Source: Polytrichum commune | Lineage: Eukaryota > Streptophyta > Polytrichopsida > Polytrichales > Polytrichaceae | Assembly (NCBI GenBank): GCA_950295325.1 | Contig: OX485807.1 | Span: 5,646,501-5,710,500 of the forward strand | Length of the DNA stretch: 64,000 nt | Reading direction: 5' to 3' | Shown: positions 1-64,000 of the stretch, piece by piece | How the letters are laid out: every line of letters starts with the position of its first letter | How positions within the stretch are numbered: the stretch's first letter is position 1 | Made by a program: the position numbers and the translations under genes | The notes under the pieces: model-generated | The model's database searches: none | What the model saw: only the letters and a program-made list of their open reading frames with translations | What the model was told of the DNA's origin: nothing

Positions 1-160
1 GGCTACAGACACGTTTCAATGGATCATACAGAAATTAGCCAATTCGTCAAGACTTTTTGTTATAACCGTTTTCCAAGTCCGAGTCTCTCAAGAGAATGAG
101 TACAACTGTTTAGGATTATGACCCGCACTGACTTACATGATCTGCCTAATTCTTCACTGT

Positions 161-485
161 TTAGAGGCACATTTTGGCAGCATCTCCCGAAACCTGTTGA
201 TCAGCAGCAGAGATTGCTTCCACTGACAAAACTTTTCCAAGAAAGAATCTCGTCCTGAATGCATGATTCTTGATCTTGCGCTGAGAATCACATTTTGTAG
301 CTAGCGGACCCTCCCTCATGATCAAAAAGCCGTTCTGAAGGTGTCAGACATTATTCTAGCTAGAGACTTGGTTCTTTGCCCCTTTCGGTTACGACAAAAC
401 CTTCCAAGCTCCCAGCCCCAATTTAGCAGGGTTAGCTAACTAGTCCCTCATGACATGACATGATCTGATCCTCCGGGGCAGTAGT

Positions 486-523
<38 letters not shown>

Positions 524-842
524 CTCATACAACATCTGCATGCCAGATTGAGCTGCAACATCTATCACCCAAATGATGGCTAGTTGGAGTGCAGCAAGGT
601 CGCCTTCAAACCATCAATGCGAGCCTTGAACTTCATGCTCAGGGGCAGATCACTTCGTCCACCAAATCTTGTCGCTCAAGTCACCTTAAATGCTGATGAG
701 GAGTGCAACGCCGAGGATTTGATCTGGCCCGAGCTCCTTGGTCGGTGCAAAATTCTCCATGCTCACACCTGCATGAATGGCCCACATTGATTACGGCAAA
801 TGTTGTAACCAGCAGCAAATCGGACACTTATGTCTGAGTGGT
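161..842 (-). CDS. Candidate partial gene, two phase-compatible exons, product unknown
   Basis: Two minus-strand segments read like exons. The upstream one (842 to 769) follows a pyrimidine-rich stretch ending in TTAG and stops at a CAG|GTGTGA donor. It encodes a peptide containing FAAGYNICRNQCGPFMQ. The second (334 to 161) follows an ACCTTCAG acceptor, stays open for 57 codons and ends in TAA at 163-161; it contains NGFLIMREGPL and FRTRFFLGKVLSVEAI. Both junctions are phase 0, so they join in frame. The intron would hold the TAG microsatellite. I do not recognise the family. Upstream exons are not visible because a dispersed repeat starts near 870, so this could be the tail of a decayed gene. 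Splice motifs and frame are seen; the gene call is inference. Confidence 0.3.
486..523. repeat. (TAG)n microsatellite, about 12 units
   Basis: Perfect TAG/GTA trinucleotide run, inside the possible intron of the candidate gene at 161-842. Confidence 0.95.
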
Positions 843-869
843 CTAAGAATGGACACCAATTTGAAGAAG

Positions 870-1530
870 ATTACACGTAGTACAACAAGATTGGACAATG
901 TGCTCAAATTATACGCACCGATGTTCTAGTGAACGTCACAATTGGGCGGGGTCTATGTGACACTTGCTAAAAGAGATTCAAGAGAAAGAGAATCCTCGTT
1001 TTGACCTCTTATTACTTTTGCATCTCAATTATGATTATGAGAAACTAAAAACGACAATTTGTGTGGTCCACACTTGCTAGCTAGACGAAACGATTCCCAC
1101 TCCAATCCAACAACAATAGATAAATAGATAAATAAGTGAAGTTGGAAGTGCTCTTAATAGGGCCATGTGCCTTAAGTCACTAAGGTGTGTGGGTCTCATG
1201 TGGTCACTCTTCTTAATTGAACACTTAGGTACACTCCCCCCGCCCCCAAAAAAAAGACACATGTCAAAATGAGAAGGTCTATGTGCTTAGAATTATATAG
1301 ACACCATAACATAACTTATAAGATGACATGTGAAAGAGAAATCTTCGTTTAGACCTCCTACAACTCTTGCATCTCAACTCCAATTTTGAGAGTTGAATGA
1401 CAAGATTATGCGTGATTCGCAATTGCTAACTAGATGAGCCGATTCCCAATGCGATCCAACCGCAGCGGTTGTCTGTGGAGTTGAAAATGCCAACAGAGGA
1501 CCACATACCTTATTAAGTCAGCACTACCTA
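870..1530. repeat. Two adjacent diverged copies of a dispersed ~270-bp repeat
   Basis: Segments near 870-1180 and 1255-1530 share an ordered set of phrases: a start like AATGAGA..GG..TATGTGCT, a middle GACCTC-TTAC-ACTCTTGCATCTCAA, then TTCACAATTGCTA and GATTCCCA-TGCGATCCAAC. A third copy lies at 4535-4805. No coding frame is kept and no clear terminal repeats or target duplication were seen, so the class is unknown. Confidence 0.6.
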
Positions 1531-2201
1531 GATGACCATGATAATATGAGTGCGTTAGTTAAACTGCAGCCGACCCATTGAGCCATCAACAACAATGTCC
1601 AGGGAGGTTTTGGGTCATACTCGATCGAGATCCTAGCTAGTGTTTCCAAGTCCAGCCGGTTACATGTTGACATCTTCCGGTGATTCTTCATTAAATTGGG
1701 GTATATTCTCTAAATTCCTCGAAAATGATGGGTAATTTCCCTCAAGTCTTGATGAACTTCCAACCAATTATTTCTCAAACTCGAGCAGTCCATCCCCATT
1801 CATTGATCAAGAATTTCTTCTGCCAGGAGGCCGGGGGACAGCGGTGCGAGACCCAAAATTTAAGGTTGATTGCAGGTTGACCCAATGACACCAATGGATG
1901 CATCCATTGCAGCTTGAAAACCGGCCACCTTTCCATTCCTGCTTCGTACTCAGCTATCATCACTCACTAGCCTACAGGAAACTAGAACCACCAGATCGGG
2001 CTTTACACTAAGTGCGCCTCTCATCCGGCCATCACCAAAAAAAAAATCAATTGAACCCTTATAGGTTTGTGGTCATCTCATTTGAAATGTCTTAGACAAG
2101 AACTAATTCACGGTTTTTCAACGTTGATTTTGGTGTTAAATCAACTTAACATCAGAGTTAGATACTATTTCAAGGTTTTTATGTTGGATGAATGAGAGGT
2201 A

Positions 2202-2232
<31 letters not shown>

Positions 2233-4534
2233 GCAATAAATTTCTCTTTCCAATGCAAGTTGTGACGTATAATGAATTCTGATGTATAAGGTAGAAGTGT
2301 TAAAGCCGTCACGTTAAGTGTTCATCATATGTAGATTTTGTTATTAGATCTAAAGGAATTTAATGAGTATGACTAGCATTTGACCAATGACAAGGGATTT
2401 CAATACACTCAAGCTTGACTAATTTAGATTCCATATGTGGAAGCTACAAGGGTTCGAAATTTTATTGGTAGATGAACCGAATCCGACACAGGAACCTAAT
2501 GTCAACGTGGTGGACAATCTCAAAATCAATGTGTAGTTATTGTGCAAAATTTTGAGGTGTTCTTTTTCACTTTGAACACCATGTATTTAAAGCTCATAGT
2601 GCACATGGTATGATCACGAACCATGGCCTATAATGAATCTTAACTTATAGGTTCATATTCAAACTTCAAACTAAATTGTGCATGTTTGAACACTACCAAG
2701 CATATGAGTCCTCGTTGATTGACCTTTGTCACCGGGAAATTTGTCCTATGTCACAGAAAAACCTGTAAATCTATCACAGTGGTAGATTTGTATACATCTT
2801 CAAGTGACATAGGATGATTACCAAGGACACATATATTTGGTAGCGGAAAGAAAATCATCATAACCCATCTTCGTCTTACACTTCAGAAACGGAGACGATA
2901 TCCACTTGGACTATAAAAACAACTTCTCAGTTAGTATTGCTAGTGGAATCTGCCCATGTGATTTTTCTTCAATTTGTCACCAAACCTCAGCATATTTATG
3001 CTGGAAATGCCAATTTAGTGTTTAAAATGGGTACATTAAGTTTTCAATAAGTTCATAAGAATGAATTGTGTTCCGTTTGGGTGACAACTTACCTACTTAA
3101 CTTAGCAGGCCTTCAAGATGATTAGAATAAGCAGGGAGAACCGACTGCTAGTTACAGATGACACGGATGAGATTGAAAAACAACCAGTTGAAATTCAAGA
3201 CTTCAGGAAAAGTATCCATCATTTCAAAGGAATCTACAGAATATATATACCTCAAATTAATACAGAAAACCCCCCGAAAGATGTTAACATGTAACCGGCT
3301 GGACTTGGAAACACTAGGATCTCGAGCAATTATGTCCAAAAATCTCCCCAGACAGTGGATGTGAATGAGCTCAATGCATCATAAGTTCGCAAGTAGATCG
3401 TTCAATGTGCAAATACCTTGAATTTTCTCTTTGGGTGGTGAACAACCGTTTCCCAGTGAGGTACTTTTGACCTTATTAAGTGTCCAGTTGTAGTAGTACG
3501 AGTGACGACACACAAGCTGCCAGAATAACAGGTTCTTGCGGCAGTCACAAAGGTGGTTTGAAGTTAAGAGGTAGTACTTTTTTCCTTCTTATTCTTTTTG
3601 ATTCGGTTTATCCGGAAATGCAGGCGAATATTTCACTTTAAAATGAGTTACATATATAATAGTGACGTCATACACTTCCAAGTTGCCGCTTGCCACACAT
3701 GGTTCCGAATGCACTGAAAGCCGATCGTGACGGAGCAGCTAAGTGAGACAAGATCTATACACGTCTTCGGTCATTTCCGATCACATAGTTCTTCCAAAAA
3801 AAAATTGTTATTGCTTTGTTTTTTGGGGTGCAAATGAAAGTTCATTGTCGAAAGTAACAAGTACGACCATGATACTAGGATATCTTTGACAAACACGCCA
3901 AGGCGGCCAGGGCCAAGAGGAGGGGTTGGAGACTCACGACTCATACTTGCATAAACTTAGTTCCCATGGTACTAAACAATCATAATGCAACAGAAGAAAT
4001 AACATGTGAACATGTTCACGAGCCTCTTTTTGGTCTCTTATCTTGTTTACAACTAAATCTTTGTGTCCCCTGAATTGTCTATCATGGTCCATCTTTTGAT
4101 TCATTGCTTCATAGAAAACATGAACAAGTAGATTTAGAGTAAGTCTAGACTAATGCATGAATTTGGACATAACGACATTGAATACCTGCACTTCTATGGT
4201 ATATTGGCAGAGCCTATGATAAAATTGGTGGAAACTAGTCTCCCACTAGTCTTAGATGTGAACTCCAATAATTATTGTAGACATATTTTAGTTGTATGCA
4301 CATTGTTTTGTTAATTAAAAATACACATTTGGAGTGATTATTTGACCAAGTTGCTTCTCAAAGTATGTTCAAGTAAGTTCTCCATCACATTCTTCTAGTT
4401 TCTTCTCTCAAATCTTTTGATAAACTTGGGCTTTGATAAACTTCTAAGGCATCCGTACCTATATCAAACACTAGTCTTACGCAAACGCCTACGACTGAGT
4501 GGTATATGGCAAAGCTTGTAGTTAAAAATAAACA
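1531..4534. other. Intergenic, no gene seen
   Basis: AT-rich sequence with only short, unrelated open frames. Contains the GT/AT dinucleotide tract at 2201-2232. Near 2050-2200 there is a phrase (TTTTTATGTTGGATGAATGA) that recurs at about 8735, with diverged versions at 55070 and 62460, so at least part is dispersed repeat. No RNA gene or promoter was recognised. Confidence 0.6.
2201..2232. repeat. Compound (GT)n(AT)n microsatellite
   Basis: ATGTGTGTGTGT runs into about twelve AT units. Confidence 0.9.
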
Positions 4535-4805
4535 CCCAAAAAGACACATGTCACAATGAGATTGGACTTATGTGCTCAATCTAAGGACACCGTTCTAGGT
4601 TCAGTTTTTTACACAATTGGGAGGCCTACTGAGATCGCTTATAGAGGTCACTTTGACCTCTTACAACTTCTTCATGCTAACTCCGATTCCGACACTTGAA
4701 ATTCCAAGCAACAAATCTTTGTGATTCACAATTGCTAAGCGGATAAGACAATTCTCGATCGCATCCGACGGCTAAAAGTATTTGTGGAGTTGTCCGTTAT
4801 AGGCC
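4535..4805. repeat. Third copy of the 0.9-1.5 kb dispersed repeat
   Basis: Shares AAGACACATGTCA-AATGAGA, TATGTGCT, GACCTCTTACAACT, TTCACAATTGCTAA and a CGATCGCATCC end with the copies at 870-1530, in the same order and orientation. Non-coding. Confidence 0.6.
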
Positions 4806-7800
4806 CGCATGCGTTATAGGGATCTGGAGGCCAATAGTCCAGGCTTGACTGAAAAAAAACTTCTACCTGGCCTCTCACATAAGCCAGCGCCCACCTCCTT
4901 TTGGGATTCTGCTGACCAACTTGGTTTTGGAGTCTCCCCTTGTCCGAAAGAGCATGCCCATCATCCCATGAAGTTGACCACCCAAAGGAAATGCACCTTC
5001 CCTACTAGACACAAAACACAAATATACAAACACATATTCAAATATACCTATACATTGCACGGAAGATGCATGTATATATTCAATAGAGTTTGATCCTTTT
5101 TTGTCACCCCAACAGAACATTACTCAGCACTAGGGTGTTGCGCCCCTACTGGTGGGAATGTTGCAACGATTGTTCCTCCCTTATGTTGGGCCACCCTTGG
5201 AAAATGAAAAGTACTCAACATGTGTCTTATTCACTCTGCAAGAGTGAACAATCAGGTGGGAATAATCCCCGGGTTTAGCTTTCCAGAGTAATATGTGATT
5301 AATGATTCATCAAACTATTTGTTAAGTATGTTGCATGTTTGCCAACCAACCGCATAGGGTCCCACATCGGTGCAACATGTAAGCTAATAAGTCGGGAAAC
5401 TTTCTACTAAACTTAGTAGTGTCATGTATTATTCAAGCATGATTCAAGGCCATCATGAGCCTCCCCCGATAGAAAAAGGAACATAGATAGTAGGCTATCT
5501 AATGTTATGAAAGTGTCCGATAAGTAAATTTGGCTATTCTCAGTTCCTCCCTATTCCTTTTAGATACCTAGCATTCCACTTGTGTGGTTTCACATTGTGC
5601 ACTCCAAAGAGTTGCCCCTATCTCTATATTTTGGGTCTTGGGCCCATGTGATCTTGTAAGTCTTTTTGGCAATGAACTACAACGTTTCATTTTTCTCCAA
5701 ACAACAACAACAACACACCCATGCACCCAATTGGAATTAGAGTCTCTCCACGTGTCATGTGGTTATTGGTCATCTATATGTAAGTTTAAACATGAAGTAA
5801 TGTCTTTGAATCTCAAAACTTGAAATTGTAATTTTAAATGCTCACAACTTTGTTAAGACTTGGGTATGCCAACCCTTTTGTTTGTCCTTGCTCACAAGAT
5901 TAGTACATATTTAGGGTAAGTAAAATCTCAAGTAAGTTGGAATCAACATTGATGCATATGGAATTGGCGCATTATTCTTCATTGCAATAGTATTTAATTC
6001 CTCATCCAGGGGTGGCCTCATAAGGAGCTTAACAATGTCATAAGTTTGTGATAAAAATATCTTTCAGTTTTGCATGTCACGATGTAGTAAAGCAACCAAA
6101 CTATACACTCATGATGGATTTTAATGTCCAAACTATCAAGCCTCATAATGTACTTAAACACCGCAAGTCAAATCTAGCCCTTATTCATTTGCTCATGGTG
6201 CACATTATCTATCACTACATTGATTATGGTAATAATCAATGCGTGGACACATTAGTGTGGAAACCAGCTCAATAGTGTGGCCCATAATATTTACCAATGC
6301 CAATATAGTGTTACCAAACATTCTCATTGATAACATTCAATATTGTGACCCAAGCCTTTGAGAATATGTATTTATGTATGTATGTAATGACATATTAATA
6401 AACTTGCTTCAAAGTACTTTACCTCCCAAGTTTCAACAAAATGTTGTCAAGCCACCATGGTACAATGGTACCAGTGAAATTTTGTTTCCCAATACCTACC
6501 ATTGGGGGTAAAATAAAAACATCTCTGGGTATCCCATATAGATTTATATCTTATTCACGTTAATTGAGTCTTAATTTAACTTCAATAAACTAATTCGGTA
6601 GCTCTATTTTCAAAACAGGTGTTAATTTTACTAAGAAAAGAAAACCTACCTTTACATAGCAATGAGCGTTTTCACCCTCCCCCTTGATAGGTGCTATGAA
6701 ACTTCAACCATATCAAAAGCAACCCTTGTAAGGCTCATGGATCAGAGAGACCTCAAAAGGCTCAAATAACACTATCAAACACCAAAGAAACAAAACTAAC
6801 TATCAAATTGTATATACAGAAAAACTTGGGATGACCTTGTGGAATGGCACCAAATTCACTTGCTAAGCCATTGGGGAGGACTCATGTCATCCTATCAAAC
6901 ATGAAATTATACAATCATATCAAAAAGTCATTAGAAATCATGTAACTTGCATTGGAATGAAGCTCACAATCATCTTAGTTTTCAAGTTTCTTTTTTCACC
7001 TTTTTCTTCCCCATCATCACGTGCTCATGAAAGGAACAACTTAGCCGCACTAGTAAGTACATACATATGAAGACTTGAAGGGTCTTCTCATGGCATTTGC
7101 CCTCCATCACGCATACCCATGAGGACTTTGTTGGAGAAACTTAACCTAGTGGAACACCGGTGCACCTTTCGAGTACTATATCGACATTCTCGCTTACCCC
7201 TTTCGAGTCAAGGAGTAAGTACAAAGATGAATGTGGGGGGGCCTTGAATAGACTAGTAGCGCCATGAAGAGGCCAAGGTAAGGTAGGGAGGCATGCTTCA
7301 AAGTCTCCTTCATCACATGATTGATCCTTCCTTCCCTCTAGGACGGGTGGAGTTAATAAATTAGATGGGCCCAAGCCTACCTCACCCCATGACATCCAAA
7401 AGCCCCAAGTCTCGCCATTGTCTTTTGCATATTTTCAACTCACTCACGTTGCTCCCCGCCTATGCCTTGGCCACACTTATTTTGGCAAAAGGGGAATTGG
7501 TGCATACAAGTGTACATCTCATTCATCCATGTCAAAACTCATTCCATGTTTTGGTTTATCCATGCTTAAATGTGTTTCATTACATTAACTAGGGTTTTTG
7601 AACTACACCTTTCACACATATTGTTACGGTCCATTATAATTTTAACACATCGTGATACTTTTGGCTCATTTCTGGTTGATGTAACTTTTCTTGACACATA
7701 CCATGGTTTAGCCTAAAATATCAAATGCTCAAAACTAGGAATATGAAATTAATTTTTCTTTAACAGAACTTGCGTCCTTGTGGGTTTGAAATATATTAGA

Positions 7801-8029
7801 TCAATATTGTACCAGAAATATTAATATCTTGTTTTCAAAATGATCAATACTTCTATGAGTATTGAAATCTTATATATTTATAAATCGCCCTTAATTGCAG
7901 CCCACACATAGAATACAACGGGCCATGGTATCTACCCATGTTAAATTTTCACCCCACAATAAAACCATAAAACCATCCAGTGGAAGAAAACCAGCAGTAA
8001 GGAACCACGATTCCCATGGTGGATACTAG
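4806..8029. other. Intergenic, no gene seen
   Basis: Open frames up to about 94 codons occur (for example 4809-5093), but they lack splice structure, recognisable motifs and codon bias. Around 6660-6740 a phrase (TTTTC-CCCTCCC..TAGGTG) recurs near 34110, showing repeat content. Nothing else identified. Confidence 0.6.
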
Positions 8030-8430
8030 GCTCCAAGCATGAGCCCATGTTGGGTGTTATTCGGTTATGTGATTGTTATTTGGTTCAATTTTCATGTTTC
8101 CCAACTTCTACCAAGTAAATTACATATTGAAACTTGTGTTGCATTAGAAAATCTACAATGAAGCCTCAACAAAAAATCGGATTGAAAATCAAACACCCCT
8201 ATTTTTGTCATGGTTATCAGAAACATGTGTTTGTTCATTCCCTAACTAAATACATAGGTCCTCCTATTTGTGGTCATAATTGGATGTGGAATACATAATA
8301 AAATTTGAAGACATAGTCCAATCTCTTTTGAACATGTGTCTTCATGATGTTTGCCCTCTAACCCTCACCAAACCATACACCAATCAATTATAGGGGTCTA
8401 ATCAAGACAAAGTAACCAAATAACACCCGC
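8030..8430 (-). repeat. Member of a high-copy dispersed repeat family (family R)
   Basis: The segment contains TCATGTTTCCCAACTTCTACC, then ATAGTCCAATCTCTTTTGAAC, CATGTGTCTTCATGATGTTT and ends near AAGTAACCAAATAACACCC. The same ordered phrases occur at 42825-43165, and partial versions at 30290-30520, 39110-39560, 40150-40260 and 41860-41960. Opposite-strand copies lie at 25310-25640, 54780-55010 and 63680-63960. No coding capacity or clear termini were found. Copies differ by many substitutions and indels, so this is an old family. Confidence 0.6.
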
Positions 8431-11400
8431 ATACCATATTTGGTTTCTCAATCGAATTTTAGTCTACGCCCAAGGGTGAAGCGTCTCTCAAAATCACGCC
8501 AATCCCTAGTTGGCTTCATCTCTCTTTCCCTAATGCCAACCGGGTCAATCTAAGGGAGAAAGAGAATTATCGCATGCAAGTATACCTTTCATTCATCCTA
8601 CAAAAACCACTGAAATAGGATGTAGCCCAAAGATTGCTTTTTCAATTGATTTGACAACAAAATTGGCTTTATAAACCCCAGAATTAACATAGTTGAAGTC
8701 ATTTGAAATGAATCAGCCACAAACCTATAAGAGCCAAGTTTTTATGTTGGATGAATGAGAGATACACTTGTATGCGAAAATTCCTAATTCCCAATCTAAG
8801 CTTGTGCCATGTGGGAAAACGCGGCATGTAGGCAAGCCTTGTTTGTACGTGTCCCTCATCCTTGTACATGTCCTTTCAGGTTTGCATCCAATTGATGCCT
8901 CGCCGCCCTAGTACTAAGAACATCAAAACTAACATTAACGGGGTCGCACACAAGAACTAAGTTGTCCGGACCATTTGATACCACTTTTTCCAAGTACCTA
9001 TACATGACCACCGTCATACAATTGAGTAACTTAGGTGCCTACTAGTGTTGGACTTGTATCGTCTTTTTTTTATATCATTTAGGGGTGTCTATAATGAGGA
9101 TTTCTTTTCTTCACTAGCTCTGCCCTAAGGGAAGAGATCTACGGGTGGTCACTGAAATGGGCCATAGTTTGACAGCCAATCGGAATCAGTCACATATGTG
9201 TTGTGATTTTATGGTGTTAGTAACTCACTCTTCAAGTGGAGTGTATTTTTAAGTGCGTGTTGATCTAAAGTGGTCTCTAAAATGAGCCAAAGTTTGACCT
9301 CAGTCAAACATTCGACTGGAATTAGCCACGTGTTATAATTGGGTATGAATATTTTGAGGGTAATTTTGATTTTGATACCATTCGGGTTCATATACCATGC
9401 AAGCATCTTTAAAGTTCATACCTGGGAAATATTTTCTTAATGTCGATATGGTTTAGAATGGTATTGATCCCAAATAACAACTCGGGTATTAGAAAGTTTC
9501 TCTCACCTTGCAATACCCACCAAGTATCCGTTTATTTCACTAGTATTACAATTTTGATACCCATGGGTAAGTTTTCTTATACTATTATTGATGATTACGG
9601 ATACCGTACCTTCACCTTTATACCAATTCAATCTCGGTACCCACCTTACTTTGTTTTATTAGGCTCTCCACAAAAACAAAGTTTGGACCAAACTTACCAA
9701 CCTTCAACAACTCAAGTATGTTTTGGATCACATTTGAAATTGGGATTCAAGTCAACTTTACCATTCTTGAGGCACAATGGACTTAATGATGATGCTACAC
9801 GATTTCAAATGCATACATTTCTCCATCTGTGTGTAGTTGAAAATGAGGTATAGAAACTCATTATGTATGGTTGGGACAATCAATACAACCAACAAATTTG
9901 GCATCAAAGAAACTACATATATAGGTAGACAAATTTGTCCAATGGTCCTTTGTCCGGTGGGCACTGGGTCATTAACATTACGAACATACACTTTATTCAC
10001 ACCGGCCTTGAAAGAGGTCTGGAATTTTATTTATCTAGACAAATTTGCTTATACAAGCCTAGTTACATGCTCCTCAGCACATATCTTGTCCATGAGAACA
10101 ACGATGCACATAGAATTTGGTACAGTTGGAATGTCGCCATGGACAATTTTGGACTCCAAAAATATCTATTTTTACTTGAACATATGTTAAGAATGTTTCA
10201 ATTCGTTTGGTTTCAATTTCTCCATGTTGCGCCCCCCCACCGCTCAACCGATATCCAGTCTCAAATCTGAATTTAGTTCCAAACACTAAGTTCGTGAGAA
10301 TTAACACAAAGTCACCCAAGTTTTCTCAATGTTCAAATTACCATACACACATAATGGTGTGAAGCTATCAAAAAACGGCTTTCTAGCTTGTCCTACTAAG
10401 ATGGGTGGACCAAGTTAGCCTTGCATGGGCCGACCAAAATTTAAGACAGCGGGTCCCAAACACATACCCTATCTTAGATCTTAAAATTCTCTCAAAGTTT
10501 GAAAAGTGGAAAAAAGGAAAGTCCTGAAAATTTCACCCACCTTTCAAAATAGGCTATGATACACAACAAGCTAAGGAGCTTTTAATAAAATAAAATCCCA
10601 AAATAGGATCAAATTCACGGTTGCGTCCCTCTTTGGGAGACTATATGCATAACTCTAATGTCTCCGAGTTTTGGACTAAATGACTTGGTCAATTTGAAGG
10701 AGTAGCAACTCTCCATTTAAAAGGAGACCGAATATGTAAGGTACCCAACAATAGGTATGTACATAGATGTCCCAATTTCAGTGATCGAAACTTGTGTGCT
10801 AACAACTTGGAAGTTTAAATATATGCTCTCCTCGTACTACTTGACACCAACCATTGTCGTACAAGATACGTGCATATATAGTGTCGGTCATCCTCAAAAG
10901 AAATTTGTAACAAGGGGGGTCCACTTATGGAAACCCCTCACCAACTATATATAGTCTATAGATAGGCAAAATCTAGCTCCCTAGGCATATTTTTAAAGCT
11001 TTCAATTTGTTGTGGAATATCAATTCATGTATTAAAGTGATGGGAAGAACTTCCCAACGTTTCCCCGTGGTACATTGGCATGATCTACTCAACTCTCTAC
11101 ACACTCCCTACTCAAGGTCAATAATGCTCAAGCTACTCTAAAGTCCATTCAGCTATTAAGGACTACCTATATCTAGGTAAACGGAGAGAAGATACACTAC
11201 GGCAATTGCGGTTGCTTGCTCACCACTGGTACCCTTCCACTAGATGGGTTTGAAATCCATGAATATGGATTGAAAATCTATTATAGTAATAGATCATAAA
11301 TCCATCCAATGAAAGAGAATTGTGATTCTCAAAGTGATGTGTGGATGATGAGTCATGATAGGAGAGAGACATCCACCTATTGAAGCCATTGGCATGGTCA

Positions 11401-13104
11401 TGGGTATAACCCGGGAGTGTATGGATGTAATGTTATGTGCGTGGATGCAAAACCACATGAAAATTGTTGGAAGTGCTCTGCAATTGGATGAGGAATTGGA
11501 GATGGAACCCTGCATGGTTTTGGATGAGGGTGGCCACAATCACCATGCAGTGGAGTAAGTTGTTACTAAGTTATATATTATTTTGTAATGACTTGGGACT
11601 TTGAACTTTCCATCTTTGCATTGATGATGAAGGCACTCCCTCACACCTTGCCACAATCATTGTGCAATAGTTTAGTTTTCTTAATTTTTCGGCCTTGTCA
11701 ATCCTCTATATTAGAGTGGCCCACATCAAATTAGGACGTGTTTGTTCTTTTGAATAATTGATACTACAAGGATCATGTGGTCTTACCACTACAATTATTA
11801 TGGTAAATGTTGTGGGCAATCGTATAGTGTAACTTATCATAGGCCCATATTGTACACCACAGTGTGGTCCTCATTATACACTATCATGCATGAAAATAGT
11901 GTGCAACCCTAGTTACACTTGAATATCTAATCACTTCCTATGTTCTCATTCTTTCACTTCCAATTGTGGGTAAGGCGTCAAATGAAAGCTCTTGAGATCA
12001 TAAATCCAAAGAGCCTAATCTCAGTTCCTAAGTCCAAGAATTTAGTGATAAACCATCAACATTGAATTGAAGAGCAATTAATCTTTGCATGAGCATTGTG
12101 CACAAATGGCCAAGAGTCGAGTGGCAGTCTTGTTGTTTAGGGAGAGATTTTGAGGAGCTCTATAAGTTGGATTGTTTGTTTGTTGAGAATGAGCAAAGTT
12201 TGAAGGAGGTATCATCATTGAAGCAACCAGAGGTGTTTCTTGAGGGATTCTTGAAGATAGGTTTTGGTGGTGAGCCTAACCTTTATTAGGCATGTGTTCA
12301 CTTCAAGAAGAGAAAGTCACTTGTTGAATAAATAGCAATACATTGCACATTATTTTCACTCCAATATAAATGATGCAACCTACAATGTGGACCTTTGATG
12401 TTCAATATTATGGGTTGATGCATAGAATGCACCCACTCTGAACTTACGATTTCATCCCCAATAATTTAATGTGGAAATAAGCTCAATAACCTAACCCACA
12501 ATATTTACCACAATCACTATAATTCTCTTCCACTAGATTGTTTTATGATATACAAGGATAGTACGTTCTGAATCCAAAGATATGTATTATATGACCATAT
12601 AGTGGAAGTGAACAAGTGGTAAGATCATGTAACTCCCGTATAATTAGAATGACATCATGTCGCTCATGAAATTTGACCCCCTAGCTTTGGTGACTCTAAA
12701 AAGAGGCAGCCATGCCTCGGGGGTGCACTATGCTAAACACGTACAATTGCATGTGAGTGCACAAAAGGGGTACTAATTTGAACTTTGTTGTACTAAGTAT
12801 ACATATGCTGCACAAATTAAAATGTGTAGTTATGTACATGTATGGTAGTGTACTTTAAAACATAAGGTTTTTTTAATGTGAAGTTCATTGTGGGTTATGT
12901 AGAGCTAGGGGTTTCTAGAATTTCCAAGAGTACGTTTGTTAGTCACTTGAATGGCAATCCAACTTTACCTAATGATCGATTGACTCGGATTAAGGCTAGC
13001 AATTCATATATGACACCTAAACTCTTTAGTGCCACAAACCATGATACTATATTAGATCTTGGTTATGATTATGGTGTGTGTTTTTTAAAAACAATATGAA
13101 GCTA
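8431..13104. other. Intergenic, no gene recognised
   Basis: Contains a local duplication of about 120 bp (near 9147 and 9270, sharing GTGGTC-CT-AAATG-GCCA-AGTTTGAC and GGAAT-AG-CAC). Open frames at 9440-9853 (137 codons) and 9837-10190 lack recognisable motifs. Near 11775 and 12618 are inverted phrases similar to the termini of the MITE at 14058 (GATCA--TGGTCTTACCACT), so a larger decayed relative may span about 11775-12640. A frame at 12089-12289 is protein-like but unidentified. Confidence 0.5.
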
Positions 13105-13345
13105 AATTTTAAATTCTAAACAAGGTAGAGCACGAAAATCAGCTCTAATTAAGGTTAGGTTTGTTGGGAGGGTTTATAAGATGCATAGAAAGCTTGATAA
13201 TCATTGGGTGGAGTGTAGGGATCCAATTGACTTGATGGACCGCCAATCAAACATGTACATTGGCTTACATTGGTATCAAAAAGGAACCAACAACAAGCAA
13301 ACATGCAATCATACTAATCATTTGATGGTAAACTTAGAACAATAA
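13105..13345 (+). pseudogene. Unidentified coding-like remnant
   Basis: One plus frame stays open for about 79 codons without a convincing start. It includes KVRFVGRVYKMHRKLDN and WVECRDPIDLMDRQSN, which look more like real protein than the neighbouring AT-rich frames. No flanking splice sites are obvious. A transposon-derived remnant is the simplest reading, but I do not recognise the family. Confidence 0.2.
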
Positions 13346-14057
13346 TTGCATTAGCTTTCATGACATATATTTCATACTTAGATGCTTATGAGTGTCATTG
13401 GGGTGATTAAAAAGTCTTCAACGACTTTATTGATGGATGCTAGATTTTGCATTATACATATGATAGGCATTCGTTGTTATTCAAATTATACTTGTATGCT
13501 TTATGTTAATGACTATATATGATTATAACTTTTTATGTACACATATTGTCACTTGTATTTTAGCCATTCAAATAGTATGTGCATTGCTAAATTTCACTCT
13601 CCCCCCCCCCAAAAAAAAGGAGTATATAAGGGGTTTTTAGGGCATCTTGCGCACACATATGATTCTTGCTATTAATGAAAGGTGCACCCCCGAGGGGCCA
13701 TGCCTACTTTGTCATGGTAAGAATGGCCATCATCCATCCATTAACTTATCAGATATTTAACCAAATCTAATCTTTTGGGGAGTCTAAAAATCATCCATGA
13801 CAACATTTCAACCATATCAATATGCAAATGTGCATCATTGCTCTTGTGGACAAGAGATTGGCCAAGAAGCAAACAACTAGGTTTGTTAGGCAAATTTGTC
13901 TATAAAACTCAACTATCCTTGTACAAATTTCGCTGATTGTGATGGTCACCCCAACTAAACATGAAAAAAATTCTATCCATAATTTTCAACCACAATGAAA
14001 AGGAAAAATTACATGAATTCATAAAAGCACAATATCCGCCACAAGGATCACATGGTG

Positions 14058-14294
14058 TTACGACTACACCAATATGTATCACCTATTAGAACGATTCACC
14101 ATTTGGAGTTACGCACCACATTAACTTTTTACCAAGAGTTTCACTGTTTTACGAAGTCAGTTATATCATGCTTCTTGATGTGCATGGGTAACAAACTGAT
14201 ACTCTCAATAAAGAGTTATAGCAACGAGTAACTCCAAATGATAAACCACACTAATAGGTGTGGTTTATATTGGTGTATATTGGTGTAGAGGTAA
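14058..14294. mobile_element. MITE with ~55-70 bp imperfect terminal inverted repeats
   Basis: The left end reads TTACGACTACACCAATAT..CACCTATTAG..TTTGGAGTTAC. The right end (about 14226-14294) reads as its reverse complement: AGTAACTCCAAAT..CTAATAGGTG..ATATTGGTGTAGAGGTAA. The right arm has an extra ATTGGTGTAT repeat. The internal 110 bp has no frame. Similar termini (GATCA--TGGT-TTAC-ACTA) occur near 11775 and 30956, so this is a family. A target duplication could not be fixed, so the superfamily is open. Confidence 0.6.
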
Positions 14295-14398
14295 GATTGC
14301 GCAATTTGCATATTGATCATTCAGTCCGAAAAATACCCGATTTTACTTGAATCTCAGTTACTTGCACATGTGCCAATGGAAGTTTGCAGTCAACAAGT

Positions 14399-14926
14399 TT
14401 ATTGAACTACATAGGCACTAGTACCAGGTGGAGAGGGTGTACAAAGAATGACGATGTCCTTAGGCCTTCGGCTGCTGAATTTGGATACTCGGCAAGCAGC
14501 ATCTGTCCTTCCATCTTGTTGGAGACTGCCTGGGCCCTGTACTCGAAGCGTCTGTTTTCTCAGGGTACCTGATTTAGTTAAGTTTGTACAATATTACCTA
14601 GTGAACACAACTTTCGTTCGAGGCATGACGTGTTTCCCATCTGAAGATGAGATAAACTCTGACATATATCTATCATGAGGATTATAAGTTAACTATCTGA
14701 TAACAGTTGTTGAGTTAAAACAAAAGGGCACAAGACTTGACTCTCGGCTTGACTTGACCCCCCGACCATTTACCAATGCTGTTGTTTGGGAAACACACGA
14801 GGTGGGTATTCTTGCATCATAACTTACAAAGTCTTAATTACGTAGCTGTCAAAAACTCGTGCAACCTCCCTCAAGCTTCACCTTCCTCCACAGGCCCCCT
14901 ATCTCTCGTTCCTTCTTGTCAGACAT
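14399..14926 (-). CDS. Candidate small two-exon gene, unknown product (76 aa)
   Basis: On the minus strand an ATG at 14926 opens MSDKKEREIGGLWRKVKLEG and leads to a GAG|GTTGCA donor after 14866 (one base carried over). An acceptor AAATCAG before 14568 supplies the two missing bases. It opens a 55-codon exon containing TLRKQTLRVQGPGSLQQDG and DIVILCTPSPPGTSAYVV, with TAA at 14401-14399. Frame, phase and lengths agree (61 + 170 nt). The protein would be basic and hydrophilic at its start; no known domain is seen. The donor is not strong and the plus strand is also open here, so this may be chance or one end of a longer gene. Confidence 0.3.
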
Positions 14927-15553
14927 CCCAAGCTTTCAAGTTTCACGTACCATCTAGCGATTACAAATATACCTGAACAGATTCACCTTAACTTTACAAC
15001 TTCGATGACATAGTACCGTTAAGTGCCACTGAAACGTAACGAGAGTCTCATATGATGACCATTTTCACGTCATGGAATATAGACCACTACTACAGGCAGT
15101 CTACCACTGATAGACTATTCCCTTCCATAGTAGACTGGAATGGGGAGCATCTTCTTGTCAAATGCAACAAACTGGTCATTAATATGTTCACCATCATTGG
15201 TGGCCAAACAGTTCTGGAAATGGAACTACACCAAGTTTCCAGAGAATTCACCTAGTCAACTATAAAGGTCATAATACTGCTCACCTATATCAGAATTTCA
15301 ACCTTTTATGGCACTGGGTTTTCCTACATGGAGATGGGTCAGGCTCCAAGTTATCAACATTTACTCTAATATTCCTCAAAGCTTACCTAAAGCTCCTATA
15401 CACCACCAAAAGAAGCTGCATTTGCGTTGTCTAAAGATGAAAATTCTTGACAGAGAAGCTCAAAGATATAAATAAATAAATAAATAAAACCAAGAGCAAC
15501 AGCTGTTCATTTTGCTGGCTCCATCGGTCTTTGAATATTGTCACACAAGTTCC

Positions 15554-18500
15554 TCAGCCATGAAGGGTCACACTCGAACCAGATGTTGCTACTGGCAGAT
15601 CTGCTGATATAAACTCGGTACCATCAGGTAGAACATCTGCAGATAACGCCTGTTCAAGACATGACACAATCCATACCTTAGAGATCTAAGAACAGCAGAT
15701 TTCCATACCACTAGCCTAACCAGATAGCAATAAATTTTATTTTTATTGTGAGAGTGCACGCAGAAACTGCAGCTCTGTGATGGCATTCTTGACACTATGT
15801 ATTCATTCATCCCCAACAAAATTATTTGTGCAGAACATGAGAGATAATTCCAACCAGCAAGAGACCCTTGTGCGAAGCTGACCTCAATATAAGCAGGATG
15901 CTTGATCAAATAGTCAAGTGCAGCCTCTGCAAGCAACATAAACCTCAAAAGAAATTAGTAAGCTTTCTGACAGTTGAAAAAAGCATCGTGGTGTTTGAAC
16001 ATCCACAATAAGCAGTTTTTGCAGGATTGAAAGTCCTACGCAAGCAGAAACTGAGCTTGGAAGGCTAATCGCTATGGAAAATTGTCATTACAATAAGAGG
16101 GTACAAACCTGAAGGGACTCGTGCAATAAAACCATGTGTGTACCCTTTGCCAACAGAGGAGATATTAGTTCCTGCAAGCAGCCAAGTAATCATTGATTAC
16201 TGGGAAAATCTCAAACACAACAATGAACTATTTGCCCATGGTAGCAACTCTTGGTGGGATCCCTATCAATTTTGGTAACACATACTTTCAAAAAGAAGCA
16301 ATAATTCGAAGCAACCATTTGTGGATCTAATATTTGATCTAAAGCACATCTGAGGAGAAATTATTATTATTGCCGGATCACATGGAATAACAAGGTCTAG
16401 GTTCATTCACCAGACGCTGGTTCAAAAATCCCAGCTGGACCGATAAGCACACCTCTGAACATTCAACCTGGCTAATCCATACAAGTTTGAATTGAAAGAA
16501 ACACTTTGACCACATAACATTGAGTCCGAGTCTAAACCTGCAGTTAGCTGTACAATGGCCGAACTCAGCTCTTTGCCTAAAGCCCTGAAGGACTGTAGCA
16601 TGTGATCTATTGATGCTGGGCTGGTCCCTTCTTTCACTTTAAGAAGTACTGCATGATCAATACCTTCACTAAAAGCCTGCAATAACCAGAATCCATTAAC
16701 CCCTGCAACTTTGACAACAATCACCACTATGAAGCTGATAAGAACAAATATAAAGGTCACCTTTTTAAAGGTAGAGCCAGTTCCTTGCAATGAAAAGGTC
16801 CCAGAAATGGTGTCACTCACACATTAATTGTTCTTCAAATGGCAAAGCATGATAATCACACAAAAAAATGATACTTGAGAGCAACCAATTTTTTTCTCAT
16901 GCGCAGGTGAAAGAGGAACAAATCATTTCAATAGTCTCCAAAAATGTAAGAAAATCTTACATGTCCTCTCCGGAATATTGCTTCCATTTCATCTTCAACT
17001 TCTGTCTCGAAATCCAGCATCACCAATCCCTGGACACAACAACCTTTAATAATTCAGTGACGTCATCCTATCCCAAGTGAACAGTAGAGTTAGTGCATGC
17101 ACTATGCCATCTTAGTGAACTCAATGCAAATGCTAAGAAGGTGATGGTTGCAATGCAACCAGTGAGTTTCTTTGGGAGATATTTACATGGTAGAACGGAA
17201 TAACAAGCTCACGGGCTATTCTCCAGCGCTGTGGATTCTGCATGTACTGATCTAGATCCTCCTTGGTTGAGAACCTCTGAAAAAGTGCATGAGTCACACC
17301 CTCCGGAGTTTTTTTTGCAACTCTGCCTACTCTCATCACCCAGCCAAAAGACTGCACTAGTTAGCATCAACCAACACAAGTGCTCAATTTCTCACCATGG
17401 AAGACTGACCAGAGAGTGGTCATACTTCAAGTTTCAGTGGAAATTGGCAAGCGTGAGTAAAAACAATTTTCCTAAAACCTGAACCCTAAACCCTAAACCC
17501 TAAACAGGAAAGGAAAGAACAAATCACTGATACCAATTTGCAGACCTACATGCAATCACTGCAACACCGGTAGTAAGATGCAAGAATCGTAAGAGCAACT
17601 CCTATGATCACTGTAAAATGGTTTCATCTCTCACTAATAGGCTTTCATGCTCATCACATGGATTTCATGTCCATATGTATCATAATTCTTCATTACCCAC
17701 CGATTCTTGAGAGACAGACAACACTCTAAATTCTTAAGGGTCGGAAGAACTTAAGAGGGTTGCACCTCTCTTAATTATTCGGTGGACAATAAAAAATTTA
17801 AAATCATTTGGGCTTTGTGGGTGGGATGACCATGTAGCCTTGCCCCACAAAACCTAAAAAGTCGATCACCTATTGAGAGAATATTGTTCAGAGTGACGAA
17901 AGGAGTTGCTCTAAGATCAATTACGTAAAGTAAGTAGCACTTCAAAGAGGTTGTTACTGTAAACTTACCCACTGACAGCGAAATAATGCCTTTGACCTGA
18001 TACTGAATAGTGAAGAGAGATTCCAGCATCTCCTTCTCCTGTTCCTCTTTTAAATCGTCTTTCATCCGAAACAGAACCATGTGATCCACCACCTTCCTGC
18101 ATTCACTATGTTCTCTATTATCAGCCACAACTCTAAAACAAATATCTTCAGAGACCCCCATTCGGTCATCCTCCACTTCCGGATGAATTCCATTTACCTC
18201 CTTGCCAGGGGGAGAGGAGAAATTTAAGGACCTTAGATTTATATCCCCTGAGTGGAAAAACCTAATTTGAACTAGTTGCTCCCAACGTTTTCCTGTGGTG
18301 CCTGTCTCTTACAGATGATCAACCTTAAGGCCCAACACAATAGGGCATAAAGAAATCGTTCCGTTATTAACTTGAGAGCATCAACTTGAGTTCGCATTAT
18401 AAGGATTTCCAACAAAAATAGACATTCTTAGAACTGTGACGCTTGCTGCGGTATGCTTCTTAAGCATATCATGGCCCCGAAATTTGTCAATCATATGCAA

Positions 18501-18669
18501 GAGTCTTCGCAAAATTGAACTGAGAACTCAGGGCACAAAATACAAGGCTGGAGACAAACCGTTTCCTAGAGTTGCCTCCCTCGACCATCCTGTCCGAATC
18601 ACTGTAAGTTTCGGCGCAATCGTTAGCCTGTTCAGCTCCCTCAACGTTAGTTGAACTCTCAATGGCCAT
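15554..18669 (-). CDS. Dimeric A/B-barrel (Dabb) two-domain stress-responsive protein, UP3-like, eight exons
   Basis: Spliced coding sequence on the minus strand: 18669-18560, 18096-17969, 17356-17187, 17029-16961, 16676-16538, 16171-16109, 15926-15883 and 15649-15554. All introns are GT-AG and all phases agree, giving 272 aa. The first Dabb domain (about residues 38-135) shows VVDHMVLFRMKDD, VKGIISLSV and EGVTHALFQRFSTKEDLDQY. The second (about 164-240) shows IDHAVLLKVKEG, KGYTHGFIARVPSEAALDYL and KHPAYIE. This H-x-V-L-F-K-x-K / G-[VY]-T-H-[AG] / HPxY pattern is typical of stress-responsive A/B-barrel proteins, and two domains in one chain match the plant UP3 subgroup. Biochemical function is unsettled in the family. 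The third exon's acceptor (GVTHAL exon) is the least certain boundary. The first ATG in frame gives no obvious transit peptide; an upstream exon could change the N-terminus. Confidence 0.85.
17484..17504. repeat. Interstitial telomere-type repeat (CCCTAAA)x3
   Basis: Three perfect 7-bp plant-type telomere units, preceded by the partial unit GAACCCTAAA. They lie in the 612-bp intron between the second and third coding exons of the Dabb gene. On the coding strand they read TTTAGGG. Confidence 0.95.
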
Positions 18670-19202
18670 TTCAAGCGCTGTGGATGCCTCCAATGTCTGT
18701 CATAAATCAAACACATTCATACCTATTAGTAAGCTCACAGCGGCCAAGCAATTCCCCCCGTGTAATGTAATCCATGTCACATTCGCAATAGCAATCCCTT
18801 CACATTGTCTACCTAAACCAAAGCTTTCTGAATAAGAACACATTTTAGGTAATTGGGCCAGGGAAAGTTGGTCATGCGCATGTTCACTACGAAATTGACA
18901 CCGCCATGTCCCCGGTATTCTAATTTATGCAATCCAGCACTTATCAGGCCAAGTCGTAACAAATTGGAAGCATACAAAAATGAGACAAAAATTGGGTTAA
19001 CGTGTGAGAAGGAGAGGAGAGCCCAGCAGCTACATCACCTCTCAGAGCACAAAATTGCTGCTAACCCCACCTCACAATGTGAATTACTTGGTCACTCCAT
19101 GCAATCTCTTATTCCACTCGAACTTATGAGCTTGGGCACTTCAGGAGACACAACAGTATGCCTCCTGACACCAAGGAATTCACAGCTTTGCGACCAACTT
19201 AC

Positions 19203-19405
19203 CCACCAGCAGAGACAATCGTCGTATGCTTCCAACCTTTTGACCACTCTCTGAATTCGCAGAATTGACCTCCAAAAAGTGTAGAATTTTACAGGATACT
19301 GTGACTCCTTTCTCGCAGCCTCAAAAGAAGCTCACTTCTAACGAGTTGAAACCCCAAAAAGGAAGGTGGGTCGGATTGAGATGTGGAAAATGTCGGCGTG
19401 GCCAT
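19203..19405 (-). other. Possible 5' exon of the Dabb gene with a short upstream frame
   Basis: A GTAAGT donor at 19202-19197 (minus) follows a compositionally mixed segment. An ATG at 19405 opens 38 codons (begins MATPTFSTSQSDPPSFLG, Ser/Thr/Arg-rich and transit-peptide-like) and stops at 19289, before the donor. Splicing this exon to 18696 would place that frame out of register with the Dabb frame. It would therefore act as leader sequence with an upstream ORF. A different splice could make it a plastid-targeting N-terminus, but I could not find one in phase. Confidence 0.3.
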
Positions 19406-19620
19406 AGCCCAACCGTCCTTTGGCCCTGCAATTAGTCAGGTTGCCTTTATGATGGTCAACCCCATTATACACCCCTTTTGCTCACCATTCTTGCTGTTGC
19501 ATTTGTGTTAACACCCACACTGTCATTTCTTCACCTTGTCGTAGGTTACCTATCTTGCGGACCGGAAGCTAATAGATTAGTGCTATAATGTCGTAGTGGT
19601 GAGCTGGATGTTGTGGATGA

Positions 19621-20425
19621 AAAGTATCCTACTCTGGGCGAAAACTGGTGTGTCAACACTGGCCTGAAAGAGAACCATAAAGCTAAAGCCCGTTCTGATT
19701 GCTGATTGAGCCTTCTGAGAAGCGTTGACAGATCACCGCCTTCGAACAAATGAGACAAGTTAAATCCTCCATGGACGACATGAGGAATTTAGTTACTCGT
19801 GTTGGAATTTGACGGGGAGCCTCTACTGTAAGGATATATGTTCACAACAGCTTGAGTTGCAAATTATTTCTCTATCCTGTTGTGAACATCAAAAGTATCC
19901 TATCTCAGGACGAGGGTTGGATTGTCAACACCGGCATGAAAGAGAACCATTCTGATTTGTTGCTTAAGCATATTGAGAAATGTTGACAGATCACCGTCTT
20001 CACACAAATGAGACAAGTTAAATCCTTCATAGACAACATGAGAAATTCGGTCACTTGTGTTGGGAACTTAACATGGAGCCTGTACTGTAAGGATATATGT
20101 TGACAACAAATTGAAGTTTAAAATGTTTCTCTATCTTGTTGTGAACATCAAAACTGTCCTACTCTGGACGAGGGTTGGATCGTCGACACTGTCTTGAAAG
20201 AGAGCCATAAAGCTCAAAGCCAATTCTAACTGCTGATTAAGATTTATGAGAAATGTGACAGATCACCTTCTTCGAACAAATGAGATAAGTTAAATCCTTC
20301 ATGGACGACATGACGAATTTGGTTGCTCGTGTTGGAGCTTGACATGGATCCTGTACTGTAAGGATATGTGTTTACAACAGGGTGAAGTTGCAAATTGTTT
20401 CTCTATCCTCGGTTGTGAAAACCAA
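19621..20425. repeat. Three tandem ~265-bp repeats, each ending in a hairpin
   Basis: Units begin near 19621, 19893 and 20155. Shared phrases are TCCTA-TCT-GG-CGA, AAAGAGA-CCATA, TTGACAGATCACC, CGAACAAATGAGA-AAGTTAAATCC and CTGTAAGGATATATGTT. Each copy ends in an inverted repeat, best kept in the first: ATGTTCACAACA ... TGTTGTGAACAT with a ~27-nt loop. One frame of the units reads QMRQVKSSMDDMRNLVTRVG-like helical sequence, interrupted in copy three. A 50-codon open stretch follows at 20419-20568 (contains VIPRDLQSNSLSVQQFADSI). Together they could be remnants of a retroelement or satellite-expanded gene piece. Confidence 0.7.
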
Positions 20426-20568
20426 CGACTCATGTGAAATTAGATGTGATCCCTCGAGACCTGCAGTCCAATTCCTTATCGGTTCAACAATTTGCAGATT
20501 CAATCCGTAATGTGTCCAAGAGCTCCATTCCTGCTGTGTCTACAAAAGCCCATGTAAAGACACTTTAG

Positions 20569-21799
20569 CACCAGAAACAATATGGACCCATTTACAGTAG
20601 CTCACTCAGGTGCATAAGAATGTTACCAGGGTTGTTCCTCAGACCTCAACTGTGGCAGGGGAAATGTAATAGTTATTCTTTCCTCGTGATACATACCTTG
20701 TTCATGATTAATCCTATAATGAGTTCAGATTGAGATTTCCAAACAGATCCCATGCATGTTGCAGTGGATAGCTACTTCTTAAATTTGGCTCCTCGAATCA
20801 AACAATCACAGCTAATCATCAACATTTCGGTTTAACAAGTTGTGATGAAATATTGCTGAACACGGAAAGTAGATACGGTGCAGTGTGTATTTACCAATGA
20901 AGCATAATCCTCCCCATCACCTTACTTCCACAAGATTCATGCAACAAGGGAGCAAGAGGAGTATACACATTCTGCGGGAGTGCGGAACCAAGTCTAGGTC
21001 ATCGATGCTTCCTATGCGGATCATCGTACATAACCCTTACCCCACACTTGAACAGCATGCTAATAGGGGCAAGCATGGCAGTGTAGTTATTCTTGCTGGC
21101 AACTAAACACCACCACATCGTACACCTCATGTAAGTACTGTTTTTGTGCATCGCATTCAAAATGGACGAAGATAAGGGAATGCTCTAACATTAAATGCCA
21201 CATTCCCAAACTAGCAATTCACTTGCTCCAAGAGTGCCAAGCAACTTTTCTATATCGTTAACTTCTTCAAGGTTCTCTTGGGTCCTCTTTTAGAAGGATT
21301 AAAAAAATGCTGATAATCCTAAATAGCAACATGAAACTTCATCATTATCCAACGCATAATGGCCATGCTCTCTATGATCTTAATTATGCTCAATATATAT
21401 CAAATCAGAAGAGGTTAGAAGTATCTAGTCTCCTTAATAATGAGTCCTTTTATGAAACAAGAAAACTCCCGCTCGAGGAAAGCTTTAGCGTATGTCCCCC
21501 AATCTGTAGGGCACTGTAGCTTCGTAAGGGATCCTTTACGTCACACCACACTGTAAACCACCACAAGGGGCAACCTCTACATGCATCAACAGCCACTTAT
21601 CAGAACAAGACAAGATGATACTCCAGAAAATAGGCATATAATCCCATCAGTAATACGAATTTAGCGGAACTCTAATTTGGAAGGAAACATCGAAACAACA
21701 TGCTCCAAATGCTCCCTTAAGCCTACAAGACGATAATATGTCTGTATGCGTCTCCAAAGATCTCTCCATACATTTGCAACAGACAACAGACAACAGACA
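20569..21799. other. Intergenic upstream of the Dabb gene, no gene seen
   Basis: Mixed composition with short open frames (for example 20885-21106 and 21307-21519) that show no motif. No promoter elements could be assigned with confidence. Confidence 0.5.
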
Positions 21800-22250
21800 C
21801 ATATAATGACACGTGAATCCTGCCACCACCAAAGATGCATCTTACAACTCGCCTCCAGAACATACTAAACAGGCAGTACACAAAATTTAAAAGCCTGCAA
21901 CGAAGCCTTACATACAATTGCTATGTCCATTTAATGCTTTCTTTCTCTCAGTATTATCCGTCGAAACTTTTTCAAAACTAATACTCTACTTATGTCCTTG
22001 TGGAACTCTACCCAAAACGCACAAAACATTTAACTTGAGAATTGAGACAAAAATGCACACATTACACAACCAATTTCCACATCTTGCAAGAATTCTCCGA
22101 ATGTCTTATTCACAATTTCCGCACTGCTGCTGCTATCATAACTGCTGTCACCCAAAACATGCATCTTACAATTTGCCTCCACACACACTAAAGAGGCAAT
22201 ACGCAAATTACAAAGCTGCAACGAAGCCTAACATACAAATGCTTTGTCCG

Positions 22251-22254
<4 letters not shown>

Positions 22255-22289
<35 letters not shown>
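22255..22289. repeat. (CT)n microsatellite, ~17 units
   Basis: Pure CT/TC dinucleotide run at the end of a duplicated block. Confidence 0.95.
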
Positions 22290-22292
<3 letters not shown>

Positions 22293-22487
22293 CACTATCC
22301 CTCACAAATTTTCCACGCCTGAATTTCTACTTATGATGTTGCTTGTTGTTGTTGAACCGATTCTCGCATCCCATGTAGAATGGCAATTTTGATGCCATCA
22401 AGCGTGCCTTTCTTGCCAAAGAGTGGAACTCCTTCCACCTCATGTGAGAAAAACTAAATTACCTTGAGCTCAAGGAAATTCTAAGCT

Positions 22488-22763
22488 ATGATAGTAATCA
22501 TACCTGAAGCAACCATTGCCGGAACCCCAACGCAAAAACTACTGCGGCTTAACGCACCTCAAATCATAGAATCGTCACGGAAATTGGCCGGTCGTCAACT
22601 GTCAACTATCCCAATTTCTACTATCCCAATTTCTAGAGAGATAAATGATTATGCCACTTGTGTCTCTAACAATGTTGTTGCAAATGAAACACACTTTGTG
22701 TTGGAGTGTTCTCTCTACAGTTCCACTAGAGATAGGTTTCTTTCTCTCTATTTCAAAATGTAG
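22488..22763 (+). pseudogene. Possible fragment of a non-LTR retrotransposon C-terminal zinc-binding region
   Basis: An open frame ends in ISREINDYATCVSNNV followed by ANETHFVLECSLYSSTRDRF. This resembles the C-terminal tail of many LINE-type reverse transcriptases: I-x-R-E..C..C then E-x-HF-L-x-C-x-LY-x..R. The second cysteine of the usual CxxC is missing (CVSN), and no reverse transcriptase core is visible nearby. I read it as a decayed fragment; the match is by eye only. Confidence 0.35.
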
Positions 22764-23384
22764 TACTAGGTAATCTTAAGTCTTTCTTCCAACTGGACCA
22801 CCAAGATGATATAAGCCTCTATCTTACTTAAGGCCACTGCCCTCCAGTACTCTAAACAATTAGCCTTTTCGACACCACCTTGATGTACTTCTAGTCCCAT
22901 AACCTTGTGGCTTCCTGGACCTTATATTCAAAATTCATTTCAATGTGGAACTCTACCCAGAACACAGGAGAGAATTTACCTCGAGAATTGAAACTAAAAT
23001 GCACACGTGACACACCAGGTTTTCACATTAAGCAAAAACTAGCTATCAACTTGCGTGATCAAACAAATGCACTTGACCCATCTCCACCTGCAACAATGAA
23101 CCCAAATCTCCCATCAAATGTCAGAAGCCTTCCGAGACATGGGTCGGTCTTAGCACATCATAGTACTTGCCTGTGGACCCAAATGCATCATCTCCATACG
23201 AAGATGTCGAGAAAAAGGAAGAGAACGAGAATGTTGACGTATGGGTACAGAATCACATCACATCTAAGTACCTCGTCTCTTAATTTTTTCTACCCTCAAA
23301 ATCTTAACAACCCAGTACACACAATTGATTCCTGAAGACATTCAAAACTCAAGAGAGTCAATTCATCGATTCCTGCACATCTCG

Positions 23385-23880
23385 TGTTGGGCAGGGAAGG
23401 ATTGCGGCGCCAACTCGCTTCCTCAGTCTCCAGAAACTTCCGACCCCTCCCCAAATCACGGTCCCAGCGGGACCCAGGGTATGGTGACCGGACACTCCGG
23501 TGACCTGGACCGCGTGACCTGGAGGACCTGTCCGCGCCGCTCCGTGATTTAGGTGGTGGGGAAGGTCAGTTGCGTGCGGTGAGGTGGCGTGGCGTGATTT
23601 GTGGCCTACGCGTCTCGCCATGTGGCTCGTCGGCATCCACGTAGACTGCCAGCTCTCCCTCCCCTGTTAGCCACGTCATCGCCACGTCTTCGAGCATCTG
23701 TTAGTATTTTGGTTGGCCTGCTCGGGGTAAGTACTACTAGGGGAGGACTCAAGCCGCTACAGGTTTCGATCGACACCGTCCAAAGCTGAACGAAGGGCTC
23801 GGATTAGCCCGCCCGTCTCGGGAGCGTAGATCTCATGAATCTCATCCAATGCTCTATGGAGTTCCCACTTGAATGCGTCA
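23385..23880. promoter_or_regulatory. GC-rich island, possible promoter/first exon or captured gene fragment
   Basis: Composition rises sharply against AT-rich flanks and CpG is frequent. A heat-shock-like inverted GAA/TTC pair (AGAAACTTCC) lies at 23432-23441. On the plus strand GTAAGTA at 23727 would make a strong donor for a first exon, but no downstream exon was found. On the minus strand a 42-codon open stretch (23757-23885) encodes helical, coding-like sequence (FDAFKWELHRALDEIHEIY). Its role is unresolved: active promoter, dead gene piece or CpG-rich relic. Confidence 0.3.
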
Positions 23881-23885
23881 AAACC

Positions 23886-25309
23886 CTAAACGTAAATCTG
23901 AATTAGTGTGGCATTGACATTGATGTGCTACGTTACACAACATTACTCTATATGCTCTATATGCTCTCGTGCCATGGGGCTAGAATAACACATGCAATAA
24001 TACCCCTTTTATGTATTGGAATGCCTTTAAAATATAGCATCAGCCGGTCTGAGCAATGCTCATTTTGTCACAATAATTTGGCAGCTCATTATTTTTTCAA
24101 ATCAAGCACGGTGCTAGCTTCCGGGATTTTATATTTCTTTGTAATAATGTTGAAGTTGTTAGGCAGGGTCCACATGGTGTGGTGTGGTGTACCTGCCCGC
24201 CATGTCACTACTGTTCTCCCTCTTTAGTATGACACGTTGGGGAAACACACACAAAGAAGTTGTCTTATTGAGGTGCCGTCTTCTCATTAACGTGACAAAT
24301 GGTGTAAAGTTGTCGTCTTATTGATGGAATACGAAAACATAAGTAATATGAGTTTTAAAATACATATACAAAGAGTTTAAGCAATATAGATGATATGAAA
24401 TAATAACTTATAACTCCAAATAAATATAAATATTCTCAAGAACAACTCTTGAAATAGGAGTCCAAAGATCTTTGGTGTTGCCTACCCAAGTTAGCAATTG
24501 TCATCTTATCTAAATTCCCTATTAACTTTTGAAAACTAATTGTTTCATTTACACCAAAATATAAAGAATTCTCTAACAAGAAACTAGACAACAATGATGC
24601 ATGACGTTTAGCATCAAGATATTGGTGATACTATATCACCCGTGCACAAGGCAACATACTAGGCAGGAGGCCACTCTAACCCTAACCATGTCCATAACCA
24701 ACCCATACACTGGTTCCTTGGTGGATGCCTAGAGCCTTGCCTCCAAGGAACTAGTGTATGGGTTGTTTCGCCCAAGCCCATTCTACACGAGTAACTCTAA
24801 TTCTCATTGGGTTCCCAATGATAAGTGAAGTTCCCAAGTCGTTCCCAAGTGACGATGGATGTATTTTAGATGTACATAACATAGATGAAAAGAATTTTAG
24901 CATAAACTACCTCTTTAATATGACAAAACGGAAATTCTAAATCTCATATCATCAAGTGTTGTAGTCATATAAAAGAGGGAGTTTTGGACTAAAAGTTTGG
25001 TCTCGCAAAAATGTGTCGTGATATTGAGGGTGTCATATAAACGAGTGTCATAATAACGAGGTTAGATTGTATGGGAATCAACGTCAACTAATGTTCCTCT
25101 AAACTTAGGAACCGAAGCTAGCTAGATGGTGACTCAATATAGCGTAGGGCCTCTTATCAAAAGGGGAAGGGAACCTAACTTGTGTGCTTAGTCATATTGT
25201 GTAAGTATCAAAGTGAGCACCATGACTTGTCATGTATCAACAAGTGTCCCATGCTATCATTTATGATTGTCGCTTAAAGTAGACACAACTATATCAAAAT
25301 ATGGCGATA
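23886..25309. other. Intergenic, no gene seen
   Basis: AT-rich, with only short open frames (for example 23925-24227). Holds the hairpin at 24699-24765. Confidence 0.5.
24699..24765. repeat. Inverted repeat, 23-bp arms, 21-nt loop
   Basis: Left arm 24699-24721 and right arm 24743-24765 pair with a single mismatch (CAACCCATACACT[G/A]G..). Short, nearly perfect stem; not part of a recognisable terminator or tRNA. Confidence 0.85.
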
Positions 25310-25640
25310 ATTTGGACACATGTATTTGAGTGGTATGTGGTTAGGTGTTGATTTAAGAATGAACAACATCAATACATGCTTTAAAATATTGGACTACGTG
25401 ATCAAAATGCACTAAATGTTCTAGACCCAATAGTCAACATGATAGGTGGAATCCTATTATACCACTTAGTAAACACGAGAACATTTGATTTGATAATGAA
25501 TATGATATTCATGGAGCTCCATATATTATGAAGCAATTTGGCTGTATATGGGCACGAGTTGAAATTGTTAATGATCTCACACTAATTGTGTGTTTCATAT
25601 CCTACAATAATGGGTGCAATGTTTAAACAACACTAGTTTG
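25310..25640 (+). repeat. Family R member (forward copy)
   Basis: Contains ATATTGGACTACGTGATCAAAATG, TAGACCCAATAGTCAACATGAT and TTTGATAATGAATATGATATTC, shared in order with 54780-55010 and 63680-63960. Reverse-complement relatives are at 8030, 30290, 39110 and 42825. Confidence 0.55.
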
Positions 25641-26004
25641 CCTTAGTGGTTGCAAGGTCATTTAAGTGGGTCGATGATGGATAGCGTGGGCCTAATGAAC
25701 TCATACGTAAAACTAATCTCTACTTATTCTCACATATGCTTCCAATAGTGAATTTTGCATGTGTTTAGATAAGATACATTTTTATAGAGGTGCAATGTCA
25801 TTGCAAACTTAGATGACTGTATATTTCCTACTTAACTACAACAAGTAAAATTCATCCTCCCTCCCTCTCCTTTCGGTTCATCCTCATTTCCTAAACCATT
25901 CTCCTCCTTTCCAACCTCATGCATTTATGGAAATATTTCCTTGCCTTCATAAATATTGTGTTCTTGTAATTTCTAGTGAGTTTAAGATTGGAACTATGTA
26001 TCTT

Positions 26005-26036
26005 CCCCCCCCCCCCCCCCAATAATAATAATAATA
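26005..26036. repeat. C16 homopolymer followed by (AAT)n
   Basis: Sixteen consecutive C, then about five AAT units. The longest of many C/G tracts in the window. Confidence 0.95.
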
Positions 26037-27255
26037 TTGTAGAGACATGCAAGAAGAAATGGAATAACCCAAAGGATTAAACACATGGATGAAAAAAGGT
26101 AAGAAGAACACACAAACACATAAACATACACAACTTTGTCATTGAATAACATCAAAATGTTTAACTTTTTTAAATACAACACTTGAAAAATAAGTTGATT
26201 TTAGAAAGGGCCGTTTTTTGACACGGTTGATTAGAAATGAAAGCATGTAACTCAATTATGTTATTTATTTGCTTGGAAAAAACGCAATTTGGGCCTCTTA
26301 GTTGCTTAGAGGTAAAGTTTCATTGGTCATGATTGTCCAACCATGTTCTCCCCACCGTACCCCTCGTCAAGGTCTCTTGCTCTCATTAAATGCAACTATT
26401 CTATTTATAGTATATATGGAGACACCGGCCTACACTTATGAGCCCAATTGGAACACGGACCCACGTATTTTGAATGCGTCGGTAAGAACTTTGATGACAT
26501 GTGGTATTTCCCCTCAATGCCCTCTTTATCCTTGAGATTCTACATAGTGGTCTTACAATTTGCACTTCTCAACTAGGAAAGTTGCTAATAACTGAAGAAC
26601 CACATGTTAACTCACAACCTAAGGTCGACAAACCTAAAACTGTAAATTCCCCTAAATGTGCACTAGACTAGGGGAAGAATTATTTTCGTGTGGACCTGAA
26701 ATGGCTAGTTTAAAAATGGTGACCCGAAAAGGATGCAGTGATAGGTGGAATGTAGTGATTGGCCGGATAGAACTTGTTTCACACCACTTGTGAACACTTT
26801 GGGGTGTCATTGAGTTAATCATTTTGTGTGCATTCATATGCAGAGTAGGATATATGGATGCTCAAATTAGGGTACTCTACTTTCACCGAAGCCAAGGGCA
26901 CTTTGGTGTGGTCCATAGTCTTTGGTTAATTAAGCCCATTTAATGCAACTTTGAAAATGTAGTATGGTTGTCTTTACAAGATTTTCCTTGATTAATTATA
27001 GTTTGAATTATATCCTCTAACAATGGTCTTTTGCCTTGTCTCAGCCATATATTAGCCATCACGCCCATCAATTGCAACCATAGGGCAAACCACCGTTACA
27101 AATTAATAGATCATGCTCTAGTTCATTAATTTATCTATTTTAATTGAAGAACTCAATGCATATATATGCCCATCTTTGGATCCACTACACACTTAAATAA
27201 CAAATTGTATTTGATGATATCTCAAGACTATTGACTACGAGCAAACCCACTCGTT

Positions 27256-28009
27256 CCTGGATCTGCATCTGCATCCGGCAATGAAAAGTGGCCTCCGTCC
27301 ATAATGCAGATGCAGACCCAGGCATATGTGCCATTCATCATGCATCGCATTTTTCACTAACTTCATAAGTTCCTCTAAAATGATCGGTAGGTTTCTGAAG
27401 TCATGAACTTCAACCCGTTATTTCTCGAACTCATTTGCAAGTAAGTAAGTGAGCTGATGAATTCCCCCATATTTACCCTAATTCTCATGTGGTTATTTCT
27501 CAAACTCATTCTCAAGTAAGTAACCCAGCTGACGAATTCCCCCATATTTACCCTAATTCTCATGTGGTTATTTCTCATGTGGTGATTTCTCGAACTCATT
27601 CTCAAGTAAGTAACCCAGCTCAACAATTCCCCCAGATTTACCCCAACTCTCATGTGGGTATTTCTCTTGCGGTTATTTCTCGAACTAATTTTCAAGTAAG
27701 TAACCCAAGTCAACAATTCCTCCAGATTTACCCTAATTCTCATGTGGGTATTTCTCGAATTCACCTGTAAGTAAGAAAATGAGATGTAGAATTCACACAG
27801 GTGGCTTGTCTTATTTGACGTGTGTCTTAATGGGCCGTGTCTTATTGAAATAGCAGACTCCCTGCATAAGTTGACGTTATGCAGGGAGGGCTGTTGTGCA
27901 TGCAATACTTTTCATCCCGATTTAGAATATACATGGACCATTGGGCGTCATTCCTGCATCCGCATCTGCATCGCGGATGTAAAAGTGGAGATGCAGATGC
28001 GGATGCAGG
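27256..28009. repeat. Minisatellite bracketed by two related hairpins
   Basis: Left hairpin: arms 27256-27274 and 27304-27322 (19 bp, one mismatch, CCTGG[A/G]TCTGCATCTGCAT). Right hairpin: perfect 20-bp arms 27953-27972 and 27990-28009 (CCTGCATCCGCATCTGCATC), 17-nt loop. Both loops carry a T-AAAAGTGG-type sequence on the same strand, so the hairpins look like direct copies. Between them is a minisatellite with GAATTC-like unit starts at 27459, 27534, 27624, 27714 and 27789, giving spacings of 75, 90, 90 and 75 bp. The 90-bp units are 15 bp longer; the 27534 unit shows the extra as a repeated TTTCTCATGTGGT phrase. A third, 12-bp perfect stem lies at 27858-27888. A 176-codon minus frame through the units is a by-product of periods divisible by three. 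Confidence 0.75.
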
Positions 28010-29622
28010 GTGAGTGGCCTTGCCCTAATGTAGTCAATCACCATGTCTTGATTCGTTCAAGATTGCCACTCTAGCATGTTGGAGTGAAATTACACCCGGA
28101 CATCAAATTGGTATCCAATACTTACTAGAGTTCCAATCACAAAGTCATCATGTTTCCTCACCCTCTTTCTTGACTTTTTAGAGCCATAGGACTTGCCATG
28201 CAACCCTTTTGATTTTTGCCAAAGGTTATGCAGATGAATCAGTAGGGAGTCATTGGTCTTAAGTTTCTAGGAGATCTTCAATTCTCAAATCCATTGCTTG
28301 AGCCTATTATCAAACAATTGCACCATGTCCATGTGTGAAGGATGTTTGATACATGATTCACAAGATAATGACTTCGTTTGAGATCCAAGACCCTTACTCA
28401 AACTCTTTAGTCAGTATGTTGGGAGAAACTTCTTCATTATCACAATGACAATAGCCTCCACCACCAAACAATCGATGCAATTTAACCAAGAATTCCCATG
28501 AATTACGTCTTTACTTTGAAAGTATACATGAATCATTTTTAGTATATTATGTATTGGAGAGGTTGGTGAATCTTGTCACTCTTCTTCCTCATTCAAAGAT
28601 GGATTTGTAGAAATGAAGTTAATGTAGTTTAAAGCTTATGTCTTATTGAGGACAAACGTTCCTCTCCCTTAACTTTACAAACTAGCACAAACACTTTGGT
28701 CTTACTCTCTCAAGAATCATTCTTCCCCATTATTTGCCAAAGACCATAGTTAAAGAAATCAAAGATTTCAATGTTATCTCATAGCCAAAAATACTACAGC
28801 CTCAATCATGCTTGTGGCCTAGCTTCAACATATAAAAAATTATAGTGTTGAAAGTCAAGGAATCTCTCCTCCTCCTATCTCAACTTATAATTACAACACG
28901 TATGCTTTGATCCATCTCTCAAAAGATGACTAAAAATGAAATTACATTGTCAAACCAAAGTCCCACCAATGTAACTCAACAAAAGCCCTATACACAACTG
29001 CTATTGCAAATTCAACAATATCATAGTCAAAGTCCTAATCTCAACAAAAGCTCCATACACAACACAAAGTATCACCCAACCCCAAGGAATCAAATTAGAC
29101 TTCAAGGAATCTAACTCACTGAAAATGGACGAGAAAGTTAGCAATCTAATACATCCACCCTAGATGGCTTTCAATTACTCAAAGCACCACTGAGAGATAA
29201 AGAGAGATTTGAACTTCTAGCCTATGAAGTAGTATTCGTGAAAACGGCACATTCACATGTGACTTTTTTTCTCCAAGGCCTACTCAATTTCTAGTCTTGT
29301 GGAGTGCACTCCAATTGTGGGAAAAATTGTATTTTGAAATAATTTTGCATGGCACCTATGGTACAAGTTTAAAGAGTGAGAAGTATCACGATTGTTATGT
29401 TTTGATTGCTATCAAGAGTGTTTGAAGTAACAACAAAGAACATAACATTCAAGATATAAATAAACTTATTATGTCATTATCACTTGCACATGCTACTAGC
29501 ATTGTGTAAATACATCCAGATGTAGTTGGCAAAAGTTGCCTTCAAAGACCAACTCAAGCCAATCTTCCTTGTATTCGAGAAAATGACGTTTGTGACATTC
29601 TTAGGTGCCACGTGACATTTTC

Positions 29623-29624
<2 letters not shown>
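28010..29624. other. Intergenic, no gene seen
   Basis: AT-rich, short frames only (for example 28926-29114, low-complexity Gln/Asn/Ser-rich). No structured element recognised. Confidence 0.5.
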
Positions 29625-29659
<35 letters not shown>

Positions 29660-29711
29660 GGTCTGACTTCATGGTCCATGATGTAAACTGGCCCTAAAAA
29701 TTTCAATTTAC

Positions 29712-29745
<34 letters not shown>
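29625..29745. repeat. (CT)n, MITE terminus and (CAA)n cluster
   Basis: CT tract 29625-29657; CAA tract 29713-29745. Between them (about 29657-29694) is a segment matching the terminal repeat of the Tourist-like element at 48170-48664: GACTTCATGGTCCAT-TGTAAAC-G-CCC. No partner terminus was found within the preceding 700 bp, so this is a solo end. Confidence 0.7.
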
Positions 29746-30149
29746 ATGTGCATATTGCATTAAATCCTTCATCTAATTGTATTGAGTCTGTAAGATGTTG
29801 GTTATACATTTAAAACATACATAGCATTACAAACTTGTAATGAATATCATGATGAGTGTAGCATTGCATGTGAAATTGAGCTCATGGAGCCTCATCTTCA
29901 TGAACAATCCAAGTAGCCTCCCCCAACCGTTTCCACCAAAGCACTCAATTTATTTGAGATAGTGTGAGCTGTATCAATTCTAAGCATGTACTTAATTTTA
30001 AAATTAGTTCAGACCATGTTAGTTATATGATCAACGACATTTTTTAGTGGTTTTATTTTTGCTTAGAAAAAAGATAGTGTGACTAGTTCACACAACGTCA
30101 AAATAAGGTCTAAGATTGATGGGTCTTGAATGGTTACTTTTTTCCAACT

Positions 30150-30520
30150 AGCCCACTGCTCCTAGGATATGATTCACATGATTAAAATGAGATAACCATT
30201 CTAGACTCAATAGCCACAATAGCTTAGCAAATTTTATTCAAAGCCGAAGCCACTTGTGAGCCACTTTCCTCAAAATTCTCAAAGCTCATGTGTATATCAT
30301 AATCCTTGATCATGTGAAGATTTTCATAGTCATTAAATGGTCATATAGGTCCCCCCCCTAACTATGTTAACTATTGAGCCTAGAATGGTTATCTTTTTTT
30401 GAGCATGCAGTCCAATATCTATTATACACGTGTGTTTTCGGTATCCGTTCTTTGAAGTCACACCTACCCACGTACCATTCAAATATAGATGTTTGATTCA
30501 GACAAGTAACCAAATTAGGC
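30150..30520 (-). repeat. Family R fragments, one with a C8 tract
   Basis: A reverse-orientation copy at about 30290-30520 contains GGTCATATAGGTCCCCCCCC, AACTATTGAGCCTAGAATGG and GAGCATGCAGTCCAATAT. A forward fragment precedes it at 30150-30250. The C tract sits where other copies have CTTCC or CCTCC. Confidence 0.55.
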
Positions 30521-31304
30521 ACATCTACCTTGATGCGAAGTCGTTGAATGTTAAGACTTTTGGGTTTGTGTCACATGTGATACCATCATGACATCACTAT
30601 TGTGCATCGCACTAAACCATTGTTGCATGAGATGTTTTGTATGCAAAACAAGGTGCATTATGAAGCTAATTAATGCAAATATCTTGTCCATATGTCATGT
30701 GGCGGCACTGTTGTCATTGGCGTGAACCATTGAGTGCCACTTGCCATGATCGCATATTCATTCATGTATTATACATGTGGAACCATCATGCTACTTGTGA
30801 TTTTGTAGATTTATGACGCCATCATACATGCTCCAACCTAATTTTGAGGCGTTTGAAACTTGGTGTGGTCCACACTATTATGAAGCCTACATTTGAAAAT
30901 CGGTAAAGTACTTGCAATAGTCTTTGTTGTCATTGTTCTTATGACTATGGGGATCACATAGTCTTACTACTAGTTCTATTTCATTGCATAGTTTTATGAT
31001 CTACAAACATAATGGCAAGGCTGTGCACTTCCCATAGTGTATTTGTTGAGATATTGTATATTTGTTCTATGCTTACTCATACCAACCTTATTCAATCCTT
31101 CAAATTACATATGCATTATGCTAACTACACTACATTATGGTCTTTGCCTAAAAGCGACCCCTATAAATCCTTGCCTAGTTTGACCACAATTTGAGCATGA
31201 GAACTTTTGAACACCACCATATTCAACACTATGAAAGTTACCAAAGATGTATCAAAATGCGTGGTGTAGGGGGGCATATCTCTCAACTCATACATGGAGG
31301 GGTA

Positions 31305-31673
31305 CACTAAATAGGATATTTAGTGTTGGATTATATTTAGTGTTATTATTAAATAGGATATTTAGTGCTTGATTATATTTAGTGTTATTACCACCCTACC
31401 TTGCTCAACACTAATTTTCAATTCTTTGACAATCAGTGTTAGACATAAATGTGTTATTACCTTCCCCACTGTCACTTCCCTTATTATGTATTTTTTTCAT
31501 ATCTTTACTAACACTAAATTCAAACATGTAACTTCCACATATTACCATAGTTGATATTTAGTGTCTAAGTTTACATTTAATGTCACTTACTTTCATTTGG
31601 TTAATGATATTTAGTGTATGCGTTTGTATTCAATGTATCGAATACTGTATTAAATATCCTATTTATTGTAGTG
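31305..31673. mobile_element. CACTA-ended MITE-like element (369 bp)
   Basis: The left end CACTAAATAGGATATTTAG and the reverse complement of the right end, CACTACAATAAATAGGATATTTAA, match with a short gap. CACTA termini are the hallmark of the En/Spm superfamily, which makes 3-bp target duplications; the flanking triplets here (GTA/TTT) do not match, so that evidence is missing. Inside, a 42-43 bp unit is duplicated near 31311-31395. TTTAGTGT recurs throughout. No coding capacity. Confidence 0.45.
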
Positions 31674-31699
31674 TTTTTTGTATGCAACTGAATGATGGT

Positions 31700-34600
31700 T
31701 TCGGCCACGATTAAAAAAGCCATGCCCCCTCCCATGCACTACAACTTTAGTAACATTCTTAATTGATCTAAAAATTTGCACGACACTCAAACATAACATG
31801 TCCTAAACACCTACCTTTGGAATTTTTAGTTGGACATGTGCTAAGGATGTAAATCCACGTGGAAGGTGCATAGTTGTGGCACCGCTGCCTCAAATTGCAA
31901 AGCTTCCCAAAAAATCACAAACTAATGGTTTCAAGATCTGTGAGTTGATTTGAGTAGGTATATTGCCTCTGTTTTGAATAAGGATAACATTTTGTCATTT
32001 GGAGGTAATTTGAGTGGAGGTTTGATCAAAAAACCAATCCCATTTTAATTCCTAGATTGTTGCCCCTCAAGACCACTATTGACATTCCTATTATAATATG
32101 CTACATAAGATAACTTCAACGTTTAAAAATTGAATTGTGAGTACATAACATTATTCATCCATGTGGGTGGGTTCCATGACCCTAGAATATGTCAATTATA
32201 TTCCATGAGCCTCTCGAACAAAGTGGTAATATTCTTTTATTATTCATAGATTCAAGTTGAACTTGGAAATTTGGGTGGAGTTACACTCCTGGTACAAACG
32301 CATCAATTATTGTTCATCCCATGAATTTTCACATGAAACACTTTTCATCCCATTATTTTTACCTAAGACTACTATTCATAGTAAAACTATCATTGAAAAT
32401 ACTGGCACTATTCACAAAATTCTTATTATTCAAACCGGCACTATATTTGTACCTACGTCAATTTCTTTCCTATTTTCTAAGTTTTTTCCCATGAAGGTAA
32501 GATAGTGGAGGCCCATGTCAACTGCTAAATATAGAATGGAACACAACCATATATGCAGTTGAATAATGTTATGTAGTCACCTCTAACTTGCAAACATTTA
32601 TACAATTGGATTTGTCAAGAAAACTTAAGATCTTCAACCATGGTCGCTGAAATTGAGGTCACATTTTCTAGGCAAATTTGAAGGAAATTGGATGCGGGAA
32701 GTTATGCACATGGTGGTGGGAATATACCATACACGAGGGAGTTGTTGCACCCTCGATTGAAGTGACATGGCATGCCACTTTTAGGGGTGGACCTGATGAC
32801 AATGTCCCTGTCCCGTAAGGAAACGAGGAAATGGCCACCCATGTGAAAGGGTGACTAATTATGATCGGCGCTAAAGAGGTGCTAAGGGGCCACACTGACC
32901 CTCGTGAAGGCTAAGTGTGGGGGTTATCCCGCAAGGAGCCTAACATTGCCTCCTAGAGGCACTACTCTCTTTTGATGTCCTTGAATTAAGACCCTAGCCA
33001 TGGGTGATTGAACTAGCACTAGAAAGGTAAGTCCAAGGAAATTTTCCAACAATGTAAACAAATATCCCAATTGGACAAGAATGCAACTATCAAAGTGTGC
33101 AAAGGCGTTAGCCCCAAAAGCGGCAGAAGTCAACCTCATTTTGGGGTGGACATTCCACTCTTTTGATAGTGAGGTGGGGGCTCTACATGAAGCTTATATA
33201 CGAGTGGTGAAGGGTAGTCAGCCCACTCCCCCACTCACGGGAGTAGTGTGGCTAGTGCATGGTGGAGCCATTCGGGCTCCTTAGTGGCATGCATTGATAG
33301 GGCATGTCCCGAACTCCCAAAGAGAAACATGAGGCTACTGAGCAATATTGGTATGTTGCATAGACTTTGATGCGTAGCCCTAGGACCATCAATTGAGGTA
33401 ACTCCTTACTCTAAACCCTGTCAAAACTCGGGCCTGAGATATCTTTGTAGCAGGGTGCATGCTATGTGCTCCACATTTAAGTTTATTGAAGGAAATGGAG
33501 TGACTCATGGTTGGCATTGGTTGTGCAGGGTTAGTGGCATCGCGAATCCATCGAATCCCACTTGACAATAACCATTATTACACAAAGTGTTCCCTTCAAA
33601 CTAAGCGTGGGTTTTGGATTCTAACAATAGCTTTACCCCACACCAACACCGAACCTATGACCACCCAAATAAATGAAGGGGCTCCATTGTAGAACAAACA
33701 TCGGGGACTTACAAGAATCTATATATTATTTATAATAGTTGTAGTGAATGAGAGATCCTTGGAAGTTCTAGGTTTGTGTTCTACAACATAGTCCTCCCGT
33801 TCATTTAGGTGGTCACATGTTTGGTGGTGGTGTTAGGTTGAGCTACCTTATAATAAAGTCATTAATAATGTCCAAAACTATAAAATTTACTATAGTCAAA
33901 AGAAAAAGCAGCGGCAAGTACGATGTTATAAATGGAAAGGAGGATTATGAGCTCATGTTGATCGGATTTCGATGCATGACACCTCCTTGGAAAAGAAACG
34001 ATCCCAAGGTTATTGTATTTAAATATCACCAAACTAAGTTGGGATCTCAAAATATGATTTTAGAATGTACACAAATAGCAATTTCCGGGCTCTACAATGT
34101 TTTCTTAACATTTTCGCCCTCCCTCTCGGTAGGTGTCACAAAGATCTAACAATATTAAAGCCCAATAGACCTAAAAGTTGGACATTCACAAGAAGCTAAC
34201 ATGTCCGAGGGAGGGTATCATAATGAAACCCACAAGTTGAAATAATCACAAGCGTCATTCTCAGTACTACTTCGGTTTCCAAATTTTATGAATCACCTGA
34301 AAATTTGAGTGCAGAAAAGGAAAGGACTACTTCGAAGCTTTGAAGTTGTTGAGTTCCTAGTTTGTTCATGTATTAAATTCAATTGCATGTGATTCTCCTC
34401 ATAGGCAATCGATGCATGCATCGTAAAGTGTGGTAGAACTACCTATGATCTAACTTTTCCGAAGCCAAGCATAGTTCTTATGAACTAGAAAGCTTTCATG
34501 AGTTCACTACAAGTACAATAGGGTATTTTTATACACATGACCAATTACCTCAAGCTTTATGTTTATGTATATAATATGAGGCACGATGGTTTAACATTTA

Positions 34601-37179
34601 TGTATCGATTTGCTCAAAGAAACGGCATTTAAAATATATATTGTCTAAAGGTACAATAACATTGGATGTCACTATGTTTTCTATAAATATATATTTTTAC
34701 AATCACATGTGTGCTTTCATTTCCCTCAAGAATCGCGACAAACACTTCTATGTGTTGAATGTTCCATAGAAAGAAATCAAATTTTATTGCTTGGTAAAGT
34801 TGGCACAAACAACATGGTGGTGGTGGTGAGGTTGTTGCCCCACCATTCTCCACCGTTTTGGAAAGGTAAGGGGGCCACATGAGACCAAGGGGACCATATT
34901 AGACTTATGTATTATTATACGTGTACAAAAGGCTGGGAAGACACATGCCCATACCAACCTTCTTACATTTTGTTAATTGAATGCTTCCATGCTAGAGAGA
35001 GAGAGAGAGACTTAAAACATATAGACTTCCCATATATCCAATTTAGAATGTTGAATGAGTGAATACATTTACCTTTTTACCCCAAATATTTATAAATACG
35101 AAGATGCATAATTTTTTTGAAGAATTTTGAAAATTTTATGAAAAATCAAACTATTTAAGTGATGGAGCTATCCTACATAATGCAATCTCACACTCATGCC
35201 AACAAGTCATTGAATGACAATAGTTTTCTTTACCTTAAATCAAAGCGATTTTTTTGGGTTCGAGTCTCCCCTCCTCACACATGAATTTGTATCTCGATGC
35301 CATATTTGTTACGAGTGTTTAGAACTCATGAGAACAAATGGGAACACAATGGGAACACCCACCCCGTGTGTCACACATGCATCATGCTTGCCCTCATGGC
35401 CATAATAAAATTGCTTTGGTGCTACACTAAATACAATATAATACCGTACAAGTGTCACTTACAATCAAATGGCAGGTAATAAATATGGTAGTTACCCATG
35501 GTGAAAGTCGTCCGCTATCTCCAAAGACAACATGCATGATCACAAGTGGACACAACTAGAAATAGGCTACGCATTAATGACCGCAATTGTAAACTATGCT
35601 TGGGTGAACCAAACACAAGATATATTATATAGGCATAAAATCATGTGTCCTTGTGGGAGAATCGAAGTCTTGTCAACTACCGTAGTTCATTAAAGTTACC
35701 CCGTAAAGTAACCTTGTGTTTTAAGGGAATATCCACCTTCTCGGGGTTAGTTTCTCATGTAGGCCGCTCGTCCACAAATTTTAGGGGAATCGTAGATTCA
35801 ACCTGGTGGCATCTACATTTCCACTAGAATTTGGTGGGCAAGTGGCCCACATGACAACTAACCCTAACCGAGGTTTTAGGGTGTATAACCATCTTGGTCT
35901 AAATCATGGACCTTCTCTTGAGTTTGATTAACAATACGTGACATCGACATGTTCAAATGAAGGAGGTTGTTGTATGATCCTGGAGGCAAAAACAAAAGAC
36001 TTGTCCAAAATTTCAAAGATTCACATCTTTTGAACAATATCAAAAAGGGAAAATTGAAATCAAGTGTTTTTTTTAAATTAAAAAAAGAGAGTCAAGGGTG
36101 TGATACAAGATTTGTTGAAGATTCCCCCAAAACTCATGTTTTGAATCATCCCTTTTGGCACTTTACATATAAGGGTTGGTTTACACTACCAAAACCAATG
36201 ACCGTGACTGCCACTTTCTTAAATCTCTCATTGCTTGAGAAACAAGTGGTGGTTCCTCCTGTTTTACACAAGGTCACATAAAATAGAGTTGACAAAGGGT
36301 GAGCATGTTAGAAAATGAATGAGAAAGTGACCACGAAGTTACATGAAATCCTACATGTCCACAAATGGATAATTTATAGTGATCACCTAGATTTTGCAAC
36401 AAGAAACCCCAAATAGGTTGTCTCAATGGAAAATATAGGTGCCATCTTAGAGAAAATTATATTTTCATGTTATTATATAACATTATTTGAATTTTTGGTT
36501 TTTTCCATTAAAAACAACATGTCCTAGTCTAAGTCCCCCTTTCCACAATGACATGTGACCAAGGCTTTTAAAACATGACGTGGATTTCTCTTGCTCGTGG
36601 TCATCATACCACTGACCATGACCACAACTATGACCATGATAAATCATAAATCAAATTTTCTCGGAGTCACTAGTCACGTATGTAATTCAACCCTAGTTCC
36701 ATTGCGATTGCAACTTACAAAACCATCAATGATCAAATACGGGTTCCTTAAAATTCATTGGAGGTAAAATACAAATATATCAACTTCAATCTAACTACCC
36801 AACAATGCGATGATGAAGGTTGCATGTAACACAATAGTGTTTTGATACACATTTTCTATTTTTTAAAGAATGCATACAATATCTTTTAAAATGACAATGG
36901 GTTAATAATGTTAAGTCCCTCATTTGATACCACGTGCATTAAGATGGTTAAGGAACCTCTATAAATGGTTAACTCCACGGGCTTGTCGATAGTGTGAGTA
37001 CGTGTGGGTGTTTGTAGGAAAATTGAATGAAAACTTGTTGCAACTGAAATCAAATGGAAATTGATAGAATATTGAGTACTCTATGGGTCACACATGAGCT
37101 TCCATGCATGCTTGCAACACCTACCGAAGGGGAGGACAAACCAAGGGAAGGGAGGGTGAAAAACGACGCTACTACCGTA
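31700..37179. other. Intergenic, no gene recognised
   Basis: Mostly AT-rich. Between about 32650 and 33300 composition is more even, with no identifiable product. At 33868-34149 a plus frame (FTIVKRKSSGKYDVINGK, FRCMTPPWKRNDPK) is protein-like but unidentified and lacks splice context; I treat it as a possible remnant. A short GA tract lies at about 34996-35009. Confidence 0.45.
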
Positions 37180-37196
37180 AAGGCCACTTCATCATT

Positions 37197-37382
37197 TTAT
37201 TTTATTTTTTGAGACAGAAGGCCGGCAGGCCAACGCCAAAGCACACGAGGCAGTTCACCACCTGGCAAGTTTCCGTCAAGTAGAGAGGAGATTTCACAGC
37301 CGGGATTCGAACCGCCAACCTCTTCCTTGAGATTTGGGTATCTCTCCACCATCATCCGGTAGTTTAAGGTCATCTCGGACCG
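37197..37382 (-). mobile_element. tRNA-derived SINE, full length with target-site duplications
   Basis: On the minus strand the body contains a perfect RNA polymerase III B box (GGTTCGAATCCC, from about 37316 down to 37305) and ends in an A-rich tail of AAAAAATAAAATAAAA type. It is flanked by 17-bp direct repeats, 37180-37196 and 37383-37399 (AAGG[C/G]CACTTCATCATT on the plus strand, one mismatch). That is the length expected of LINE-machinery target duplications. An A box upstream is degenerate and was not assigned. The 186-bp length and tRNA-like head fit plant SINEs; the exact family is unknown. The B box alone might suggest a tRNA gene, but there is no cloverleaf. Confidence 0.85.
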
Positions 37383-37911
37383 AAGGGCACTTCATCATTA
37401 CTAGCACGGGAATGCAATCTTCACGTATGATGCAAAGGGTCTCCTCCAATGTAGGATTGACATGTGGCAAGCTCAAGCAAAAATGAATTGGTTTTTCTTG
37501 AAACAAAGAACCCTCTGTAATATTTAATAGCTCAATGTAGTTGTTTAAAGTTGATCTAAACCCTAATCAAGGTCAATGAACCCAAATTAGTTTAGTGAGC
37601 TTAAAGTGGGATGAATCATCAACCAACCTATAAGGGCAAGTTCTATTGTAACTATTACCCCCTCAATAGGTGTCAGGATACCAAGCCGAACTTTATGGCC
37701 CAAACACATATTGTTGTTTTTTCTTACCAAATTCCCATTTTTTTCATGGTTGAAAGATTGGCTAGGCCTAAGTGAAAGAACGTTCATATACAACATATGC
37801 TTCTTGTTTTGCAAGATGGCTAGAATTGGCCACCATGCGTTTAAACCCGTGTGATAAATTTATGAACGGTCTTTATAACTTTTAACCAGTTGCAATGGGT
37901 GATCATGCATG

Positions 37912-38561
37912 CATTACTATGTTCATTTCACTTGATTAAGCGCATCTCTCATTCATAAACCACTTTGATGTACTTCTAATTCCACAAGCCTTTTTTACTA
38001 CGTGGGCTTTAAAACCATCTCTCTGTGTTGGTTTATCTTTGTAGATTTCATGTTGTCCTAAGACCCCCCCCCCTACCTACTATGCCGAGATGATGGAATA
38101 ACCATTATAAACTTATTTACCTTCAATAGCATTACTATGTTCATTTCACTTGATTAAGTGCATCTCTCATTCATAAACCACCTTGATGTACTTCTAATTC
38201 CACAAGCCTTTTTTACTACGTGGGCTTTAAAATCATCTCTCTGTGTTGGTTTATCTTTGTGATTTCATGTTGTCCTAAGACCCCCCCCCTACCTACTATG
38301 CCGAGATGATGGAATAACCATTATAAACTTATTTACCTTCAATAGCATTACTATGTTCATTTCACTTGATTAAGTGCATCTCTCATTCATAAACCACCTT
38401 GATGTACTTCTAATTCCACAAGCCTTTTTTACTACGTGGGCTTTAAAACCATCTCTCTCTGCTGGTTTATCTTTGTAGATTTCATGTTGTCCTAAGACCC
38501 CCCCCTACCTACTATGCCGAGATGATGGAATAACCATTATAAACTTATCTACCTTCAATAG
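37912..38561. repeat. 217-bp unit in three tandem copies
   Basis: Copies start at 37912, 38130 and 38346 (CATTACTATGTTCATTTCAC) and are almost identical. They differ mainly in the length of a C run (10, 9 and 7 C). The high identity shows a recent expansion. A diverged version of the TTGATGTACTTCTA-TCC part occurs near 22883. No coding frame. Confidence 0.9.
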
Positions 38562-41500
38562 TGCAACCTATACAAAATTACATCGAGAAACATATAACTT
38601 TGTTGAAAAACAAACATTATATTTTCATTCTAATTGGGAGTAATATGCTAAACCGCACGAGATGTCCTTTAATTTGTCAATTGGATTCCCAGGCATCTTT
38701 TAATGACAAAAAGGAGTTGGGGTTGAGTCCTTTATAAGGAAGGTCTTGCTTAGCCCCTCCCCCACTCGACTATATTTGGCGATGTTCTTGATATAAGTTA
38801 AGGTACAGATAAACTCGATGTCCGCGGATTTGGAGTGGCCTTGTCTCGAGGACTGGTATGAAAGCATTAAGTCAACCAATTACAATATAAACTTTAAGAT
38901 ATATATGCTACATCATAACACGAGCATTTTGAGTGCACTTTTACCTACTTTAACTAACCTACCTACCTACCTTCGATGCGTGTTTCTTTCCTCCTCTTTT
39001 CTCTTCAATTTGCATCCACTTCTCGTAGGATTTGGAAGCACCCAATTAGGACAAGATGATTAGCGATTCCAAATCATGGTCATCACCATTTGTTTCATAA
39101 GTTTTGGAGCTCATATGAATATATTATTCATTATAAGATCAAAGATTTTTGTTTGTTTGTTTGTGAAATGGTCATATAAGTTCCTTCAATTATGCTGACT
39201 ATCAAATCAAGAATGGTTTGTATGTTTTGAGCATGCAATCCATTTTCGTTAAAACATGTGTCTTTACAGTGTTGGATCTTTGGAAGCACATATGACCACA
39301 TACCACTCAAGTTTAAGTGCCATTGAGTTTAAGCACTTTTGTCTTACATAATACACGAGGATGTTGATTGGCTCCATTTTCATATTCTCCAACTTCTACC
39401 GATTACATTTTCCACCATGAAAATTGTGTTTGCATAATCGGATATGTGGTGAAGCACACCAACAACGATCAAACCTCCCTTGATTTAGTTATATGAGTAT
39501 CGGAAGTGCATGTTTGTGGATTTCTTAATTGAATGCATGACCCCTCCTTATTGTGCTCATTGTTGAGAGTGTGGGAGTAAATCAATAACATACGAAGAAG
39601 TAAATCGATATCTTTTGGGGAATGTTACACACTGGTTAAAACGACCACACTCAATATGTAAGGTATTGACTAGGCTTTGATTTGTCATCATCAGTGTGTA
39701 TAATTAATTGCAGGATAATACCACTCACAAATCCATATATATTTGTATAATTGGTGTATATATAATACAAACTCTGCAATTTCTTTATCATTATGTATGC
39801 AACGAGTGGTGAGATTGCCTTGTGTGTACCAATGATGGGAAAGAACAAATGTGAATTATGGAATCTCTTTGGGGTCATATCCAAGCAGGATGACAGCAAA
39901 TCTTCGTATTGTAAGTATTTGGCATGTCATGAATCAAATGTTGCGTTTGATTGCATGTTGTTTGTAACACAATAGGGTATTATACAACACATTTTTTGCC
40001 CGATGCAATTATGCATAACAATACTTATCATCCAAATTGGCCAAGTTTAGTAATTCTAGCACGTAGATGATACCTTGCTCCTCTTCATGTGTGCGATGAA
40101 AAATATAATTTTGACAAGTCATGTGACTGCGCAACATGTCTTTGTGGTCGTTTTAACAAAGTACATGGTTGATTCAACAATTGCCCATCTTTAAAGCGAA
40201 CCACACACCAATCAAATATAGGTGTCCAATTAAGAAAAGTAACCGAATAACACCCACATCCCTTACTCCACAATGAAGTCAATCGTAAAGTACGGGGGAT
40301 CAATGGGGTTCGAATTGCCTTCACAATCCCTTATGTAAGCGTAACTAAAAAGTCTCGAAGGTCTTCATTCAGTTTTAGACGTTGACATGCTTTATCTCTA
40401 TACAATTAAGAATATTTTCATTTTCTTTGTCACCTACGTGCACATGCATCTATTTGCTATTCTCACCACTCATGTACCGTTCAAATAGAATCAAACTCAC
40501 AAAAGAACTCAAAATTTCCTCGAAATTTTGCTGCCCCAAAATAGAGCATAACGACTTCCCTCCTTAGTTTTATTTTTAGGCAACTAACACAAGTATTGAA
40601 AATGGCAAATACGAAAGGAACTTGCGTTGATCCCCACCTTTGGTGACTTTCCGGTTACCTCTATTGCAATGCCGTTATGAACTTCTTGGTAGTTAGGGTT
40701 GGTCAACCGGACTCCCGAATGCCGTTCACTTTTCATGAAGAAAATAGGGGGGGGGGGGGGGTTGGAGCCTTGCATGCAATTTGAGCAACTTCTTTGTTTG
40801 CATCTTATTAAGCTTATTAAATTGCGAGAGGCCACTAGTGTCATTGTGGAACTCCTTGTGACGACCCCTTATTTTGGCGTACTTGTAGTAACTTATACAG
40901 TCCAAACGCGCTTTCGTCCCCAAATTATGCCAACAAAATCTCCATCCCATGCTCATTGCTGCCTCCCCTAACTTAGAGTACCTCCTCACTTACTTACGGA
41001 ACTTAAGGTATAAGGTAACCTCAATCAAGACATGTGGTCCTCAATCTAAGCACTAATAAGTTAAGTTCAAGTCCACAAACATTTATGACTAATGGTGTCC
41101 GAGGCACGGGAACCATACATCCGCTTATTCAACGGTGAATCACAAGGGTTTTCTTTTCAAGTTCTAATATTGGAGTTCATAGTATGTAGGAGGTCAACGT
41201 GAAATTTTGATTTTTTTTCTTCCCTTTAGCTCTTAGCTTGTGTTCAAGGCTACTTTTGTTATAAACATATGGGTAAACTCGATAGATTAGTTCCACTATC
41301 AGTAACATATATACAACATGACATACCGAAAAGGTATGGGATATTCATAAAATCCTTTTCTGACACTCCCAAACTCAAGACACCGCACTCATGAATACTG
41401 GAACACACCTAGCCCTCAAAGGGACCCATATTACCACACGCACCAAAACATACAACCCGCAACTAACATACCGCCCCCTGGTTTGTACATGGTTACTATG

Positions 41501-42824
41501 CTTAACAAGCATGTTAACTAACAAGTGCGGTCTCGCCCCAAAGAGTTTAACGACAACACATGATTGGATGACTCATCATTTATTTTCCATGCATTCCCAA
41601 CGTGTTCCAATATAGTTTCCGCTCAAAGATTGAAAATCACCATTTCATTTTGCAAGTGTGCATGGATTACTAACTCCACATATGTGGGTCTTATTTGGTT
41701 AGTTCTTCTTGTTATCCCTATTCCGTTGATCATGTTTATGTCTTCAAATTTGTGCCGTATTAACAATTTTAAGACAACCAAAAAACACTATTGGGTGTGG
41801 AGAGGTGAATCAAATTTGAAGACATTCTCTGATTTATTTTTATTTTATTTTTTATAAGCATGTGTGTTATTGGTGTTTGTTCTTCGATCGTCACCTAACC
41901 ACACACCATAGCAAATACGTGTGTCCTTTTAAGATAAGTAACTCAATGCCCACACACATATCCATCCACTTCCGCATTTATCATTCCACTCCAATCAAGC
42001 AAGTACTAAGATGGCAAAATGAAGAGATCATGTTTCATGCGCATAAATTACTCGAACTCATGACCTCCGAGACTAGTGTGTACCTTGAGAGCGACCCTCA
42101 ATCTCGGACGGAAAGGTGACAATATTGGGAACATAGAGAGCCCGGCATCCCAACGTAAATGAGAATATAGAGGACTTAGAATGATGCTTTAAGAAACTTT
42201 TGCTATTTCACAATGGTTAAGTAGCTTGGACGATTGTCAAAAATAAACAAATAAAGAATCCATAGATTAGCAAATCTATACAAAGTTAATGAAGAAAACT
42301 TCAAGAAACTAATCAATTCATATGCAACCTCCATAAATTTGCAAAGTCGACTGAAGGAAAAAATCTTTTACTCTCCACTAAGGGGGGGGGGGGTTATTGA
42401 TGTTGGATGGCTGAGTGAGAATCATCACAATATCAATCTTATTGTGGGTGAGGATCTTCTATCCAACAAAGGTGTTGTTCTCCTTTCGTGGGTCACTTCT
42501 TACACCATCTCGTTGAGCAGATAAATCCATGACTAGCCATTTTGATTGACCAAAGTTGATGCTCTTTTCAATTTTTGCCAAAAAAAAACCAAAGTTGATG
42601 TTGTTTTAAAAGCATTCTTCCATCTTTCTTACACCGCTATTATGAATGGCAGAAGTGGTGCTATTTTAATATTTTTTACTTAATGTTGCATATGATCAAT
42701 CGCTTTTAATAATGACTTACTCGATGTTACCGTTGCACTTACTTGTTGATGGCTTAAGGATTTGAAATGAGTGTCACCAAAAGGAAGGTGTTACTTTAAG
42801 GCCTCAATACCTTTTAAGGTATGT
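38562..42824. other. Intergenic with family R fragments; no gene seen
   Basis: Family R pieces lie at 39110-39560, 40150-40260 and 41860-41960. A G15 tract lies at 40747-40761 and a G12 tract at 42382-42393. Short open frames show no motif. Confidence 0.5.
40747..40761. repeat. G15 homopolymer
   Basis: Fifteen consecutive G on the plus strand. Confidence 0.95.
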
Positions 42825-43165
42825 GGGTGTTATCTAGTTCACTTTTTCATGTTCTCCAACTTCTACTAATTAGATTTACACAACAAAACTTTTTTTGCTT
42901 CAACAAATCTATGATGAAACATCTAAAAAAACCATATTGAAAATTGGACCTTCCATGATTTAGTTATGGTTATCACAAGTGCATGTTTGTTGATTTCTTA
43001 ACTAGATACATGAATCCTCCCAATTGTGTCCACTATTGAGTGTAGAATAGTTATTAATATTATAATATGTAGTTCAATCTCTTCTAAACATGTGTCTTTA
43101 TGATGTTTGCTCTTAATCCTCACCAAACCGCATACCGATCACATATAGGGTCCAATTTACAAAAT
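42825..43165 (-). repeat. Family R member (reverse copy)
   Basis: Matches 8030-8430 in order: TCATGTTCTCCAACTTCTAC, GTGCATGTTTGTTGATTTCT, GTAGTTCAATCTCTTCTAAAC, CATGTGTCTTTATGATGTTT, and a CACCAAACCGCATACC end. Confidence 0.6.
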
Positions 43166-43811
43166 GAGCCACTTAAGACCCATCTACCTCGTACTAGCAA
43201 AACCTCCATCAGGAACCAACCTCACATGGGTCACAAGAGACCTACAGTCATTCTTTAAAAACACACACACACCACAACAACCTATCATCAAGAAAAGAAA
43301 GGCAATTTTAACATGCAAAAAAAATTGGGTCTCGATCACCAAATCAACACCAAACTTTTCCAATAGTCTTCGGAAATTGAAGCAAATGATGGACGCCCAT
43401 ATCACAAAATACTCAAACTCAAATTTTTCTCTTCTAATCGTGCACCCACACCAACCACGATTGTACATTGTGTGGCAATAACAAAAGACACACATGGCCA
43501 CATCTACTATCCCTCTCCAAGAATAAATTCCTCAAAAGCCTTAAAACTGCCATATACAACAATGTTACCCACCAAATCACCAATCCACTAAAACCTTGCA
43601 TATGCATACATCAAGGCTCATCAAAGGCAACAAAAAAGAGCATATGCATACACCCCAACACAACACCATCCCGCCTTGGATTCTAAATTGTATATGCAAC
43701 ACCCCAAGATGCATGTGTCTAGCAAATCTCCGCCCTGACATTTGTACATGTACATAAATGAAGTTGTGTTCAAACTCATAAGGCCAATTTTACCAACACC
43801 ATATGCATAAG

Positions 43812-45019
43812 GGCTAGGGTGAACCAACACCCACACTCGTACCCTCGGGGGATGAAGGCCTCGCGGATGACACTGAAAACTTCATCCTTCTTTATGGGGA
43901 AGCCCCCCCTTAGAAAGGGGGGCAGCCTCCAAGGAAATTTCTGAACCCGACCGAAAACTGCTACCCGCCCCGCCCAACTTCAAAAAAAATATTGCTCTTG
44001 CATTGTTGAAGGCCGCTTGACTACAAATCCCATATTGAGTGCACTTCGCCTTCAAGGTCTAAAATCCAATATATATGTGCACTTCCAATTAGTAAATAAG
44101 CAATTCATTGGGATTTCATTCCGGAAATGAAACCATCAATGAAGCATGTAATCAACTTGGAGGTCAAATAAAATCACAAAATCCTCATTAACATTGAGGT
44201 TATAATTTTTTTGACTTACCATTTGAAATTGTCTTTGTCATTCTAAAATGACACTTAAATTTAGTGTGCTGATTTAGTATGTATATTCTATAATATTTTA
44301 GTAACGCCGCCTACTTTTCACAAGTATTCATAATTAATAAATTAAACTACTGGAATTAATTTATTATAATTACTGGAATTAATTTATTAATTTAATTTCT
44401 GAAATGAATTACTGGAATTAATTGGTTTCAGTTAATTACTGGAATTAATTACTGGAAGTAATTATAATAAATTAATTCCAGTAGTTTAATTTATTAATTA
44501 TGAATACTTGTGAAAAGTAGGCGGCGTTACTAAAATATTATAGAATATACATACTAAATCAGCACACTAAATTTAAGTGTCATTTTAGAATGACAAAGAC
44601 AATTTCAAATGGTAAGTCAAAAAAATTATAACCTCAATGTTAATGAGGATTTTGTGATTTTATTTGACCTCCAAGTTGATTACATGCTTCATTGATGGTT
44701 TCATTTCCGGAATGAAATCCCAATGAATTGCTTATTTACTAATTGGAAGTGCACATATATATTGGATTTTAGACCTTGAAGGTGAAGTGCACTCAATATG
44801 GGATTTGTAGTCAAGCGGCCTTCAACAATGCAAGAGCAATATTTTTATTGAAGTTGGGCAGGGCGGGTAGCAGTTTTCGGTCGGGTTCAGAAATTTCCTT
44901 GGAGGCTGCCCCCCTTTCTAAGGGGGGGCTTCCCCATAAAGAAGGATGAAGTTTTCAGTGTCATCCGCGAGGCCTTCATCCCCCGAGGGTACGAGTGTGG
45001 GTGTTGGTTCACCCTAGCC
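43812..45019. mobile_element. Foldback MULE-like non-autonomous element, 563-bp inverted arms
   Basis: Left arm 43812-44374 and right arm 44457-45019 are reverse complements of equal length with only about three or four mismatches noticed; an 82-nt AT-rich loop (repeated ATTACTGGAATTAATT) separates them. The ends are GGCTAGGGTGAACC / GGTTCACCCTAGCC. A perfect 9-bp direct repeat ATGCATAAG flanks the element at 43803-43811 and 45020-45028. Long inverted arms with a 9-bp target duplication are typical of Mutator-like elements; no transposase is encoded, so a relative must move it. Each arm carries a small C7/G6 hairpin (about 43893-43922). Near identity of arms and target duplication suggests a young insertion. 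Confidence 0.9.
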
Positions 45020-45028
45020 ATGCATAAG

Positions 45029-46429
45029 AGGGGCTATACACACACAAAACATCGACCTACTAGAGAATATACAAGAAAAAAGAAAACGAAAAAACGAAAA
45101 AACGAAAAATGAACATCATAGTCATTTACCCTGACATGTGATGTCCGTTCATCGGCTCCCTCTCATGTCCGCGTGAGCATGAGCGTGGAGGCAGCTTAAT
45201 GTCTATTTCAAAGGTTGACCGTGTGGTTAGTGTTAGGGCTATGTATTTTATGTTAGTTTAGGGTTTCAATGCTACTGTAGTAAGTGTGTTAAGTCAAGTG
45301 GGACCGGGGCTCATTTCTTTTCTAATTTCCTTTTGTTTAGGATTATGTGTGTTAGGCACCTTGTAGCAATTTGGGAGAAGGATTCTTCCATTAGTTTATG
45401 GATTTTGGAGTTGGGGATTTGTAGGTCTTGGAGGAGTTTAATAGTTGTTGTATGTATAGTGCCCCTTATTCATGCCACAATTATAATGGGTGATAGTACA
45501 ATCCATCATACTTGGGATAGGAGTGGTGAATGGCTGATTTATCAAGTTTTCAATTGGTGGCTTCTATGGGAATCTATCGTTACAATAGGTGAATTCAATT
45601 ATTTGTATTTTGAGGTTTGGGTTGGGTGTGAAGGGTGGTTTATTTGTAGGTGGGGCTCCTAAGATGCATAATATATCAACTCTAAATCGATACGGGCATT
45701 TACATCTTGATAGATAGCATGTATATGGGAGTAGCCATGAGGGTATGGTGTTGTCAACTGTGCGGTCTTTCATGTTAGGGTAAATCAACAGGTTGTGGGG
45801 TGGGCTAGTAGTGTGTTTGCCAGTGCATAAACTACTTTATTGTGTCGATTTGCCCTTAGATTGTTCATGTGTTTATTAGTGCAACATGATAGTAGGTGAA
45901 AGCACGTGTCATTTTGGTGGGATTGCTTAGGTTCCATGTCGGGGATACGTCTTGTTCGAGGGTATTTTTTGTTTTTTTTTTATATTTTTCTCTCCCCCTC
46001 CCCCAAGTAGTTCCATGAGTATCTTTCATATCTAAATTTGAGGATTTGTGTTATTTGCACGTCGGTGATTCAAAGGGCATCCCAAAATAGATTTCACCAT
46101 TTTATGTGTATGTTTGTGTTGGAGAGTCAATTGTCTATATAGGGTATTGTATTTTTGCATGGGAGATGAATGCACTTACGTTTTTCTTTCTTTCTTTTCT
46201 ATGTAGTTTTTGAGGTTGCAGACTAAGCTGTCATGTTGTGTGGATGTCAGATGGATAGATGGCCAATACGGTGTCTAATGGCCGATGAGGTTGAAAAGGG
46301 TTTCTACAATGTGGGGTTGTTTTGCTCCTTCTTTGGCCAATTTATCAGCCTTAATTAACGTTTCCAACAATGTTTGTGTGGGCTCTGACTTTGCGGATGG
46401 TGATATTGACCCATATTGGCGGTAAGAGG
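45029..46429. other. Intergenic, no gene seen
   Basis: Starts with an AAAAAACG tandem near 45080-45110. A frame at 45333-45662 (109 codons, Trp/Ile-rich) is probably chance. Nothing else recognised. Confidence 0.5.
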
Positions 46430-47285
46430 AGAAAGGTAAGAGGAGATGAAGGAATGGCAACCCCACACCCAAAAAACAACATGGAGGGCTCACAAAGTTG
46501 GACGCGCCACAAGGTAGCAACCCCTAGCAACGAAATTGTCACACAAATGTGGCATGGATATCTTATCCATGAAGCCATGGCCATTCAACAATGCAAACCC
46601 ATCTTGAAAGGGACATGATCACATGAGAAGCTCCTCGACTTGGGGAGACCGCTTACCAAAATTGAAGAAAATCAAACTCTCCACCAAGCATTCATGAGGG
46701 CACATGAACGCCTTTACCTACATGAGAGGTCGGATGTTGTCCTAGGACACCACCTTCATTTCACACAACTTTTTCCAAGACATGAAAAGGTGAAACAAGA
46801 CACCAAGCTATCCAAGGGCTTCCACATCACTATTCGCTTCAACACCGGTTTCATACATGAGCAAAGTCGATGTCTGAAGTGCATGCCTCAACCATCCACA
46901 CAAAATGAACATGCTTCTTGGTACATACCACTCAAGCCCAATTGATATTGGTTTGAACCAAATCATCAAGAATTGGGCAAGCTTTCTCGAGCTACATCGC
47001 AAGCACCTGCTCAAAGATGAATTAACACTATTGAGAGGAGAGTGTGTATTCATAATAGAATATGAAGGGGGAAAGCATGTCATAGGTAAAGTTGAAAAGG
47101 GCGTTGAGTTGGTCACAAAGGCACAAAACTTCCAACTCCACATTAAAGGTGACATACTATGCAACCACATTGCATGTAACATTTGTAACACACTAGTACG
47201 CGAAAGCTACTACAGAGGCCAACAACTTGAGTTCAAACTCAACAAAATCAGAAATATTGAAGGATTACGCATTTTTTTACTCTAA
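46430..47285 (+). pseudogene. Unidentified coding-like remnant with frameshifts
   Basis: Consecutive plus frames look protein-like: one ends near 46618 (HGYLIHEAMAIQQCKPILKG), the next runs 46640-46945 (HERLYLHERSDVVLGHHLHF, LSKGFHITIRFNTGFIHEQS), and a third 46905-47285 (LLRGECVFIIEYEGGKHVIG, GDILCNHIACNICNTLVRES). They would connect by a stop and a frameshift. No domain is recognised and there are no matching introns, so a decayed transposon or gene copy is the likeliest reading. Confidence 0.25.
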
Positions 47286-48169
47286 CCACCAAGGAAGCAA
47301 GAGACTCAATCTTAGAGCATGACCTACTCTACAAGCATGAGTTGGCAACCCATTCGAGCTATGCATTAGCACAACCTTAAGAGAAATATGCCATAAAAGG
47401 AGTCCCAATCTGCCATAGTGAGAACCATGAAGAAGCTATTCAGTAAAGACAACATTGTTAGAATGAGCTTTGGACACACCCCCAAGCACAAGGATGATAG
47501 ACAAGCTGGATGGTGCCATATACACCCAAAAAAAATTTGATATTGTGGCTACTCGTTTTAATAGAGCATGTGTATTACAAGACATGGAGTAAAACTTGTC
47601 ATGTACCAAGGGAACTCTTCAACATGGTAGGGCCAATGGGCTCAGATTCACGTTGGTTTAAACACTAATATTAGTTGTTTTCTTTTCTTTTCTTCTTCCT
47701 CTTCGTCCTCCTCGTTCATATCCTTAATGTCCCATTGAAATAGTTGTGTTGTACTAGTTGGAGTGCTCTTCGTCACTTGTCATTTAGTTCCAAATCTCAT
47801 GTGACACCCTCTCTAGTTGCCACCTAGTGATTTGCAGACACTCAATATGGATTCATGATGAATAGTATCGGCCACACTAAACAAGATGTTTAGTCAAGGC
47901 AAAGTTTCATGGGGAACCAATCCATTGCGAAAGTGAAAATGCATCGAAACATTCTATAACATGAAGATCTGTATTCAAGACATTTGAACTTCAAAATTTG
48001 ACATCACATACCTTAACTTGATCTTGAAATGTGTAATTGATAATGAATTGGTGCTCAACTGACCCTCAACTTATGGGGGAGTTTGTTTCACGTATACTTA
48101 TTCATCCCCTATGGATGAGTTTACGGAGACACTGTGAATTTCCAGCCCACTCATGCATCGTTTAACTTA

Positions 48170-48664
48170 GGGGCGGTTTACACTATGGACCATGAAGTCG
48201 TCCCATGTAAGAGACCTATTTTGCGTGGGACGACTTCATGGGACGACTTCCATGGTCCGAGTTACTAAAATATTAGTTTTCATGGTTCGTGGGCCCTTCA
48301 CTAGGTGTAAACCGAATGTGGACCATGAAGAATGACCATGCACCAAAAAGTGGAGTCATTAACTAAGTTGGAAAAAAAATCATTAAAAAATCCAAAAAAA
48401 TCATTAAAACGGCATTTTTCTGACATGGGCCCTTGCTATTTTTCCTAGACCACCTCTTTTGCTTGTCCCAATGGAAAACCCGTTGGACCATGGCAGTGGA
48501 TAGAGTAGGCTTAAAAAAACAAATTTGTGGACCTCAACCTCCGTGGTCACTCTGCCATTTTTTCCTTGGTGTAAACCCAAGTCGTCCCGGGACGACTTCA
48601 ACGTCCAATCACATCGCTTAGACGGCCGTGGGACGACTTCATGGTCCATAGTGTAAACCGCCCC
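48170..48664. mobile_element. Tourist/PIF-Harbinger-like MITE with TTA target duplication
   Basis: The termini GGGGCGGTTTACACTATGG and its reverse complement CCATAGTGTAAACCGCCCC are perfect over at least 30 bp, continuing with ACCATGAAGTCGTCCC. TTA flanks both sides (48167-48169 and 48665-48667), the target duplication of PIF-Harbinger/Tourist elements. GGGACGACTT recurs several times inside, including a perfect 20-bp palindrome at 48579-48598 (AAGTCGTCCCGGGACGACTT). A second inner pair of terminus-like phrases (GTGTAAACCG..TGGACCATGAAG, about 48304) suggests nesting. No transposase frame. Confidence 0.85.
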
Positions 48665-48793
48665 TTACACTTAAAGATCGAAAGCTTGGTGTTGGAAGAG
48701 TAAGAGTAAGAGTCATTGACGTGGAGACTCCTACTCACACTTGTCAGCTCAAGTCCACTTGACATTCGAGATTTCAACTTGAGAGCTAACTTA

Positions 48794-50074
48794 GGGCCAC
48801 TTTACACTATGGCCGTCCAACTCGAGAGGTTGTGGGATTGAATGGCCAAACTTTGTTGAGAGTGCAAAGAAATGGGCTGAAAATACATAGCCAAGAAAAT
48901 ATAGGAACTGGAGCCTTTGGGCAGGCATAGTGTGAAGCCCCCGAAGACCAAACCCAAAGTCCAGATCTTTTGCCATGAACTCCCATGGTCTCCTAACTTG
49001 GACGGCCATAGTGTGAAGCTTCCAAAGGCCAAGTCCAAAGTCCAAAGGAAGAAGGAGCATCCCATTTTATTCCTTGCCCAAAACAACCCCTCCAATCTAA
49101 TGGCCAAGATCTTGTCAGTTGTTGATTTTTTATGAAAAAAAATCGACGGCCTCTCAACCATAGTTCGGGTTTCCATTCTTGTCCGATCCAAACTTCCTTC
49201 AAGACTCTGTCACCTTGTTCAAAAAGTAATCCCATGTAAGCATTTTAAATTACAACGGCCTTTGGACTTTGGCTTCTAGTGTGAAGGGTCGAGAGGCCGA
49301 ATCCTTGGTTTCTTGCAAACTGATTGGTGGAAATCGATAGCCTCTCGACCTGCAACCATAATCTCAAGTGGCCCTTATAACTTTTTGATGGGCTTACAAT
49401 ACTAGAATGTCGCCTTGACAAATCCCATGCGAAATTAGCACTATAATGAGCTCTTGGCCACTTTTGACAAGCTTTTTGCATGAATCGTAAACTATCTCAT
49501 GCAAGTCGCTTAGGGATGGCCAAAAGTTTGAGCTCTCGTTTTCCGGGTCCCAAGCAATTGACCTTCCAACCCTAAACCCTAACCCCCCCCCCCCCTCGAG
49601 CATGAAAGATTTAAGCTTGTAATAATTATTAAGAACTTCAAGATTCATCAAGCTCTCAAGCCAACGTAGGATCACCTTAAACCAAGACAACACTAAAAAC
49701 CAACACCCTTGAAATCTCACTTGATAAGTACATGTTGATTTGAGAATGTTCACCATATGAACATCAAGGCCCCTAACGGTTTTGGGTGCCAACACAATTT
49801 TCACTTCAAAAAACTGTATTTATTTCAACATTAAGGAGAGGAAACCAAAATTGCAATACACATGTGTTTTTTTTTTTTTTTTTCCCTTCTACTTGAAAAT
49901 TTGTTTTTTTGGATGTATGCCAAATACCTTAACTTCTTGGGTTTGAGGCACTCCTACCTTAATGCTTTGAGCTTTTGCGACAAAGGCTTGTGAAATCCAA
50001 GTATTTTGTCTTCCCAAAGTTGCAAGAAATTGCAAGTTCGAGGTCTCAAGTTGAGCTATAGTGTGAACGGGCCC
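48794..50074. mobile_element. Related TTA-flanked Harbinger-like element, complex interior
   Basis: The left end GGGCCACTTTACACTATGGC pairs with the reverse complement of the right end, GGGCCCGTTCACACTATAGC. TTA flanks both ends (48791-48793, 50075-50077). Inside, terminus-like GGC-ATAGTGTGAAG phrases recur near 48924, 49011 and 49273, and an 85-bp direct duplication occurs around 48920-49050. This may therefore be several nested copies rather than one element. A C13 tract (49583-49595) preceded by CCCTAAACCCTAA and a T20-class run near 49867 are also present. No transposase was recognised. Confidence 0.5.
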
Positions 50075-50077
50075 TTA

Positions 50078-53000
50078 TTCATTTGGCTCCATACAAGCAT
50101 GTGCATGGGGAATAGGATGGCGTTCCATGCAACTGGAGTTGGAGCTCGAGACTAAATTTACGAGATGGATGGAAAGATGACAGTCTCATCCATCCATCCA
50201 TCCGTGTGGCCTAATAACATAAACATATTTAAATAATAATTCATGCTAGGAGTGAGTATGAAAATGAGACCTCCATTCTCTTTCCTATTAGGTCAGTTAC
50301 ATGTGTGTTATCCGGATACTTTTCTCTCCGCACCCACTTCTCATAGGATATGAAACACACAATTAGTGTGAGATAATTAGCACATTTAAACCCATGAATA
50401 AAGTGGATGTTTGCTAATGAGATTGTGCAACCACTTTTTAAAGAGCATGATTAGGAACTCTCTTATATACTCAAAGGTCACAATCAAACCAATTTTGGTG
50501 CACTTAACCCCTACCTTTCCAAGCTTATGAAAGGGTTGTTTTGAGTGCGTTTCGCTCAAACTTGGTTGTGAAACATCCATGGACAAGTTTCGAGGTTGAA
50601 ATGGAAATTATCCACAGGATCTTGAAACATGGGAGATGAGCTGCGTTGTTTTGAGGGGACAAAATGGGCATGAATAACCCTTTGCATTTTTGCGATAGTA
50701 GTGGCTAAATGAAAGGGATGCACGAGGAAATGCCATGTGTTTCCCCCAAAAATATACCTTTGACCGATCAAATTCACTTTGAAAATGAGCACACTACTTG
50801 TGTGATCCTTTAGGTGGGAGCAACTCTATAGTCGAGCACTTCCACAAATCCTCATGGCATCATCCCATTTATCCATCTAGAATGTTGCATGAGTGGTTTT
50901 ATTGAACCTCGTATCTTGACATCATAAAATAAACATAAATCCAAAAAGATCTAAAATCTATGCGAAACCAAATGTGCACCCCACAATAGGCTAGCTAGCC
51001 ACCCTTGCATTTGGAATATGTAAATCCTCCCCTATTTTAAATCGCATGTATGCAAAGAATTCCCCAAAAAGCTGAGAATGTCCAAATGTTAAATTGGACG
51101 GTCAATGTGAGCACAAAGGCCGTTTTTACATGAGCATAAAAGAAGTCACTTCTACCAAAATAGACATCATTGATGTTCATGCAAAGCTTTCATTGGAGTG
51201 GCAACCATTGACTGGAGTCAACACTCTCACATGAGCTCCCAACACAACCAAAACACAACCACTTCCCACTTTGACATTTTTTTTACCACATTCAATCATC
51301 TCCGAATTGCATGGCTCACGTGTCTATGGGCATATATCCACAACGGCTTGATGTTTGTTGTTAGATCGATTGCAGATTCGTCAGGTGGGGAACTTAATGT
51401 ACAGACGAAATGATCCATCAACATAAAATATATGGGTCGTTTGGGACGTTAGGGGTTAAACCCTTATTAAAGCCATAGACTAGATAGCCATACAAAACAT
51501 GTATACCTTCACTCAAGAATAACATTGAATCTTGCAAGGGAAATGGCATGTTTGTGTGTTTGTGTTTCCTCTTGCACACTAAACTGTAAACACACGACAC
51601 TTGTCCTTACTATGCTCAATAATATCTTCCCCTTGCATACGGAAATGCAAAACTACCATCTCAAGTATCCTAGTATGCTACACTACATGTTATGATGTAA
51701 ATATGTTTTCACTTGAAAAGAGTTACTTATCTCGATGAAAAGTATAATGCTGGCAATTAGTGGATATAACACATTGAGAGCTCTAGGCATCTAGTCCAAG
51801 CCTTTTGTAAATAGTGGACACGACACTAGACACCATACACAATGTAGTCTTCACCCCAATTACCCCCCCCCCCCACGGGTCCCTCTTTAAATGAGAATAT
51901 ATAACAAGAAAACGGTAGAACCGCGAGGCTTTGTTCTTTATTATGAAAGACTATAATTGTAGTTGTCCACTTTGCTCATGCCAATTCATGGTTATTCACT
52001 ATACCAAACCTTTCTTGGATTTTGTGCACCTTCTTCTCAAATACGGGTCAAAGATTTAAAGCTACTCATTTATCACCCAAATTTTTAAAAATAAATAATT
52101 AGGAACTGCTGAAATAACTATAGTTAACTAGATTTCTTTCAATGCATTTTAGGGAGCACTTATATATATATATATAAACTATAGTTAACATCCACATTAC
52201 ATAAAGTGGACCAAAAATAACAAGAACAAGTAACGTCCAAGTGTGAACACAAAGTGGTTAGGAAATTTGCTCTTGAAACGAAGAAGTTGATGCATAGTCT
52301 CTGTCCTACATACAGAGCCAATAAAATAAAGAATGGAACATATTGAAAGCACACATAATGCTCATTTCCGCACGACATAACTAACCATGGATTAAAAAAG
52401 GAAGCTCCTTCTCCAATACGGGAAGATGGGTGTGGTGTTATAAAGTACTACATGTGATAAGTTGCATGCCACAAATATTCCACACCTTTAGGCCCAATGT
52501 CCATGGAGCATCCTACATATCACAAGCAAGCTAGGTATGGGGCTCATGAATAAGTTCCCACCACTCTCCTTGAGGTATATCCATGCAACACCCATGAAGT
52601 CGTTCTTTATACCAACAAACCAAAAGAAACTCACTAAACGGTTGAGAGCCTATGTACTAAATAGGGCCATTAGTGCGACTAAACCTAACTTCTCTAGCAC
52701 TTCATGAATGCTTATAAAACGTGGTTTCGTCGTGATAGTAAATGCAATATTGGACCAAAATTGCTATAGGAAATAAAGCATTGCAATACATAAACAAGAA
52801 GACACACTCACCCAACTCCATGTGTCAAATATGGAATTGCTTTATCTTGATAACTTGGAATCGCAAGTGAATGCAATATGTCGCTATGTTTAAAAGGGCA
52901 CATTGATAACCCTATTCCGTTTAGGTGACCACTAAAGGCTAACTACAAGTCTTCAATGCTCAAGAATGTCATAGTGATTAGATGGAATGTTTCACATCAC

Positions 53001-54165
53001 ACTTAAGTGACAAAATCACTAGGCAACTATGGGTCTAAAATGGGCAAATGTCGTGGACATGGGGTCATGACAATGGCATCGATGGATGATCAATTGGGTG
53101 TGCATCAATGTTGAATAGGTGAATGCATGGTATCAATAGTTAATATCAACTATAGTATCAAAGAACCCACTTGCGGGTGCTGTAGCTTTCTAGGAGCTTG
53201 GGCAAAAAATAATCAATTTTGAAGGTGCTTAAATTTTGGGGGAATTAATTTTGTTGAGTGTCCAAAAAAGAAAAAAGAAAGTGAAAATCGTTCAAAAAGT
53301 TCCTAAAATCATAATATTGCAAGTCACGTTCACTAGAATCCAATAAAGTAGCATCAAATCAAAGTAAAATATGTTGCTAAGCAAAATCTTGACATACAAG
53401 TAAAGACAAACTTTAGGGTAAGGAATGTAAGTTAAGGGAAGTGTTTAGGTTGATTATAGGCGCCATAGATGAAATTAGGAAAACCATTCATGAATTATAG
53501 GAATGATTTGGATGAATGTTTCACTTACTTGAAACCGCTTTTTGAATTTGCCCAATTTTATAGTATTATTCTTTGGGTTGCCTAACTTGCTTTTGCATTT
53601 TAATTAATTACGAGGCTAAAAGGTGCCCGAGCTGCCAGAGAGCTACGGTATCAAGTTTTGATAGATCGTACAAACTCGAAGATTCAAATCATGGGTTCAA
53701 GTTTGAAAACCCATGCACATGGAAAGAGTGTAGAAAACATTCACCTTTGAAAACGATATGATGGTTTCCCCTTATCTTAATACCACTTCGAGAAAGAAGT
53801 GGTTTGGGGTAAAGTACGTTAATTTTATAAGTTTATGTTGCTTCTTGTGTTTACAAAACATTATTCATGTCCATAACAATGTTCCATGGGACTAACAATA
53901 TTACACACTATATTTCCCATATTCAAACTGAACGTGGGAAATATTCCAAAGAATACTATCAATTCCACATAACACTATAATGGATTTGAATAATTTTATA
54001 TATCTCAAATTCAAAGGTTGGTTGTTTTAAACTTAATGGACATTGGGGTTAGCTTCAAGGTCCCCAAAGTAGTATAGTTACGCCCATGGATCCTCCAAAA
54101 ACCGTGGTAAGAATAAAATTTTAATAGGGCAAGGGCTCCGTGCATTTTTGTGTGAACGGAGTGAA
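50078..54165. other. Intergenic, no gene seen
   Basis: AT-rich with short open frames. Contains a C12 tract at 51863-51874 and a TA tract near 52162-52176. No family assigned. Confidence 0.5.
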
Positions 54166-54664
54166 GGGCCACTTCGCATAGAAGACTGAGAGCCCGTGAC
54201 CATTACTCTTCGAGCACTCTCATTGGTGGAAAAGGCGGAGCCGGTCCAAACTCGCTTCGCACTACGCTTGAGGGATCAATGGAGTATGTGAATGCAAGAT
54301 GGATGTAAAGTCTACATGGATTCCTACATGGCATCGAATGGATCATTTTTCATGGTCACTTGGATTGTTTTCAAAAACCACCTCTTGGAGGTAGGCCTAA
54401 CACAAAACCAGGAGACCATGGCACTCCAAACACTCACAACCGTTGGTTGATTTTATTTTATCATGTGTGAGGACCTGCATGAATGGAAATTCATTAAAAT
54501 AGCATTTGATTGAGGGTCCGGTCACATATGACTTCACCCTACACTCGAGGATCCGTGACCACACTACATGATTTTGGAGGTGTTTTGGGACAACCTTTGA
54601 ACACTTTCTTTTGGGCTCTCACAATTTCATGGTCACGGCTCTTGGCTCATGTGTGAAGTGACCC
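54166..54664 (+). mobile_element. TIR element (family G), complete copy with a conserved 52-codon frame
   Basis: Left terminus GGGCCACTTCGCATAGAAGA and reverse complement of the right terminus GGGTCACTTCACACATGAGC match imperfectly; both continue into GAGCC-GTGACCAT. TAA follows the right end; GAA precedes the left, so a TAA target duplication would need one substitution. Inside, 54292-54450 encodes an open frame beginning MQDGCKVYMDSYMASNGSFF and continuing to LTTVG. The same frame is kept in the copies at 55735-56005 and 62971-63460. It loosely resembles an ACT-domain stretch (K-x-Y..S..G..F-M) of plant ACR proteins, but I hold that weakly. Confidence 0.7.
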
Positions 54665-54779
54665 TAAGATGAATTGGCCACAAACATATTAGATAGACAT
54701 CTCTTATTTGGTAACCTTTTATTCAGTAGGTCACCCATGTTTCAATGATACGTGCTTTAATGTGGCTCCAAGAATGAAT

Positions 54780-55050
54780 GCTAAAAAAAATCAGAAATTG
54801 TGCTCAAACTATGATAACCATTCTAGGCTCAATGGTCAATAATGGGGGGGGGGGGGGATGGGGTTTTATGACTATTTAATAAGCGCAATATTCTTCACTT
54901 TGATAATGAATAAGCTATTCATATAAGCTCTGGCAATTTTGAGGAAGATGGCAATTGTCTCGACTTGGATTTGTTATTTATCTTGTACTAGTTGCATGTT
55001 TCATGTCCAATGAGAAGTGCATTAGTAGGGAAGGGAGGGTGGGGGGGGGG
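54780..55050 (+). repeat. Family R member with G14 and G10 tracts
   Basis: Contains ACCATTCTAGGCTCAATGGTC, then a G14 run (54844-54857) exactly where the 63680 copy reads ATTGGAGGAAG, followed by TTTGATAATGAATAAG. A G10 run at 55041-55050 follows. Confidence 0.6.
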
Positions 55051-55734
55051 ACACCTATCGTAGGGGTCAAGTTTTTATGTTAGGTGGATTAGAGGTTGGC
55101 TTATGTGTGACAACTCCCTCTCGGTGGCCATGAACATGAATGTTCCCTAATCCCACCCTATGGGCTACCATGGATGTGAAAGAACGATAGTAAACATGTG
55201 GAGAGCTATGGAGTAGATAACCAACAAGAGGAGAGTAGGTGACAAGCCACATAAGCTGTGAGTCATCCACCTACTCGAATTGGTTATCCGTCGTAATTGA
55301 CCAACTCATAAACAAGATCTCTAAATCATGGGTGATGTCATGCCTTCACATATGAAAACCTATGACAACATCTGATAACCCTTATGGTCTTGGATGAATG
55401 ACCGGTTATGTAGCTAGGAAAAACAACAACATCATGTTCACATTATACCCCACGCAAGCGATGGATGAGGAGCAAAAGTTCAAGGTATGAAGTTGAAACC
55501 CATGAATAATTGAAACATACAAAAACAAAATAACAAGTATACGTTACCTAGTACTCCAAGAAGGTGTTATCGTGGTGGCATCAAGCTTTTTGTTTCCGCT
55601 TCTCAATGGAAATGTGCGCTTATAAGGATGTTGAGGGACGAGGCCTCGTAGATACTTAGGAGATGAATGCCATCAAGAATACTCAGAGCTCACATTACCC
55701 AAACCAACCCTGTTTGCTCAGAGCTGTTGTGAGT

Positions 55735-56005
55735 GTTCGGAGTGCCACGGTCTCCTGATTTAGTGTTAGGCCTATCTCCATGAGGTGGTTTTTGAAAACA
55801 ATCCAAGTGACCATGAAACACGATCCATTTGATGCCATGTAGGAATCCATGTAGACTTTACATCCATCTTGCATTCACTTATACACTCCGTTTGGTCCCT
55901 CAAGCGTAGTGTGAAGCGAGCTTGGACCGGCTCCGCCTTTTCCACCAATGAGAGTGGTTGAAGTGTAATGGTGACGGGCTCGCGGTCTCGTGTGTGAAGT
56001 GGCGC
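55735..56005 (-). mobile_element. Family G element, truncated copy
   Basis: Inverted relative to 54166-54664. The right end AGTGGCGC is followed by TTA; the other half, beyond GTTGTGAGTGTTCGG, is missing. The conserved frame (minus, ATG at 55874) is intact over the shared part (MQDGCKVYMDSYMASNGSCF). Confidence 0.7.
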
Positions 56006-56089
56006 TTAGTGGGGAGGGCGTTCCCATAGGTGGTGTACCCACTAACTAGCCTACCACCACTAAGCTAGGCTAGTGTCCTCTCCACTACA

Positions 56090-57304
56090 GCTTATCTAGA
56101 GGCTGTTGTAGAACCCAAGGCGTGGGCGGGGGGGAAGGCGGATGAAGAAACGTGGGACGTCCATTCGTCAGTGTCCGAGGGGGGGCGGCGGAAATAGGGG
56201 AAGAAGAGGGGGTGTGGGCGCGGTGGAAGGGGGCGAGGCGGGCAGCGGGAATAGGGGGCCCGCGGAGCTAGGGTTTGCGGGATGCCGTGGGGGAAGCCAG
56301 GGAAGAATCTCCAGCTCGGACGCCATAGCCAGAGGTTGGGTGCCCATGTGGTGTTGTGCTTTCCACGACGACGCAGCGAGCGATCGCAGGTCAGCAACCC
56401 TTGCTCAGGTCAGCAACCCTTGCTCCCAGTTTGGTGAAATTCGCGGAGGACGTGGAACCACCCCTCCCGCGATCTTTGTCCGCTTGCTGCATTGCATGCA
56501 CGTTGGCTTCGAGAGTCGCCGGAGAGAGGGCCTCGACGCTGCGTGCCTGCACCCTCCCCTCCCCTCTCCCCTGCCCTGCTTCCGTCCGTCCTTCCTGGGG
56601 TGGGGTTCAGTTGATGAGTCGTCACTCCGTCGACCTGCCTTCTTGTCCGCTGGTCTGCTCGATCACATGCTCGCTGGCCGCTCAGCCTTGGACGCTTTTG
56701 TTTGGCACACAACCCCCCTCCAGTGTTCGGGGAGGGAAAGGAAAAAAAAGGAAATAAAGTGTCGGCAGGGCCGAGCCGAGCCGCCGCCGTGTCATCGACC
56801 ATTCCCCCTCCTGTTTTGCGGAGTGCTCTATGGAGATTGTGTCCTCCGCTTTTTGATTTTATAGCCGATTTGATTGATTGATTGATTGAGTGAGTGAGTG
56901 AGTGAATGAGCGAGGGAAAAGAGCGATTTTGATCAGTAGGTATGCGGGTGGGTGGGGGGGAGGGGGTGGGAGGGTTGCAAGCTTGCTATGGGGATTCGAT
57001 GTGTTGGTGATGATGCGTGAGGAGGCGAACAGCAGCCGTGAGGATGGTGAGAGGAGGGTGGGAGGGATTATGATGAGCTCTTGTGCTTGTGCCCTTGTGC
57101 TTGTGATGTGATGCTGCTGTCATCGCACAATGTGTTCAGTGATTTAGTGGTGCGTAGTAGTCTCACTACGCAGGTTGTATTGTGTGTAACTCATGATGGT
57201 GGTAGGAGGAGCGCCCGCGCGCTGAGAGTATCGGAGTAGTAGGGGTTTGAGGGGAGGAGGTTGGCGTGGACGCACGCATTTTAGCAAGGGGCTACGGAGG
57301 AGCA
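56090..57304 (+). promoter_or_regulatory. GC-rich upstream/leader region of the GBF-type bZIP gene
   Basis: Composition changes from AT-rich to strongly GC-rich at about 56100 and stays so up to the bZIP start codon, as expected for promoter plus 5' leader. It contains a 20-bp direct duplication (GGTCAGCAACCCTTGCTC, 56388-56427), a GATT/GAGT tract near 56868-56905 and several ATGs that would form short upstream ORFs. A TTTTAG|CAAG site just before the start codon (about 57280) could be a leader-intron acceptor. No TATA box or start site was assigned. A 240-codon frame (56142-56864) is probably a composition artefact. Confidence 0.45.
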
Positions 57305-59623
57305 ATGGGGGCAGCAGGGGAGAGCACCACTCCGCCAGCAGCAGCATCCTCCAAGGCTACGAAACCCTCCACACCAACAACACCAGCGACCACCACAGCA
57401 TCATCAGCACCTACACCCGCTTCGGGGTCGGCTTCTGCACCAGTTCTTCATCAAGAGGCATCCTCACAACAGCAACAGCAACAGCAAGCGGCAGCGGCAG
57501 CCGCGGTCGCAGGGACTCCAGGGTACAATGAATGGGCCGCGGCTTTCCAAGCCTACTATCAAGCGGGGGCACAGCCACCGGCAGGGTTCCCGCATCCTTA
57601 CATGTGGGCAGGGCAGCCGATGATGCCACCCTACGGCGGGCCACATCCGACATATGGTGCCATGTATCCGCCTGGGGCAATGTACGCGCACCCTATGTAT
57701 GGGCAGTATGCCGGCACTCCAACAGCGCAGCAGGGGGGAGGAGAACCAATGGTGATGGGAGGGGAGCAGACTGAAACCAAACCTTCTGGAAACTTGGAGG
57801 CAGCAGGGAAGCAAACCCCTTTGAAGAGATCCAAGGGGAGAAGGGGTAGTTTGCAGTTGATGAAAGTGAGTGAGAGTGGGGGGAAACGGAATGGAGTTTC
57901 ACATAGCAGCAATGGCGATGACAACGAGAACGAGAACGAAACTGGGAGTGATGGGTCCACGGAAGGTAGCCGTGATGAGAATGAGCAAAATTTAATGCCC
58001 AAAAGGAGGTTCGAGCTCATGGCCATGGAGGCTGGTGCGGGAACCGGGGGTGGAGGTGGAGCTTACATGGCTCCTCCAGTGGGTGGTGTTGTTCCCGGAA
58101 CCCCAGCTTCAGGGCTTCAAGGAGGAGGAGGAGGAGGAAGTTTGGACATGAGTTTGGACTATTGGAGTGCAGGATCAGTTCCTGCCGCGAAGGCTGCAAA
58201 GCAACACTCCGGTAGCCCTACGACTACTGCTCCTCAAACGGAGCTTTGGCTGCAGGATGAGCGGGAGTTGAAGCGGCAGAGAAGGAAGCAAGCCAATAGG
58301 GAGTCCGCCCGGCGGTCTAGGTTGCGGAAACAGGCGGAGTGTGAGGAGCTGGAAACTCGAGTTGACACTTTGACGGTGGAGAATGTGACGTTGCGTGCAG
58401 AATTGACGCGGGTGACGGAAGAGTGCAAGAGATTACAGGTTGAAAATGGCAGCTTGATGCATCAGCTGCGTAATAACCCGCAACCTGGCTCCGGGGTGCA
58501 AGCAGTAGTAACCCCTGCTCAAGCAGCGCCAGCAGCAGCAGCCCCACCCAAAGAGACCATCGACACCGACAAGGAAATGGTAGACGCTTCAAACGATGGC
58601 AATGGGAACTTTCCGTTGAAAGAAGACAAGCCTTCCGGTAAGTACGAGTCTCGTGATGTCGGACCTCTATATGCCGTGTGTGTGTGATGTTTCCTGGATG
58701 TTTTATATTTTGGGTTGTTTACTGAACTGTGATTGTTGACAGCCATTGGTCGATCGAGCATGCCCTAGAGCGAGCTCACGGGGACCGAGGTAAGGGTGTG
58801 GCTACGGACAGGCGTTTGCCAGGATGCGGTTGCACTTCTCGACACATATGTTTTGTAGTCCACATCGTAACTGCTTGTAAATGCAAGGGAATATGCAAGT
58901 AGATTGATTTTTGTGAGCACATTTTTATAGTTGGAACTACCTCTGTTTTTGTGAGCTGTTGAGTCCATCATGGATGGATAGCAACTTCTCATGACCAGAG
59001 GTCTAAAGTCTGTCCTGCAAGATGGGCAGCATTCAAGAACTGAATGAACTTGCTTGAAATCACCTCGTGATGAGAATACTAGTATGTGTCTCACATTGTT
59101 AGGAGGGACTTGTTGGCCCTTTGTTATTATCATAGGAAGAGTGATTGGCGAATGGTGCACTGCAACGTTGGTTCGAACTTTGTCTATGCATGGTGCTTTT
59201 CCCCATGTTGCAGAAGCCCATCCTTTGCTCTTGGACCATTGTCTATTGTGATTCTCTTAGGGAAGTTTTTGTTCTGTTTGCTACTTGTTGATTGCATGCC
59301 TCAGTTCATATAATCTGCTGTAATATTACAAATGGTAACAGTTTTCAAAAGATGTGTTTCCAGAACAACCGATCTTGCAATTTAGTCCAGTGATGGCCTA
59401 TTATCTGATCCTGCTTATGTTCAAACTTTCAGCTTGGCCATGTTGTACCTGAGTACAAATTCTGGAATTGAGTCATTGTATATCTGTGACGCACCTGAAT
59501 GTTTATGATTCATTGTAGACCAAAATTATTAGCAAGGAACAATGCTATGTAAATACAGAAGGGATATGTTCAGGGATGGATGCAGGCTTGAAATCTGGAG
59601 ATGAGCAAAGTGCAGCTTCTTAG
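57305..59623 (+). CDS. G-group bZIP transcription factor (G-box binding factor, GBF type)
   Basis: Exon 1 is 57305-58637; a GTAAGT donor at 58638 carries one base over. The best terminal exon is 59586-59623 (acceptor GGATGCAG), adding GLKSGDEQSAAS and a stop, for 456 aa. I chose the first ATG, because MGAAGEST fits the MG-x-xE start of GBFs. The N-terminal mosaic region includes a poly-Gln/Ala run, YNEWAAAFQAYYQ and the Pro/Tyr/Gly-rich PPYGGPHPTYGAMYPPGAMY block typical of group G. A Ser/Asn/Glu acidic stretch follows. The bZIP lies at about residues 318-385: KRQRRKQANRESARRSRLRK has the invariant N-x7-R (N331), followed by a leucine zipper (LETRVDTL, LRAEL, LQVEN). Such proteins homo- or heterodimerise and bind CACGTG-core elements in the nucleus. 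Most angiosperm GBFs have many introns; here one exon encodes nearly all. Other 3' ends are possible: reading through gives KYESRDVGPLYAVCV; an acceptor at 58742 gives AIGRSSMP; a copied last exon lies at 60334. Confidence 0.88.
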
Positions 59624-60400
59624 ATTTTTTAACAACTGAGGCTGTAACAAACTGAGGTAAGGAGTTGCACACTTCTTTGTGAGCACATTTGTATATCTGA
59701 ACCCAACTCCACTGTTGTGAACTGGTGATTCCATGGATGGGAATTTCTCATAACCCTAGGTCTCATTCAATATTGGAAAAATGAAATGTCACAATGGTTG
59801 TAATGTTTGAGAATTAGATCCATGTAACTTGGTTCGTATTCGCTCTTTACATATAGTTTAAATTTGTGTCATATCTGTAGAAGAGACTCAATGCTGCATT
59901 TATCATGTTCATAGGAAGGGTAAACTTTGTCCACATGCTTGCTAAGTTGTTCAGGTGCATATTGTGACAAGCGTTACCACATGTTTCAAAGCCCCTTTTT
60001 TTTCTTCTTAATCTTACACCATTGTGGTCCCTATGTGGTTTCTTGGAGTTTTGTGTTCTCATTTTATTGTGTGATTTTCTTCTGCAATAGAATATAATAT
60101 GTAAGGGATGTAGGAATCTGTTTGTTTCAATCATTTGTGCTGTTCAGGATTGTAGAGATCTCTAATCTGGTCCTACTCATGCCAAAATGTTCACCAAATT
60201 GTACCTGAGTTCAAGTATGTTTCGAGTGATTGGATGTGATTAGCTGTGTGAGGCAACTGATGGTGTGTGAATAGGCATTGTGAACATTGTGACCAGATAT
60301 ATTTAGCAAGAGATGATATTGGGTTGGATGCAGGTTTGAAGTCCGTAGGTGAGAAAAGTGCGGCTACGTAGGTTTCCTCTAGCAACTGAGGCTGTGACAA
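58788..60400 (+). repeat. Tandem duplication of the bZIP 3' intron and terminal exon
   Basis: Two diverged units, about 58788-59655 and 59656-60400. Matching phrases in order are GAGGTAAGG, TTTGTGAGCACATTT, CCATGGATGG..TTCTCAT, TTCATAGGAAG/ATCATAGGAAG, TCTGATCCTGCT versus TCTGGTCCTACT, TTGTACCTGAGT-CAA, TTAGCAAG, TTGGATGCAGG/ATGGATGCAGG and CAACTGAGGCTGT-ACAAAC. Each unit ends with one candidate terminal exon of the bZIP gene. Confidence 0.7.
60334..60371 (+). CDS. Second copy of the bZIP terminal coding exon (alternative C-terminus)
   Basis: Follows TTGGATGCAG and accepts the same phase as the exon at 59586. Length to stop is identical (38 nt); spliced to 58637 it would give GLKSVGEKSAAT and TAG instead of GLKSGDEQSAAS and TAG. 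Several differences between the copies fall in third codon positions and are silent (GGC/GGT, AAA/AAG, TCT/TCC, GCA/GCG), which suggests both were coding for some time. Use in mRNA is not shown. Confidence 0.5.
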
Positions 60401-62967
60401 ACTTATGTTTTCTGCGGAGCTGTCGGTCAGTTTCTCTGTATTCAGCCCTGGACAAACAGTATGATTCTTCTGCATGTGCAGTTCCTGTTCCACAGATACT
60501 TAGGACCCGAAAAGAGGTTTGAGTGAACAAGATTTTCGTTGCTGTTTTGATCCAGCATCGTGCACACTGGTAGAATTCTAGGACACACTCTCATAGTTGG
60601 CTACCATTGTACACTGTAGCAGCTTCATTTCTGCTGAGTGCATTTGTACATTCATACTTCATTGGTACAATGGTGGTTTTTAAAGTGGCATGTGACTCAG
60701 AATGATCCCCTGCACATTATTCTTTTCTCCACTTCCAAGTGGGCTTTCATGTCATTTACGGAGTCCGTGTACTTGAATGCAGGCTATGCCTGTGGCAAAG
60801 TATTCTTCTCTTTAACTAAATCTCTGGTCATTGCAAACTTGCTTGAAAGCTTGCAATCTGCCATAATTGCATTCCCTTATTCCTGCAAATGTGGTGAGGA
60901 GGGGCTCTTAAACTGTGGTACATGGTTACACAAATAAATTGTGCCTTCTGGCAGATTCTGATACTGGATCTAAAGCCATCAGGTTCTTTGTTTTGTTTTG
61001 TTTTTGTGTTCTTCTAAAAGAATTCCTGCATATATTAAAAGTTATAGATCTTAATGATGCAAAATAGATAGGTTTGTTGGTGAACTTGGTAGTCAAGTTT
61101 GTAGACCAGCATTTTATTCCTTTTCATAGATGCGGAGGATTTAGGCTTCCAAGCGCTCAGCGAGATCAGAGATGGACAAATGGAGAGGCTCATATGAGTC
61201 TGTTCCATATTACTACACTTCTGTGTGGAGTCGCTCTTCCTTGGCTTTTTGGCTGTGTCTGTTGAATTCAGGGCTTGAATTATCCATCTACCTTAGGAAC
61301 TCGATTCCATGGATTGTTTGGAGAGAAAGGAATGATCTGGTGTAATCAGACTTTGGAATTCTTTGATTGATTTTGGCAAGCTTGACTGGCAGAAAACCGG
61401 GGAGGATTTTGAGAAGGCTCCACCAGTTGCTCAACATAGGATTCCTGACATGCTCGATAGTATTTGGTGTAAGCAAGCATTGATTGCTTACAGAAACAAT
61501 CTTGTTAGTTGGGAAGGACAAAAGGTCTCATTTCTTGGTACCCTTGAGGCTCCCGGATTTGGGGATATTTCTCGGTGGTGGTTTCTTTTTCCCCTATTGA
61601 GCAATTAAATTTCAATGTGACCTCCGAGCCAAAAAAAAATCTCAGAAGGATATCATCAGTAATCGTGTTGAAATACATAGCTGTCTAGTTTGGAAAAAAC
61701 CCAAGGATTGATCGTGGGCCAGTGATGGAAATAGGTGCTTCTACCTTATTACGTTCCACACAACTGTGAATTTAGCAAGTGCGTTGTGTTTATTCTAGGC
61801 TTCCCAATTTCACCCCTCGTGCTCTAAGGGGAACACTTAAAAGTATACCCTGGTAAGGGAAATTGTAGGGCATGCTCCCTACAGGTTGGTGGATAAATCA
61901 TCTTGGTAGGATGCCTCCTCAATGAGTTTGGGTGTTTGAAGCTAATTCGTTCTAAAATCACAATTCCTTTTGACTGTCAATGTTCTCCAGAGATGAATGA
62001 GATGACATGCTTGTAGCATTAAATCCTGCAATCTCAAGTTTGCAGGGATGATTTTTGGTGGCCCCTGCACACAAGTCTTCTATTAAACTACTGGTTTCCT
62101 GGACTTTAAAATGAATTCCATTTCATTCATTGGACACTAACCCAGTTTGATAACCCTTTTGCTCTTGGAAGAGGGATCGGTGATGAGATTGTGTTGCAAT
62201 TCGTAGAAGAATTGAAATTGTTGAGTTGGGCGAGAATTATTTAGATCCATAACAATGTTTTGTGGGACTAACAATATTCTAGGGAATATTGTTATCACAC
62301 ACAAACATGCTTTTCATCCATCCAACCTAATAACCTGACCCTCTATAGGTTTTTGGTTGGATTTCTCAAATGGCTCATACTAACTAAATTTGGGGTTCTG
62401 GAAGCTAATTCATTCCAATGTCCAATTAGTTAAACACAATATGCATACTAGTTTCAAGACTTTTATGTTGAATGATTGAGAGGTTCATTTGCATGTGACA
62501 ATTCCCTCTTGCCATTGAGTTGGATCATGATCTTCTTTTTCATAAAAATTAAAAATAGATGAAATATTGGGTGGTCATAGAATCACGTAAATGTTGGTAT
62601 TTTTTAGATCGTTTGCTTGCCTTAAATTTTAGTACGGTAAAAGCAAAGTAATTTTATGGAGATGAAATTGTGGCCATTGTTGAGCTTTGATTCTTTTGAG
62701 GTCACCAATTCTATTTGTCTTGCTCAATACTCATTGTAACCCATCTGAGTAGTGTCACCACACTAAATGCAAGCCTAACAATGTTTGCCATTCCTTGTAA
62801 ATAAATTGGGGCACTATAAAGGTACAATGTTGCAATTATTGTCACTTACTAAGTGATTTTTCATCCAATTTTCAATCATTCATATAAACTAAAAATACTT
62901 TGAGATGACAATAACTTTAAAGTTATCCATAGGACGTGTCATTAGAAAATTTAACACCATGTGACAC
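60401..62967. other. Downstream region; one candidate exon, otherwise no gene
   Basis: At 61130-61197 a pyrimidine-rich acceptor (TTTTATTCCTTTTCATAG) opens a frame in the phase needed by the bZIP donor (g + AT = Asp), encoding AEDLGFQALSEIRDGQMERL and a stop. This could be another alternative last exon or an unrelated gene's. From about 61285 to 61610 a plus frame segment (YLRNSIPWIVWRERND; LIAYRNNLVSWEGQK) faintly resembles a LINE tail. Remaining sequence to 62967 is AT-rich without features. Confidence 0.35.
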
Positions 62968-62970
62968 TAA

Positions 62971-63460
62971 GGGCCACTTCACACATGAGCCAAGAGCCGC
63001 GACCATGAAATTGTGAGAGTCCAAAAGAAAGTGTCCAAAGGCCGTCCCAAGACACCTCCAAAATCATATAGTGTGGTCATAAATCCTCAAGTGTAGTGTG
63101 AAGTCGTATATGACCGGGCCCTCAACCAAATGCTATTTCAATGAGTTTCTATTCATGTGGGTCCTCGTACATGATAAAATGGATTAAATCAACGGTTGTG
63201 AGCGTTCGGAGTGCCATGGTCTCCCGGTTTTGTGTTAGGCCTACCTCAAAGAGGTGGTTTTTAAGAATGAGAACAATCCAAGTGACCATGAAACATGATC
63301 CATTTGATGCCACGTAGGAATCCGTGTAGACTTTACATCCATGTTGCATTCACATACTCCGTTGGTCCCTCAAGCGTAGTGTGAAGCGAACTTGGACCGG
63401 CTCCGCCTTTTCCACCAATGAGAGTGCTTGAAGTGCAATGGTCACGGGCTCTCAGTCTCC
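62971..63460 (-). mobile_element. Family G element, third copy, right end lost
   Basis: Starts GGGCCACTTCACACATGAGC after TAA (62968-62970), in inverted orientation to 54166-54664. Homology stops after GGGCTCTCAGTCTCC, so the expected GAAGTGGCCC terminus is missing. The minus frame from 63349 keeps the shared sequence (MQHGCKVYTDSYVASNGSCF, then LTQNRETMALRTLTTV) with a 6-nt in-frame insertion. Confidence 0.7.
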
Positions 63461-63679
63461 CGGGTTACGTACCTATCCATGTCAGCATGGATGGATGAAC
63501 AGAAACTGTTGAGTCATCACAGGCTTGAGTTACCTTGTGGACTTCAACCTGCCACCTCCACATCTAAGTATCTTAGACGCGGAGTCCATTTTTTGCAACA
63601 AGGCTTTAAAATTGAAGACTTATAAGGTAGACATGCCTAAATCCAACATAGCAATAATTTAGAGACCTAGATTTGAGTT

Positions 63680-63960
63680 GTATGTGGTCACGTGTGCATC
63701 TAATATGGACACCAGAAAGACTATAATATTGGACTACATGTTCAAAATGTGGTACCCATTCTAGGCTCAAGAGTTAACATGATTGGAGGAAGTTACATGA
63801 CCACTTAAGGAGCACGAGAATCTTCATTTTGATAATGAGTAAGATAAACTCCAAAAACTGTGAGATAAATGGCTATGGGCATGATTTGATGTTGCTAGTT
63901 ATGTTGCACTAATTACATGGTTTGTGTCCTACAAGAAATGGATGCAGAGAGGAAAGTATC
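63680..63960 (+). repeat. Family R member (forward copy)
   Basis: Contains ATATTGGACTACATGTTCAAAATG, CCATTCTAGGCTCAAGAGTT, ATGACCACTTAAGGAGCACGAGA and TTTGATAATGAGTAAG, matching 25310-25640 and 54780-55010. Confidence 0.6.
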
Positions 63961-64000
63961 CAAATAACACGCTTCTACTTTATGTGACCTTCGACGAGTG

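Follow-up and report, generated by a model that had tools for sequence, protein, structure and literature searches.

Foldback elements of Arabidopsis, known as FARE, are reportedly the subject of a study by Windsor and Waddell in 2000. In the available portions of later papers, FARE are presented as foldback elements of plants whose long repeats form palindromes and which now count among the Mutator-like elements (MULEs) (PMC4486113), and as containing a MULE-domain transposase (PMC3169594). Other systems also come close to the one described here. The modular foldback MULEs of Medicago truncatula, MuTAnT, have 9-nt target duplications and a related transposase copy and were studied by comparison with empty sites (PMC4486113). 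Tm1, a Mutator/Foldback element of root-knot nematodes, has arms like those of Drosophila FB, 9-bp duplications, and one transposase-bearing copy among many noncoding ones (PMC3169594). For Galileo of Drosophila, three processes have been described or proposed: arm extension in which an internal sequence is copied to the opposite end, exchange among subfamilies, and lengthening of the arms by other transposable elements (PMC3573991, PMC4168063). Foldback MULEs (FARE, MuTAnT, Tm1), plant MULEs with multiple TIRs, and arm extension of the Galileo type are, going by the accessible parts of these sources, already published (PMC4486113, PMC3169594, PMC3310237, PMC3573991, PMC4168063). In the literature examined, the origin and near-identity of foldback arms that are hundreds of bases long are discussed mainly for Galileo.

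Here, we analyze a foldback element in a 64,000-nucleotide stretch of Polytrichum commune DNA (C5:5646501-5710500), hereafter the window. Its kind is known, but the construction of its arms is unusually readable. The likeness to FARE, that is, a plant foldback element with long palindromic repeats, is one of description only. Tm1 arms carry varying numbers of a ~14-bp motif, with short asymmetric ends outside the inverted repeat (PMC3169594, in part), whereas in the window element tandem repeats were found only at the center (44332-44477), and the ends are fully inverted. Its arms are not built of tandem direct repeats in the style of Tm1 or Drosophila FB, and it is therefore a foldback element by shape only. 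Unlike MuTAnT, which targets (TA)n microsatellites according to the portion of the paper available (PMC4486113), the window copy is not flanked by TA repeats, and no (TA)n insertion was found in its flanks or in the joined flanks of the 27 copies examined. Galileo belongs to the P superfamily, and its duplications measure 7 or 8 bp. Matching duplications are absent from its 12 two-subfamily chimeras in D. mojavensis (PMC3573991, PMC4168063, both in part) but present, at 9 bp, in most of the composites described below. Plant MULEs with multiple long TIRs have tandem TIR duplications, and the accessible part of that source mentions no second foldback family inside the arms (PMC3310237). Among papers screened by title and the opening of the abstract, with most subscription papers beyond reach, we found no description of the window family, and for foldback Mutator elements of mosses nothing beyond the Medicago work.

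Structure of the element

The element is a noncoding, near-perfect palindrome of 1,208 bp. T1 refers below to its own type of terminus and T2 to that of a second foldback family. The features are as follows.

43803 to 43811, plus strand: left target-site duplication, ATGCATAAG
43812 to 45019, no strand: foldback (palindromic) MULE-type element, 1,208 bp
43812 to 43917, plus strand: left T1 segment, ~106 bp, starting with GGCTAGGGTGAACC; 94% match over bp 1-98 to L021, a 7.6-kb MULE carrier, at its transposase-5' end
43918 to 44332, plus strand: left core segment, homologous to T2 at 93% (arm positions 52-464; T2 ends, GGCGGACATTAAG; reference copy, L027)
44333 to 44498, no strand: A+T-rich center in which short AATTACTGGAATTAATT-like repeats occur; it contains the 82-bp spacer (44375-44456) that separates the two 563-bp arms
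44499 to 44913, minus strand: right core segment, inverted counterpart of 43918-44332; T2 homology 52-464, 93%
44914 to 45019, minus strand: right T1 segment, inverted counterpart of 43812-43917
45020 to 45028, plus strand: right target-site duplication, ATGCATAAG

The first-pass annotation had described a 1.2-kb foldback with near-identical 563-bp arms and a perfect 9-bp duplication, nearly all of it arm, and we confirm this description. The two 563-bp arms, 43812-44374 and 44457-45019, are mismatched at three sites only (43971, 43984, and 44048), and ATGCATAAG is perfect on both sides. Arms make up 2 x 563 of the 1,208 bp or, in a wider inverted-repeat pairing, 2 x 586 nt at 98% identity with 36 nt in between, which is the proportion of a foldback element. 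The predicted fold of the element strand reaches -1057 kcal/mol with 561 arm-to-arm pairs, far stronger than that of five mononucleotide shuffles (-265 to -299 kcal/mol). Within the window, the exact terminus GGCTAGGGTGAACC occurs at the two element ends only, with variants of two or three mismatches at three further places. No second copy was detected in the window by blastn (E <= 1e-3), and no Rfam family reached its gathering score anywhere in it.

Copy number, target-site duplications, and empty sites

The genome searched comprises 407.8 Mb in 64 contigs. The 35-bp terminus occurs, with up to three mismatches, at 68 + 73 places, and the 20-bp terminus, with up to one mismatch, at 98 + 92 = 190 places; reversed controls gave 0 + 0 in both searches. 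Among the 100 of these 190 termini that were listed, at least 33 pairs stand head to head, 867 to 1,600 bp apart. The second terminus type, T2 (GGCGGACATTAAGTTC), occurs at 111 + 112 places (control, 0 + 2), and the ten T2 elements that we fetched have their core in common with the window element but different ends.

From 47 foldback loci (46 plus the window), we kept 35 two-ended copies. The 12 left out were L009 to L015, L018, L019, and L020, for which the fetched sequence showed no clear second end; L047, whose flanks are identical to those of L041; and L005, a nested composite. One further element, L067, is not among the 35 and was used only for reading carriers and duplications and for the analysis of joints. 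A perfect 9-bp duplication lies within three bases of the ends in 27 of the 35 kept copies, compared with none of 1,190 mismatched flank pairs, although 27/35 is not a genome-wide rate because copies were selected via best matches and paired termini. The remaining eight are L002, L003, L004, L033, L042, L025, L029, and L031; in L004, L033, L025, and L031, the duplication matches at wider offsets or over 8 bp. It can be read as 10 bp in L001, L008, and L038.

The first-pass annotation had proposed counting other copies and comparing empty sites. The copies exist, as the 190 termini attest, and empty sites were found for a sibling, L001, but not for the window copy in this assembly. When the joined flanks of L001, L006, L007, and L008 were searched as one query, all 40 scored places (from 2,465 first-look candidates) belonged to L001, and all 40 run unbroken over the insertion point at 99%. 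Two of these sites, L056 and L057, were read directly; each has the target once, and the length of the duplication can be taken as 9 or 10 bp. The window element sits in unique DNA, with joined flanks that match only themselves (2/2).

L041 and L047, which lie 0.38 Mb apart on C6, have identical flanking bases and duplication at both ends, as would be expected of a segmental duplication carrying the element. L002, L006, and L008 have related sequence in or beside one another's flanks (82-98% over 38-125 bp), so that an empty form of the L002 site may be visible in the flank of L008. The composite L005 (L005:201-1910) spans 1,710 bp, is flanked by a perfect CAATAAGTA duplication, and holds a further internal palindrome (296-714), located between the core and the T1 end. 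L067 (L067:111-4476) is a 4,366-bp T1-ended element with 9-bp duplication readings of CAAGAAAAG or AAGAAAAGG; a long T2 match follows T1 on the left arm, whereas on the right arm T1 is accompanied by T2-like terminal bases alone. The termini at C4:1193912 and C4:1215949 are 22 kb apart, with foldback pieces at the ends read.

MULE carriers and mode of movement

The MULE-domain profile PF10551 matches at least 142 places in the genome, with 150 of 271 candidates scored. One match (C2:38500180-38500431) falls inside L021, a 7,590-bp element with window-type ends and the duplication TCCATAGCC, whose longest reading is 10 bp. Compared with the window element, the ends of L021 match over bp 1-98 at 94% and over bp 1-106 at 88%, and its transposase region is broken by stops. 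A protein search with an L021 frame reached further carriers: L049 (7,391 bp; GTGGAAGGG, longest reading 9 bp), L052 (6,922 bp; CAAGACGTG, 11 bp), and L053 (7,720 bp; AGTGTTGAG, 10 bp). The ends of these three are related to the window type, but diverged. In L049, PF10551 scores 32.8 bits (cutoff, 27.6) in an open frame of 530 aa. A MULE transposase would have a DDE catalytic triad and a zinc finger; SWIM appeared only below the cutoff (E = 0.11), and putative catalytic residues were picked by eye only. One T1 end is kept in L050 and in a further carrier on C1, the other end of the latter being damaged, and a second end of L054 was not found in the stretches examined. None of the carriers combines an intact transposase with exactly the ends of the window element, and we found no transposase carrier with T2 ends.

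Two candidates were rejected. L022, a MULE domain ~4 kb from L006, is a mere neighbor, as the stretch read has only the terminus of L006 and no partner. L055 is bounded by T2 termini, but no 9-mers match directly at its two ends, tblastn gave no match to 10 frames from MULEs of this genome, and its 140-aa plus-strand frame has no Pfam match.

L049 also contains a second, convergent open frame of 221 aa (L049:5333-5998, minus strand) with C2H2-like spacing by eye and no Pfam match up to E = 10, and L021 has a homologous stretch. The convergent pair recalls the two convergent genes of MuDR.

We conclude, with a probability of about 0.9, that the window element is a nonautonomous foldback element of a Mutator-like family and that a MULE transposase supplied from elsewhere inserted it. 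This reading rests on the multicopy family, the 9-bp duplications, the empty sites of a sibling, and the MULE-domain carriers, whose ends are of the same or a related type. The first-pass suggestion of Mutator-like mobilization is supported by the same evidence. The target-site duplication has the ~9 bp of MULEs both in the window (ATGCATAAG) and in 27 of 35 copies, and termini common with a MULE-domain element were found through L021, albeit one whose transposase region has stops. The transposase of such carriers would recognize T1 ends and cut and paste the window element; mobilization by this particular clade of carriers is what we infer from the shared ends. Counted against it, the best T1 carrier, L021, is broken, and L049 is open but has diverged ends.

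Composite arms

Joints were typed by comparing copies with the transposase-side end of L021 (T1b) and with the T2 arm of L027. Judged by these alignments, the window arms are composite, and their joint is the same on both sides: about 106 bp of one MULE end type give way to sequence from a second foldback family. In group A (the window copy, L001 to L004, and L006 to L008), T1 runs to ~98/99 and T2 follows from 52/53, with the joint at the same base on both arms in all eight copies. Group C (L016, L033, L039, L040, L041, L043, and L067) has T1 1-138 on both arms in all seven. By local alignment, L016 and L033 are the only group C copies in which the match extends to the first T2 base on both arms, and the right arms of L043 and L067 gave no T2 match; on direct inspection, T1b bases are followed by T2-like terminal bases at position 126-146 in all 14 arms, with zero to two mismatches. 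In group D, T1 runs to 92-94; in L044 and L045, both arms continue with T2 from 141, and in L017 one arm does so and T2 is absent from the other. The same joint is accordingly present on both arms in 8/8 copies of group A, 7/7 of group C, and 2/3 of group D. The eight copies of group B have T1 to ~97 and T2 from 53 to 79, a joint that is not resolved, since the T2 start differs between arms in five of the eight.

Core identity to T2 is 88-94% in groups A and D and 70-83% in groups B and C. This split points to at least two T2 lineages, and the groups do not form a simple series. At 31 sites inside the TIR that differ between the two ends of L021, group C arms score 6-8 for T1a and 15-18 for T1b. 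These sites are not clean markers, however, since L051, itself a T1a end, gives scores of 14 and 14, and the scores of the window arms are 6 and 7. An origin of both arms from one MULE end can be read only in group C, and it rests on a few bases past the shared TIR.

A plausible route, to which we give even odds at most, is that T2 foldback sequence was joined to one T1 MULE end, lengthening the arms, and that the joined T1 and T2 were then copied as a whole onto the opposite arm, either through gene conversion between the arms or through snap-back synthesis during gap repair. A comparable extension has been proposed for Galileo (PMC3573991, PMC4168063). The same copying may have kept the arms alike since then. 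More tentatively, and at somewhat less than even odds, the process may have resembled Russian dolls: a T2 foldback would land in a T1 MULE end, and its palindrome would prime copying of the T1 end to the far side. The outcome would be a longer symmetric element moved by the T1 transposase, and later deletions would be copied from arm to arm. Joint types A, C, D, and perhaps B would be products of such events, with at least two T2 lineages at the start.

Other origins of the palindrome fare less well. The T1 termini are those of MULE carriers, and an ordinary internal deletion could have removed the interior of such a MULE and left the two original ends and subterminal DNA as arms. We regard this as improbable: the TIR of L021 is only 127 bp, blastn finds no L021 match to arm sequence past bp 106, and both arms of group C carry bases of the same MULE end (T1b) rather than one of each. 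This last argument rests on relatives, since the T1 part of the window element ends before the diagnostic bases. Near-perfect palindromes can also arise by head-to-head joining, segmental inverted duplication, or assembly artifact, as a matter of general knowledge. For the family, such an origin without transposition is refuted by the 190 termini, the close head-to-head pairs among the 100 listed, the empty sites of a sibling, and 9-bp duplications at a frequency that mismatched flanks never approached, and for the window copy we consider it exceedingly improbable. Finally, the predicted hairpin could suggest that the element is retained because its RNA yields small RNAs that silence the family, but a long hairpin follows from the structure alone, and we hold this to be quite improbable.

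Arm identity and age

The first-pass annotation had called the element young. Mean arm distances within and between copies are 0.0126 and 0.0295 in group A, 0.0392 and 0.0637 in T2, 0.0207 and 0.0370 in group B, 0.0619 and 0.0744 in group C (raised by L043), and 0.0235 and 0.0373 in group D (over 85 bp only). The two arms are mutual nearest neighbors in 18 of 35 copies (A, 7/8; T2, 4/10; B, 2/8; C, 4/6; D, 1/3), so that any homogenization is partial. We then counted private changes in 31 copies, dropping L043 and three group D copies. Changes on both arms of one copy numbered 19 in group A (8 copies), 13 in T2 (10), 8 in group B (8), and 6 in group C (5), and those on one arm numbered 30, 96, 48, and 26, respectively. 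Among 1,000 random pairings, in which true pairs were possible, the both-arm counts were reached 0 times in A, T2, and B and 61 times in C. The window copy contributes one both-arm change. In three of the four groups, these changes support arm-to-arm copying or rebirth as a perfect palindrome, in either case incomplete.

An alternative concerns this step and not the identity of the element: near-identity of the arms would simply reflect the recent birth of each copy from a master that was a perfect palindrome, neither arm having been copied onto the other thereafter. The window arms, which differ at only 3 of 563 sites, agree with it, as do the many T2 and B copies with an arm closer to that of another copy than to its own partner and the failure of group C to rise clearly above chance. 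A single master, however, predicts equal distances within and between copies, which the values of group A contradict, and the both-arm changes exceed random pairing in A, T2, and B. We therefore think recent birth unlikely as the whole explanation; with several masters, each made perfectly palindromic anew, the pattern would be the one that copying leaves.

Because the arms of one copy share private changes, near-identical arms are no proof of youth, and we rejected dating by arm divergence. The nearest sibling arm nevertheless differs from the window arm by 1.3% over the outer 521 bp, which still suggests that the window copy is fairly recent, but arm identity is no clock. Caution is warranted wherever arm identity of foldback elements serves as an age estimate. 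With many copies, readable symmetric joints, and intact duplications, sequencing of relatives could separate nested insertion, snap-back copying, and arm conversion.

Other features of the window and genome

Elsewhere in the window, a single open frame of 478 codons (57251-58687) has bZIP and MFMR (G-box binding protein) domains, and an open frame at 17775-18308 (minus strand) has a Dabb (stress-responsive A/B barrel) match just below the cutoff (24.7 versus 25 bits). There are two tandem arrays, one of 258-bp units in 2.6 copies (19716-20419) and one of 216-bp units in 3.0 copies with 97% matches (37911-38561). In the genome at large, two 400-bp contig ends each contain 57 copies of the telomere repeat TTTAGGG/CCCTAAA.
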